Source of the DNA: Spisula solida
Lineage: Eukaryota > Mollusca > Bivalvia > Venerida > Mactridae
Length of the DNA: 64,000 nucleotides
Assembly: GCA_947247005.1 (NCBI GenBank)
Contig: OX365953.1
Location: forward strand, 4,469,001 to 4,533,000
Direction of reading: 5' to 3'
How positions within the stretch are numbered: position 1 is the first letter of the stretch; the number at the start of each line of letters is the position of its first letter. Positions 1 to 64,000 of this stretch are shown in pieces. The notes under the pieces are model-generated. The model worked only from the letters and a program-made list of their open reading frames with translations, did not search any database and was not told where the DNA came from. A program made the position numbers and the translations under genes.

Positions 1-985
1 TATACGTTTTGCTATCATCTTTTTGTTGATAACCATGAAAACCAGGGCAATATAACTTACAGTGTTGTTGTACACACGGTGGTGTGGGCGAAGTAAAAAA
101 TAACAAAGATGAATTATAGATCTATTTTTATTGACAAGTTAATAAACAAGAAATGACAATTGCACTCAGTGAAAACAGACACGCAATAATGGCATAAAAC
201 GCTACATTCATATAAAAAAGACAACGATACTTAACATTAACATGTATAATACCTCACAGAAATGGATTTTAACTACATACATTTGAATGTTTCTTTTGCA
301 AAGCTATCAATAAACCTTTCAAGAAATTAATGCAATAATATGGTAACTGCCTACAAATAATAAGTTACAGTAGTTTTACATGGATTACATTAAAGAAGTT
401 ATTACTGATTACTTTTATTATGTAACACAACTGCACCAACGAAAGCGAAGTATTCAACGATCCATAGTAACTATATATGGCTGTTTATGTAAATGCTTGA
501 CCATATTGTTTGTCAAAATATTGATTACCAGGCAGTTCATGTCTTTTCCTAAATCACAAAAGATGAAAAACAAATTTAAAGTCAGATGTACCTCACATTT
601 GCTAAAATAACTAGAAATGTCATGTCATCAAACTTGACCTGTATCTATAATGATACACCTGTACCGAAATGAAATTTAATGTCAATCCTGCCATGAGTTA
701 TTGTCTGGAAACCATAGATTTGTGGCATACAGACAGATCGACCGACAAGCTTACTTCTATATACACCCCAAACTTCGTGTTGTGTGGGTACATGAGCTAG
801 CATACAATGAAATGCCTGATGTTAGTACACTTATATCCAATGATTGCGAAGCCGCCAGAGTTACGAACCTTTAGATGATAAATTGGCTAGCATACTAAAC
901 AGATACAAAAAACTTTTATGCAAGCATTGAGGTAGCAATTATGATACAAAAAGAACAAAACAGGATGAATGTATTAGTAAACCAC

Positions 986-1043
986 ATTAAACTGAGACTA
1001 GCTAGACTTGAACGAGCATTGATACTCGGAGTCTCAGTTTAAT
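986..1043. repeat. Perfect 14-bp hairpin, 30-base loop
   Basis: The arms ATTAAACTGAGACT (986-999) and its exact reverse complement (1030-1043) flank a 30-base loop. The same hairpin lies at 13947-14004 in U2. In U3 (26941-26996) both arms are unchanged while the loop has lost two bases. Retention of the arms is suggestive of a foldback element or structured RNA, but three related copies are weak evidence. Confidence 0.7.
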
Positions 1044-3552
1044 ATGGTCAGATAATATAACTGAACAACAAATGACTTAATTCTTCAAGAAAACTTAAAA
1101 GTTAGACCAAACCTTTGTGAAGTACGATTCCTGCTTTTTAATCGTTTAATATTATAAGGATGTTATATTGAACATTTCTCAATACGAGGGGTGATCAACA
1201 CGTTACAGGAAAAATGCACTGAAACCAGTGGTTAATCAATTTGAAATAACTGTCGTTATCATGTATTCTGTAAGTTTAGTAGACTTACAATGGTAAATAA
1301 AGAAATGACTGCATTATAACCTGGGTATTGATTGGTCGTATTTTAGTTTTCAACAAAGTGAATATACCCAACGGTATAGTTCATTCTCACGCAGGGAACC
1401 AGTTAAATATCAGTGAGCAACGAATATATTCTAAGCCTTCAAATGAATGTTTATAAACACACTCATTCATCCATCCGCCCATGAAGCTGGGCAATATTTC
1501 GCAAATTACATCAATTAAGATGAACATCAGATTGAATGAACAACATATAAAGCAATGATACAACATCATGGTCATGCATATTTTGGCATAAGACTAATAA
1601 GTCAACTATATACAATGTCTACATTTGTTTGAATGGAGTTCATGCCCTTTTTAACAATCTTCAGTCATATGCTTAGAAACAAAATTTCTAATTGGTCAGT
1701 TTATATCGAACTATAGTAGCCTAAGTGTTTTTTTGTTAATGGGTACCAATACTTGAGGAGATGCAGCTAATAATTCATTATGGCCTATATGTGGTGAGGT
1801 GAACTTTGTTTGCTATTATAACATGTTTTGAATGCGCAGGACACACATCAAACATGCATGTGAACCTTTAACTCTAGTTTTGACACCGACACTGGGGCCG
1901 CTGCAAAATACACACAAGAAAAAAGCGGCCGACCTGTGTGCAATTCACAAGTATGATAACATTATCTTCTGGTGGTATTTTTAATTTTCAAACTTATTGG
2001 AATTAACAATAATCTTCCTTTAGGTGGTTATCCAACACCCAAGTTCCTTTGGCTCTATATAACTCATGTACAAATCATTTAGGTGACCGATGTAGAATTT
2101 GTTGTAACATTTCCATTACTCATGTGCGTTACAAAATATGTTATAATTGAGTAAATAGACAATGCATCTTACACGGTTAGTTTGACCACATATTGTCCAT
2201 AACTGAATCAATAATTAGCTGAATCTCCATTTCAAATAAAACGTTCTCAATACCCGGATGACAGCATGTATCCGTGGTGACGGAAGAAACGTTCTCCATA
2301 CCCGATGAGCAAAAAGGGAACATAATGATCAACAAATTGAATTCTGGTAAAGTCGTATCTTGCATTTGCAACTAATCATTTATATTCAAGACTCGTTTGT
2401 ACTATGGAATCACATTTTCACCACATGCATTAAACCACAGGAGTTTGTGACCAGAATATCTCCTTTTTTCGTAACAGACCCCTGTGGCATGGAGCCCCAT
2501 TTATTCTGCTACATGTAAATTGCTACAAAATGCACAAACATCGTCTTTGAAAATGACATACAATGTATATGTGAGTACAATTGTTTAGGACAGAAATTTT
2601 ATATTAAAATGATAAATCACTAGACACGTACACAGCATGTTGGTCCCCCGGCCCCGGGCCAATCATATCTCGGAATGTAAGAAATACATCATATATTTAT
2701 GACACTCAATGAATAAAAAATAAACTGGCATAGCCGTAGAGTTTTCATATTTTCGGTTTGATATGAAAGCATAAATAATGTCTTATTGTCATATATGGTA
2801 AGTAAATATGACAAAATATACTGCTTCTACCTAATGAAACCCAGACGTAATTAAAATCAAACACAATACGGCATAACAACTTATTACGAACTGCAAAACG
2901 AGAAAAGGGGCCAAATATACAAAAACCTATTTTTGCTCTCAGTTTTGAACTTTCAGCATAGATTGTTAGTTTTCTACGACATTTAACTAAATTTAAATGC
3001 AGTATGATTTACAGTTCTGAAATAACACTTGCAAATAATGCATAATCCATTAAATCCAACATTTATTTTAGCGTCATTCATCTTATTCATCTTTATTTCA
3101 TTGCAATGTCATACAGTCCCTTTTCTCGTGTGGCAGATCATGTTTATAGCACATCTTATATGACTAAAATATTGGTCGGATCGTTTGATGTTTAAGTTCA
3201 GTCCCATTCTAACGCTTGAAATACTAGAATTCCTATGAATCCCTGGTTCCGTTATCATTTCCCATGATGCTTCACTTTCAGACTCGCTATAATAATCACC
3301 ATTAAACATATAGCACATCAGTCCTATACTATCAATCCGCAAAATGTTGTAGCCCCTTTACTTTATCCAGTGACTTATTTAATACATCCTCTACCATGGT
3401 CATAAATATCATTTATTTTCAGAAATCAATCAGATTGTGAGATTTTGCCAACCAAATACTACATAATTATACCCTTTCATCTACTGTGTACATACCTCAT
3501 TACTTTATGAGGAAAACTCACTTTAATAAATTATAACATTTCATACAAAATT

Positions 3553-3822
3553 TTGCCAGCCGATGTAAATCAAATGTTGATAAAAAAAGGAAAAATAGCT
3601 ATGTTGAATAACATGAATATTACATGTAGGGATGATAATATTGAGGTCATCACCATGGTAACCGACGTAGATCTCGGCCACAGATTACCACAGAACTGTG
3701 ATCGACCCAATATATTAGAACAAAGCTATCTAAAAGAAGTCGTAAGTGACATCATAGGCCAAAATAACCTCCCACAGTTGAAACCAGGATTACGACTAAG
3801 ACGGCTAAGCAGACCAACATAA
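3553..3822 (+). other. Doubtful 89-codon open frame in the macro-repeat
   Basis: An open frame that begins at a TTG runs to a TAA at 3820-3822, and recurs at 16514-16783 (identical) and 29576-29845. It contains an in-frame ATG at 3655 in a strong context (ATCACCATGG), and a GTAAGT donor-like site near 3741. I recognise no family. In U3 the product differs at five residues while I see about one silent change, so there is no sign of constraint on the protein. It may be a chance frame or a decayed exon. I do not call it a gene. Confidence 0.2.
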
Positions 3823-4239
3823 TGATCTTCTTCTGCAAAGAGAGAAAAAACATGTACATGAATTATTTCATACAACAACGCAAGATTATTGAGGGCTATA
3901 TGTTCTAAGAATATTTATTGTATTAATTAAGAATGGGACAATTTTACAGAAAACCCTTAATTTTAAATCACACACAATTGATTTTACCTTGAAGACATCT
4001 GATTAAACGTGCGAAATAACAAATAGCATCAAATAGTCGATGAATAACACACCCTTTACAAAAAAAGCAATATTTGCATGCAAATAACCGAGCAAAAATG
4101 AAATAAAGTGCATTTCATACCGATATTGTGCTCGTGTGCGTATGTGACTCTGCCAGGATTACTGCCTGGTATCCAACTGCTGCTGTATGCTTGTCACATG
4201 ATCATATAGATTATAACGTCAATGTAGATAGTTAAATCC

Positions 4240-4255
4240 CTTGTGACGTCACAAG
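4240..4255. promoter_or_regulatory. 16-bp palindrome containing a full CRE
   Basis: CTTGTGACGTCACAAG is a perfect palindrome centred on TGACGTCA, the consensus CREB/ATF site. It recurs at 17201-17216. In U3 the core is kept (30267-30274) but the left outer arm has changed. Function is not shown. A run of AAGGTCA-type motifs follows at about 4360-4640 in the same unit. Confidence 0.4.
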
Positions 4256-5443
4256 AACTTCAGACAATGTCTCTCAGCTGGGTAAGCTTCAATAAGTTCA
4301 ATGATATGGTTGATGACACAAGGCCGGTTTAATGAAATCTGTGGCTATTTTTTGTGATCAAGGTCAGTTTGTCAAGGTCAAGGCAACAGTGCATTATAAA
4401 AGTTTAAAGTCAAGGTTACATTATGAACATCATGGTTACTGTTTTTGCAAAGTCATTCACAAAAGATCATGCCAATTTAACTTCAAGGTCATATTGTGAA
4501 GGTCAAGGTTACTGTTTATTGTCGTTTTGTCTTTTGGTATATTAAGAGTCATGATATGTTTATAGCTACCAGACAGCATTATGGTCAGTTTTTTTAAAGT
4601 TCAAGGTCAATAGCTACCTTTAAGGTCATCATTATGAACCTTTAAGGCCTCGTTATTGTACTTGTGACCAGACTAGTCAATGATGTAAGTATATGGTAAG
4701 AAACAACAATCACAAAAGACTATCAAATTTTAATATAACAAATACAACTTTATGTCACAAAGTATCACAATAAATCTAAAATGCGCAGAGGGTCAGAACT
4801 AAAACTGTCACACATTAAATATGTCAACATAATAGTAGCGCTATAAGCTAGCTTCGTTTCTAACAACAACCAACAGCACACTGTTTTCATGTAATCAGTT
4901 TACAATTACAGTAAGTAACATTGGATAAAAGTAAAAGTTGTGCAACTAGCGTAGAAATGGAATATCTATACACCTAATGAAACAAAGAAATAAACATTGT
5001 CTACGCTTGTAACACTTAGGTGTAAATTTTGTTTGTTCCGGTGTACCGGCCGACCATAAAAAATTGCCGTGATCCTAAATTTTTTATGGCTCTTAAAACA
5101 GAATCTTAAGTTTGCTATTTTATACTTTTATTATGGGTACATTTTTGTACTTTCTCTTTTTTGCAGCATTTTACTGGAAAAGAACAATTTTAAGGCCGTA
5201 TTCTTCCAGAGTATAATGACATATGCATGTTTAAGTACCAGTGTAGCTTCTGATAATATTTAATTCATTGCTAGCTTGCAATTCTTAAAAGTGACACATT
5301 TTGCAGCAACTTACAAGATAACATTGGTCCCTATTATAAAATGTCACGATTCGATTGGCTCTTAGTTGATACAATGAATATGTTTTACAATGATGAAGAG
5401 TTCTGTAAAAGAGTTTTATTGCTTTTATGGCTATGACGGAACT

Positions 5444-5519
5444 GAAAACTGATGTAATGCTCGGGTGGAACTCAAAATCCATGCCACCTGAGTTTGATCC
5501 GAGCGTTACATCAGTTTTC
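5444..5519. repeat. Foldback element, 21-bp arms
   Basis: The arms at 5444-5464 and 5499-5519 are inverted copies with one mismatch, reading GAAAACTGATGTAATGCTCGG and its complement. The same structure occurs in U2 (18405-18480) and U3 (31380-31455). The left arm is shared with a longer foldback in the distal syntaxin region (62530-62743), so this is a dispersed family. Confidence 0.65.
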
Positions 5520-6725
5520 TATGAAACAGTATAATTATCCAACATAATTGACAAGTAGTGTACCGGGATTACTACCGTGTACCGTATACATAACATAACG
5601 TACTATGTGTGATGAACATCAACAACATTTTAGAAGTACTACTAGTAGTTAGTTACTTGTGATTTAACAACACCTTTGGGAAACAAATACTCTACAAAGT
5701 CAGATACTATGAACGTTTATTATTACAGCATTATTTAGGTGTAATAATATCATATATACTGTACATATTACGTAATAAGTTTTGGGGTTCATATTTCGCT
5801 AATATTTACTGTATTTTTACGTCGCAGCTTTTTAAATCTAACCATACAGATTACTTATCGTCTCTGTTATGCGCAACAAAGCCCATTGTTCAGGAGAGTG
5901 AAAAACATTGTTCTTCTGAGTCTATAAAATACATGCATTGTCCCTAAAGATTTTCAATCTGTGAAATAACCGATTAAACTTGACATTTTAAGTGATCTTC
6001 TGACATGTTTTCATCACCAGCAACACTTCACATGCACAGAAAAGTCAGCATTGTAATACAAATCCACGCTGCCCTGGTCGTGAAATCTTAGATATGATAT
6101 TTGTATTGGTACAACTAAGAATCCAATCATAGTACATGTATATTATTTGTTATCTGAAGAAAAAATAATGAAAATTTAGATGCAAGGTTTGTGAATAACA
6201 CTGACGCTTTGCTTCCATACAATAAAATAATAACAATGTTAACCTATAAGAATAAGCAGTGCAACCATAACGTGGAATATACATCAATTTCTGTGCATAT
6301 TTGTAATATTTGCAAGGAATATAATTGTATAAAGAGGAAAAGCCTAACTTAAATATACACTAGTAGGCAGCTGCTAGACTGTGCAAATAGGAGTAAATAA
6401 AGTGAAGTCGGTAATGCCACATTGTGAACACAACATCTTATAAATAATAATGGGAACTTAATCAGAAACGGCGATTTGAAATAAAGCTGATAACATTCGG
6501 AAGTAAACCAGTTATGAAAAGTTGACTAATACCATAGTTGGCTCAAAATGCCAATAGCTAGGGCACTTGGTCAATCCTGGAACATTTTTCCCATCCAACT
6601 TGAAATAAACTGGTAGGAATTCAAGAGGAAATCTTATTTGTTTCGCTGCTGTACAAAAAACAGAGCGAGAATGTTTGTGAAAAATATTTAGCAACAAACA
6701 CCTTTATAACTACTGACAGCTAATA

Positions 6726-7214
6726 CCGTATAGCGGGTAATTTCTGCGGGTTTTTATTTCTACGTTTTTTGCGGTTTGAGGCTGTCCCGTAAAATTAAAT
6801 TCCGCAAAATTAAACATCCGTAAACATTTAACTTCCATATTTTGCTTCAATATACTGGTAATATACATTTTATCTATATCTTTCTAGTGTTTTGTTACTG
6901 TCGTATTTTTCACACGTATAGTGATCGACTGTCTTTGTTTGCTTGTTTGTTTAACAATTAATGAATGGTATGTGTTATTTCGGTATTGACCCTCAATACA
7001 CGTTGATGTAAGTTTGACAACTGGTTCAATTTGCAACACTGTAGTTTGTGTATAATTGTATTAACGATATAGCAATACCCGGTTTCTGAAATCCGCAGAA
7101 ATTAATTCCCGATTTTCTGGTAGGTCGCAGAAATAAAAACCGCAGAATTAAAACCTACCCATTTTAGGCCTAAATCGCAAAATTTTCTACCCGCAGAAAT
7201 AACCCGCTATACGG
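6726..7214. mobile_element. TA-flanked MITE (489 bp) present only in U1
   Basis: The ends are inverted copies beginning CCGTATAGCGGGT and continuing for about 26 bp with one mismatch. TA dinucleotides flank both ends (6724-6725 and 7215-7216). U2 and U3 carry the unoccupied site GCTAATATAATATACAGG, which equals the U1 flanks with one TA removed. It has no coding capacity. The TA duplication fits the Tc1/mariner or a similar TA-targeting superfamily. A longer relative with similar ends lies at 56137-56797. Confidence 0.9.
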
Positions 7215-7432
7215 TATAATATACAGGAAATGCAATAGTATTAACGTTTTGTGCAACTACGAAATGACATGAGGCAGGACATACTAATTGGCCTAAATAC
7301 TGGAAATTAACACACATAGACATTGAACAAACATTTAATATTAACAGGAAGGAATATTCACAAAAATGATGGTCATTATAACAATAAAATGATTCAGTAA
7401 TGTTAATAAATATTAAAGAGGATGGAAATATT

Positions 7433-7735
7433 CTACAGTAAGGGGCTGGCCGATACTCTATTATGGAAATGAACTACAGTAAAGGACTAGCATTCATTAC
7501 GGAAATACTCTACAGTAAATGGCTGTCAGGTACTCATTAAGGAAATAACCTTACAATAAAGGGCTGTCAGGTACTCATTTAGGAAATAACCTTACAGTAA
7601 AGGGCTGACAGGTTCTCATTACAGAAACACTCTAAAGTAAAGGGTTGGTAGGTACTCATTACGGAAATACCCAACAGTAAAGGACTGTCAGGTACTCATT
7701 GTGGAAATACCTTTTCAGTAAAGGGCTGGCAGAAT
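7433..7735. repeat. ~42-bp tandem repeat (ACAGTAAAGGGCTG type)
   Basis: About seven imperfect copies of a unit contain ACAGTAAAGGGCTG, AGGTACTCATT and GGAAATA. U2 (about 19914-20205) has lost roughly one unit. U3 (about 32948-33250) has a full set. Confidence 0.8.
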
Positions 7736-7960
7736 GATTTTTTCAAATGTGGAAAAACTGAGGAAAGCGTGAATGTGTTGAAGATTTGGCGCAGCACAAA
7801 TTACTGCAATTATGTTGTGATATTCATGATGTTTATGATATACCCAATAAAAATGAGCTTGTTCCCTTTATACAAAACATGAGCAAAGACAAAATATTCA
7901 AGGATAAAATAAGGGGTTGGGTGGGAAATGGGCTAACAAATGGCAGTGATACGGAATGGT

Positions 7961-8059
7961 AATGTAAGGTAGATAGGTCGTTTGTAGTACATCTTTGTAG
8001 ACTTAAAGAGGGTCAATAGGTCATTGGTAGTACATCTTTGTAGACTTAAGAAGGGTCAA
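7961..8059. repeat. ~50-bp direct duplication
   Basis: Two adjacent copies share GTAGTACATCTTTGTAGACT and an AGGGTCAATA tail. The duplication is preserved in U2 (about 20437-20530) and U3 (about 33483-33580), so it predates the macro-repeat expansion. Confidence 0.7.
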
Positions 8060-8490
8060 TACCATCCTATATTCATCATTATTACAATTCCTAAACAAAT
8101 TTGAAAAGCATGAAATAAAAATTTATGTTCACTTCTTACAAGAAAAGGTGTGTAAACATCCTGTTTTGTTCCCTAATTAGGAAACAAGTTACTTCTTTCT
8201 ATATGTAACTGTTGGTTGTCATAACTAATTGCATAATATCAGTTAGACGCAAATGAAACAATTGTTGGTTTCAGGTATCCTGACCAACCCTAAATCTTTG
8301 TTGCAATCCTGAATAATTTTATGGAGTCTGAAAAAATTCCCTATTATTTTTGTTTCTTTTCAAAGCTAGTTGCTCTTCCTCTATTTAAAACAAAAAAACC
8401 TCTGACCTTAATCTACTTATTCGATCTTTTTCAGCATCTCCCCAGAAACAAATAATTTCATTTTTAAGCCTTATATAAAATTATTTGTAC

Positions 8491-9206
8491 AACAAGGTCG
8501 CTCACCTGTCGACTTTGACCTAGATTTTGTTGAGATGATCATTGTGACCAAGTTTCATACAGATTAGGCCAAACATGTGACCTCTAGTGATTACACAAGG
8601 CTTTTATATGATTTGACCTAATGACCTAGTTTATGAATCCAGATGAACCAATATCGAACTTGACCTAGATTTTGTTGAGATGATCATTGTGACCAAGTTT
8701 CGTAAAGATCAGGCCAAAAATTGTGACCTCCAGTGACTACGCAAGGTTTTTCTATGATTTTACCTTGTGACCTAGTTTTTGACCCCCGATCACCCAATAT
8801 CGAACTTGACCTAGATTTTGTTGAGAAGATCATTGTGACCAAGTTTCATAAAGAGTAAGTCAAAATTGTGACCTCTAGTGACTACACAAGGTTTTTCTAT
8901 GATTTGACCTAGTGATGTAGTTTTTGACCCCCGATGACCCAATATCGAGCTTGACCTAGATTTTGTTGAGAAGATCATTGTGACCAAGTTTCATAAAGAG
9001 TAAGTTAAAATTGTGACCTCTAGTGACTACACAAGGTTTTTCTATGATTTGACCTAGTGATCTAGTTTTTGACCCCAGATGACCCAATATCCAACTTGGC
9101 CTAGATTTTGTTGAGATGATCATTGTGACCAAGTTTCATAAACATTAGGCTAAAATTGTGACCTCTAGTGTCTACACAAGCCAATTGTTGACGGACGGAC
9201 GACGAG
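8491..9206 (+). mobile_element. Pearl-like element with five core repeats, 3' end deleted
   Basis: The element opens with AACAAGGTCGCTCACCTGTC and has five ~145-bp core repeats, each containing GACCTAGATTTTGTTGAG, a GACCAAGTTTCATAAAG motif and GTGACCTCTAGTG. A GACGGACGGACGACGAG tail follows. In U2 and U3 the element closes with GTGACAGGTGAGCT or a close variant, complementary to its start. In U1 that end was removed by a 779-bp deletion. It is non-coding and non-autonomous. Assignment to bivalve pearl/Helitron-like elements is by general resemblance only. Confidence 0.7.
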
Positions 9207-9730
9207 TTCAGTACTGGACAAAGTGAAATAATCTTCAAATACACAGTTAATATCAGTTAAAACACATATAAACTTGAACACCTACCAAATATACTGTTAA
9301 CAGATCAAAAACAAATATGACAAATTTTACATCATCACTTAACAGTACATTTAATAATATCAGCAAAATTCAGTTCAGTTCTCAAATGGCTTGAACATAC
9401 AAAACATGCACACAACACACTAACTATCAACAAGTCTCGTAATTAGTTAACAATTTGATAAAGCTCTAATATCGCAGAGAAATAAATAAACAATCAGGTA
9501 CAAAGATATAAAACCTTTATTAGACAATGATGTCCATCACTTGCAGCATTAGGTCAAATCAGGTTTTTTTTGGTTTACAGGAATTTTTCGAAAGATTTTC
9601 TGTTAGGAGGGTATAGAAAATTACCAAGGACGTTTTGGGGTCCTTAAGGTTGCTCACACAATGGCAGGGGAGTTACATTGGCCTTCTTATAATATTCTCA
9701 TTCCCTCCTCGACGGTAGCAAAAAAAATTA

Positions 9731-10528
9731 AACAAGAGGGCCCACAGGGCCCTAGGTCGCTCACCTGTGCACATTGATCAAGAAGAACCATATTTAAAAA
9801 AAAAATCCAACCAGAGTTCTGCATAGGTCATAATTTTTTTAGCTATTTTAGAAAGGATGTAACCCAAGGATAATTGATGCCCATTTAACATGAAATCCAA
9901 CCAGTACCTTTAAAAAAGAAGATTTTTAAAGATTTTTTTAAGATTTTACTATGGAAATATAGGGAAAAACGGCGCCAACAACCATTTTTGTAAATTTATT
10001 ATGAAATCTGGCCAGCAGTTGATTTTTTATGGTTTTTTTTAAAGATTTTCCTATCGGATCCCATGGCAACCAGAGTTATGCATGGGATGTAAATATTTTA
10101 GCTATTTTTAGAAAGGACTACCAAGGAACATTGTTACCAATTTATAATGAAATCCAACTAGTACTTTTAGAGGAGAAGATTTTTAAAGCTTTTACTATAG
10201 ATGTATAGGGGAAAACAGCGCCCCACCCACTGGCGGCCATGTTTTTTGACGAATCAAGACAAAAATGTCTATTTTTTATGATTCTTTAAAAGATTTTCCT
10301 ATTGGCTGCCAAGGCAACCAGAGTTATTTATAGATTACAATTATTTTAGCTATTTGTAGAAAGGACCACCCAAGGAACATTCCTGTGAAGTTTCGTTGAA
10401 ATTGGTCAAGTGGTTTAGGAGGAGAAGTCGTTTGAATGAATTGTTGACAGACGCAAGCACGGACTGACGACGGACGAAGGGTGATCACAATGGTTCACCT
10501 TGTCACTATGTGACAGGTGAGCTAAAAA
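9731..10528 (+). mobile_element. Pearl-like element, family 2
   Basis: The element opens with AACAAGAGGGCCCACAGGGC, a GGCCC hairpin, followed by TCGCTCACCTG, and ends GTGACAGGTGAGCTAAAAA. The interior repeats a TATTTTTAGAAAGGA / CCAAGGAACATT / GGCAACCAGAGTTAT motif set and ends with a GACGGACGAAGGGTGATCAC tail. Short open frames inside are not conserved between copies. Counterparts are at 22703-23550 and 36026-36813. Confidence 0.7.
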
Positions 10529-11776
10529 TCCAATAAACCGAAAAATCTTTCTTTTTTTCAATGAGTACAATCTTATATATAGAAAGAATCGTTCAAGCAA
10601 CATACATTTGATAGTATACTTCTATAAATATGTATAATACAGAAAATGAAGCACAAAGGGATATAAATCCATAGACACTGAAATTCTTTGCAGAAAAAAA
10701 TTGAAATGATAACACTATTTGAGCCAGATTTATAAGATAACCTATACATGAACACAAACTAAAGTAGGTATATCTGTTAACCAGAATTAATCTGTTTCAA
10801 ATGGAGGTTAAAGTAACATATCGAATGACCTTAACGAATGACCCTCAGGTGTCTAATGAAGCATTTTGTCCAGACATAGGGCCGTAGGTAGAGCAAATCA
10901 ATCCAAAGAAAACCAGGAAGAGTTCAAGACGTAATTTTTGGAAAATTATTTAGATGGGAATGAAATGAATTACTAAGAGATGCATCTGCTGCTTTGGTCA
11001 CATAGCACATGTTATATACAAAGACAGACATAAAAACAAACATACCTACAAACAGACAAGGTATAAACAAACATATCTACAGACGGACAAGGTATAAACA
11101 AACATACCTACAGACGGACAAGGTATAAACAACCATACCCTACCATTAGTAGAAAGTGGGTGGGGTACATTTAGTGAGAACAATATGAATAGAATGAACA
11201 TTATAAACATAAATGAAGTTATTGCACATAAGGTTGGAAACATAAGAAATGCACCACAAACTCATAGAATCGAGAATTCAACACAACACTTAACACAGTG
11301 ACTCTATTCTAACAGGACTGACAAGAAATGCAGTAAATCTATGAGATATGAGCTTTTCAAACAAAGGTCCGAACACTGCAGAAAACTGGTACTAGCAAAA
11401 ACAAAACACCAGTTGCACAATTATTCATGCTGATGAACATTTCTATAAAGTTTCATAACAATAGCCAAACTACTTACTAAGATCACGGAATTAAACCAGA
11501 GAGATATCATTCCATGCTAAGATACAGTACACACAGTACTGTGCGCACGATATATAGGTGTCTCATAAGTCAAATTGGCTGTCCCTTTCAATAGGGGCGA
11601 CACTATAATAATCAAAAACTGCACCCTTACCTTTTACACATTCATTCTTTTTACTTCGTAGATACAGACCACACAGTTCAGACAATCTGATTATTGAAGT
11701 GTAAAAAATCGATATACTGTATTTTCACACATATTGCATGTACCTGTATTGGACGCAGTTATACATTTCACAGAAA

Positions 11777-11911
11777 ATGGCAGAAGTACAAAGTTGTGAA
11801 ATATGTTTTAAGAATAATTATGGCCATGATTCTAGATTTGCGCATCAGCGACATGGAAAATGTATAAAGTTGAGTAAAGCACAAGTTTTCGTTACGATTC
11901 TGAGTTGGTAA
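11777..11911 (+). CDS. Possible short exon with a zinc-finger-like motif
   Basis: A 44-residue open frame starts at an ATG and contains CEIC, a 12-residue spacer, then HQRH followed by GKC. The spacing Cys-X2-Cys-X12-His resembles a C2H2 or C2HC finger, although the second half (HQRHGKC) is unusual. A GTAAAG donor-like site follows the codons for KCIKL, so it could be a first exon whose continuation I cannot find. It is repeated without change at 24787-24921, about 308 bp inside each natural unit. It may equally be a transposon remnant or chance. No family is claimed. Confidence 0.25.
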   Translation: MAEVQSCEICFKNNYGHDSRFAHQRHGKCIKLSKAQVFVTILSW

Positions 11912-14900
11912 AAATGCGGGCATTACTTGCATGATTACCGTATGTAATATAAACTGTGCATAATGTACATGACGGGAAACGTTTATCTACACGGTTATGT
12001 TCCATGAGATTGTCAATGGGGCAAGCCCTATAGTAAATCTTCCTTGCAACTCCTGTAGTCCAGAATCAGGCTGCTTCGTTTCCTTCTAAGAGACTTGTGA
12101 TTGTGGTTAGTGCATTTCTTTTTCACGTGTTCTTTTTGTGTCTTTCGCTCCCTGCTGTTTGGCAGGCGTTAGTCTCTCAATACGATCATTGTCCATTTCT
12201 TAATGCAACCTGAACCAAAATACTGTTATGCAATCATATACTAGCCGCTTTCTTTATATGGTTCACGCTGTGATGGGAGTGATTACAAGACGGTACTCTA
12301 GAATCTGATAAAAAGGCGCGTAGTATTATTTTAAAGCCACGTTTGAGATACGCATTCAATACACGTATAGCATATATTCCACATAAATTAATATGCCCGT
12401 TTTTAAAAATATTTAGATACCCAACATGCCTATATAGTCACATATGCCTATTTTGACATTCAAGACAAGATCGGCGGTAAGAAAACGAACATTAAACGTG
12501 TAAAGTCGGTTTAAGCTTTAGTACATGTAGCAGTAACCAGATCGCCTCCCACCACCACTCTCAGTGCTTTGATTTTGTTTAGTGTCGCTCTTTAATAACC
12601 TAGTTTCGTATTTAGAAAATCGTGTTAGATCTGCATTCAGGCTCCAAAACCATTAACGACAATAATTATCATACTTAAATAATCTACCGAAACTCATCTA
12701 AATCAATTATTCCACATTTTCACCGGGGCCACTTTCATTCAAAGCTAGTCAATCTTGTTTTCGTATTCTCTACTTTGTTTCGTACCTTTCCTGCTTCGAC
12801 CTCTGTGCGACGAGTGTTTCAGACTTTTGGTGACTACGATTAAAAACCATGTATGCAGTTACCGGGTGATGCTTACACTTTATATAGGTATAATTTGACA
12901 CATGAAACGAGCACTTTGTAGCGCTGTATAGTTGCATTTTGTCTTGCGCTCATTCGCCCCCTATACGTTTTGCTATCATCTTTTTGTTGATAACCATGAA
13001 AACCAGGGCAATATAACTTACAGTGTTGTTGTACACACGGTGGTGTGGGCGAAGTAAAAAATAACAAAGATGAATTATAGATCTATTTTTATTGACAAGT
13101 TAATAAACAAGAAATGACAATTGCACTCAGTGAAAACAGACACGCAATAATGGCATAAAACGCTACATTCATATAAAAAAGACAACGATACTTAACATTA
13201 ACATGTATAATACCTCACAGAAATGGATTTTAACTACATACATTTGAATGTTTCTTTTGCAAAGCTATCAATAAACCTTTCAAGAAATTAATGCAATAAT
13301 ATGGTAACTGCCTACAAATAATAAGTTACAGTAGTTTTACATGGATTACATTAAAGAAGTTATTACTGATTACTTTTATTATGTAACACAACTGCACCAA
13401 CGAAAGCGAAGTATTCAACGATCCATAGTAACTATATATGGCTGTTTATGTAAATGCTTGACCATATTGTTTGTCAAAATATTGATTACCAGGCAGTTCA
13501 TGTCTTTTCCTAAATCACAAAAGATGAAAAACAAATTTAAAGTCAGATGTACCTCACATTTGCTAAAATAACTAGAAATGTCATGTCATCAAACTTGACC
13601 TGTATCTATAATGATACACCTGTACCGAAATGAAATTTAATGTCAATCCTGCCATGAGTTATTGTCTGGAAACCATAGATTTGTGGCATACAGACAGATC
13701 GACCGACAAGCTTACTTCTATATACACCCCAAACTTCGTGTTGTGTGGGTACATGAGCTAGCATACAATGAAATGCCTGATGTTAGTACACTTATATCCA
13801 ATGATTGCGAAGCCGCCAGAGTTACGAACCTTTAGATGATAAATTGGCTAGCATACTAAACAGATACAAAAAACTTTTATGCAAGCATTGAGGTAGCAAT
13901 TATGATACAAAAAGAACAAAACAGGATGAATGTATTAGTAAACCACATTAAACTGAGACTAGCTAGACTTGAACGAGCATTGATACTCGGAGTCTCAGTT
14001 TAATATGGTCAGATAATATAACTGAACAACAAATGACTTAATTCTTCAAGAAAACTTAAAAGTTAGACCAAACCTTTGTGAAGTACGATTCCTGCTTTTT
14101 AATCGTTTAATATTATAAGGATGTTATATTGAACATTTCTCAATACGAGGGGTGATCAACACGTTACAGGAAAAATGCACTGAAACCAGTGGTTAATCAA
14201 TTTGAAATAACTGTCGTTATCATGTATTCTGTAAGTTTAGTAGACTTACAATGGTAAATAAAGAAATGACTGCATTATAACCTGGGTATTGATTGGTCGT
14301 ATTTTAGTTTTCAACAAAGTGAATATACCCAACGGTATAGTTCATTCTCACGCAGGGAACCAGTTAAATATCAGTGAGCAACGAATATATTCTAAGCCTT
14401 CAAATGAATGTTTATAAACACACTCATTCATCCATCCGCCCATGAAGCTGGGCAATATTTCGCAAATTACATCAATTAAGATGAACATCAGATTGAATGA
14501 ACAACATATAAAGCAATGATACAACATCATGGTCATGCATATTTTGGCATAAGACTAATAAGTCAACTATATACAATGTCTACATTTGTTTGAATGGAGT
14601 TCATGCCCTTTTTAACAATCTTCAGTCATATGCTTAGAAACAAAATTTCTAATTGGTCAGTTTATATCGAACTATAGTAGCCTAAGTGTTTTTTTGTTAA
14701 TGGGTACCAATACTTGAGGAGATGCAGCTAATAATTCATTATGGCCTATATGTGGTGAGGTGAACTTTGTTTGCTATTATAACATGTTTTGAATGCGCAG
14801 GACACACATCAAACATGCATGTGAACCTTTAACTCTAGTTTTGACACCGACACTGGGGCCGCTGCAAAATACACACAAGAAAAAAGCGGCCGACCTGTGT

Positions 14901-17900
14901 GCAATTCACAAGTATGATAACATTATCTTCTGGTGGTATTTTTAATTTTCAAACTTATTGGAATTAACAATAATCTTCCTTTAGGTGGTTATCCAACACC
15001 CAAGTTCCTTTGGCTCTATATAACTCATGTACAAATCATTTAGGTGACCGATGTAGAATTTGTTGTAACATTTCCATTACTCATGTGCGTTACAAAATAT
15101 GTTATAATTGAGTAAATAGACAATGCATCTTACACGGTTAGTTTGACCACATATTGTCCATAACTGAATCAATAATTAGCTGAATCTCCATTTCAAATAA
15201 AACGTTCTCAATACCCGGATGACAGCATGTATCCGTGGTGACGGAAGAAACGTTCTCCATACCCGATGAGCAAAAAGGGAACATAATGATCAACAAATTG
15301 AATTCTGGTAAAGTCGTATCTTGCATTTGCAACTAATCATTTATATTCAAGACTCGTTTGTACTATGGAATCACATTTTCACCACATGCATTAAACCACA
15401 GGAGTTTGTGACCAGAATATCTCCTTTTTTCGTAACAGACCCCTGTGGCATGGAGCCCCATTTATTCTGCTACATGTAAATTGCTACAAAATGCACAAAC
15501 ATCGTCTTTGAAAATGACATACAATGTATATGTGAGTACAATTGTTTAGGACAGAAATTTTATATTAAAATGATAAATCACTAGACACGTACACAGCATG
15601 TTGGTCCCCCGGCCCCGGGCCAATCATATCTCGGAATGTAAGAAATACATCATATATTTATGACACTCAATGAATAAAAAATAAACTGGCATAGCCGTAG
15701 AGTTTTCATATTTTCGGTTTGATATGAAAGCATAAATAATGTCTTATTGTCATATATGGTAAGTAAATATGACAAAATATACTGCTTCTACCTAATGAAA
15801 CCCAGACGTAATTAAAATCAAACACAATACGGCATAACAACTTATTACGAACTGCAAAACGAGAAAAGGGGCCAAATATACAAAAACCTATTTTTGCTCT
15901 CAGTTTTGAACTTTCAGCATAGATTGTTAGTTTTCTACGACATTTAACTAAATTTAAATGCAGTATGATTTACAGTTCTGAAATAACACTTGCAAATAAT
16001 GCATAATCCATTAAATCCAACATTTATTTTAGCGTCATTCATCTTATTCATCTTTATTTCATTGCAATGTCATACAGTCCCTTTTCTCGTGTGGCAGATC
16101 ATGTTTATAGCACATCTTATATGACTAAAATATTGGTCGGATCGTTTGATGTTTAAGTTCAGTCCCATTCTAACGCTTGAAATACTAGAATTCCTATGAA
16201 TCCCTGGTTCCGTTATCATTTCCCATGATGCTTCACTTTCAGACTCGCTATAATAATCACCATTAAACATATAGCACATCAGTCCTATACTATCAATCCG
16301 CAAAATGTTGTAGCCCCTTTACTTTATCCAGTGACTTATTTAATACATCCTCTACCATGGTCATAAATATCATTTATTTTCAGAAATCAATCAGATTGTG
16401 AGATTTTGCCAACCAAATACTACATAATTATACCCTTTCATCTACTGTGTACATACCTCATTACTTTATGAGGAAAACTCACTTTAATAAATTATAACAT
16501 TTCATACAAAATTTTGCCAGCCGATGTAAATCAAATGTTGATAAAAAAAGGAAAAATAGCTATGTTGAATAACATGAATATTACATGTAGGGATGATAAT
16601 ATTGAGGTCATCACCATGGTAACCGACGTAGATCTCGGCCACAGATTACCACAGAACTGTGATCGACCCAATATATTAGAACAAAGCTATCTAAAAGAAG
16701 TCGTAAGTGACATCATAGGCCAAAATAACCTCCCACAGTTGAAACCAGGATTACGACTAAGACGGCTAAGCAGACCAACATAATGATCTTCTTCTGCAAA
16801 GAGAGAAAAAACATGTACATGAATTATTTCATACAACAACGCAAGATTATTGAGGGCTATATGTTCTAAGAATATTTATTGTATTAATTAAGAATGGGAC
16901 AATTTTACAGAAAACCCTTAATTTTAAATCACACACAATTGATTTTACCTTGAAGACATCTGATTAAACGTGCGAAATAACAAATAGCATCAAATAGTCG
17001 ATGAATAACACACCCTTTACAAAAAAAGCAATATTTGCATGCAAATAACCGAGCAAAAATGAAATAAAGTGCATTTCATACCGATATTGTGCTCGTGTGC
17101 GTATGTGACTCTGCCAGGATTACTGCCTGGTATCCAACTGCTGCTGTATGCTTGTCACATGATCATATAGATTATAACGTCAATGTAGATAGTTAAATCC
17201 CTTGTGACGTCACAAGAACTTCAGACAATGTCTCTCAGCTGGGTAAGCTTCAATAAGTTCAATGATATGGTTGATGACACAAGGCCGGTTTAATGAAATC
17301 TGTGGCTATTTTTTGTGATCAAGGTCAGTTTGTCAAGGTCAAGGCAACAGTGCATTATAAAAGTTTAAAGTCAAGGTTACATTATGAACATCATGGTTAC
17401 TGTTTTTGCAAAGTCATTCACAAAAGATCATGCCAATTTAACTTCAAGGTCATATTGTGAAGGTCAAGGTTACTGTTTATTGTCGTTTTGTCTTTTGGTA
17501 TATTAAGAGTCATGATATGTTTATAGCTACCAGACAGCATTATGGTCAGTTTTTTTAAAGTTCAAGGTCAATAGCTACCTTTAAGGTCATCATTATGAAC
17601 CTTTAAGGCCTCGTTATTGTACTTGTGACCAGACTAGTCAATGATGTAAGTATATGGTAAGAAACAACAATCACAAAAGACTATCAAATTTTAATATAAC
17701 AAATACAACTTTATGTCACAAAGTATCACAATAAATCTAAAATGCGCAGAGGGTCAGAACTAAAACTGTCACACATTAAATATGTCAACATAATAGTAGC
17801 GCTATAAGCTAGCTTCGTTTCTAACAACAACCAACAGCACACTGTTTTCATGTAATCAGTTTACAATTACAGTAAGTAACATTGGATAAAAGTAAAAGTT

Positions 17901-20900
17901 GTGCAACTAGCGTAGAAATGGAATATCTATACACCTAATGAAACAAAGAAATAAACATTGTCTACGCTTGTAACACTTAGGTGTAAATTTTGTTTGTTCC
18001 GGTGTACCGGCCGACCATAAAAAATTGCCGTGATCCTAAATTTTTTATGGCTCTTAAAACAGAATCTTAAGTTTGCTATTTTATACTTTTATTATGGGTA
18101 CATTTTTGTACTTTCTCTTTTTTGCAGCATTTTACTGGAAAAGAACAATTTTAAGGCCGTATTCTTCCAGAGTATAATGACATATGCATGTTTAAGTACC
18201 AGTGTAGCTTCTGATAATATTTAATTCATTGCTAGCTTGCAATTCTTAAAAGTGACACATTTTGCAGCAACTTACAAGATAACATTGGTCCCTATTATAA
18301 AATGTCACGATTCGATTGGCTCTTAGTTGATACAATGAATATGTTTTACAATGATGAAGAGTTCTGTAAAAGAGTTTTATTGCTTTTATGGCTATGACGG
18401 AACTGAAAACTGATGTAATGCTCGGGTGGAACTCAAAATCCATGCCACCTGAGTTTGATCCGAGCGTTACATCAGTTTTCTATGAAACAGTATAATTATC
18501 CAACATAATTGACAAGTAGTGTACCGGGATTACTACCGTGTACCGTATACATAACATAACGTACTATGTGTGATGAACATCAACAACATTTTAGAAGTAC
18601 TACTAGTAGTTAGTTACTTGTGATTTAACAACACCTTTGGGAAACAAATACTCTACAAAGTCAGATACTATGAACGTTTATTATTACAGCATTATTTAGG
18701 TGTAATAATATCATATATACTGTACATATTACGTAATAAGTTTTGGGGTTCATATTTCGCTAATATTTACTGTATTTTTACGTCGCAGCTTTTTAAATCT
18801 AACCATACAGATTACTTATCGTCTCTGTTATGCGCAACAAAGCCCATTGTTCAGGAGAGTGAAAAACATTGTTCTTCTGAGTCTATAAAATACATGCATT
18901 GTCCCTAAAGATTTTCAATCTGTGAAATAACCGATTAAACTTGACATTTTAAGTGATCTTCTGACATGTTTTCATCACCAGCAACACTTCACATGCACAG
19001 AAAAGTCAGCATTGTAATACAAATCCACGCTGCCCTGGTCGTGAAATCTTAGATATGATATTTGTATTGGTACAACTAAGAATCCAATCATAGTACATGT
19101 ATATTATTTGTTATCTGAAGAAAAAATAATGAAAATTTAGATGCAAGGTTTGTGAATAACACTGACGCTTTGCTTCCATACAATAAAATAATAACAATGT
19201 TAACCTATAAGAATAAGCAGTGCAACCATAACGTGGAATATACATCAATTTCTGTGCATATTTGTAATATTTGCAAGGAATATAATTGTATAAAGAGGAA
19301 AAGCCTAACTTAAATATACACTAGTAGGCAGCTGCTAGACTGTGCAAATAGGGTCCAAAAATAAGAGTAAATAAAGTGAAGTCGGTAATGCCACATTGTG
19401 AACACAACATCTTATAAATAATAATTGGAAATTAACCAGAAACGGCGATTTGAAATGAAGCTGATAAAATTCGGAAGTAAACCAGTTATGAAAAGTTGAC
19501 TAATACCATAGTTGGCTCAAAATGCCAATAGCTAGGGCACTTGGTCAATCCTGGAACACTTTTCCCATCCAACTTGAAATAAACTGGTAGGAATTCAAGA
19601 GGAAATCTTATTTGTTTCGCTGCTGTACAAAAAACAGAGCGAGAATGTTTGTGAAAAATATTTAGCAACAAACACCTTTATAACTACTGACAGCTAATAT
19701 AATATACAGGAAATGCAATAGTATTAACGTTTTGTGCAACTAAGAAATGACATGAGGCAGGACATACTAATTGGCCTAAATACTGGACATTAACACACAT
19801 ACACATTGAACAAACATTTAATATTAACAGGAAGGAATATTCACAAAAATGATGGTCATTATAACAATAAAATGATTCAGTAATGTTAATAAATATTAAA
19901 GGGGATGGAAATATTCTACAGTAAGGGGCTGGCCGATACTCTATTATGGAAATGAACTACAGTAAAGGACTAGCATTCATTACAGAAATACTCTACAGTA
20001 AATGGCTGTCAGGTACTCATTAAGGAAATAACCTTACAATAAAGGGCTGTCAGGTACTCATTCGGGAAATAACCTTACAGTAAAGGGCTACAGAAACACT
20101 CTAAAGTAAAGGGTTGGTAGGTACTCATTACGGAAATACCCAACAGTAAAGGACTGTCAGGTACTCATTGTGGAAATACCTTTTCAGTAAAGGGCTGGCA
20201 GATTGATTTTTTCAAATGTGGAAAAACTGAGGAAAGCGTGAATGAGTTGAAGATTTGGCGCACCACAAATTACTGCAATTATGTTGTGATATTCATGATG
20301 TTTATGATATAACCAATAAAAATGAGCTTGTTCCCTTTATACAAAACATGAGCAAAGACAAAATATTCAAGGATAAAATAAGGGGTTGGGTGGGAAATGG
20401 GCTAACAAATGGCAGTGATACGGAATGGTAATGTAAGGTAGATAGGTCGTTTGTAGTACATCTTTGTAGACTTAAAGAGGGTCAATAGGTCATTGGTAGT
20501 ACATCTTTGTAAACTTAAGAAGGGTCAATACCATCCTATTTTCATCATTATTACAATTCCTAAACAAATTTGAAAAGCATGAAATAAAAATTTATGTTCA
20601 CTTCTTACAAGAAAAGGTGTGTAAACATCCTGTTTTGTTCCCTAATTAGGAAACAAGTTACTTCTTTCTATATGTAACTGTTGGTTGTCATAACTAATTG
20701 CATAATATCAGTTAGACGCAAATGAAACAATTGTTGGTTTCAGGTATCCTGACCAACCCTAAACCTTTGTTGCAATCCTGAATAATTTTATGGAGTCTGA
20801 AAAAATTCCCTATTATTGTTGTTTCTTTTCAAAGCTAGTTGCTCTTCCTCTATTTAAAACAAAAAAAACCTCTGACCTTAATCTACTTATTCGATCTTTT

Positions 20901-20960
20901 TCAGCATCTCCCCAGAAACAAATAATTTCATTTTTAAGCCTTATATAAAATTATTTGTAC

Positions 20961-21440
20961 AACAAGGTCGCTCACCTGTCGACTTTGACCTAGATTTTGT
21001 TGAGATGATCATTGCACGACCAAGTTTCATACAGATTATGCCAATATTGTGACCTCTAGTGACTACACAAGGCTTTTATATGATTTGACCTAACAATCTA
21101 GTTTTTGAATCCAGATGAACCAATATCGAACTTGACCTAGATTTTGTTGAGATGATCATTGTGACCAAGTTTCGTAAAGATCAGGCCAAAACAGTGACCT
21201 CTAGTGACTACACAAGGGTTTTCTATGATTTTACCTTGTGACCTAGTTTTTGACCCCCGATGACCCAATATCGAACTTGGCCTAGATTTTGTTGAGATGA
21301 TCATTGTGACCAAGTTTCATAAAGATTAGGCTAAAATTGTGACCTCAAGTGTCTACACAAGCCAATTGTTGACGGACGGACAACGGACGAAGAGTGATCA
21401 CAAAAGCTCACTCTGTCACTTTGTGACAGGTGAGCATAAA
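20961..21440 (+). mobile_element. Pearl-like element in U2 with only three core repeats
   Basis: This is the same insertion as at 8491 (identical left flank), intact at its right end, which reads GTGACAGGTGAGC. It has three ~145-bp core repeats, against five in the other units. Core-repeat loss after unit duplication is the likely cause. Confidence 0.75.
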
Positions 21441-21979
21441 ATATGATTTGCCTTTACATTCAAGAATAAAACATTCAAGCAAATAAATGTGCTATTGGCA
21501 AAGTAAATTTTTAATATATTTAATATTCTTCATGAGTCATAATTTCTGTATGTTTTTACTCTGAAAACAATGTATTGCAGACGAATAGACAAGAAATAAT
21601 AATAATAATAAAATATAAATAATAGTATATATATATTTGTATATAAATCTGACTAAACACGACAACTGAGGTAAAATTATTAATGACGTGTTGAGTGTTA
21701 TGATTATTATAACAGTATTTATAATCAAAAGTCTAATTTAAACCATACAGACTGGCATCTTGTATGAAATAATAAAGAATTGCACAAATGATGACCTTGA
21801 CAACTGAAATAGGTCAAGGTCAAAGAAAGCACTTAAACTCTTCATCTACAGAATTGGGTCAACAAGTCGGAAGCATCTAGTATAAAAGTTTAACAAATAA
21901 TCTATTGAAAGCAGAATGCAGGACAAGGCAGATAAAGAAGAAATAGTCGAATATTTTAGAACGTTTTTATCTTTGGTCG

Positions 21980-22110
21980 GACTGAACTAAATTTACATTA
22001 TATAGGTCAGACAGAACTAAATTTACATTATCCTAGGTCAGACTGGTTTATTGTTTTATTATCCTAGGTCAGACTGGGCATAACATACATTATTCTAGGT
22101 AAGATAGTAC
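21980..22110. repeat. Short tandem of CTAGGTCAGACTG motifs
   Basis: Four imperfect ~40-bp copies contain TAGGTCAGACTG or TAGGTAAGATAG. They are also present in U3 (about 35310-35440) but lie inside the 779-bp segment missing from U1. Confidence 0.55.
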
Positions 22111-22702
22111 TAAATTGACAGAATACAAAACCATATGTGTTTCAACTACTAAGCTATTAAATATTAAAACTAGCGATAATTCAGTACTGGACAAAGTGAA
22201 ATAATCTTCAAATACACAGTTAATATCAGTTAAAACACATATAAACTTGAACACCTACCAAATATACTGTTAACAGATCAAAAACAAATATGACAAATTT
22301 TACATCATCACTTAACAGTACATTTAATAATATCAGCAAAATTCAGTTCAGTTCTCAAATGGCTTGAACATACAAAACATGCACACAACACACTAACTTT
22401 CAACAAGTCTCGTAATTAGTAAACAATTTGATAAAGCTCTAATATCGCAGAGAAATAAATAAACAATCAGGTACAAAGATATAAAACCTTAATTAGACAA
22501 TGATGTCCATCACTTGCAGCATTAGGTCAAATCAGGTTTTTTTGGTTTACAGGATTTTTTCGAAAGATTTTCTGTTAGGAGGGTATAGAAAGTTACCAAG
22601 GACGTTTTGGGGTCCTTAAGGTCGCTCACACAATGGCAGGGGAGTTACATTGGCCTTCTTATAAAATTTCCATTCCCTCCTCGACGGTAGCAAAAAAAAT
22701 TA

Positions 22703-23550
22703 AACAAGAGGGCCCACAGGGCCCTAGGTCGCTCACCTGTGCACATTGATCAAGTAGAACCATATTTTTTTTAAAAAAACCCAATCAGAACCATATTTTT
22801 TTTTTAAAAATCCAATCAGTTGTCATGGCAACCAGAGTCTTGCATAGATCATAATTCTTTTAGCTATTTTAGAAAGGATGTAACCCAAGGATAATTGATG
22901 CCCATTATAACATGAAATCCAACCAGTACCTTTAAAAAAGAAGATTTTTAAAGATTTTTTTAAGATTTTACTATGGAAATATAGGGAAAAACGGCGCCAA
23001 CAACCATTTTTGTAAAATTATTATGAAATCTGGCCAGCAGTTGATTTTTTATGTTTTTTTTTAAAAGATTTTCCTATTGGATGACATGGCAACCTGAGTT
23101 ATGCATGGGATGTAAATCTTTTAGCTATTTTTAGAAAGGACTACCAAGGAACATTGTTACCAATTTATAATGAAATCCAACCAGAACTTTTAGAGGAGAA
23201 GATTTTTTAACTTTTACTATAGATGTATAGGGAAAAACAGCGCCCCACCCACTAGCGGCCATGTTTTTTGACGAATCAAGACAAAAATGTCGATTTTTTA
23301 TGATTCTTTAAAAGATTTTCCTATTGGCTGCCAAGGCAACCAGAGTTATTTCTAGATAACAATTCTTTTAGCTATTTTTAGAAAGGACCACCCCAGGAAC
23401 ATTCCTGTGAAGTTTCGTTGAAATTGGTGAAGTGGTTTAGGAGGAGAAGTCGTTTGAATGAATTGTTGACAGACGCAAGCACGGACTGACGACGGACGAA
23501 GGGTGATCACAATAGTTCACCTTGTCACTATGTGACAGGTGAGCTAAAAA
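22703..23550 (+). mobile_element. Pearl-like element, family 2, U2 copy
   Basis: It has the same GGCCC hairpin start and GTGACAGGTGAGCTAAAAA end as the U1 copy at 9731. It is longer because of an extra run of poly-A/T and a second CCAATCAG segment near 22770-22830. Confidence 0.7.
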
Positions 23551-24786
23551 TCCAATAAACCGAAAAATCTTTTTTTTTCAATGAGTACAATCTTATATAT
23601 AGAAAGAATCGCAAGCAACATACATTTGATAGTATACTTCTATAAATATGTATAATATAGAAAATGAAGCAAAAAAGGGATATAAATCCATAGACGCTGA
23701 AATTCTTTGCAGAAAAAAATTGAAAGGATAACACTATTTGAGCCAGATTTATAAGATAACCTATACATGAACACAAACTAAAGTAGGTATATCTGTTAAC
23801 CAGAATTAATCTGTTTCGAATGGAGGTTAAAGTCACATATCGAAGGGGTCATGCTTCCTGCTATTATCCTTAAAGAATGACCCTCAGGTGTCTAATGAAG
23901 CATTTTTCTGGACATAGGACAGTTGGTAGAGCAAATCAATCCAAAGAGAAAATCAGGAAGAGTTCAAGACGTAATTTTTGGAAAATTATTTAGATGGGAA
24001 TGAAATGAATTACTAAGAGATGCATCTGCTGCTTTGGTCACATAGCACATGTTATATACAAAGACAGACATAAAAACAAACATACCTACAGACGGACAAG
24101 GTATAAACAAACATACCTACAGACGGACAAGGTATAAACAACCATACCCTACCATTAGTAGAAAGTGGGTGGGGTACATTTAGTGAGAACAGTATGAATA
24201 GAATGAACATAATAAACATAAATGAAGTTATTGCACATAAGGTTGGAAACATAAGAAATGCACCACAAACTCATAGAATCGAGAATTCAACAAAACACTT
24301 AACACAGTGACTCTATTCTATCAGGACTGACAAGAAATGCAGTAATTCTATGAGATATGAGCTTTTCAAACAAAGGTCCGAACACTGCAGAAAACTGGTA
24401 CTAGCAAAAACAAAACACCAGTTGCACAATTGTTCAGGCTGATGAACATTTCTATAAAGTTTCATAACAATAGCCAAACTACTTACTAAGATCACGGAAT
24501 TAAACCAGTGAGATATCATTCCATGCTAAGATACAGTACACACAGTACTGTGCGCACGATATATAGGTGTCTCATAAGTCAAATTGGCTGTCCCTTTCAA
24601 TAGGGGTGACACTATAATAAACAAAAACTGTACCCTTACCTTTTACACATTCATTCTTTTTACTTCGTAGATACAGACCACACAGTTCAGACAATCTGAT
24701 TATTAAAGTGTAAAAAAATCGATATACTGTATTTTCACACATATTGCATGTACCTGTATTGGACGCAGTTATACATTTCACAGAAA

Positions 24787-24921
24787 ATGGCAGAAGTACA
24801 AAGTTGTGAAATATGTTTTAAGAATAATTATGGCCATGATTCTAGATTTGCGCATCAGCGACATGGAAAATGTATAAAGTTGAGTAAAGCACAAGTTTTC
24901 GTTACGATTCTGAGTTGGTAA
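24787..24921 (+). CDS. Second copy of the zinc-finger-like short frame
   Basis: It is identical to the frame at 11777-11911, with the same position in its unit and the same downstream GTAAAG. U3 ends before a third copy would occur. Identity here says little about selection because neighbouring non-coding sequence is also nearly identical. Confidence 0.22.
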   Translation: MAEVQSCEICFKNNYGHDSRFAHQRHGKCIKLSKAQVFVTILSW

Positions 24922-27900
24922 AAATGCGGGCATTACTTGCATGATTACCGTATGTAATATAAACTGTACATAATGTACATGACGGAAAACGTTTATTTAC
25001 ACGGTTATGTTCCATGAGATTGTCAATGGGGCAAGCCCTATAGTAAATCTTCCTTGCAACTCCTGTAGTCCAGAATCAGGCTGCTTCGTTTCCTTCTAAG
25101 AGACTTGTGATTGTGGTTAGTGCATTTCTTTTTCACGTGTTCTTTTTGTGTCTTTCGCTCCCTGCTGTTTGGCAGGCGTTAGTCTCTCAATACGATCATT
25201 GTCCATTTCTTAATGCAACCTGAACCAAAATACTATTATGCAATCATATACTAGCCGCTTTCTTTATATGGCTCACGCTGTGATGGGAGTGATTACAAGA
25301 CGGTACTCTAGAATCTGATAAATAGGCGCGTAGTATTATTTTAAAGCCACGTTTGAGATACGCATTCAATACACGTATAGCATATATTCCACATAAATTA
25401 ATATGCCCGTTTTTAAAAATATTTAGATACCCAACATGCCTATATCGTCACATATGCCTATTTTGACATTCAAGACAAGATCGGCGGTAAGAAAACGAAC
25501 ATTAAACGTGTAAAGTCGGTTTAAGCTTTAGTACATGTAGCAGTAACCAGATCGCCTCCCACCACCACTCTCAGTGCTTTGATTTTGTTTAGTGTCGCTC
25601 TTAAATAACCTAGTTTCGTATTTAGAAAATCGTGTTAGATCTGCATTCAGGCTCCAAAACCGTTAACGACAATAATTATCATACTTAAATAATCTATCGA
25701 AACTCATCTAAATCAATTATTCCACATTTTCACCGGGCCACTTTCATTCAAAGCTAGTCAATCTTGTTTTCGTATTCTCTACTTTGTTTCGTACCTTTCC
25801 TGCTTCGACCTCTGTGCGACGAGTGTTTCAGACTTTTGGTGACTACGATTAAAAACCATGTATGCAGTTACCGGGTGATGCTTACACTTTATATAGGTAT
25901 AATTTGACACATGAAACGAGCACTTTGTAGCGCTGTATAGTTGCATTTTGTCTTGCGCTCATTCGCCCCCTATACGTTTCGCTATCATCTTTTTGTTGAT
26001 AACCATGAAAACCAGGGCAATATAACTTACAGTGTTGTTGTACACGCAGTGGTGTGGGAGAAGTAAAGAATAACAAAGATGAATTATAGATCTATTTTTA
26101 TTGACAAGTTAAAAAACAAGAAATGACAATTGCACTCAGTGAAAACAGACACGCAATAATGGCATAAAACGCTACATTCATATAAAAAAGACAACGATAC
26201 TTAACATTAACATGTATAATACCTCACATAAATGGATTTTAACTACATATATTTGAATGTTTTTTTTGCAAAGCTATCAATAAAACTTTCAAGCAATAAT
26301 GCAATAATATGGTAACTGCCTACAAATAATAAGTTACAGTAGTTTTACATGGATTACATTAAATGAGTTATTACTGATTACTTTTATTATGTAACACAAC
26401 TGCACCAACGAAAGCGAAGTATTAAACGATCCATAGTAACTATATATGGCTGTTTATGTAAAAGCTTGACCATATAGTTCGTCAAAATATTGATTACCAG
26501 GCAGTTCATGTCTTTTCCTATATCACAAAGATGAAAAACAAATTTAAAGTCAGATGCTAAAATAACTAGAAATGTCATGTCATCAAACTTGACCTGTATC
26601 TATAATGATACACCTGTACCGAAATGAAATTTAATGTCAATCCTGCCATGAGTTATTGTCTGGAAACCATAGATTTGTGGCATACAGACAGATCGACCGA
26701 CAAGCTTACTTCTATATACACCCCAAACTTCGTGTTGTGTGGGTACATGAGCTAGCATACAATGAAATGCCTGATGTTAGTACACTTATATCCAATGATT
26801 GCGAAGCCGCCAGAGTTACGAACCTTTAGATGATAAATTGGCTAGCATACTAAACAGATACAAAAAACTTTTATGCAAGCATTGAGGTAGCAATTATGAT
26901 ACAAAAAGAACAAAACAGGATGAATGTATTAGTAAACCACATTAAACTGAGACTAGCTAGACTTGAACGAGCATAGACTCGGAGTCTCAGTTTAATATGG
27001 TCAGATAATATAACTGAACAACAAATGACTTAATTCTTCAAGAAAACTTAAAAGTTAGACCAAACCTTTGTGAAGTACGATTCCTGCTTTTTAATCTTTG
27101 AATATTATAAGGATGTTATATTGAACGTTTCTCAATACGAGGGGTGATCAACAAGTTACAGGAAAAATGCACTGAAACCAGTGGTAAATCAATTTGGAAT
27201 AAATGTCCCTATCATGTATTCTGTAAGTTTAGTAGACTTACAATGGTAAATAAAGAAATGACTACATTATAACCTGGGTATTGATTGGTCGTATTTTAGT
27301 TTCCAACAAAGTGAATATACCCACCGGTAAAGTTCATTCTCACGCAGGGAACCAGTGAAATATCAGTGAGCAACGAATATATTCTAAGCCTTCAATTGAA
27401 TGTTTATAAACACACTCATTCATCCATCCGCCCATGAAGCTGGGCAATATTTCGCAAATTACATCAATTAAGATGAACATCAGATTGAATGAACAACATA
27501 TAAAGCAATGATACAACATCATGGTCATGCATATTTTGGCATAAGACTAATAAGTCAACTATATACAATGTCTACATTTGTTTGAATGGAGTTCATGCCC
27601 TTTTTAACAATCTTCAGTCATATGCTTAGAAACAAAATTTCTAATTGGTCAGTTTATATCGAACTATAGTAGCCTAAGTGTTTTTTTGTTAATGGGTACC
27701 AATACTTGAGGAGATGCAGCTAATAATTCATTATGGCCTATATGTGGTGAGATGAACTTTGTTTGCTATTATAACATGTTTTGAATGCGCAGGACACACA
27801 TCAAACATGCATGTGAACCTTTAAGTCTAGTTTTGACACCGACACTGGGGCCGCTGCAAAATACACACAAGAAAAAAGCGGCCGACCTGTGTGCAATTCA

Positions 27901-30900
27901 CAAGTATGATAACATTTATGACACATGAAGTTTTAATATTTGGAATCTTCATAAGAATTATGCAATAATTTGTTTTTCAATGTTTATATTCTGGTGGTAA
28001 TTTCAATTTTCAAACTTATTGGAGTTAACAATTATCTTCCTTTAGGTGGCTATCCAACACCCAAGTTCCTTTGGCTCTATATAACTCATGTACAAATCAT
28101 TTAGGTGACCGATGTAGAATTTGTTGTAACATTTCCATTACTCATGTGCGTTACAAAATATGTTATAATAGAGTAAATAGACAACGCATCTTACACGGTT
28201 AGTTTGACCACATATTGTCCATAACTGAATCAATAATTAGCTGAATCTCCATTTCAAATAAAACGTTCTCAATACCCGGATGACAGCATGTATCCGTGGT
28301 GACGGAAGAAACGTTCTCCATACCCGATGAGCAAAAAAGCAACATATTGATCAACAAATTGAATTCTGGTAAAGTCGTATCTTGCATTTGCAACTAATCA
28401 TTTATGTTCAAGACTCATTTGTACTATGGAATCACATTTTCACCACATGCATTAAACCACAGGAGTTTGTGACCAGAATATCTCCTTTTTTCGTAACAGA
28501 CCCCTGTGGCATGGAGCCCCATTTATTCTGCTACATGTAAATTGCTACAAAATGCACAAACATCGTCTTTGAAAATGACATACAATGTATATGTGAGTAC
28601 AATTGTTTAGGACAGAAATTTTATATTAAAATGATAAATCACTAGACACGTACACAGCATGTTGGTCCCCCGGCCCCGGGCCAATCATATCTCGGAATGT
28701 AAGAAATACATCATATATTTATGACACTCAATGAATAAAAAATTAAACTGGCATAGCCGTAGAGTTTTCATATTTTCGGTTTGATATGAAAGCATAAATA
28801 ATGTCTTATTGTCATATATGGTAAGTAAATATGACAAAATATACTGCTTCTACCTAATGAAACCCAGACGTAATTAAAATCAAACACAATACGGCATAAC
28901 AACTTATTATGAACTGCAAAACGAGAAAAGGGGCCAAATATACAAAAACCTATTTTTGCTCACAGTTTTGAACTTTCAGCATAGATTGTTAGTTTTCTAC
29001 GACATTTAACTAAATTTAAATGCAGTATGATTTACAGTTCTGAAATAACACTTGCAAATAATGCATAATCCATTAAATCCAACATTTATTTTAGCATCAT
29101 TAATATAATTTATCTTATTTCATTGCAATGTCATAAAGTCCCTTATCTCGCGTGGCAGATCATGTTTATAGCACATCTTATATGACTAAAATATTGGTCG
29201 GATCGTTTGATGTTTCAAGAACAGTCACATTCTAACGCTTGAAATACTAGAACTCCTATGAATCCCTGGTTCCGTTATCATTTCCCATGATGCTTCAATT
29301 TCAGACTCGCTATAATAATCACCATTAAACATATAGCACATCACTCCAATACTATCAATCCGCAAAATGCTGTAGCCCCTTTACTTTATCCAGTGACTTA
29401 TTTAATACATCCTCTACCATGGTCATAAATATCATTCATTTTCAGAAATCAATCAGATTGTGAGATTTTGCCAACCAAATACTACATAATTATACCCTTT
29501 CATCTTCTGTGTACATACCTCATTACTTGATGAGGAAAACTCACTTTAATAAATTATAACATTTCATACAAAATTTTGCCAACCGATGTAAATCAAATGT
29601 TGATAAAAAAGGAAAAAATAGCTATGTTGATTAACATGAATATTACATGTAGGGATGATAATATTGAGGTCATCACCATGGTAACCGACGTAGATCTCGG
29701 CCACAGATTACCACAGAACTTTGATCGACCCAATATATTAGAACAAAGCTATCTAAAAGAAGTTGTAAGTGACATCATAGGCCAAAATAACCTCCCACAG
29801 TTGAAACCAGGATTACGACTAAGACGGCTAAGCATACCAACATAATGATCTTCTTCTGCAAAGAGAGAAAAAACATGAACATGAATTATTTCATACAACA
29901 ACGCAAGATTATTGAGGGCTATATGTTCTAAGAATATTTATTGTATTAATTAAGAATGGAACAATTTTACAGAAAACCCTTAATTTTAAATCACACACAA
30001 TTGATTTTACCTTGAAGACATCTGATTAAACGTGCGAAATAACAAATAGCATCAAATAGTCGATGAATAACACACCCTTAACAAAAAAGCAATATTTGCA
30101 TGCAAATAACCGAGCAAAAATGAAAATAAAGTGCATTTCATACCGATATTGTGCTCGTGTGCGTATGTGACTCTGCCAGGGTTACTGCCTGGTATCCAAC
30201 TGCTGCTGTATGCTTGTCACATAATCATATAGATTATAACGTCAATGTAGATAGTTAAATCACTGGTGACGTCACAAGAACTTTCAGACAATGTTTCTCA
30301 GCTGGGTAAGCTTCAACAAGTTATGAACATCAAGGTTACTGATTTTGCAAAGTCATTCATAAAAGATCATGCCAATTTAACTTCAAGGTCATATTGTGAA
30401 GGTCAATGTTACTGTTTATTGTCGTTTTGTCTTTTGGTATATTAAGAGTCATGATATGTTTATAGCTACCAGACAGCATTATAGTCAGTTTTATTAAAGT
30501 TCAAGGTCAAAAGCTACCTTTAAGGTCATCATTATGAACCTTTAAGGCCTCGTTATTGTACTTGTGACCAGACTAGTCAAGGATGTAAGTATATGGTAAG
30601 AAACAACAATCACGAAAGACTATCAAATTTTAATATAACAAATACAACTTTATGTCACATAGTATCACAATAAATCCAAAATGCGCAGAGGGTCAGAACT
30701 AAAACGGTCACACATTAAATATGTCAACATAATAGTAGCGCTATAAGCTAGCTTCGTTTCTAACAACAACCAACAGCACACTGTTTTCATGTAATCAGTT
30801 TACAATTACAGTAAGTTACATTGGGTAAAAGTAAAAGTTTTGCAACTAGCGTAGAAATGGAATATCTATACACCTAATGAAACAAAGAAATAAACATTGT

Positions 30901-33900
30901 CTACGCTTGTAACACTTAGGTGTAAATTTTGTTTGTTTCCGGTGTACCGGCCGACAACAAAAATTTGCCGTGCTCCTAAATTTTTTATGGCGCTTAAAAC
31001 AGAATATTAAGTTTTGTTATTTTATACTTTTATTATGGGCACATTTTTGTACTTTCTCTTTTTCTGTTATAAGATATCCCACACCAATTCCCTTTTTTGC
31101 AGCATTTTACTGGAAAAGAACAATTTTAAGGCCGTATACTTCCAGAGTATAATGACATATGCATGTTTAAGTACCAGTGTAGCTTCTGATAATATTTAAT
31201 TCATTGCTAGCTTGCAATTCTTAAAAGTGACACATTTTGCAGCAACTTACAAGATAACATTGGTCCCTATTATAAAATGTCACGATTCGATTTGCTCTTA
31301 GTTGATACAATGAATATGTTTTACAATGATGAAGAGTTCTGTAAAAGAGTTTTATTGCTTTTATGGCTATGACGGAACTGAAAACTGATGTAATGCTCGG
31401 GTGGAACTCAAAATCCATGCCACCTGAGTTTGATCCGAGCGTTACATCAGTTTTCAATGAAACAGTACTATGTGTGATGAACATCAACAACATTTTAGAA
31501 GTACTACTAGTAATTTGTTACTTGTGATTTAACAACACCTTTGGGAAACAAATACTCTACAAAGTCAGATACTATGAACGTTTATTAGTACAGCATTATT
31601 TAGGTGTAATAATATCATATATACTGTACATATTACGTAATAAGTTTTGGGGTTCATATATCGCTAATATTTACTGTATGTTTACGTCGCAGCTTTTTAA
31701 ATCTAACCATACAGATTACTTATCGTCTCTGTTATGCGCAACAAAGCCCATTGTTCAGGAGAGTGAAAACCATTGTTCTTCTCAGTCTATAAAATACATG
31801 CATTGTCCCTAAAGATTTTCAATCTGTGAAATAACCGATTAAACTTGACATTTTAGGTGATCTTCTGACATGTTTTCATCACCAGCAACACTTCACATGC
31901 ACAGAAAAGTCAGCATTATAATACAAATCCACGCTGCCCTGGTCGTGAAATAATCTTAGATATGATATTTTTATTGGTACAACTAAGAATCCAATCATAG
32001 TACATGTATATTATTAAAATTTTGTTATCTGAAGAAAATATAATGAAAATTTAGATGCAAGGTTTGTTAATAACACTGACGCTTTGCTCCCATACAATAA
32101 AATAATAACAATGTTAACCTGTAAGAAAAAGCAGTGCAACCATAGCAACACCATTTTGTTCATCATGGCTTTTGCAACAAAGTAAAGCCCAATTTTAAAG
32201 TATAGATACTATCGTGATCCTGAAGACCTGCCCTTTATAAGTACAAGTATATTACACTATTATAACGTGGAATATACATCAATTTCTGTGCATCTTTGTT
32301 ATATTTGCAAGAAATAAAATTGTATAAAGAGGAAAAGCCTAACTTAAATATACACTAGTAGGCAGCTGCTAGACTGTGCAAATAGGGTCCAAAAATAAGA
32401 GTAAATAAAGTGAAGTCGGTAATGCCACATTGTGAACACAACATCGTATAAATAATAATGGGAACTTAACCAGAAACGGCGATTTGAAATAAAGCTGATA
32501 ACATTCGGAAGTAAACCAGTTATGAAAATATGACTAATACCATAGTTGGCTCAAAATGCCAATAGCTAGGGCACTTGGTCAATCCTGGAACACTTTTCCC
32601 ATCCAACTTGAAATAAACTGGTAGGAATTCAAGAGGAAATCTTATTTGTTTCGCTGCTGTACAAAAAACAGAGCGAGAATGTTTGTGAAAAATATTTAGC
32701 AACAAACACCTTTATAACTACTGACAGCTAATATAATATACAGGAAATGCAATAGTATTAACGTTTTGTGCAACTAAGAAATGACATGAGGCAGGACATA
32801 CTAATTGGCCTAAATACTGGACATTAACACACATACACATTGAACAAACATTTAATATTAACAGGAAGGAATATTCACAAAAATGATGGTCATTATAACA
32901 ATAAAATGATTCAGTAATGTTAATAAATATTAAAGGGGATGGAAATATTCTACAGTAAGGGGCTGGCCGATACTCTATTATGGAAATGAACTACAGTAAA
33001 GGACTAGCATTCATTACGGAAATACTCAACAGTAAATGGCTGTCAGGTACTCATTAAGGAAATAACCTTACAATAAAGGGCTGTCAGGTACTCATTCAGG
33101 AAATAACCTTACAGTAAAGGGCTGACAGGTTCTCATTACAGAAACACCCTAAAGTAAAGGGTTGGTAGGTACTCATTACGGAAATACCCAACAGTGAAGG
33201 ACTGTCAGGTACTCATTGTGGAAATACCTTTTCAGTAAAGGGCTGGCAGATTGATTTTTTCAAATGTGGAAAAACTGAGGAAAGCGTGAATGTGTTGAAG
33301 ATTTGGCGCACCACAAATTACTGCAATTATGTTGTGATATTTATGATGTTTATGATATACCCAATAAAAATGAGCTTGTTCCCTTTATACAAAACATGAG
33401 CAAAGACAAAATATTCAAGGATAAAATAACGGGTTGGGTGGGAAATGGGCTAACAAATGGCAGTGATACGGAATGGTAATGTAAGGTAGATAGGTCGTTT
33501 GTAGTACATCTTTGTAGACTTAAAGAGGGTCAATAGGTCATTGGTAGTACATCTTTGTAGACTTAAGAAGGGTCAATACCATCCTATATTCATCATTATT
33601 ACAATTCCTAAACAAATTTGAAAAGCATGAAATAAAAATTTATGTTCACTTCTTACAAGAAAAGATGTGTAAACATCCTGTTTTGTTCCCTAATTAGGCA
33701 ACAAGTTACTTCTTTCTATATGTAACTGTTGGTTGTCATAACTAATTGCATAATATCAGTTAGACGCAAATGAAACAATTGTTGGTTTCAGGTATCCTGA
33801 CCAACCCTAAATCTTTGTTGCAATCCTGAATAATTTTATGGAGTCTGAAAAAATTCCCTATTATTTTTGTTTCTTTTCAAAGCTAGTTGCTCTTCCTCTA

Positions 33901-34007
33901 TTTAAAACAAAAAAACCTCTGACCTTAATCTACTTATTCGATCTTTTTCAGCATCTCCCCAGAAACAAATAATTTCATTTTTAAGCCTTATATAAAATTA
34001 TTTGTAC

Positions 34008-34767
34008 AACAAGGTCGCTCACCTGTCGACTTTGACCTAGATTTTGTTGAGATGATCATTGTGACCAAGTTTCATACAGATTAGGCCAATAATGTGACCT
34101 CTAGTGACTACACAAGGCTTTTATATGATTTGACCTAATGACCTAGTTTATGAATCCAGATGAACCAATATCGAACTTGACCTAGATTTTGTTGAGATGA
34201 TCATTGTGACCAAGTTTCATAAAGATCAGGCCAAAACAGTGACCTCTAGTGACTACGCAAGGTTTTTCTATGATTTTACCTTGTGACCTAGTTTTTGACC
34301 CCCGATGACCCAATATCGAACTTGACCTAGATTTTGTTGAGAAGATCATTGTGACCAAGTTTCATAAAGAGTAAGTCAAAATTGTGACCTCTAGTGACTA
34401 CACAAGGTTTTTCTATGATTTGACCTAGTGATGTAGTTTTTGACCCACGATGACCCAATATCGAACTTGACCTAGATTTTGTTGAGAAGATCATTGTGAC
34501 CAAGTTTCATAAAGAGTAAGTTAAAATTGTGACCTCTAGTGACTACACAAGGTTTTTCTATGATTTGACCTAGTGATCTAGTTTTTGACCCCAGATGACC
34601 CAATATCCAACTTGGCCTAGATTTTGTTGAGATGATCATTGTGACCAAGTTTCATAAATATTAGGCTAAAATTGTGACCTCTAGTGTCTACACAAGCCAA
34701 TTGTTGACGGACGGACGACGAGTGACCACAAAAGCTCACTCTGTCACTTTGTGACAGGAGAGCTAAA
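34008..34767 (+). mobile_element. Pearl-like element in U3 with five core repeats
   Basis: The element is complete and intact, ending GTGACAGGAGAGCTAAAA. The final arm has one change from the usual CAGGTGAGCT. It gives the sequence of the ends and flank lost from U1. Confidence 0.75.
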
Positions 34768-36025
34768 ATATGACTTGCCTTTACATTCAAGAATAAAACA
34801 TTCAAGCAAATAAATGTGCTATTGGCAAAGTAAATTTTTAATATATATAATATTCTTCATGAGTCATAAATTCTCTATGTTTTTACTCTGAAAACAATGT
34901 ATTGCAGACGAATAGACAAGAAATAATAATAATAATAAAATATAAATAATAGTATATATATATTTGTATATAAATCTGACTAAATACGACAACTGAGGTA
35001 AAATTATTAATGACGTGTTGAGTGTTATGATTATTATAACATTTATAATCAAGTCTAATTTAAACCATATAGACTGGCATCTTGTATCAAATAATAAAGA
35101 ATTGCACAAATGATGACCTAGACAACTGAAATAGGTCAAGGTCAAAGAAAGCACTTAAACTCTTCATCTACAGAATTGGGTCAACAAGTCAGAAGCATCT
35201 AGTATAAAAGTTTAACAAAGAATTTATTAAAAGCAGAATGCAGGACAAGGCAGATAAAGAAGAAATAGTCAAATATTTTAGAACGTTTTTATCTTTGGTC
35301 GGACTGAACTAAATTAACATTATATAGGTCAGACAGAACTAAATTTACATTATTCTAGGTCAGACTGGATTATTGTTTTATTATCCTAGGTCAGACTGGG
35401 CATAACATAAATTATTCTAGGTAAGATAGTACTAAATTGACAGAATACAAAACCATATGTGTTTCAACTACTAAGCTATTAAATATTAAAACTAGCGATA
35501 ATTCAGTACTGGACAAGGTGAAATAATCTTCAAATACACAGTTAATATCAGTTAAAACACATATAAACTTGAACACTTACCAAATATACTGTTAACAGAT
35601 CAAAAACAAATATGACAAATTTTACATCATCACTTAACAGTACATTTAATAATATCAGCAAAATTCAGTTCAGTTCTCAAATGGCTTGAACATACAAAAC
35701 ATGCACACAACACACTAACTATCAACAAGTCTCGTAATTAGTAAACAATTTGATAAAGCTCTAATATCGCAGAGAAATAAATAAACAATCAGGTACAAAG
35801 ATATAAAACCTTAATTAGACAATGATGTCCATCACTTGCAGCATTAGGTCAAATCAGGTTTTTTTTGGTTTACAGGAATTTTTCGAAAGATTTTCTGTTA
35901 GGAGGGTATAAAAAATTACCAAGGACGTTTTGGGGTCCTTAAGGTCGCTCACACAATGGCAGGGGAGTTACATTGGCCTTCTTATAATATTCTCAATCCC
36001 TCCTCGACGGTAGCAAAAAAAATTA

Positions 36026-36813
36026 AACAAGAGGGCCCACAGGGCCCTAGGTCGCTCACCTGTGCACATTGATCAAGAAGAACCATATTTAAAAAAAAAA
36101 TCCAACCAGAGTTCTGCATAGATCATAATTTTTTTAGCTATTTTAGAAAGGATGTAACCCAAGGATAATTGATGTCCATTTAACATGAAATCCAACCAGT
36201 ACCTTTAAAAAAAGAAGATTTTTTAAGATTTTACTATGGAAATATAGGGAAAAACGGCGCCAACAACCATTTTTGTAAGATTATTATGAAATCTGGCCAG
36301 CAGTTGATTTTTTATGTTTTTTTTTAAAGATTTTCCTATCGGATCCCATGGCAACCAGAGTTATGCATGGGATGTAAATATTTTAGCTATTTTTAGAAAG
36401 GACTACCAAGGAACATTGTTACCAATTTATAATGAAATCCAACTAGTACTTTTAGAGGAGAAGATTTTTAAAGCTTTTACTATAGATGTATGGGGAAAAA
36501 CAGCACCCCACCCACTGGCGGCCATGTTTTTTGACGAATCAAGACAAAAATGTCTATTTTTTATGATTCTTTAAAAGATTTTCCTATTGGCTGCCAAGGC
36601 AACCAGAGTTATTTATAGATTACAATTATTTTAGCTATTTTTAGAAAGGACCACCCAAGGAACATTCCTGTGAAGTTTCGTTGAAATTGGTCAAGTGGTT
36701 TAGGAGGAGAAGTCGTTTGAATGAATTGTTGACAGACGCAAACACGGACTGACGACGGACGAAGGGTGATCACAATGGTTCACCTTGTCACTATGTGACA
36801 GGTGAGCTAAAAA
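36026..36813 (+). mobile_element. Pearl-like element, family 2, U3 copy
   Basis: It has the same hairpin start and GTGACAGGTGAGCTAAAAA end as at 9731. An 86-codon open frame inside (36314-36574) is interrupted in the other two copies and is not treated as a gene. Confidence 0.7.
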
Positions 36814-37711
36814 TCCAATAAACCGAAAAATCTTTCTTTTTTTCAATGAGTACAATCTTATATATAGAAAGAATCGTTCAAGCAACATACATTTGATAGT
36901 ATACTTCTATAAATATGTATAATATAGAAAATGAAGCACAAAGGGATATAAATCCATAGACACTGAAATTCTTTGCAGAAAAAAATTGAAATGATAACAC
37001 TATTTGAGCCAGATTTATAAGATAACCTATACATGAACACAAACTAAAGTAGGTATATCTGTTAACCAGAATTAATCTGTTTCAAATGGAGGTTAAAGTC
37101 ACATATCGAATGACCTTAACGAATGACCCTCAGGTGTCTAATGAAGCATTTTGTCCAGACATAGGGCCGTAGGTAGAGCAAATCAATCCAAAGAAAACCA
37201 GGAAGAGTTCAAGACGTAATTTTTGGAAAATTATTTAGATGGGAATGAAATGAATTACTAAGAGATGCATCTGCTGCTTTGGTCACATAGCACATGTTAT
37301 ATACAAAGACAGACATAAAAACAAACATACCTACAGACGGACAAGGTATAAACCAACATACCTACAGACGGACAAGGTATAAACAACCATACCCTACCAT
37401 TAGTAGAAAGTGGGTGGGGTACATTTAGTGAGAACAATATGAATAGAATGAACATAATAAACATAAATGAAGTTATTGCACATAAGGTTGGCAACATAAG
37501 AAATGCACCACAAACTCATAGAATCGAGAATTCAACAAAACACTCAACACAGTGACTCTATTCTAACAGGACTGACAAGAAATGCAGTAAATCTATGAGA
37601 TATGAGCTTTTCAAACAAAGGTCTGAACACTGCAGAAAACTGGTACTAGCAAAAACAAAACATTAGTTACACAATTTTTCATGCCGATGAACATTTCTAT
37701 AAATAGCCAAA

Positions 37712-38741
37712 ACACAAACAAATACAGACCACCTGGTTATCGAATTGTGAAAAAATATCTAATATCGCTGCCTTAGAATGAAAAGCACTTAGTAATACGA
37801 TCCTATAAGAATGATACATGTTTGAAATCTGCATCACAAGGCCCTTGGTATGAGCCTATTTTCATGGAAATCGGAACAGGTCATGCTGACCAAACTGAAG
37901 TTGAAAAAGCTTGTTCTTCCATAAGTAAAGAGTAGTTTTCAGACAGTTTTTCTCGTTTTCTCAAAATATCGATTTTGTACTAACGACCTTCTCATTCTAC
38001 ACCAGCGATATATACATAACTCATGCATTGAGACCATAGACTGTTGATTACATTTTCATATCAGCATTGTGTTCATCTTGATCCTACTCATATTACAGAC
38101 AACACAAATATTAAACTAATACCTATCATTGAGCCAAAACACTACAGTTTAAAACATCATATAAAGACCACCTCAATAATAAGACCATCTAAAAATTAAG
38201 ACAACAGTATTCAGGTACACTTTCTCTGGATTATTGAACCTCATTACTCCGAACCAACTCGATATTGAGATCAATTTTAAGGGTACCAATGATAGTCTTA
38301 TTATTGAGGCTTTAGTGTAAAATATATTGTCATAACTTTATGAGACAAACTGACATCTAAAGAGTTGAACCCAGTTTCCATGTAAACATTGACTTCTCTT
38401 TTCATCAAATTATCCTAATTTGTAAGTTCTTTCATGATCAGCAAAAATATTTAATTCTCAATTTGAAGCATGCAAGTCATCTAAAAGAGTGTTTCTTCTT
38501 TTTTGTCATAATAATATTCTAGTTCATATTTTTTCTTTAATGGGGTTCCACTTTAAGTGACAACTGCTCAAATGTAAAATTAAGGACAGATTTTGTACTA
38601 GACAGAATTAACAGAAACCAAGAGACATATCTTATACATATTGGAAATAAACAGAAATCAGGGGACCAAAGTGTAAAATTTGTATGGATTTCACAGTTCT
38701 AAAGAACAAAAACAAAAATCTGTGACTAATCTCCACTAAAT
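37712..38741. other. Single-copy AT-rich DNA at the array edge
   Basis: The sequence immediately right of the tandem array is not repeated in the window. I see no exon, RNA gene or transposon end in it. Confidence 0.6.
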
Positions 38742-39358
38742 ATCAGTGATTGTACACAAATATCTGTGTTAGATCAGTGATTGTACACAAATATCTGTGT
38801 AAGATCAGTGATTGTACACAAATATCAGTGATTGTACACAAATAGCTGTGTTAGATCAGTGATTGTACACAAATATCTGTGTTAGATCAGTGATTGTACA
38901 CAAATATCTGCGTTAGATCAGTGATTGTACACAAATATCTGCGTTAGATCAGTGATTGTACACAAATATCTGTGTTAGATCAGTGATTGTACACAAATAT
39001 CTGTGTTAGATCAGTGATTGTACACAAATATCTGTGTTAGATCAGTGATTGTACACAAATATCTGTGTTATATCAGTGATTGTACACAAATATCTGCGTT
39101 AGATCAGTGATTGTACACAAATATCTGCGTTAGATCAGTGATTGTACACAAATATCTGTGTTAGATCAGTGATTGTACACAAATATCTGTGTTATATCAG
39201 TGATTGTACACAAATATCTGCGTTAGATCAGTGATTGTACACAAATATCTGTGTTATATCAGTGATTGTACACAAATATCTGTGTTAGATCAGTGATTGT
39301 ACACAAATATCTGTGTTGTATCAGTGATTGTACACAAATATCTGTGATTGCACACAAT
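38742..39358. repeat. 31-bp minisatellite, about 20 copies
   Basis: The unit is ATCAGTGATTGTACACAAAT plus ATCTGTGTTAG. Copies are highly similar and differ mainly at TGTG/TGCG and TTAG/TTAT/TTGT. One shortened copy is near 38820. It is adjacent to a second, unrelated array at 39438. Confidence 0.92.
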
Positions 39359-39437
39359 ATTGATATGGTATCAACTATACCATTGTCAATTATGAACACA
39401 TGAAGTTATAAACTCTATGACCACACCAACTGTAAGG

Positions 39438-39602
39438 TGACCACACCCACAACAGGTAAGACCACACCCACAGCAGGTATGACCACACCCACAATAGATA
39501 TGATCAAACCCACAATAGATATGAACACACCCACAACAGGTACAACCGCACCCATAGCAGGTAAGACCACACCCACAACGGGTAAGACCACACCCACAAA
39601 TA
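39438..39602. repeat. 21-bp minisatellite, about 8 copies
   Basis: The unit resembles ACCACACCCACAACAGGTAAG. Because 21 is a multiple of three and the units lack stops, open frames appear on both strands (for example repeated TTPTTGK). These are by-products of the repeat, with no start context, splice evidence or family match. Confidence 0.88.
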
Positions 39603-40370
39603 GAAACACAATAAAATGAGAAAAATAATAACATTAATTTAGTTTCTTCAAACTTCTCACTAGGGTGTTTTAACGTAACAGTTATGAAGACTTATAGATT
39701 ATCAAGTGCATTTTTTATGTCAGTAGCAGGAAGAACTGAAACTACCCTTAATTGCAAATTGACAGAAATTCTAAGACGGCAATTCATTTAAGAAACACTA
39801 CACTAGCATGATATTTAAGTTCAGCTCCAATATCTTCGACAAATGAATCGAATTACTAAATTCAGCAAAAAAAGACAAAACAGTTGAAAGATTTTAAAGG
39901 GTGAAAAAAAAAGAACTTCATTCAGTCAAAAATGCATAAATCAACAAATGAAAGGAAAATAAATTGCATAGATCTAAATTAATTGATAAATAAAACACAA
40001 ACTAAATGCATCAGTATTGACTCAACACACATAATCATAAATAGACATAGATTATTTATTGTACCATTGGGCTTGTATGAATACGTACACTGAAAACATA
40101 TACCCATTGTTTCTAACTTTCGTGAATTTTAGTTTTAATTCCAGCCAGGCATTCACATGACAATTTGTTTCAGACTGTTTTCACTTTAAAAATTCATTCC
40201 AGCCAGGTAATTACTTGATAACATCTTTTTTGTTTTTTTCACTTAAAAAATATCTATTCTTGCTGTTAGTTTTTCCTCAGTGCACCGTTCAATCACAACA
40301 GGCTATTTATACTGGTAGATAAAACATCTTTTAAACAAATCACTGGTATTGCTTCAATAGTTAATGATAA
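39603..40370. other. AT-rich spacer without recognised features
   Basis: This is non-coding in all frames beyond short runs. I see no element ends or repeats. Confidence 0.5.
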
Positions 40371-40621
40371 CAGGGGTTTCAACAGGGCCAATTTAAAAAT
40401 CAGGAAAATCGTATGCGGTTGACCATTTTTGCCAAACAAGAGGCCTTCAATGAAATTTGTTTCCATAGTTAACTCAGTTTGTATTTAAGAAAATCCTTCA
40501 GAGGAGATTAAATTTGCCATAACTTTGCCATTTCTTGAGATATTTTCATCAAATCACTTTTATTTTGATCAGAAGCCATCGCTCTTTCAGGAATGATAAG
40601 TCCGGAAAATTGACACCCCTG
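40371..40621. mobile_element. hAT-like MITE (251 bp)
   Basis: It starts CAGGGGTTTC and ends GACACCCCTG, an imperfect short inverted repeat of the CAGGG class typical of hAT transposons. The interior shares CCATAACTTTGCCATTTCTTGAGATATTTT with the element at 55495-55750, both ending in a TCCGGA-containing segment. The flanks share TGATA but are not a clean duplication. Non-coding. Confidence 0.65.
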
Positions 40622-40792
40622 TTGATAGTAGCGCAGAGATACTGATTTGATCCTGAACTTTATGTATGAATATATCACAAGGTTCTCGGGGGCCATAATC
40701 AGAGACAATAAAGTACCACAGCAAATATTTTCTTTCTAAAGTCTATTTGAGGCATTGTTTTCTTCAAAAAACATGCTGATTTTGGTAAAATA

Positions 40793-41767
40793 CGAGGGGT
40801 GATCGCGAAGTTCGTATAATTTGCTTATAAATTATTTATTTTTAGTTAAATATTGATGAAACTTCACTATCAGGATGATCAACATGATTGAAGTTGAAAT
40901 ATAGAACAGAATAAAAATCGCTAACTTATGCGACAATTAACGTTACCCTTGAAACGCTACTACACGTGGTTGCAGCACACCAAAATTAAGACATTTTTCA
41001 TATTTCGTTCTCCTGAAACAATGCCGTTTTTAAAGTCCTATGTGTGATTAAAATTCACGCAAATAGAACACATCATACGTCATGGAGTCATTTACATAGA
41101 ATATAATGTTGTTTACTACATTCACTATCAAATTAGCAGTGTGTTAATCTATACAGATAATGAAACGGAAACAACGTCATGACGTCAACGGTTGACATTG
41201 AATTGAGGCGCGTTACAGAATGTTGCATGGGAATGTGAAAAAACACTGACTGAAACCAATGAAAAGATGAAAATGTGCGATAATTTAAAAGCGTATAGTC
41301 TGGCCATTACCAACAATAGAGAAAGGTTGCCATCGACAGTTTTTCTGTGTGTACGTGAAAAGTGCGCGGAATCATCCGAAACGACCGACGTAACACCATT
41401 ATACCGATAGTCAGCGAGCTCGAGAAATCTCATTAAACTATGTTTTGGTTCTGTACGAAAGAGCTAGGTATGCAGAAAATCAGATATTCGTAGCCTTGTT
41501 TCATGACTTCATGGGAAACGTGCTCCATACATTGGACCTACATTTCGTTTGACGTTATATGACGTCGTTTAGTTTTCTAGTGTGCGGGGGCTATGCATAG
41601 AGGCTGTTTAGAAATTGTCGTAACTATGTAACTGTTTGATGTATTTTTCTCATTTTTATAAGAGTTTGATAATGCATATAATATTGTTATGGTATTATTT
41701 ATTATTCTCTATGAGCAAAACAAAACGATGCACAACAAAATTATACGAACTTCCCGATCAACCCTCG
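40793..41767 (+). mobile_element. Decayed mariner-type transposon relic
   Basis: The TA-flanked ends are ~30-bp inverted repeats beginning CGAGGGGTGATCGCGAAGTT on the left and CGAGGGTTGATCGGGAAGTT read inward from the right. Reading from an ATG at 41179, the frame gives VDIELRRVTECCMGM and then stops. A later piece near 41366-41404 gives RGIIRNDRRNT. Both resemble parts of the N-terminal half of mariner transposases. Multiple stops and shifts, and no sign of the catalytic half, show it is inactive and internally deleted. Confidence 0.75.
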
Positions 41768-41896
41768 TAATGGTTAAATTATGCTTTATAAAAGGTAAAA
41801 AGATCAAGTTAATATCTCTGCACTATACAACAATTAGCAGGCATAAAGTTGAATCTATTATGAAACACTGGTACAGCAGAATTCATAGACAAAATA

Positions 41897-42204
41897 ATTG
41901 AAAATCTGAACATGTTAATTATTGAAAATCTGAACATGTTAATCATTGAAAATCTGAACATGTTAATCATTGAAAGTCAGAACATGTTAATCAGTTGAAA
42001 ATCTGAATAGGTTAATCATTGAAAATCTGAATAAGTTAATCATTGAAAATCTGAACAGATTAATCATTGAAAATCTGAACATGTTAATCATTGAAAATCT
42101 GAACATGTTAATCATTGAACATCTGAACAGGTTAATCATTGAAAATCAGAATAGGTTAATCATTGAAAATCTGAACATGTTAATCATTGAAAATCTGAAC
42201 ATGT
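41897..42204. repeat. 24-bp minisatellite, about 13 copies
   Basis: The unit is ATTGAAAATCTGAACATGTTAATC, written here as ATTGAAAATCTGAAC + ATGTTAATC. Variants have AGGTTAATC or CAGATTAATC. It is AT-rich and unrelated to the other 24-bp array at 52848. Confidence 0.9.
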
Positions 42205-43189
42205 GAAAACCTGATTATGTTAACACCTGGCTGTAAAAAAACCCTTATTTTTAAAAAATCTTACTAAAACATCGCTATGACAACAGACAAAAATTTCGAA
42301 AAAAAAATCTAGGAAAAAATGTTACCACAAATAAATTAAAATTCATAGTCATTTTATCCACAACATACACAACTGTCACTGACATGTTTATTACATTTTT
42401 GCCTAATTAGGCAAAAATAAAATTAATTTGCTAATGCTAAAAATTAATTAATTCACAATATGGGAATAACAATAATATTATGCTCCTCATTAATACGGGA
42501 AAATTTTACTAATTTCTAACACTTTACACATAAAAATTTTGCACACTACATGAGTAAAAAGTTACAATTCAATAAAAAAAATTCTGAAATCACTACAGTA
42601 ATAATATATATTTCATGTGTAATATTCTAAGCCAAAACACGTAAAATATTGTCATCTTACTACCTATATTGAGACAATGTGGTCCCAGATTTTAATTTCT
42701 TACTAAAATTTATTTTGGCTTTTTTTCAGTTTCAATTGATGGTTTTTGTTTGTTATATCATTGATTCTTAAATTCTACTAGCATGTGAAGTAAATAAATA
42801 GTCTCTGTCACTGATTACGAAAGTTTATATCAATTGCACAAAAATCATAGCACTCTCTTTAAATAAATAACTTTTCAATTTGATAATGTAATTATACAAT
42901 AAATGTATAGTTTCTGACCAAAAATGTTTTACATTCATAAAATAAATGGTTTTTAAATTCTCAAACTTTGGAAAATATCCGTAAAATATTGTTGAACCAA
43001 TTTTGACATAAACCAATACTATAAGTGTACAGTGTGATCGAAACCCCTGTCTCTATGTCTGTAATGTTCATTCCAAAACTCTTCTTGTGAACGGTACACT
43101 GTCGTGTTGTTGAATAGTCTCGGAAACTAACGAGATAAAAAGCTGTTGTCACAACAGCACTGTTCATGTACTAAAGTCCTCATTCTCAA
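42205..43189. other. AT-rich DNA downstream of the syntaxin gene
   Basis: There are no recognised elements. Part of this may be 3' untranslated sequence of the syntaxin gene if the polyadenylation signal at 43190-43195 is not the one used. Confidence 0.45.
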
Positions 43190-43195
43190 TTTATT
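43190..43195 (-). terminator. Candidate polyadenylation signal AATAAA for syntaxin
   Basis: On the minus strand this is a canonical AATAAA about 225 bases after the syntaxin stop codon. Syntaxin transcripts often have long 3' untranslated regions, so a more distal site is equally possible. Confidence 0.3.
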
Positions 43196-43307
43196 GTCGT
43201 AAACATAATCCTGTAAACGTTTGTCCATAAATCGCCCCAAAAAAATTCCCAAATCAAAACATGATCGCGATTTGGTGATGTAACGATTTTTTTCAACTAA
43301 AAAATAG

Positions 43308-43353
43308 TCACATGATGGTCACGTGATTTGTCACATGATGGTCGGTCACATGA
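43308..43353. promoter_or_regulatory. Cluster of four TCACRTGA E-box octamers
   Basis: TCACATGA occurs at 43308-43315, 43331-43338 and 43346-43353, and TCACGTGA at 43319-43326, all within 46 bases. TCACGTGA is the core recognised by MiT/TFE and USF-type bHLH-ZIP factors. The cluster lies 67-112 bases past the syntaxin stop, in the presumed 3' untranslated region. Binding is not shown. Confidence 0.4.
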
Positions 43354-43419
43354 TCTGGTATCCATGGCAACAGGAATGTAACAAGTGTTTTCACTGGTGA
43401 ACACTCAGCACATAGACGA

Positions 43420-43497
43420 CTAGGTCAGCGTTGTGAGTAATATAATTGCTAAGATAACAACTAGTACAACTACGCAAATAATGATCATTATGAGTTT
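43420..43497 (-). CDS. STX1: Syntaxin-1 last coding exon: transmembrane anchor
   Basis: An AG acceptor precedes position 43497. The exon gives 25 residues, KLIMIIICVVVLVVILAII followed by LLTTLT, then TAG at 43420-43422. It is the C-terminal tail anchor that places syntaxin in the presynaptic plasma membrane, and its IMIIIC opening is characteristic of the syntaxin-1 group. The phase is 0 and matches the preceding donor. The juxtamembrane pair usually KK is KL here, and only one cysteine is present where vertebrate syntaxin-1A has two adjacent ones. No second candidate anchor exon was found in the intron or downstream, although alternative anchors are known in other syntaxin genes. Confidence 0.93.
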   Translation of the reverse strand, partial: KLIMIIICVVVLVVILAIILLTTLT

Positions 43498-43635
43498 CTG
43501 AAATGCAGAAAAGAAATAAAACAAAGTTAATGATAATTATAATAAAACGAAAACGTAAATCAATTGACCTGATTGCACAGACAACTTGTCAAATTTCTGC
43601 ACTTGTTTAAAATGTTTATACAAATCTCAGAACCT

Positions 43636-44221
43636 GACCCCCTAACCTCCCCTCCACCACGTCTATGTTTTAATTTTGGTTTATAGACCCCCTAACCTCC
43701 CCTCCCCCACGCCTATGTTTTAATTTAGTTTCTAGACCCCCTAACCCCCCCCCTCCCCAACGCCTATGTTTTAATTTTGGCTTCTAGACCCCCTAACCTC
43801 CCCTCCCCCACGCCTTTGTTTTAATTTTGGCTTCTAGACCCCCTAACCTCCCCCACGCCTATGTTTTAATTTTGGCTTCTAGACCCCCTAACCTCCCCTC
43901 CCCCACGCCTATGTTTTAATTTTGGCTTCTAGACCCCCTAACCTCCCCTCCCCCACGCCTATGTTTTAATTTTGGCTTCTAGACCCCCTAACCTCCCCTC
44001 CCCCATGCCTATGTTTTAATTTTGGCTTCTAGACCCCCTAATCTCCCCCCAAGCCTATGTTTAAATTTTGGCTTCTAGACCCCCTAACTTCCCCTCCCCC
44101 ACGCCTATGTTTCAATTTTGGCTTCTAGACCCCCTAACCTCCCCTCCCCCATGCCTATGTTTTAATTTTGGCTTCTAGACCCTCTAACCTCCCCTCCCCC
44201 ACGCCTATGTTTTAATTTTGG
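43636..44221. repeat. 50-bp C-rich minisatellite, 12 copies
   Basis: The unit begins GACCCCCTAACCTCCCCTCC and ends ATTTTGGCTTCTA. There are 12 copies, two shortened. On the syntaxin sense strand each unit carries GGGGGAGGGGAGG followed by TTAGGGGG, four G-runs of a kind able to form a G-quadruplex. The array starts about 139 bases before the acceptor of the transmembrane exon. Confidence 0.93.
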
Positions 44222-44324
44222 TAAATCCCAGTTTCAAAGCCTGAAATTCTATTTTCAATGTACACAAAGAAGGATAATTCAGGATTCAAAATTCTGAAAT
44301 CAGGCATGGGCCTGAAAAATACCA

Positions 44325-44807
44325 GGGTACTGTTTTATCAAAGCATTTACGCTAGCGTAACTCTAAGTTTTCCGTAAATATTGCGTACGTCGATAATATT
44401 TGCGCAAATGCGTTTTACTAAGAATTTTTTTCTCATGTTTTGTCGTAAGTATTGGCGTAATTCTACGCAAGGTCGGAGTAAGCGTAAATAGCAAATATGA
44501 ACGTAGTGAGGAGTTTTTGCCACGCACTGTTGATTTTCGACCGTCACTTGTTGTTATAGACCATGATTAGTAATATAAACCTGTTTAATCATCAAAACTT
44601 ATCGAACGTTTATGTATATTTATTCACTCTGGTTCCCGTTATATTGGTAATATTGTGGCCCGGTCTATGTTCAATATTCAATATTTTTACGTAAATGTAT
44701 GCAACAACTTGCGATCGTTTAGTAAAACACACTTAAGGATTTGCGTAAGTGACAAATATTTGCGTAAACTTACGCGAGATTTACGCAATGTTAGTAAAAC
44801 AGTACCC
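44325..44807. mobile_element. MITE with GGGTACTGTTTTA ends (483 bp)
   Basis: The ends read GGGTACTGTTTTAT on the left and, reverse-complemented, GGGTACTGTTTTAC on the right. The interior is dense in inverted TTTACGC/GCGTAA motifs. If the unit is taken from CTGTTTTA inward, TA flanks both sides. A shorter relative is at 49863-50092. Non-coding. Confidence 0.75.
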
Positions 44808-44982
44808 AGGCCTTTATAAACCATTTTTGAACATTTTTTCATACAAAGTGTTCAGTCAACCTAACCCAGTTTTCTTGAATTAATTATCAACCAGTATTAA
44901 CATGTCTTTCAACAAGCAACTACCAACCAGTATTAACATGTCTTTCAACAAGCAACTACCAGCTTCTCTATATAGGAAATGG

Positions 44983-45712
44983 AACAAGAGGGCTAAGACG
45001 ACCCTTTATTGCTCAACGGAGTACTCGCCCTAACTAAGATTCAGGGAAATCTAGCAAAAATGTCTCAATTACATACACAATACATTTGTATTGTTCAATC
45101 TGGTGACTTAGTACTTGACCCCAGATGACCCATATTTGAACCTGCCCTAGATGTCACGGAGGCAAACATTCTGACATGATCAATATCAAGAGAAACTGTA
45201 TACATAAGATTTTTTGTATAACTTCATCTTGTTTTTTTACCCCATCTGACCCAAATATAGGCCAACATTTGATAGAGATTGCAATTGTGTCCAAACTTCT
45301 TAATGATAAAGTCAAATTGGGACCTCTAGTTAAGTGTGTAATTTACACACTTTATCATTCTATGACCTTGTGACCTAGTTTTTTTTTTACCTCAGATGAC
45401 CAAATATTGACCTTGACCTAGATTATAAATGTGATCAATCTGATCTAGATTCTAAAATATGAAGCTAAAATTGTGACTTTTAATATGTTTACAAGTTTTC
45501 TTTTTATTTGGCTGGAAACCCATTTTGGATACCAGATGCTCCAATATCATTACATTACCTACATTTTTAAGATAATTGTGGCTAAATTTCATAAGGATTA
45601 AGCCAACATGATGACCACTAGTGTGTTCAATTGTGGACAGACACCAGACAGACGACAGAGAAGATATAACCTTACAACATATCTTGTTACTATGTGACAA
45701 GTGAGCTAAAAA
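44983..45712 (+). mobile_element. Pearl-like element, diverged
   Basis: It starts AACAAGAGGGC, has diverged core repeats (TTGACCCCAGATGACCCA, GACCTTGACCTAGATT) and a CAGACAGACGACAGAG tail, and ends GTGACAAGTGAGCTAAAAA. The start lacks a clean GCTCACCTG arm, showing age. Open frames here (for example 45452-45850 minus) are incidental. Confidence 0.6.
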
Positions 45713-45996
45713 CAGAATCCAACCATTGGATTCTACCCTGTGATATTCTACGCTGGCCCCGCTTTTCCATGGGGAAAGAATAGGTAGGCCCGATTTTTCC
45801 TCCAGGGTAAAACTTGCCCGGGAAAAAAAGACGGCAACACCAGTAATCAACCTTGTCAGTTTTCATGTATTTAGCATAATAGGTTTTATATACAATTTCC
45901 AATTTGATCCCCTAAATCATACTGAGCAAATACTATCTGGTAAGTGGGAGACATAACTGCAGGCCAATGCCAAATGCCACTCCCCAAGTAAAGCTA

Positions 45997-46208
45997 CAGG
46001 GGGTTCTACTGAGGCATAATGCACAATCCTCAAGTCTGCCTCAAGTGCCATTAGCACACATCCCTACACCAAAACTTGTTGTATTCAAACGACCATAACT
46101 CTGCCAATAATTGGTATTTTTTCATCAAATAACTTTCATTTTCAGCAGAAAAGAGCCTTCTCTTTTTAGTACATCAAATTCCGGAATTCGGGAAAAGTAT
46201 GACCCCTG
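45997..46208. mobile_element. hAT-like MITE (212 bp) with 7-bp target duplication
   Basis: It starts CAGGGGGTT and ends TGACCCCTG, and AAAGCTA flanks both sides (45990-45996 and 46209-46215). The interior shares CATAACTCTGCCAAT and TTCCGGAATTCGGGA segments with the elements at 40371 and 55495. hAT elements usually make 8-bp duplications, so the assignment rests mainly on the CAGGGG ends. Confidence 0.7.
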
Positions 46209-47776
46209 AAAGCTATCATCCGTTACCTAATGAATATGCAACTCCAAACCCTTGAATGATCACCCAACCCCCTCTCCAATGTCTCTCTAATCTAACAAAC
46301 AGGTTCTGAGATTATAATCTTCAAGTTCGTAGAGCAGTCTCAAATCTCTAGCCTCTGATTGGTCAGTTCGGAGTGAAGTCATAACTTTGACCAATGGAAA
46401 GGCTTCTTTGAGACAGGTCCTAAAAACTCAATTCAAGTGCAGAAAATGACATAATAACAAAATATATCCAAATCAACAGAAAAGATACTCAACATTTGGT
46501 GAATAAAATTAAGTGTGCATTTGATAAGTGTAAATTAAATGCAACAATTGGCAAAATTAATTAATAATTTACTGTGAAAATTGCTCCAACGATAAGGATT
46601 ACTTTGTACACAAACTTTACACAATGCAAAAAAATTGTCGAGAAATAAAGAGCACGGTATAATGCAAACGATCACTAATTTACTGTACATGCATTGAAGA
46701 AAAGCAAAGTGATATTGAAGTACTGCAACTGGTCCATGAAACCCATTGAAGAAAAAAATATTTTACAAAAGAATGTTTTACAAGAACATGACTATTTTAT
46801 AGCATTATTTCATAGCATTTTCAGAGGCTGAATCACAACGTATTATTTTGTTTTACTTCCCTGTCGGACTCGTTATTATTTTTTTAAAAGGTGAAATTAA
46901 TGTTATTGCTGTTGTTGCTTTACATCAGACAGATATCCTAAATATTCTGTGACAACCTGTGCTGTCGCAGCGTCACATATTTCCAGTCACTGTGACCTTA
47001 CTGTTAAGACATGGTGACCTCAAAATCAATAGAATTTTTCAACTGGTCATGTCCAAGTCTTTGGTCAAGTTTCATGATAACTTTTACCGAACTTTATGCT
47101 TGTGCAATTAATCCCGAACCTGTTTCTTTAATTTAAGTTACAATGACCTTGACCTTCTGTCTAGTGACCTCGTAATCTGACCTTTCATCCAGTGACCTCA
47201 AAATCTAAAGGGTCATCTACAGATCCTTACCAATTCATCTTCTAAGATTATGAAACCTGAAGGCTCTTGTATTTTTTTAGTTTTTGATTGGAAACAATTT
47301 TGTTCTACTGACAAACAAACTAAAAGGTATGAGCCAAACAGACAGCCTGCAAGTAGACGTTCATTAAAATCATAATGTACTTCATACGGGTATATTACTC
47401 GAGTTCTACAATTTGTACGTATGTTGAAAGACTTTTTTTCAGGCATTACAGATAGAAGGCATTATCATAATTTCTAAGAAGCAAAAAACTAACACTAACA
47501 ACCTTGACCTTTTCTTCCGACCAGCTAAATTCAATACTGTCTGTAGAACTTTAGATCAGCGCAATATTCAAATATGATTTCTCAGTTATGAGCAAACCAT
47601 TGGCATACTATATACTAGAGGAATTTTACATTGAAAAAAAAATCAAAATGTATACAACATACAATGCAACCCTACAGTGGATTTTACAAACAGATCAGAG
47701 GTGTAAGCCCAAATTGCAGTACTTCGATGTTCACAGTGCGTGAAGAAAAAATAACAGTACAAAAGGTACTACTAAC

Positions 47777-47887
47777 CCGCCGAGCACGACTTTGGTATTT
47801 CACAGCTTTTTTCGTGTCCATTTTGGCAGTTTCAACATAGTCCACGGCTTGTTCAACATTATATTCAATTCTGTCAATCATTTCACC
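47777..47887 (-). CDS. STX1: Syntaxin-1 exon: C-terminal half of SNARE motif
   Basis: The exon has 111 bases, phase 0 to phase 0. It encodes 37 residues from [18 protein letters not shown] through [19 protein letters not shown], aligning with syntaxin-1A 227-263. This is the membrane-proximal half of the SNARE helix plus the basic juxtamembrane stretch. The acceptor is TTGATTAG before 47887, and the donor is GTTAGT after the codons for ARR. VETAK replaces the vertebrate VERAV, while the TKKAVKYQS block is unchanged. Confidence 0.97.
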
Positions 47888-48048
47888 CTAATCAACACAC
47901 AACAAAACAAGGTTAAACATTTTCTTAATCAACAAACAAATAAACAAGATTTATCATTTTAAAACTTTAAATTTAGAAAGAACTACTTATCTGCATGTTT
48001 GTATAGTTGCTTAAGTTTTGTGAATTTATTGCACAATTATCAATAGTG

Positions 48049-48585
48049 AAAAGGGCCCTAGGTCGCTCACCTTTTGTTGAAGTGCATGCAAACCCTGTGA
48101 TTTGACCTAGTGACCTAGTTCTTAACCCAATATCGTACTTGACCTAGATTTTGTTGAGGTGATCATTGTGACCAAGTTTCATAAAGATAAGGTAAAAATT
48201 GTGACCTCTAGTGACTACACAGGGTTTTTCTATGATTTGACCTTGTGACCTAGTTTTTGACCCCGGATGACCCAATATCAAACTTGACCTAGATTTTGTT
48301 GAGATGATCATAGTGACCAAGTTTCATAAAGATTAGGTCAAAATTATGACCTCTACGGACTACACAAGGGTTTTCTATGATTTGACCTTGTGACCTAATT
48401 TTTGACACTGGATGACCCAATATCAAACTTGACCTAGCTTCTGTTGAGATGATCATTGTGACCATGTTTCATAAAGATTAGGCCAAAATTGTGACCTCTA
48501 GTGTCTACGTAGACAAGCAAATTGTTGACGGACAACGGACGAAGAGTGATCACAAAAGCTCACTTTGTGACAGGTGAGCTAAAAA
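48049..48585 (+). mobile_element. Pearl-like element in syntaxin intron
   Basis: It starts at AAAAGGGCCCTAGGTCGCTCACC and carries three ~145-bp core repeats very similar to those of the macro-repeat element. It ends GACGGACGAAGAGTGATCAC then TTTGTGACAGGTGAGCTAAAAA (given here in two parts because they abut). It lies just upstream, in transcript terms, of the exon at 47777-47887. Confidence 0.7.
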
Positions 48586-49203
48586 GTTTTGGAAGAGATA
48601 ATGGGGCTTTAAGTGATGGACTCATTTGTGTAATCCTAATGTTTTTAGCTTAGTTTATAAATAAACAATGTTTGTTGATTTTGCTTACAATGACGATTGA
48701 AATCTATTGAAGTCTCAATAGAAGATACTGGTAAATGACAAGCAAAACAATGTTGTCATGTCAGGAGCAATGGTTACCCTGAGAATGTAATCATAGCCAT
48801 ATAGAACCAAACTGTCCCGGAATCAAATATCAACCAGTTCTTGCTCTCCCACAAGCAACTGCTCCGCATGTGCAGTACATGAAAGAACATTCTGACTCAT
48901 CCTGGAAATCAAATCTGTGCGAATGTCTAGTGCTGAAAGAACTGGTCCCAAATTTCCCGCAGCATCTCAATCTGCGCTAATTAGCAAGTCTTTAGCGAAT
49001 GTCATTAGCACACACCCCCACCAACACTCAGTTTAATCATTGTTCTTTCATTAAAATTCAACTGATCAAATTTAAAATGATCATAACTTTGTCAATTATT
49101 TGAATTTTTTCACCAAATAACTTTCATTTTCTGCAAAACATTTCATTCCTTCTAGAGCAGCAGATCTTGATTTCCGGATTATTCTAGAATAGTAGGACCC
49201 CTG
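48586..49203. mobile_element. Intron with a hAT-like MITE end at 49203
   Basis: From about 48970 to 49203 the sequence resembles the hAT-like MITEs (TCATAACTTTGTCAATT, TTTCACCAAATAACTTTCATT, TTCCGGATTATT) and ends GGACCCCTG at 49203. The left end is not clear. The right end lies only about 24 bases from the splice donor of the exon at 49227-49364. The rest is unremarkable intron. Confidence 0.45.
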
Positions 49204-49226
49204 CGGTCACTATCAGTAAACTTTAC

Positions 49227-49364
49227 CTGTTGTTCCACCAACATGGCCATATCCATAAACATATCATGGAGTTCTTGTATACTTTTCTCTAATTTCATAA
49301 TATCCGCATGGCGTGCTTCTATATCGGCTAAAGTCTGTTTGGCTTGCTGTGTCTCCATAATAAT
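49227..49364 (-). CDS. STX1: Syntaxin-1 exon: N-terminal half of SNARE motif
   Basis: The exon has 138 bases, phase 0 to phase 0, and gives 46 residues. It runs [20 protein letters not shown], then a stretch ending [16 protein letters not shown], and aligns with syntaxin-1A 181-226. The last codon, CAG, is the central ionic-layer glutamine (Q226), the hallmark of Qa-SNAREs. The acceptor is TTTGCAG and the donor GTAAAG. The [14 protein letters not shown] block is nearly invariant in the family. Confidence 0.97.
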
Positions 49365-49862
49365 CTGCAAACATAAGACACACAAACATGTAATCATAGT
49401 TAGTGCCATGTAATTTTTGTGTTAATTGTATGTGATGTTTTTAAGTTTTCTGCGCTCGGCTGGTTAAGTTTAGTGCTGCCTTCCATGACCGATTTTCTAT
49501 TATCTTTTTACATTATAGCAAAATAAATACTCCCACATCTTTGAAGGGGTCAAAATGAAATCCTACATTGCCATCCCTTGTTACTATCCACCACCCATAA
49601 TTATAAAGCAACCCTGACCCCTGTTACTGTCTTTTATATCACGATTCTTGTAAGTTTCTTTCCAACAAACAAACTGTTAAAATCATTTGACTTTCAAGTG
49701 AATACAAATCGGTCCAAATCAAATCCTGAAACACTTTTTAGAAACAATACACACACAACACTTCAGTTGACTTGGTGTCGCTTTTTTCATTTTTGGAAAT
49801 AAGTGTAGACACACACGATGGAATCATGAAGTAACTCAACTTATTTATTAGTTTACAGAGTA

Positions 49863-50092
49863 CTGTTTTATCAAAGCACTTACAGAAATAGTAAACTTAC
49901 AATCAAATTTAAATTATTTATGACGTGTTAACAAGTATAAATTGTGGTAAATGGAGCTGCAATACTAATAATGATTCAGTAACTGAACCCCTACAAACCA
50001 TATCCATCACCAATTTGCAGTTGTTAAAGAATAATAAATAATTTGAATTTGAGCGTAACTTTAAGATTTTCGTAAGTGCTTTGATAAAACAG
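49863..50092. mobile_element. TA-flanked foldback MITE (230 bp)
   Basis: The ends CTGTTTTATCAAAGCACTTA and the inverted counterpart form a ~24-bp near-perfect terminal repeat, flanked by TA at 49861-49862 and 50093-50094. It shares its ends with the 44325-44807 element. Non-coding. Confidence 0.8.
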
Positions 50093-50425
50093 TACCCTGA
50101 AGTTTAGTTGATTTTCTAAAACCCAAGTATTGCATACCTAATGAAATCACATACAATTATCTATACATTGGGATTCTATGACAACTAAATTCTCAATCCA
50201 GATAATTATACAGGGTTTCGAGGCTGCTAGCATTCAGCAAAGCTTTCAACCATCTGAGGTTATCAAGACTGCTGGCATTCAGTAAAGGCATTTTAACTAA
50301 AGACGATTTTTAGTGTAACAAGGGCAGATAACTCGTAAATATAGGTCACAGAGTTACCAGCCTTGTCTGTATGAACTCCCTTTTAAATAGTGAACAAGTA
50401 ATTAAGAATTGCAAGCAATACTAGA

Positions 50426-50662
50426 AGTCCCCTACCGGTTTGAGGCCATTTTCAATGTTTCTGTTGCCATAGCAACCACAATTTTTGTCAGAATCGAAAT
50501 ATTTTTAGACGTGCATAATCCCCTTATTGCCCCCTATCCACATACCAAGTTTCATAAACCTAGCTTGGAAACTGTTTAGTTATGTCAGGATCCAGATTGT
50601 TTGACGAACGGACGGACGGAGGGCAAACCTATAGTCCCTCCGGTCAAAAACCGTAGGGGACT
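50426..50662. mobile_element. MITE-like element with AGTCCCCTAC ends
   Basis: It starts AGTCCCCTACCGGTTT and ends AAAACCGTAGGGGACT, an inverted terminal repeat. The interior has CCAAGTTTCATAAACCTAGC and a GACGAACGGACGGACGG tail like that of the pearl elements. Target duplication is unclear. Confidence 0.6.
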
Positions 50663-50979
50663 AATAAGTATAAAGTAACCATCTGGGGTTTCCAGGCTGC
50701 AGGCATTCAGTAAAAGCATTTTAACTTAAGACGATTTTTAGTTACTTTTCAAAGCTTACTTAGAATGTATTATAATCAGAAAGGGAAGCAACTGCTGACA
50801 TATTAATACAATGCTAATTTCCATCTCGATTCTTTGTTCATATGATGATGGCACTATTCAATATTGATCTTATTTGATTGAAGAATAAGGATAGCCAATC
50901 ATATCGCCTGTTACTGACCAAGAGTTTAATATGGTGTAATCTGATTGGTTGTCCTTATCCTTATGTCAAGTAAGTTCAA

Positions 50980-51241
50980 TTTATCACATAACCTGCAGTC
51001 CAGGAGTGCCGTAAAGCTGTGCCGTAAATATCGTTCGGCACTCCCAGACTGTGCAATAAATATGTAAATGAGCTTGACGTGACGTTAGCCAATCCATGCA
51101 TTGATCTGTCAATGACGTCGGGATAATATCAACGTCGCCATGACGTCACGCTAATTGTACCGCTGAATTTTGGCTGAAACTTATGCAGCGTACATCATCC
51201 TTTTGAACAATAATGAGCGTTTTCTAAGGTTATGTGATAAA
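50980..51241. mobile_element. Foldback element with TTTATCACATAACCT ends
   Basis: 15-bp inverted ends bound 262 bases, with an inner CGGCACTCC / GGAGTGCCG inversion near 51004-51050. The interior is richer in CG dinucleotides and TGACGT motifs (for example TGACGTCA at 51141-51148) than its surroundings. The left flank 50884-50965 also holds an inverted AAGGATAGCCAATCA / TGATTGGTTGTCCTT pair. Confidence 0.6.
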
Positions 51242-51256
51242 TAGAATCTTACATTC

Positions 51257-51365
51257 GTGCTCATTACATATTAAACTCGTTGACAAAAACAATATGACAC
51301 TCGGCAAAGCCTTGTGTCATATCATTTTGTCCACTCGTTTAATAAAACTCGTATGTAATGAGCAC
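51257..51365. repeat. Nested palindrome, 14-bp outer arms
   Basis: GTGCTCATTACATA (51257-51270) is exactly inverted at 51352-51365. Inside, ATATGACAC (51292-51300) is inverted as GTGTCATAT (51314-51322). It could form an extended cruciform or RNA hairpin, and it abuts the foldback element on its left. Confidence 0.7.
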
Positions 51366-51469
51366 TCATGCAAGATCCTCTATATTGACTACCACCCCTG
51401 AAATGTTAACTTCAGAATTCTGGGTTAATCCAGATTAATTTGTAGAACCCTTAGAACTGTAGGACTTAC

Positions 51470-51543
51470 ATCTTGCGTAAAAACTTGTAAGTTTCCTGAC
51501 TCCAGCATATCTTCCAGCTCATCATTGGTTGTGGTTTTACCAG
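51470..51543 (-). CDS. STX1: Syntaxin-1 exon: linker before SNARE motif
   Basis: The exon has 74 bases and enters in phase 1: its first two bases complete a threonine codon with the preceding exon's final A, whichever alternative exon is used. It encodes GKTTTNDELEDMLESGNLQV then FTQD, aligning with syntaxin-1A 157-180. It includes the LE pair (165/166 in rat) whose mutation opens the closed conformation. The acceptor is CTTTCAG and the donor GTAAGT. Confidence 0.96.
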
Positions 51544-52448
51544 CTGAAAGAAGTATACATACACTATTGTACAGGCTGTGTGAATATCATACAGTCAACT
51601 CATATTATAATTTAACTTTTTGTTCCATGACTTTTAGTAACGCCCTGTACCAACATTAAATACTGTTTTATATTCAATTTGATTTGTATAGATGTTGTTT
51701 ATGAACTTTTGTTCATTTAACCATAAGTTCAAGCTCTATAAGTTCAGGTTCTATACCAATCACTGGATGAAATAACTTGAAAATTTCCAAATGTTTTCGA
51801 TTAAGCACACATTCTTAATGTCATTGAGTAGAATTTTCCATGAACAACTAAAGTTGCTTATTTTCCAGAATGATAGTTCTCTGCAATGTGCTCTTAAAAA
51901 AGAATGTCATGGTTACACTAAATATTTCAAATTAATTTTGAAAAAAAGTTCTAACAACTTCCCTTTAAACATTTGTAATGTCTGCTTCCTGGGTTACTAA
52001 CCAGTCCAGTGGTGGCAGTGGTTACTCCTAAATGCAAAGGGGAGTAACTTCTACAAGGTGTTTGAAATTCATAATTAGTTTACTTAAATTATTTATACAA
52101 TATTATAAGAAATTTTATCGATTACCGAGGCCAAGTTTTTTATACATACCTTAACAATAATATAAAAAATGTATACATCAAAATATGTGTACACAATAGA
52201 TGGTACGTATAATAAAAACATGTTTTTTTTTCTTAAAAAAATCCAATCAAAATAAGTACACATATGAAATAAAACAAAATAAAATGTAATAATAATAATA
52301 AGAAAATATTTCCAATTAAATATTAATATACAATAATTGACATCCATTTAAAAATACATAATCTTTATCTTCCCCATGATCTGAATATGGAACAGACCCA
52401 AGGGAGACAATTTAGCTAACTTATGTGATAATATCCCTAACTTTGGAC
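51544..52448. other. Intron, AT-rich, no recognised element
   Basis: This is the start of the 7.6-kb intron between the linker exon and the nearer alternative exon. Short open frames here are incidental. Confidence 0.5.
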
Positions 52449-52844
52449 AGCGGGATAATTAACTTAATTTATGATAGTAAGGGAGATAATTTCATTAACT
52501 TATGACAGTAAGGGAGATAATTTCATTAACTAATGACAGTAAGGGAGATAATTTCATTAACTTGTGGCATGACATAATTTCCTTAACTTATGTCATTAAG
52601 GGAGATACTTTCATTAACTTATGACAGTAAGGGAGATAATTCCTACAACTTTTGACAGTAAGGGAGATAATTTCATTAACTTTTGACAGTAAGGGAGATA
52701 ATTTCATTAACTTTTGACAGTAAGGGAGATAATTTCATTAACTTTTGACAGTAAGGGAGGTAATTTCTTGAGATAATTTCCTTAACATTTGAGACTCAGT
52801 GAGATAGTTTTCTTAACTTATGACAGTAAGGGAGATAATAGTTT
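52449..52844. repeat. 31-bp minisatellite (AAGGGAGATAATTTC), about 12 copies
   Basis: The unit is AAGGGAGATAATTTCATTAA followed by CTTTTGACAGT or CTTATGACAGT. The central copies are nearly identical and the edges are degenerate. It runs directly into the 24-bp array. Confidence 0.88.
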
Positions 52845-53776
52845 TGTTACTATGACCTTGACTGGATGTGTTACAGTGATCTTGACTAAGTTTTTTTACT
52901 GTGTCCCAGACTAGTTGTGATACTGTGAAGTTGACTAGTTGTGTTACTGTGACCTTGACTAGTTGTGTTACTGTGACCTTGACTAGTTGTGTTACTGTGA
53001 CCTTGAATTAGTTTGTTGCTGTGAACTGGACTTAATTTTTTTACTGAGCCCCAGACTAGTTGTGATATTGTGACCTTGACTTGGTTTGTAACTGACCTTG
53101 ACTTGGTTTGTAACTGTGACCTTGACTTGGTTTGTAACTGTGACCTTGACTTGGTTTGTAACTGTGACCTTGACTTGGTTTGTAACTGTGACCTTTACTA
53201 GTTTATTACTGTGACCTTGACTAGTTTCGTTACTGTGACCTTGACTAGTTTTGTAACTGTGACCTTGACTAGTTTTATTACTGTGAACTTGAATAGTTTT
53301 ATTACTGTGACCTTGACTGGATATGTTACTGTGACCTTGACTAGTTTCATTACTGTGACCTTGACTTGGTTTATAACTGTGACCTTGACTAGTTTTGTTA
53401 CTGTGACCTTGACTAGTTTTATTACTGTGAACTTGACTGGATATGTTACTGTGACCTTGACTAGTTTCGTTACTGTGACCTTGACTAGTTTTATTACTGT
53501 GACCTTGACTAGTCTTGTTATAGTGACCTTGGCAAGTTTCTTTGCTGTGATATTGCCTAATTTAATTTCTATGAGCTTCACTTGGTTTGTAACCGTGACC
53601 TTGACTACCTTTGTAACTGTGACCCTGACTACCTTTGTAACAGTGACCTTGACTACCTTTGTAACCGTGATCATGACTTACTTTGTAACCGTGACCTTGA
53701 CTACCTTTGTAACCATGACCTTGACTTCCTTTGTAACCGTGACCTTGACTACCTTTGTAACCGTGACCTTGGTCAC
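52845..53776. repeat. 24-bp minisatellite (CTGTGACCTTGACTAGTTTT), about 38 copies
   Basis: The unit is CTGTGACCTTGACTAGTTTT plus GTTA. Sub-blocks carry CTTGGTTTGTAA or CTACCTTTGTAAC variants in clusters, showing local expansions. Because 24 is a multiple of three, long open frames appear on both strands (plus 53211-53816, minus 53198-53674). They are repeat artefacts. On the minus strand, the syntaxin sense strand, most units contain TCAAGGTCA, the extended half-site of NR5A/ERR nuclear receptors. Confidence 0.95.
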
Positions 53777-54598
53777 ATATCTCACCGAGTACAAAGCATG
53801 CAATATGAAGCTCTAAACCTATGAAATCGAATGTATCATAAGATCATTTAAACTTTATTCCATAGCTTGGTCGATTCTGGTCCCATGCTCATCACGAGTT
53901 ATATGTTCTAATAATGGACATGTACGGACATATGAAGCTGTATATACTGCATTATCCTAATATATCTAGATACATTTGCATATAGTCCAGTCAGGATAAA
54001 AATCCAGTGACGCAGCAGTCGAGTCCACTATAACGGTGTAAAACCAATTATAAAGGCTTATTCTGTACAAACAACTATAACTTCAATGCTAAACCAACAT
54101 ACTAGACTTCGCTCTACCTCTTTAGACAATGGTTGTGATTTTTTGCGTACACATAAACTGCAACGTCACTGTCACAATATCCTAACTGGACTATACTACC
54201 ACCCCTACGTGTTGATTACATTCCCAGACTTAGCCTAAGTCCCATGTAAATGTTGAATATGCTTGTGGGCAAAGTCACACATCATGATAGTTAGTGCAAA
54301 GCCATTAACTACTTTTGATCCCATTGATCAGATTATATAGTCTGTGAGTATTTACATCTAATATCAAGCTTTAACATGAAATATCTAGCATTAGGTTATA
54401 GATGAATATGTCAACGCAAATTTCACCCCTTGACGATTTAAAAATCATATTGATTATAACACATTGGTGAATGATGGACTGACATGATATTGGGTCTGCT
54501 GGTAAATTAGTTATGATTTTACCATTAATCAGTTGATACATGATATTATCCTGTAGTTTTCAACACCTATGTCATTAAACTCAAACAATTTGTTATAA
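53777..54598. other. Intron, no recognised feature
   Basis: This is ordinary AT-rich intronic sequence. No element ends or exon-like frames were seen. Confidence 0.5.
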
Positions 54599-55779
54599 TA
54601 AAAGGGCCAAAAGGGCTCTACGCAGCTCACCTGTTGTAGTAGTTCATGCAGGCCCCTATGGTGACTTAAGAAATCATTTAAATTTAGAAAAATCAAGTAA
54701 ATGAAGCTTTTATTGCATTTAAAAGGTTTTTATTTGGTCTTAACGAGCGAACTTGCTACTTACATCAAATGACCAGTATTGAACTCAACCTAGCTTATGT
54801 CTAGACCAACATTCTGAACAAATTTCATGAAAATCCAGTGAAAATATAGCCTTTATATCATACACAAGGGTTTTCTATGATTTGACATAGTTTTTGACCG
54901 CAGATATGCCAATATGATTCTTGACCTAGATTTTGTTGAGATTATCATTGTGACCTAGTTTATACAGATTATGCCAAAATTGTGACCTCTAGTGACTACA
55001 CAAGGTTTTTAAACAATTTGAAACAGTGTCTTAGTTTTCAACCTTAAATGATCCAACATCGAGTATGACATCATTTTGGTTAAGATGACCATTGTGACAA
55101 AGTTTCATAAAGACTGGACCAAAATTGTGACCACAAGTGGCCACAAAATGTTATTTATGATTAGACCTAGTGACCTAGTTTTTGCCCCAAATGACTCAAT
55201 ATCGACCTTGACCTAGATTATGTCAAGATGGTCATTGTGACTATGTTCCATTAAGACTGGGCCAACATTGTGACCTCCATTGACCAAACAAGGTTTTTCT
55301 ATGATTTGACCTAGTTTTTGCCCCCAAATGACCCAATATAAAACTTGACCAAGATTTTGTTGAGATGATCATTGTGGCCAACTTTTATCAAGATAAGGCC
55401 AAAATTGTGACCTCTAGTGATTACACAAGTCAAATGTTGAAGGACAGAGGGATGAAAGGGCAGATGCAGGTCATCACAAAATCTCACCCGATCACAGGGG
55501 TGTCTGCTGCAACAGGGTCAAATTACAAATCCTGAAAATCAAATGCGGCTGACCATTTTTGTCAAACAAGAGGCATTCAATCGCATTTTTTCCATATTTA
55601 ACTCAGTTTGTATTCCTTCTGAGAAGGTTAAATTGGCCATAACTTTGCCATTTCTTGAGATATTTTTATCAAATAAGTTTTATTTTGGTCAGATATCATA
55701 GCTCTTTCAGGATGGCTATTCCGGATTTATCCGGAATATTGACACCCCTGCGATCAGTATGTGACAGGTGAGCTAAAAA
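54599..55779 (+). mobile_element. Pearl-like element carrying a nested MITE
   Basis: It opens AAAAGGGCCAAAAGGGCTC then CAGCTCACCTG, has about five diverged core repeats, and ends TATGTGACAGGTGAGCTAAAAA across 55758-55779. It is split near its right end by the 256-bp insertion at 55495-55750. Confidence 0.7.
55495..55750. mobile_element. hAT-like MITE nested in a pearl element (256 bp)
   Basis: The ends CAGGGGTGTC and GACACCCCTG are perfect 10-bp inverted repeats. CGATCA flanks both sides (55489-55494 and 55751-55756), and removing one copy with the insert restores the host element's end. The interior is closely related to the 40371-40621 element. Confidence 0.82.
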
Positions 55780-56136
55780 TAGTTGAAAGCTAGTTAATAT
55801 TTATCTTAAAGATCAAAAGTAAACTGGGATATATTAGGATTAGCATTTTTGAAGAATAATATTGTCCGTCTAACTTGAAAAGAACGTACCTGCAAAATAA
55901 CAAGTTTTGAGGAAACACAAAAAGCGAAACTTAAAAATACTGCATTAATTTTTAAAATAGAAGTAGACAAATTGAACAAAATAAAAGACTTATTATATAT
56001 ATTTGCAAAACTCATCGTAAAATCCACACTATTCCACTATTCACGTATCATTTTATTTGAACCACCTCTAAAAACTTTTCAAAAAGGCATTTTTCATTGC
56101 CATATTGCTAGCTTAGAATTATAAGACCAATGCGTA
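55780..56136. other. Intron, no recognised feature
   Basis: AT-rich sequence between two transposons. Confidence 0.45.
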
Positions 56137-56797
56137 CTGTATAGCAGGTATATTTAACGGGGTCCATTATTCGCGTTTTCTGGATCCTTTTGAATTCACA
56201 GTGTCTTGATTTTGCGCAAACGACCTCAACCGCGAATTTAAAACCTTGTTGGTAAACTTGAAATGGGAGGTCAATCTTACGTAAGTTACACCTTGGAAAA
56301 TAAAAGAAAAATGGTTTGTTCGATGGCCAAGTTGACTATCATTAGAAAATGTACACAAACAAACACTTTTTCGGCAAACATTTACACGTTTTGCAAACAA
56401 AATCGTTAAATTTAACAAGTTTGATGCACCTGCTAATAATTAACACCATTTAACGTTGAGAAAACATGATGCACGTATGATATTAGATACACATGCATCG
56501 AGTTTACAAACATTTTACAAAGAGCTACTTTCGAATTAATTTGTTAATTTATTATAAGCTGTAGTCTTATTGCTGTATTTTGCTAAACCGCATACTTCTT
56601 GCATTTTGTTAGTCATTGGGTCAACGTTGGTTTATTTCTTCTTGCCCCTTCACATGTTTTTAATCATGAATTGTCTCCCTTTGTAAAATTTGTATATTTA
56701 CAAGGTGAATTTTTCGCTGGGTTTAGATTTCGCGCTACCGATGTTGACCGCGAATATAGCAAAAATAAGACCCCCGTGAAATATACCCGCTATACAG
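56137..56797. mobile_element. TA-flanked MITE (661 bp), relative of 6726-7214
   Basis: The ends CTGTATAGCAGGTATATTT and, inverted from the right, CTGTATAGCGGGTATATTT agree over ~26 bp with two mismatches. TA flanks both (56135-56136 and 56798-56799). GTATAGCGGGTA is shared with the U1 MITE. Open frames inside or overlapping are incidental. Confidence 0.82.
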
Positions 56798-56853
56798 TAT
56801 TTGAAATCTACATTGCAAGACGCTTCTTATTCTTACTGACCAAACAGAAGTTT

Positions 56854-57684
56854 AACAAGAGGGCCATTGGCCCTAAAGCGCTCACCTGATGACTAGCAGT
56901 TTAGGGAGAATCAGTATTTATTATGATATACCCTTAATATTTTATTTAGATTTTACAAATACACACTTTGTGTCAGGTTTAATATAGATGAATGAAAATG
57001 TGACCTCTAGAGTATAAACAAGGTTTTTCTTTGATGTGACCAAGTGACCTAGTTTTAACCCCAGATCACACAGTTACAAACTTGACCTAGATTTCATACA
57101 GACAAACATTGTGACTAAGTTTCATAAAGATTAGGCAAAAAACGTGACCTCTAGAGTGTTAACAAGGTTTTTCTTTGATGTGATCTAGTGACCTAGTTTT
57201 TTTACCCCAGATGACCCAATAACAAACTTGACCTAAATGTCATAGAGATAAACATTGTTACCAAGTTGCATAAAGATTAGGTAAAAAATGTGACCTCTAG
57301 AGTGTTAACAAGGTTTTTCTGTGATGTGACTTGGTGACGTAGTTTTTGATCCCAGATGACCCAATTATGAACTTGACCTAGATTTCATAGAGACATACAT
57401 TGTGACCAAGTTTCATTAAGATTATGTCAAAAATATGACCTCTAGAGTGTTAACAAGGTTTTTCTTTGATGTGACCTTGTGACCTAGTTTTTGACCCCAT
57501 ATGACCCAGTTACGAACTTGAACTAGATTTTATAGAGACAGACATTGTGACCAAGTTTAAAAAAGATTAAGTGAAAATTATGACCTCTAGAGTGTTAACA
57601 GTCCAATTGTTGACGGCGGACGACGGACAAAAGGGTGATCACAATAGCTCACATTGAGCACTTCGTGCTCAGGTGAGCTAAAAA
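56854..57684 (+). mobile_element. Pearl-like element with TAGAGTGTTAACAAGG cores
   Basis: It starts AACAAGAGGGCCATTGGCCC (hairpin), then GCGCTCACCTG. Four to five ~145-bp core repeats with GACCTCTAGAGTGTTAACAA follow, then a GACGGCGGACGACGGAC tail. It ends with the hairpin GAGCACTTCGTGCTC and AGGTGAGCTAAAAA. The terminal hairpin just before the 3' end is a Helitron-like trait. Confidence 0.72.
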
Positions 57685-58616
57685 GCTCGTTTTTCAATAA
57701 GTAATGAGTAGTTTTCAAACAGTTTTTTTTTGTTTTTTCAAAATATTGATTTTGTACTTACGACCTCCTAATTCCAAGCCAGCCATCATTTTCTTCCGCC
57801 AATGAAATTTAAGTAATTCATTTTACATCCTTTTTTTATGTGACAATAATTAGAATTTGGCAATAGCAATTTAAACAGAAGTAAGATGTCAGACACGGAA
57901 CACATTCTTTTGAAAAAAAAAATTATCTAATTATTTTTAGCAAAAATGCAGGTAACATGCTTTTCAAGTGACATCGATAATTTGTTTTCCCTTCATACAT
58001 ACTTTTGTCTTCCACCAACTTTTATCCTAATTTTAGTAAAAAATTCTCATTTTCAAAATGGTGCAGAATTTCTGAAACTCTGTATATTATATTCATATAG
58101 CATCAGGCACCGGTAGTCTGATTTGTTACATTAAAGTAATGAGTATTAATCATTAACTCTTTCTATAGTCATAATTAAGGGTTAATAGCAAAAATGCATA
58201 AAAAATTGAAGAGCAAATAAAAGAGTTTTGATTTTTCTCTGAAAGGTAAAGTACAAAGATAATGATGTATTAACCTATGTGCATGTTTGCTACAAAGTCT
58301 TTGTGATCTTATAGGACTACCACACAAATAATTATTGTGCATCTTTAATCAAACCATGGGGGACAATAGGGAGGACACTGTCTCGTGAACACAAGGAGTG
58401 ACCCCTTACTGAGCCCCTAAGAGTAGAACGCTATAACAGGGTGATTGTTAAAAGTGATGAAACAAAAAAACAATATTGGTGAAAAAATATGAGTATAATG
58501 AAATCATAAATTAGCCCTGAAAAATCCTGTAAAATTTGTCATTCTCGTGTGAAGCATTAAAGAAACAAACACCCACCCGGGCAACTAAGTAAGGGGAACA
58601 ACTCTTACAGAAGTAT
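57685..58616. other. Intron, no recognised feature
   Basis: AT-rich; nothing supported. Confidence 0.45.
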
Positions 58617-59190
58617 TTTCTGTTTCTGGACAAAGGGAGGTAAATATTGTAATTACCAGCCTATGCCATCATACTACAAAGGGAGGTAAATCTGGTACCA
58701 GCCAATGCTACATAATGACAAAGGGAGGTAATTACTGTCAATACTAATATTCCTATAACTGTATTGCCTTTAACACTCCCTAATCACCATAAAGGAGGGT
58801 AAACCATCTAAATATTACTTATTTAACACTCCCTAATCACCTTCATAAAGGGAGGTAAACCATGTATAGCTTACTTATTTAACACTCCCCAATCACCGTT
58901 AAGGATGGTAAACTATGTAAATATTACTCCCTAATCACCATAAAGGAGGGTAAACCATCTAAATTTCACCTTATTTAACACTCCCTAATCACCATAAAGG
59001 AGGGTAAACCATCTAATTTTCACCTTATTTAACACTCCCCAATCACCATAAAGGAGGGTAAACCATCTAAATTTCACTTAATTAACATTCCCCAATCACC
59101 GTAAAGGAGGGTAAACCATCTAAATTTCACTTATTTAACACTCCCCAATCACCTTCATAAAGGGAGGTAAACCATGTATAGCTTACTTAT
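58617..59190. repeat. ~54-bp minisatellite running into a splice donor
   Basis: A looser AAAGGGAGGTAAAT repeat (58617-58740) is followed by about eight units. These contain AACACTCCCTAATCACC, ATAAAGGAGGGTAAACCATC and, in most units, TAAATTTCACCTTATTT. Two copies instead carry CCATGTATAGCTTACTTATT, and one of these (around 59172-59192) overlaps the donor and last bases of the exon at 59187-59295. Confidence 0.85.
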
Positions 59191-59295
59191 TTCCAGCTGA
59201 CGTTGTATTCTCCCTTTGCACCTCTCACGGTAGTCTATCTGACAGGCATTGTAATCATTCATTACCTCGACAAATTTACGTGATAATGTAGCGTG
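59187..59295 (-). CDS. STX1: Syntaxin-1 alternative exon B (Hc helix end / linker)
   Basis: The exon has 109 bases, entering in phase 0 and leaving after the first base of a threonine codon. It encodes [36 protein letters not shown], aligning with syntaxin-1A 120-155. The acceptor is TGTCATAG and the donor GTAAGC. This is the end of the Hc helix of the autoinhibitory Habc domain and the start of the linker that contacts Munc18 and Munc13; the RIQRQ segment is present. It is closer to the vertebrate sequence than exon A ([22 protein letters not shown]). It is paired with exon A 2.5 kb upstream in transcript order, and inclusion of both would create an early stop. Confidence 0.96.
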
Positions 59296-60329
59296 CTATG
59301 ACAGAAAGAAAAACAAAGAAAATGAAACAGAATTGTTAATAAATTGTGAACAAAGACACAAAATTAACTATTGAACTTTGTACATAATACAAATAAAATG
59401 CAAAATGCAAGAAAAACTGTCAAAAGTATTAACTTAAGACTCAATACAAATAACTCAACTGACCAAAAATCAGCATCACATTCAATAGGTCACACAAATT
59501 CTGTGAACCCAACATCAAAACTGACAAGTTCTTGACAAACAGTAACATCCAAAAATCTCTATTGTTTAACAGAACAAATAGCATTCGTTAATACAACAAA
59601 AACAAGAATTATTTGTCAAAACACATATGCCCCTCTTAATAGCCACTAATAATAGTAATTGCATGCAGGTCCCTCATAGCAACCTGTAACTTACAGATCC
59701 AAGAAAAAGATATAGGGGGATAACAACTATAGTGCGCCCAGGATAGTGTGATATTTATAAACATGAATCGGTTTGGCAAACTGTTGCAAAATGTGTTTTA
59801 CAATTGACTAAAGTAAACAGATAACTTAAGGTGAGTATTGTACTCAAAACATCACTGATAAATCGTACACATCTGATTAATGCCCCTTTGTGGAATACAC
59901 CAAATTTTCCTGCCTTTCTTATTATCGTGGGAGCACTATAATTGCATGCAGGTCCCTCATAACTAACTCCAAGAATTTAGGTATAGGGGGTATGGTCAGT
60001 TGTAACTGATAACTAAGCTTGACAGACATTCCACACCAAGCATTCTTCAGTAATTCATGAGAAATGATTGCCAGTGGCTCTGTCTGTGATATCTTGACCT
60101 TTAACCTACTGGTCCACATTACAGTTTAGTTTATCTACAGTCCACAGGCAATCACTATATGAAATTTCACAGCCATGTGCTTGGTGGCTCTGTTTTTATT
60201 GATCTGAAATAGATTCCAGACTGAGGTCACTTGAGGCTTTAGTTTCATCAACTTTTCACAGTAATATGTCTAACACAGGCAATTGACCGCTACTGGTCAA
60301 ATAACCTTTAAAGTAAAATACGGAATTAT
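59296..60329. other. Intron between the two alternative exons
   Basis: The stretch has two similar ~50-base segments (GCATGCAGGTCCCTCATA near 59662 and 59944), probably diverged copies of a dispersed element. No exon was seen. Confidence 0.45.
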
Positions 60330-60417
60330 GCAGTGGGCCAGATGGGGTTCAATCTCTTGACCTGAAAGTGTAGTGAGCACCCTACCACTAGGCCACATCC
60401 GCTCCCCTCAGTCCCGG
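60330..60417 (-). mobile_element. tRNA-like segment, possible SINE head
   Basis: The minus strand contains GGAGCGGATGTGGCCTAGTG. TGGCCTAGTGG matches the polymerase III A box, and a GATTGAACCCC stretch lies about 40 bases on, where a T-arm would be, though the B box is poor. It is not a functional tRNA; a diverged tRNA-derived SINE is the likely explanation. Confidence 0.4.
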
Positions 60418-60600
60418 ATAGAAAGTAACCTGGTCGACAGACCAACATGTGCAAAATGATATACCCTATCTTCTTTGAAGAGAGGGCATAATAAATAAAT
60501 CTGTCAGTGGAAATTCTCCTGCATAACATTCTTAATGATTTCAGAAACAATCTTACAGTTTTATAGTTTTAAATTCAATATTGCACCAAGTTAAACTGTA

Positions 60601-61218
60601 AACAAGAGCACCGCCTTGCGGGTGCAGACGCTCATCTGATCATTGTCACTGTAATAAAGGCCCATTCCCCTTGCATAAAGTAAGGCAGTGTTATGCGTTT
60701 TAGTTAAACAAGTGAGGTATTGATGGTGAAAAAAGGAGCAACAACTCTTGCAAAATGCAGATCACAGTTTTGTGTCATGCTTGACATGGTCAGGTATTGA
60801 TGGTGAATAAGTGTTGAAAGCTTCAAAGCAATAACCTACATAGAGTATGAGAAAAGTGGACCTAAACACAAAACTTAACCAAGGAATTTTCTGAGTCCAA
60901 AAAGGGGCAATAACTCACGAAAAATGCAAATCAAGAGTTATGGTTCTTGCTTGACATGGTCAGGCATTGATAGTGAACAAGTGTTGAAAGTTTCAAAGCA
61001 AATACTCTGATCGTTTACAAAATGCAGATCAGAGTTATGGGTCTTGCTTTACAGGCTCAGGTATTGATGGTGAACAAGTGTTGCAAGTTTCAAAGCAATA
61101 GCTTTGAAAGTTTTTGAAACAAGTTTACCTAAACACAAAACATGCAACGCCGACGCAGACGACGATCAAGTGATGACAATAACTCATCTTTTTTTCAAAA
61201 ATCAGATGAGCTAAAAAA
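60601..61218 (+). mobile_element. Pearl-like element, GCTCATCTGAT family
   Basis: It begins AACAAGAGCACCGCCTTGCG, whose GCACCGC/GCGGGTGC forms a hairpin, then GCTCATCTGAT. It ends ATCAGATGAGCTAAAAAA, the exact inverse of that arm. The interior repeats a CAGGTATTGATGGTGAA / AAGTGTTGAAAGTTTCAAAGC segment three times and carries a GCCGACGCAGACGACGATC tail. It lies between the alternative exons. Confidence 0.75.
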
Positions 61219-61756
61219 TGAATACTCCTGAAATTGTGTAAAGTTTTGGGAAACTGGAATTTTCAACAATTTAAATTGTCATTCATCATCAACTGCACAT
61301 GGGTTACAGAACTGACGGAACATTTGAAAACACTACAGGGGGTATCTGTCATTGTTTAATGTTTATTATTTGTTTTATTATTCTCAATAACACTGTTTTC
61401 CCAAAATCTTACCGCAGGAGATGTCATATCTTAGGGCACCCAGTTATTCAGATTCTGCTGATAAATTCATGATGGCATTACTTTTATTCACACCTGTTTG
61501 TTAGCTTACCACTTAAGACTATTTCACAAAATATTTAATAAATATGAAATCAAAATTCTGATATAATTAAGAATTTAAAAAATATTTTTTTTACAATATT
61601 GTTAAACAGGAGAATCCCACATCTGTTTTTTTTTTTTTGCAAATTGATCGAATAAAAACATGTGCATGCTTATTTTTGGTCATGCTCCTACTGAATACAG
61701 TCTATATCTATAGTTGCCATGACGGCATGTTGTGTCACACGCCCCATACTCCTTAC
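61219..61756. other. Intron next to alternative exon A
   Basis: AT-rich, no recognised element. The donor side of exon A has no minisatellite, unlike exon B. Confidence 0.5.
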
Positions 61757-61865
61757 TGATTTCAATTTGTCGCTGTATCCTAGCTTTACATCTGTCTCTA
61801 TAGTCAATTTGTGCGGTGTTGTAGCAATTCATGGTCTCGACAAACTTACGAGAAATTGTCGAGTA
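61757..61865 (-). CDS. STX1: Syntaxin-1 alternative exon A (Hc helix end / linker)
   Basis: The exon has 109 bases, with the same entry and exit phases as exon B. It encodes [36 protein letters not shown], aligning with syntaxin-1A 120-155. The acceptor is TTTTCTAG and the donor GTAAGG. Twenty-six of 36 residues match exon B. The changes include Y/H at the first position, T/V and C/D on the Hc helix, TA/AC before QIDYR, and A/G in the linker. The frame is fully open and the conserved core (SRKFVE, QIDYR, RCK, RIQRQ) is intact, so it is not a pseudo-exon. Tandem exon duplication with mutually exclusive use is inferred. Confidence 0.94.
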
Positions 61866-62529
61866 CTAGAAAAGAAAGTCAGTCTTTTTGGTTTGGTATA
61901 ATGTAACCATAATTATGACAGAAAGATAAAATTCAATACGATGGCTAACTGTCAATAGAGTAACACTTGTACTTATTGACAAGGCGTACTTAAACAGTCC
62001 CATAGTCGGAACAGCACACCTTAACACAGCTGTAAAAAAGATTCTTGGTTATATATAAAAGTACAAATGTCAAGACACCACAATATACTGTAAAGTCATT
62101 GTTTTTCGTGGGGGCTAAATTTTCCTTAATTTCATGTTTGGACTTGACCACAAAATCTTATCGATACGATTTATAAACCTCCGATTTACGGGCCAAGAAT
62201 ACACTCTATCGTCATTTTTTAATCCACAAATTTCAGACCTGACAAAAACACATTTACCAAAATCCACAAAATTAAATGCCCACGAAAAGAAGTGAGTTTA
62301 CAGTAATTTCCTTATAAGGCAACCTAGATAATAGGACAACATTATTTGTGCATAGACTACAATATAATACCTGGGTCACAAATCCATTCCGATCTCTGTT
62401 CGATCATATATTGGTCTAATACGGCCAGATGGATCGAGATCGATGTTAAACTTTAAGTATTTTGGATGAGCTTATTTATAAGACATCCATCATGGTACTA
62501 ATCCTGATACTTAGCTTCTCAGTTCCACC
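61866..62529. other. Intron upstream of exon A, no recognised feature
   Basis: I looked here for the preceding Habc exons on the minus strand and found none, nor a third copy of the alternative exon. Confidence 0.5.
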
Positions 62530-62743
62530 AGAGACTTGTACTTTTTTCATATGGCTCTGACGGAACTGAAAACTGATGTAACGCTCGGAACGAACTCAGG
62601 ATACATGATATCTTAGTTGATTCTGAGCGTTACATCGTTTTTACAAGTCGGTCAGAACATTACATCGGTTTGCTAGTATATCACAGTGTTACATCAATTT
62701 CAGTTCCATCAGGGAGAGCCATATGAAAACTGTACAAGTCTCT
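62530..62743. mobile_element. Foldback element (214 bp), same family as 5444
   Basis: The left arm AGAGACTTGTAC, a CATATGGCTCT block and ACGGAACTGAAA are mirrored at the right end, giving inverted arms of roughly 45 bases with small gaps. The interior has further TGTAACGCTC / GAGCGTTACA inversions. The GACGGAACTGAAAACTGATG segment matches the macro-repeat foldback. Confidence 0.7.
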
Positions 62744-63487
62744 AACAAAAGAGAGAAGTGGTGAATCGGGATTAGTACCGTGTCCGTTGTACAGCTGTCC
62801 ATTAAAATGTTTCAACAATAGTAAATATGTTCAATGTATTACAGATTGGAACCATTCTGATATGTCCATGACAATTGACTGGGAAGCGCTGTGCTTATGC
62901 AGCTGCAGTCACCTGCTATTTAGATCCATGGTCTCAATATTGCCTAGCTCTCACTGAAATTTCGGACAGTTCTGATTTCTTTGGTAAATAAACTATTGCA
63001 ATGCGACAAAGAACGATGTTATCCGCATGGAATAATGGAATTAGTTTGGTTCACGACATTCTTACAAAATGCATCTTTTTTGGATTTTTTTTTTGAAATC
63101 GTAAACCCATCGAGAACAGGTCACGTGCCCCTCCATGGACTTTTTACTTTATGCTATCCAATATACCTGCTCACTCAAGGCTCGCAGGTAATAATAATAT
63201 TTCAATACAATATGACAATAAATATACCAAACTTTAATTTAAATCCCATATACTATAAAATCATTCGTTTGTTATTCCCAAGAGATGTTTTGTGCATTTT
63301 TTTTATTAAGACAACATAAAAATCACACAGATATTTATTTTTCATTTACTTTTTCATGAAAATTGACATCCATGTCTATCAAATTTTATTTTCAAAAAGT
63401 CCTATTTTTTAAAACCCAAAATATTTAGCAAAATCCATATAAATTCATAAATATCGAACACAGAAAAATAAAATCATATTTTAAATA
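62744..63487. other. AT-rich DNA, no recognised exon
   Basis: A 112-codon open frame at 62981-63319 has no family resemblance or splice context and is probably incidental. Confidence 0.4.
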
Positions 63488-64000
63488 CAGTCAACTCTCG
63501 TTATCTCGAATTTAATGGGACCGTGGAAATAACTTTGACAACGAAAATTTGAGATCAGCATCAAAGTTGCAAGTTTACTAAATTCTGTCATTTTACAGGT
63601 CACCGCCATATTGTTACGTCGAAAGAACAACATATTCTTGAGAAATGCTTAATTTGATATTTATGTACATGTACTATACTCTTCAGTTATTTTACAAACA
63701 AGTGTTCGAGATGACAAGTTAATTGATGTTTGGACGCAACTCGAATCTTCATGACAAAAAAGTCATGTTTGCGCAAATTGTTGCACATAAATTATTGTTT
63801 AACAATGGAAGGCGCCAAAATAATAGGTAAATTTATCGAAGTTTTGATACTGGCGAGGTGTGAAAAACATTCGTGTCTAATCGGATACAATCAGAATTCG
63901 ACCTGACTTCCAGTTGGACAATACAATTAAAGTACGAACTAGTTAATCGGGACCAAATAAATAATTCGAGATAACGAAAAATTCGAGCCGAAACTCCTAG
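63488..64000. mobile_element. Pogo/Tigger-like element, cut by window end
   Basis: It starts CAGTCAACTCTCGTTATCTC directly after TA (63486-63487), a typical pogo-type terminus. The complementary TTCGAGATAACG appears at about 63964, so the right end lies at or just beyond the window edge. No transposase frame is visible; probably non-autonomous. Confidence 0.65.

Follow-up and report, generated by a model that had tools for sequence, protein, structure and literature searches.

Results

A single syntaxin-1 gene and its exons

The window, a stretch of 64,000 nucleotides from the bivalve Spisula solida, carries on its minus strand a syntaxin-1 gene from exon 6 onward; the host contig measures 49.3 Mb in a genome of 932 Mb. 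When the window was examined together with 60 kb on the upstream side of the gene, coding exons 2 to 10 were recovered; a simple pattern search of the same region (window plus 60 kb) gave no match for exon 1. Exons 2 (111529-111449), 3 (101896-101797), 4 (77561-77487) and 5 (65717-65644) lie outside the window, all on the minus strand, their positions being given in window numbering continued past its end. Inside the window, on the same strand, are 2 versions of exon 6, here called 6A (61757..61865) and 6B (59187..59295); their constitutive partner, the 74-bp exon 7 (51470..51543); and exons 8 (49227..49364) and 9 (47777..47887), which encode the first and second parts of the SNARE motif. Alternative last exons complete the gene: exon 10a (43420..43497), with an open frame to its stop and encoding a membrane anchor, and 3 copies of exon 10b, of which copy 1 (29775..29855) also encodes a membrane anchor and copies 2 and 3 lie at 16713..16793 and 3752..3832, all on the minus strand. 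A tandem duplication of about 13 kb at window positions 1-37700, with pieces 94.5-99.7% identical, carries exon 10b. By genome search the contig holds 5 consecutive copies of this exon, 2 of them to the left of the window, and these may represent either a recent amplification of the anchor exon or an effect of assembly. In the intron between 6B and 7, positions 52454-53771 show offset self-matches of 79-80% identity and contain open frames of 204 aa (plus strand) and 189 aa (minus strand).

The identity of the gene is clear from its domains and from its closest structures. Both the 6A and the 6B isoforms score above the cut-off for Pfam Syntaxin (PF00804, Habc) and SNARE (PF05739), and the anchor exons are in frame, giving the Habc, SNARE and C-terminal anchor layout of a syntaxin-1. 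The nearest solved chains, 9 with E up to 1e-60, all belong to syntaxin-1A or squid s-syntaxin, and the Munc13-docking residues R151 and I155 are encoded by both versions of exon 6. Searching the whole genome with each exon 6, at E up to 10, returned no copy beyond 6A and 6B, and exon 9 had 1 strong match (4.3e-17) and 2 weak ones (E 0.2 and 0.33) in the 932 Mb. Since exon 6 is found in 2 places only and exon 9 has a single strong match, the genome contains one syntaxin-1 gene, not two. These searches rule out the alternative, named alongside the original prediction, that 6A and 6B belong to separate genes on a misassembled contig.

Two versions of exon 6, predicted to be mutually exclusive

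Coordinates, splice sites and translation confirm the original prediction of two 109-bp exons on the minus strand with AG/GT sites, matching phases and 26 of 36 residues identical; the entry phase is 0 and the exit phase 1. Both sit between exons 5 and 7 and have AG acceptors and GTAAG donors: exon 6A (61865-61757) has the acceptor TTCTAG and the donor GTAAGGAG, exon 6B (59295-59187) the acceptor TCATAG and the donor GTAAGCTA, and an intron of 2461 bp (59296..61756) separates them. The 6B peptide is of the canonical type (HATLSRKF...RQLEI), the 6A peptide of an alternative, derived type (YSTISRKF...RQIEI) differing at 10 of 36 residues; both align, with no gap, to rat syntaxin-1A residues 120-155, the syntaxin-1A positions originally claimed. 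The two are thus adjacent, homologous, equal in length and phase and equipped with good splice sites, as expected of tandem-duplicated exons. As 6A is the second-best match to 6B over the whole genome with E = 5.6e-12, a chance resemblance is excluded. The nucleotide sequences differ at 35 of 109 positions, with 9, 4 and 22 differences at codon positions 1, 2 and 3, respectively; dN is 0.20 and the script returned no dS value. We read the missing dS as saturation, which would suggest an old duplicate under protein constraint.

Splicing in silico shows what the two exons permit. Joining 5-6A-7 or 5-6B-7 leaves the frame open through the last exon. Because each exon is 3n+1 nucleotides long, including both or neither breaks the frame: in 5-6A-6B-7 a TAA stands as the seventh codon past the join, 89 nt ahead of the 6B-7 junction, and in 5-7 a stop falls within exon 8, the next exon of the SNARE motif. 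Both outcomes had been foreseen, and in silico neither double inclusion nor double skipping is productive, the pattern expected of mutually exclusive exons.

A-type and B-type exons in other species

Scored on exon 6 of the A isoform only, a search covering 5.8 billion proteins returned 26 of 26 candidates, and a second one with the A-type protein P0017 as query returned 59 of 59. In the two combined, 60 of 62 proteins have an A-type exon; the other 2, P0025 and P0026, are fragments without the start of the exon. Named sources include the bivalves Mercenaria, Ruditapes, Dreissena, Mya, Mizuhopecten and Argopecten/Pecten, as well as Octopus, Argonauta, Lottia, Lineus, Dimorphilus, Watersipora, Intoshia and Macrostomum; among parasitic flatworms there are many trematodes, some monogeneans and one cestode. 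Scallops were absent from the first search and Macrostomum was its sole flatworm; the P0017 search added scallops, trematodes, monogeneans and the cestode. We take these sources to belong to Mollusca, Nemertea, Annelida, Bryozoa, Orthonectida and Platyhelminthes, all of them spiralian phyla. Arthropod, nematode and deuterostome names do not occur among the 62 proteins, several of which are nameless and all of which come from a five-residue-word search that can miss diverged forms. Other bivalves, gastropods and cephalopods had been proposed as the place to look for the second exon, and the protein database indeed contains it in related species, in A-type proteins of clams, scallops, Lottia, Octopus and Argonauta.

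The B isoform gave 2806 matches from 2808 candidates. Among the best 120 of these 2806, a simple pattern finds His as the first exon-6 residue of all 119 proteins that were new, vertebrates and sea urchins included. The clam 6B peptide is identical at 36 of 36 residues to proteins of, for example, Lineus, Mya, Dreissena and Magallana, and the top identity of 6A is 94%, to the A type of Ruditapes. Oysters, mussels, Lymnaea, Biomphalaria, Elysia, Lingula, Owenia and Helobdella appear with B alone among the matches listed. All 31 of the trematode, monogenean and cestode matches (P0151-P0181) have the A-type exon; if these flatworms have no B exon, A became their only form. Taken from database proteins, this distribution indicates that in many lineages one member of the pair has been lost, has diverged or lacks annotation. 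The partial Macrostomum protein P0146 has an A exon joined to part of a B-like exon, so B may persist there. As a separate observation, the Rotaria syntaxin models P0028-P0032 contain 2 successive exon-6-like stretches with a short intron-like spacer, neither of A type, perhaps a separate or strongly diverged exon pair. Anopheles dirus P0027 was rejected as an exon pair; its high score came from repetition of the whole N-terminal part of the protein model.

Isoform pairs and probable transcripts

Five isoform pairs could be compared: Dreissena P0004/P0051, Mizuhopecten P0147/P0067, Argopecten-Pecten P0148/P0066, Octopus P0009/P0068 and Lineus P0019/P0034. These proteins and their names are products of automated annotation. 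Within each pair the lengths are equal, 8-12 of the 36 exon-6 positions differ and no position differs elsewhere, and both members are listed with the same longest contig size. Two genes would not give such a pattern; differences confined to exon 6 in 5 pairs point to one gene with a mutually exclusive exon. Mutual exclusivity of 6A and 6B, as originally predicted for the part of syntaxin-1 covering Hc and the start of the linker, would thus be strongly supported by these annotated pairs, together with the frame logic of the clam gene. In Mya both types are present, and the A-type model differs outside exon 6 too. The order A before B is seen at the DNA level in 2 sources only, the clam window and P0001. 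The latter, an open frame on a 1,750-bp contig, reads through an A-type exon, 71 intron-like residues and a B-type exon; Ser-Lys follows each exon, as A|GTAAG would encode, and the A-B intron would be about 212 nt long.

The full-length A-type proteins P0012, P0013, P0014, P0016, P0017 and P0018 lie on contigs 1.0-1.6 kb long. Since introns like those in the window would not fit such contigs, these 6 probably represent spliced RNA. P0013 and P0014 are 94.5% and 95.2% identical, respectively, to the octopus protein. The isoform pairs and the short contigs with full-length A-type proteins would both speak against transcripts that never use one of the exons. Different anchors are found on A-type proteins of Octopus and on P0017 and P0018, which differ at 3 of their first 262 positions; in Mya the B type occurs with 2 anchors. 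The choice of exon 6 thus appears to combine with the choice of anchor.

Age of the pair and residues that distinguish the types

An unrooted tree was built on 36 columns from 44 exon peptides, hand-chosen from 181 database proteins and the window (22 A rows, 16 B rows and 6 that are neither). A branch with support 99/98, present in 99% of 200 bootstrap trees, sets all 22 A rows on the same side, so that in this small, hand-chosen and unrooted set the A types group as a single old duplication would have them. Branching within A departs from species order, with Intoshia beside clams. The B rows are not separated from the 6 rows of neither type, which is expected if B is the ancestral type. The simplest reading of these peptides would be one duplication before the phyla split, followed by losses.

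At positions 120, 121, 123 and 137 (rat numbering) the 22 A and 16 B rows, drawn from several phyla, do not overlap. Position 120 is Y in 21 A rows and C in 1, and H in all 16 B rows; 121 is S in A and A in B; 123 is I in A and L in B; and 137 is A or T in the A rows and C in the B rows. At position 153, all but one of the 22 A rows have M or I, and all 16 B rows have L. Of the 22 A rows, 10 carry K136 and 13 carry K150; clams lack both, and in the A rows listed for clams and Lottia some residues are B-like (Q150). R151 and I155 are kept in 44 of 44 rows.

Discussion

We propose that a tandem duplication gave one syntaxin-1 gene its exons 6A and 6B, that the pair has come down from an early spiralian ancestor, and that it is mutually exclusive, each syntaxin-1 mRNA taking one of the two. 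That they are a genuine exon pair in actual use we regard as nearly certain. The choice would exchange residues 120-155 (rat), a stretch comprising the greater part of the Hc helix and the beginning of the linker, where the Munc13-docking R151 and I155 lie. These two residues interact with the MUN domain of Munc13 and are needed for Munc13 to open Munc18-bound syntaxin-1, according to the parts of the reports considered here (PMC8728020; PMC13398699). The swap retains this docking pair and alters the residues surrounding it: both forms would keep the helix, R151 and I155, and would differ at the neighbouring positions 120, 121, 123 and 137 and in almost every case at 153. In AlphaFold models, the two Dreissena isoforms show the same helix at residues 113-158 of the Dreissena protein, with block means of pLDDT of 84-92 for 111-150 and 71-72 for 151-160; the likeness is weak evidence, as the models have pTM of 0.45 and 0.46 and share an alignment that mixes both types. 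On these models the A and B forms should fold alike and differ in their contacts, and from this we infer graded behaviour toward Munc18 and Munc13. Most likely the two forms would grade the Munc18-bound closed state, and its opening by Munc13, at two levels selected by cell or state, with the choice between 6A and 6B presumably regulated. It is plausible that the swap tunes Munc13- and Munc18-dependent opening, or release, which the original prediction supposed to be tuned at the synapse by cell type or state. The complete proposal, an ancient exclusive pair that gives graded Munc18/Munc13-dependent opening, is the explanation we favor, with confidence a little above an even chance.

Alternatively, the pair may divide types of secretion, B being neuronal and A serving non-neural secretory or developmental roles, or the reverse, so that the swap would govern partner choice and not graded opening. 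The available text on the anchor isoforms of C. elegans UNC-64 (PMC4946901) and on syntaxin 3A/3B (PMC11476516) describes isoforms that divide by tissue, and A and B each occur with more than one anchor, which would fit such a division. Nothing in the data counts against the idea; the swapped segment is the Munc13-docking region, which fits tuning at least equally well. We think the division unlikely, though worth serious attention. A further alternative is that the pair controls the amount of syntaxin-1: regulated missplicing, taking both exons or neither, would yield unproductive mRNA and less protein, and the differences between the two peptides would matter little. Both exons are of 3n+1 length and both faulty products have early stops, as this would need, but at 4 positions the 22 A rows and the 16 B rows, which come from several phyla, have no residue in common, which argues that the protein difference is kept by selection, and we consider control of amount distinctly improbable as the main role. 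It is scarcely credible that 6A is dead or goes unused, or that misassembly or a second gene creates the appearance of a pair: assemblies can contain false tandem copies, for which nothing at the clam locus speaks, but 6A has an open frame and splice sites, the genome searches show one gene, its sequence is 94% identical to Ruditapes A, A followed by B recurs in the independent contig of P0001, and A-type exons in proteins of other species, with 5 isoform pairs, rule out a dead exon.

The graded-opening pair that we favor has its nearest analogue in layout in exons 5a/5b of vertebrate SNAP25, likewise an old, obligate choice between tandem homologous exons in a plasma-membrane SNARE; in the parts of that work considered here, the SNAP25 pair differs at 9 of 39 residues, compared with 10 of 36 for clam 6A/6B, and covers the palmitoylated cysteines and membrane targeting, whereas clam exon 6 covers Hc and the Munc13-docking linker (PMC2581893). 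The clam pair is not a member of that system, since the gene is syntaxin-1 and the animals are others. Human tandem duplicated exon substitutions are also alike in that one of two homologous tandem exons is used and that they are mostly conservative and ancient; the words "syntaxin" and "STX" are absent from the main texts of the 2 papers (PMC9741552; PMC5740500). Among syntaxins, the text available on C. elegans unc-64 and mouse syntaxin 2 describes splicing that alters the C-terminal anchor, not residues 120-155; these anchor isoforms have their like in the alternative anchors 10a/10b of the clam gene, and splicing of syntaxin 16 affects the N terminus (PMC4946901). Vertebrate syntaxin 3A/3B/3C are likewise isoforms made by exon choice: in the portion considered, 3A and 3B have exons 1-8 in common and diverge in exons 9-10, the C-terminal half of the SNARE motif and the anchor, and 3C differs from 3B in one exon, so that a mid-protein variant is possible there (PMC11476516). 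As far as these portions go, reported splicing of syntaxin-1 type genes alters the anchor or the SNARE end, and the Habc-linker part is treated as fixed. The original prediction knew of no earlier description of a syntaxin-1 exon 6 pair, and we likewise found none among the open-access papers listed, judged mostly by titles and the starts of abstracts.

A conserved swap in Hc and the linker would offer naturally occurring variants for finding out which residues near R151/I155 set the step from closed to open. It may also represent an unstudied layer of release control in the neurobiology of octopus, clam, ribbon worm and flatworm. With SNAP-25 as the parallel case, both plasma-membrane SNAREs would carry duplicated exons, each in its own branch of the animals. 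In its widest form, our view is that a splicing switch dating from before the spiralian phyla split, placed in the Munc13-docking helix of synaptic syntaxin-1, sets opening and priming for each cell type and is the separately evolved counterpart of SNAP-25a/b; we offer this tentatively, at somewhat under an even chance.

For how double use of the exons would be prevented, the simplest guard is the frame itself together with decay: an mRNA including both exons, with its stop 89 nt before the junction, should undergo nonsense-mediated decay. Steric exclusion by too short an intron is ruled out by the 2461 bp between 6A and 6B. No complementary word of 14, 16 or 18 nt is shared among introns 5, 6 and 7 in a search for perfect words, as docking/selector RNA pairing might leave, and none of 8 regulator motifs in 4 flanks survives correction for 32 tests; GCATG downstream of 6A, the only one to stand out, was seen 2 times against 0.29 expected (p 0.03 uncorrected) and fails that correction. 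The pyrimidine fraction of the acceptor is lower in 6A (0.65) than in 6B (0.85); since constitutive exon 7 also has 0.65, the lower fraction in 6A tells little. Directly 3' of exon 6B lies a minisatellite-like array (window 59186-58840, minus strand), which about 312 nt downstream of 6B repeats the context of the 6B donor, AAATAAGTAAGCTATACATGG, and could act as a decoy 5' splice site.
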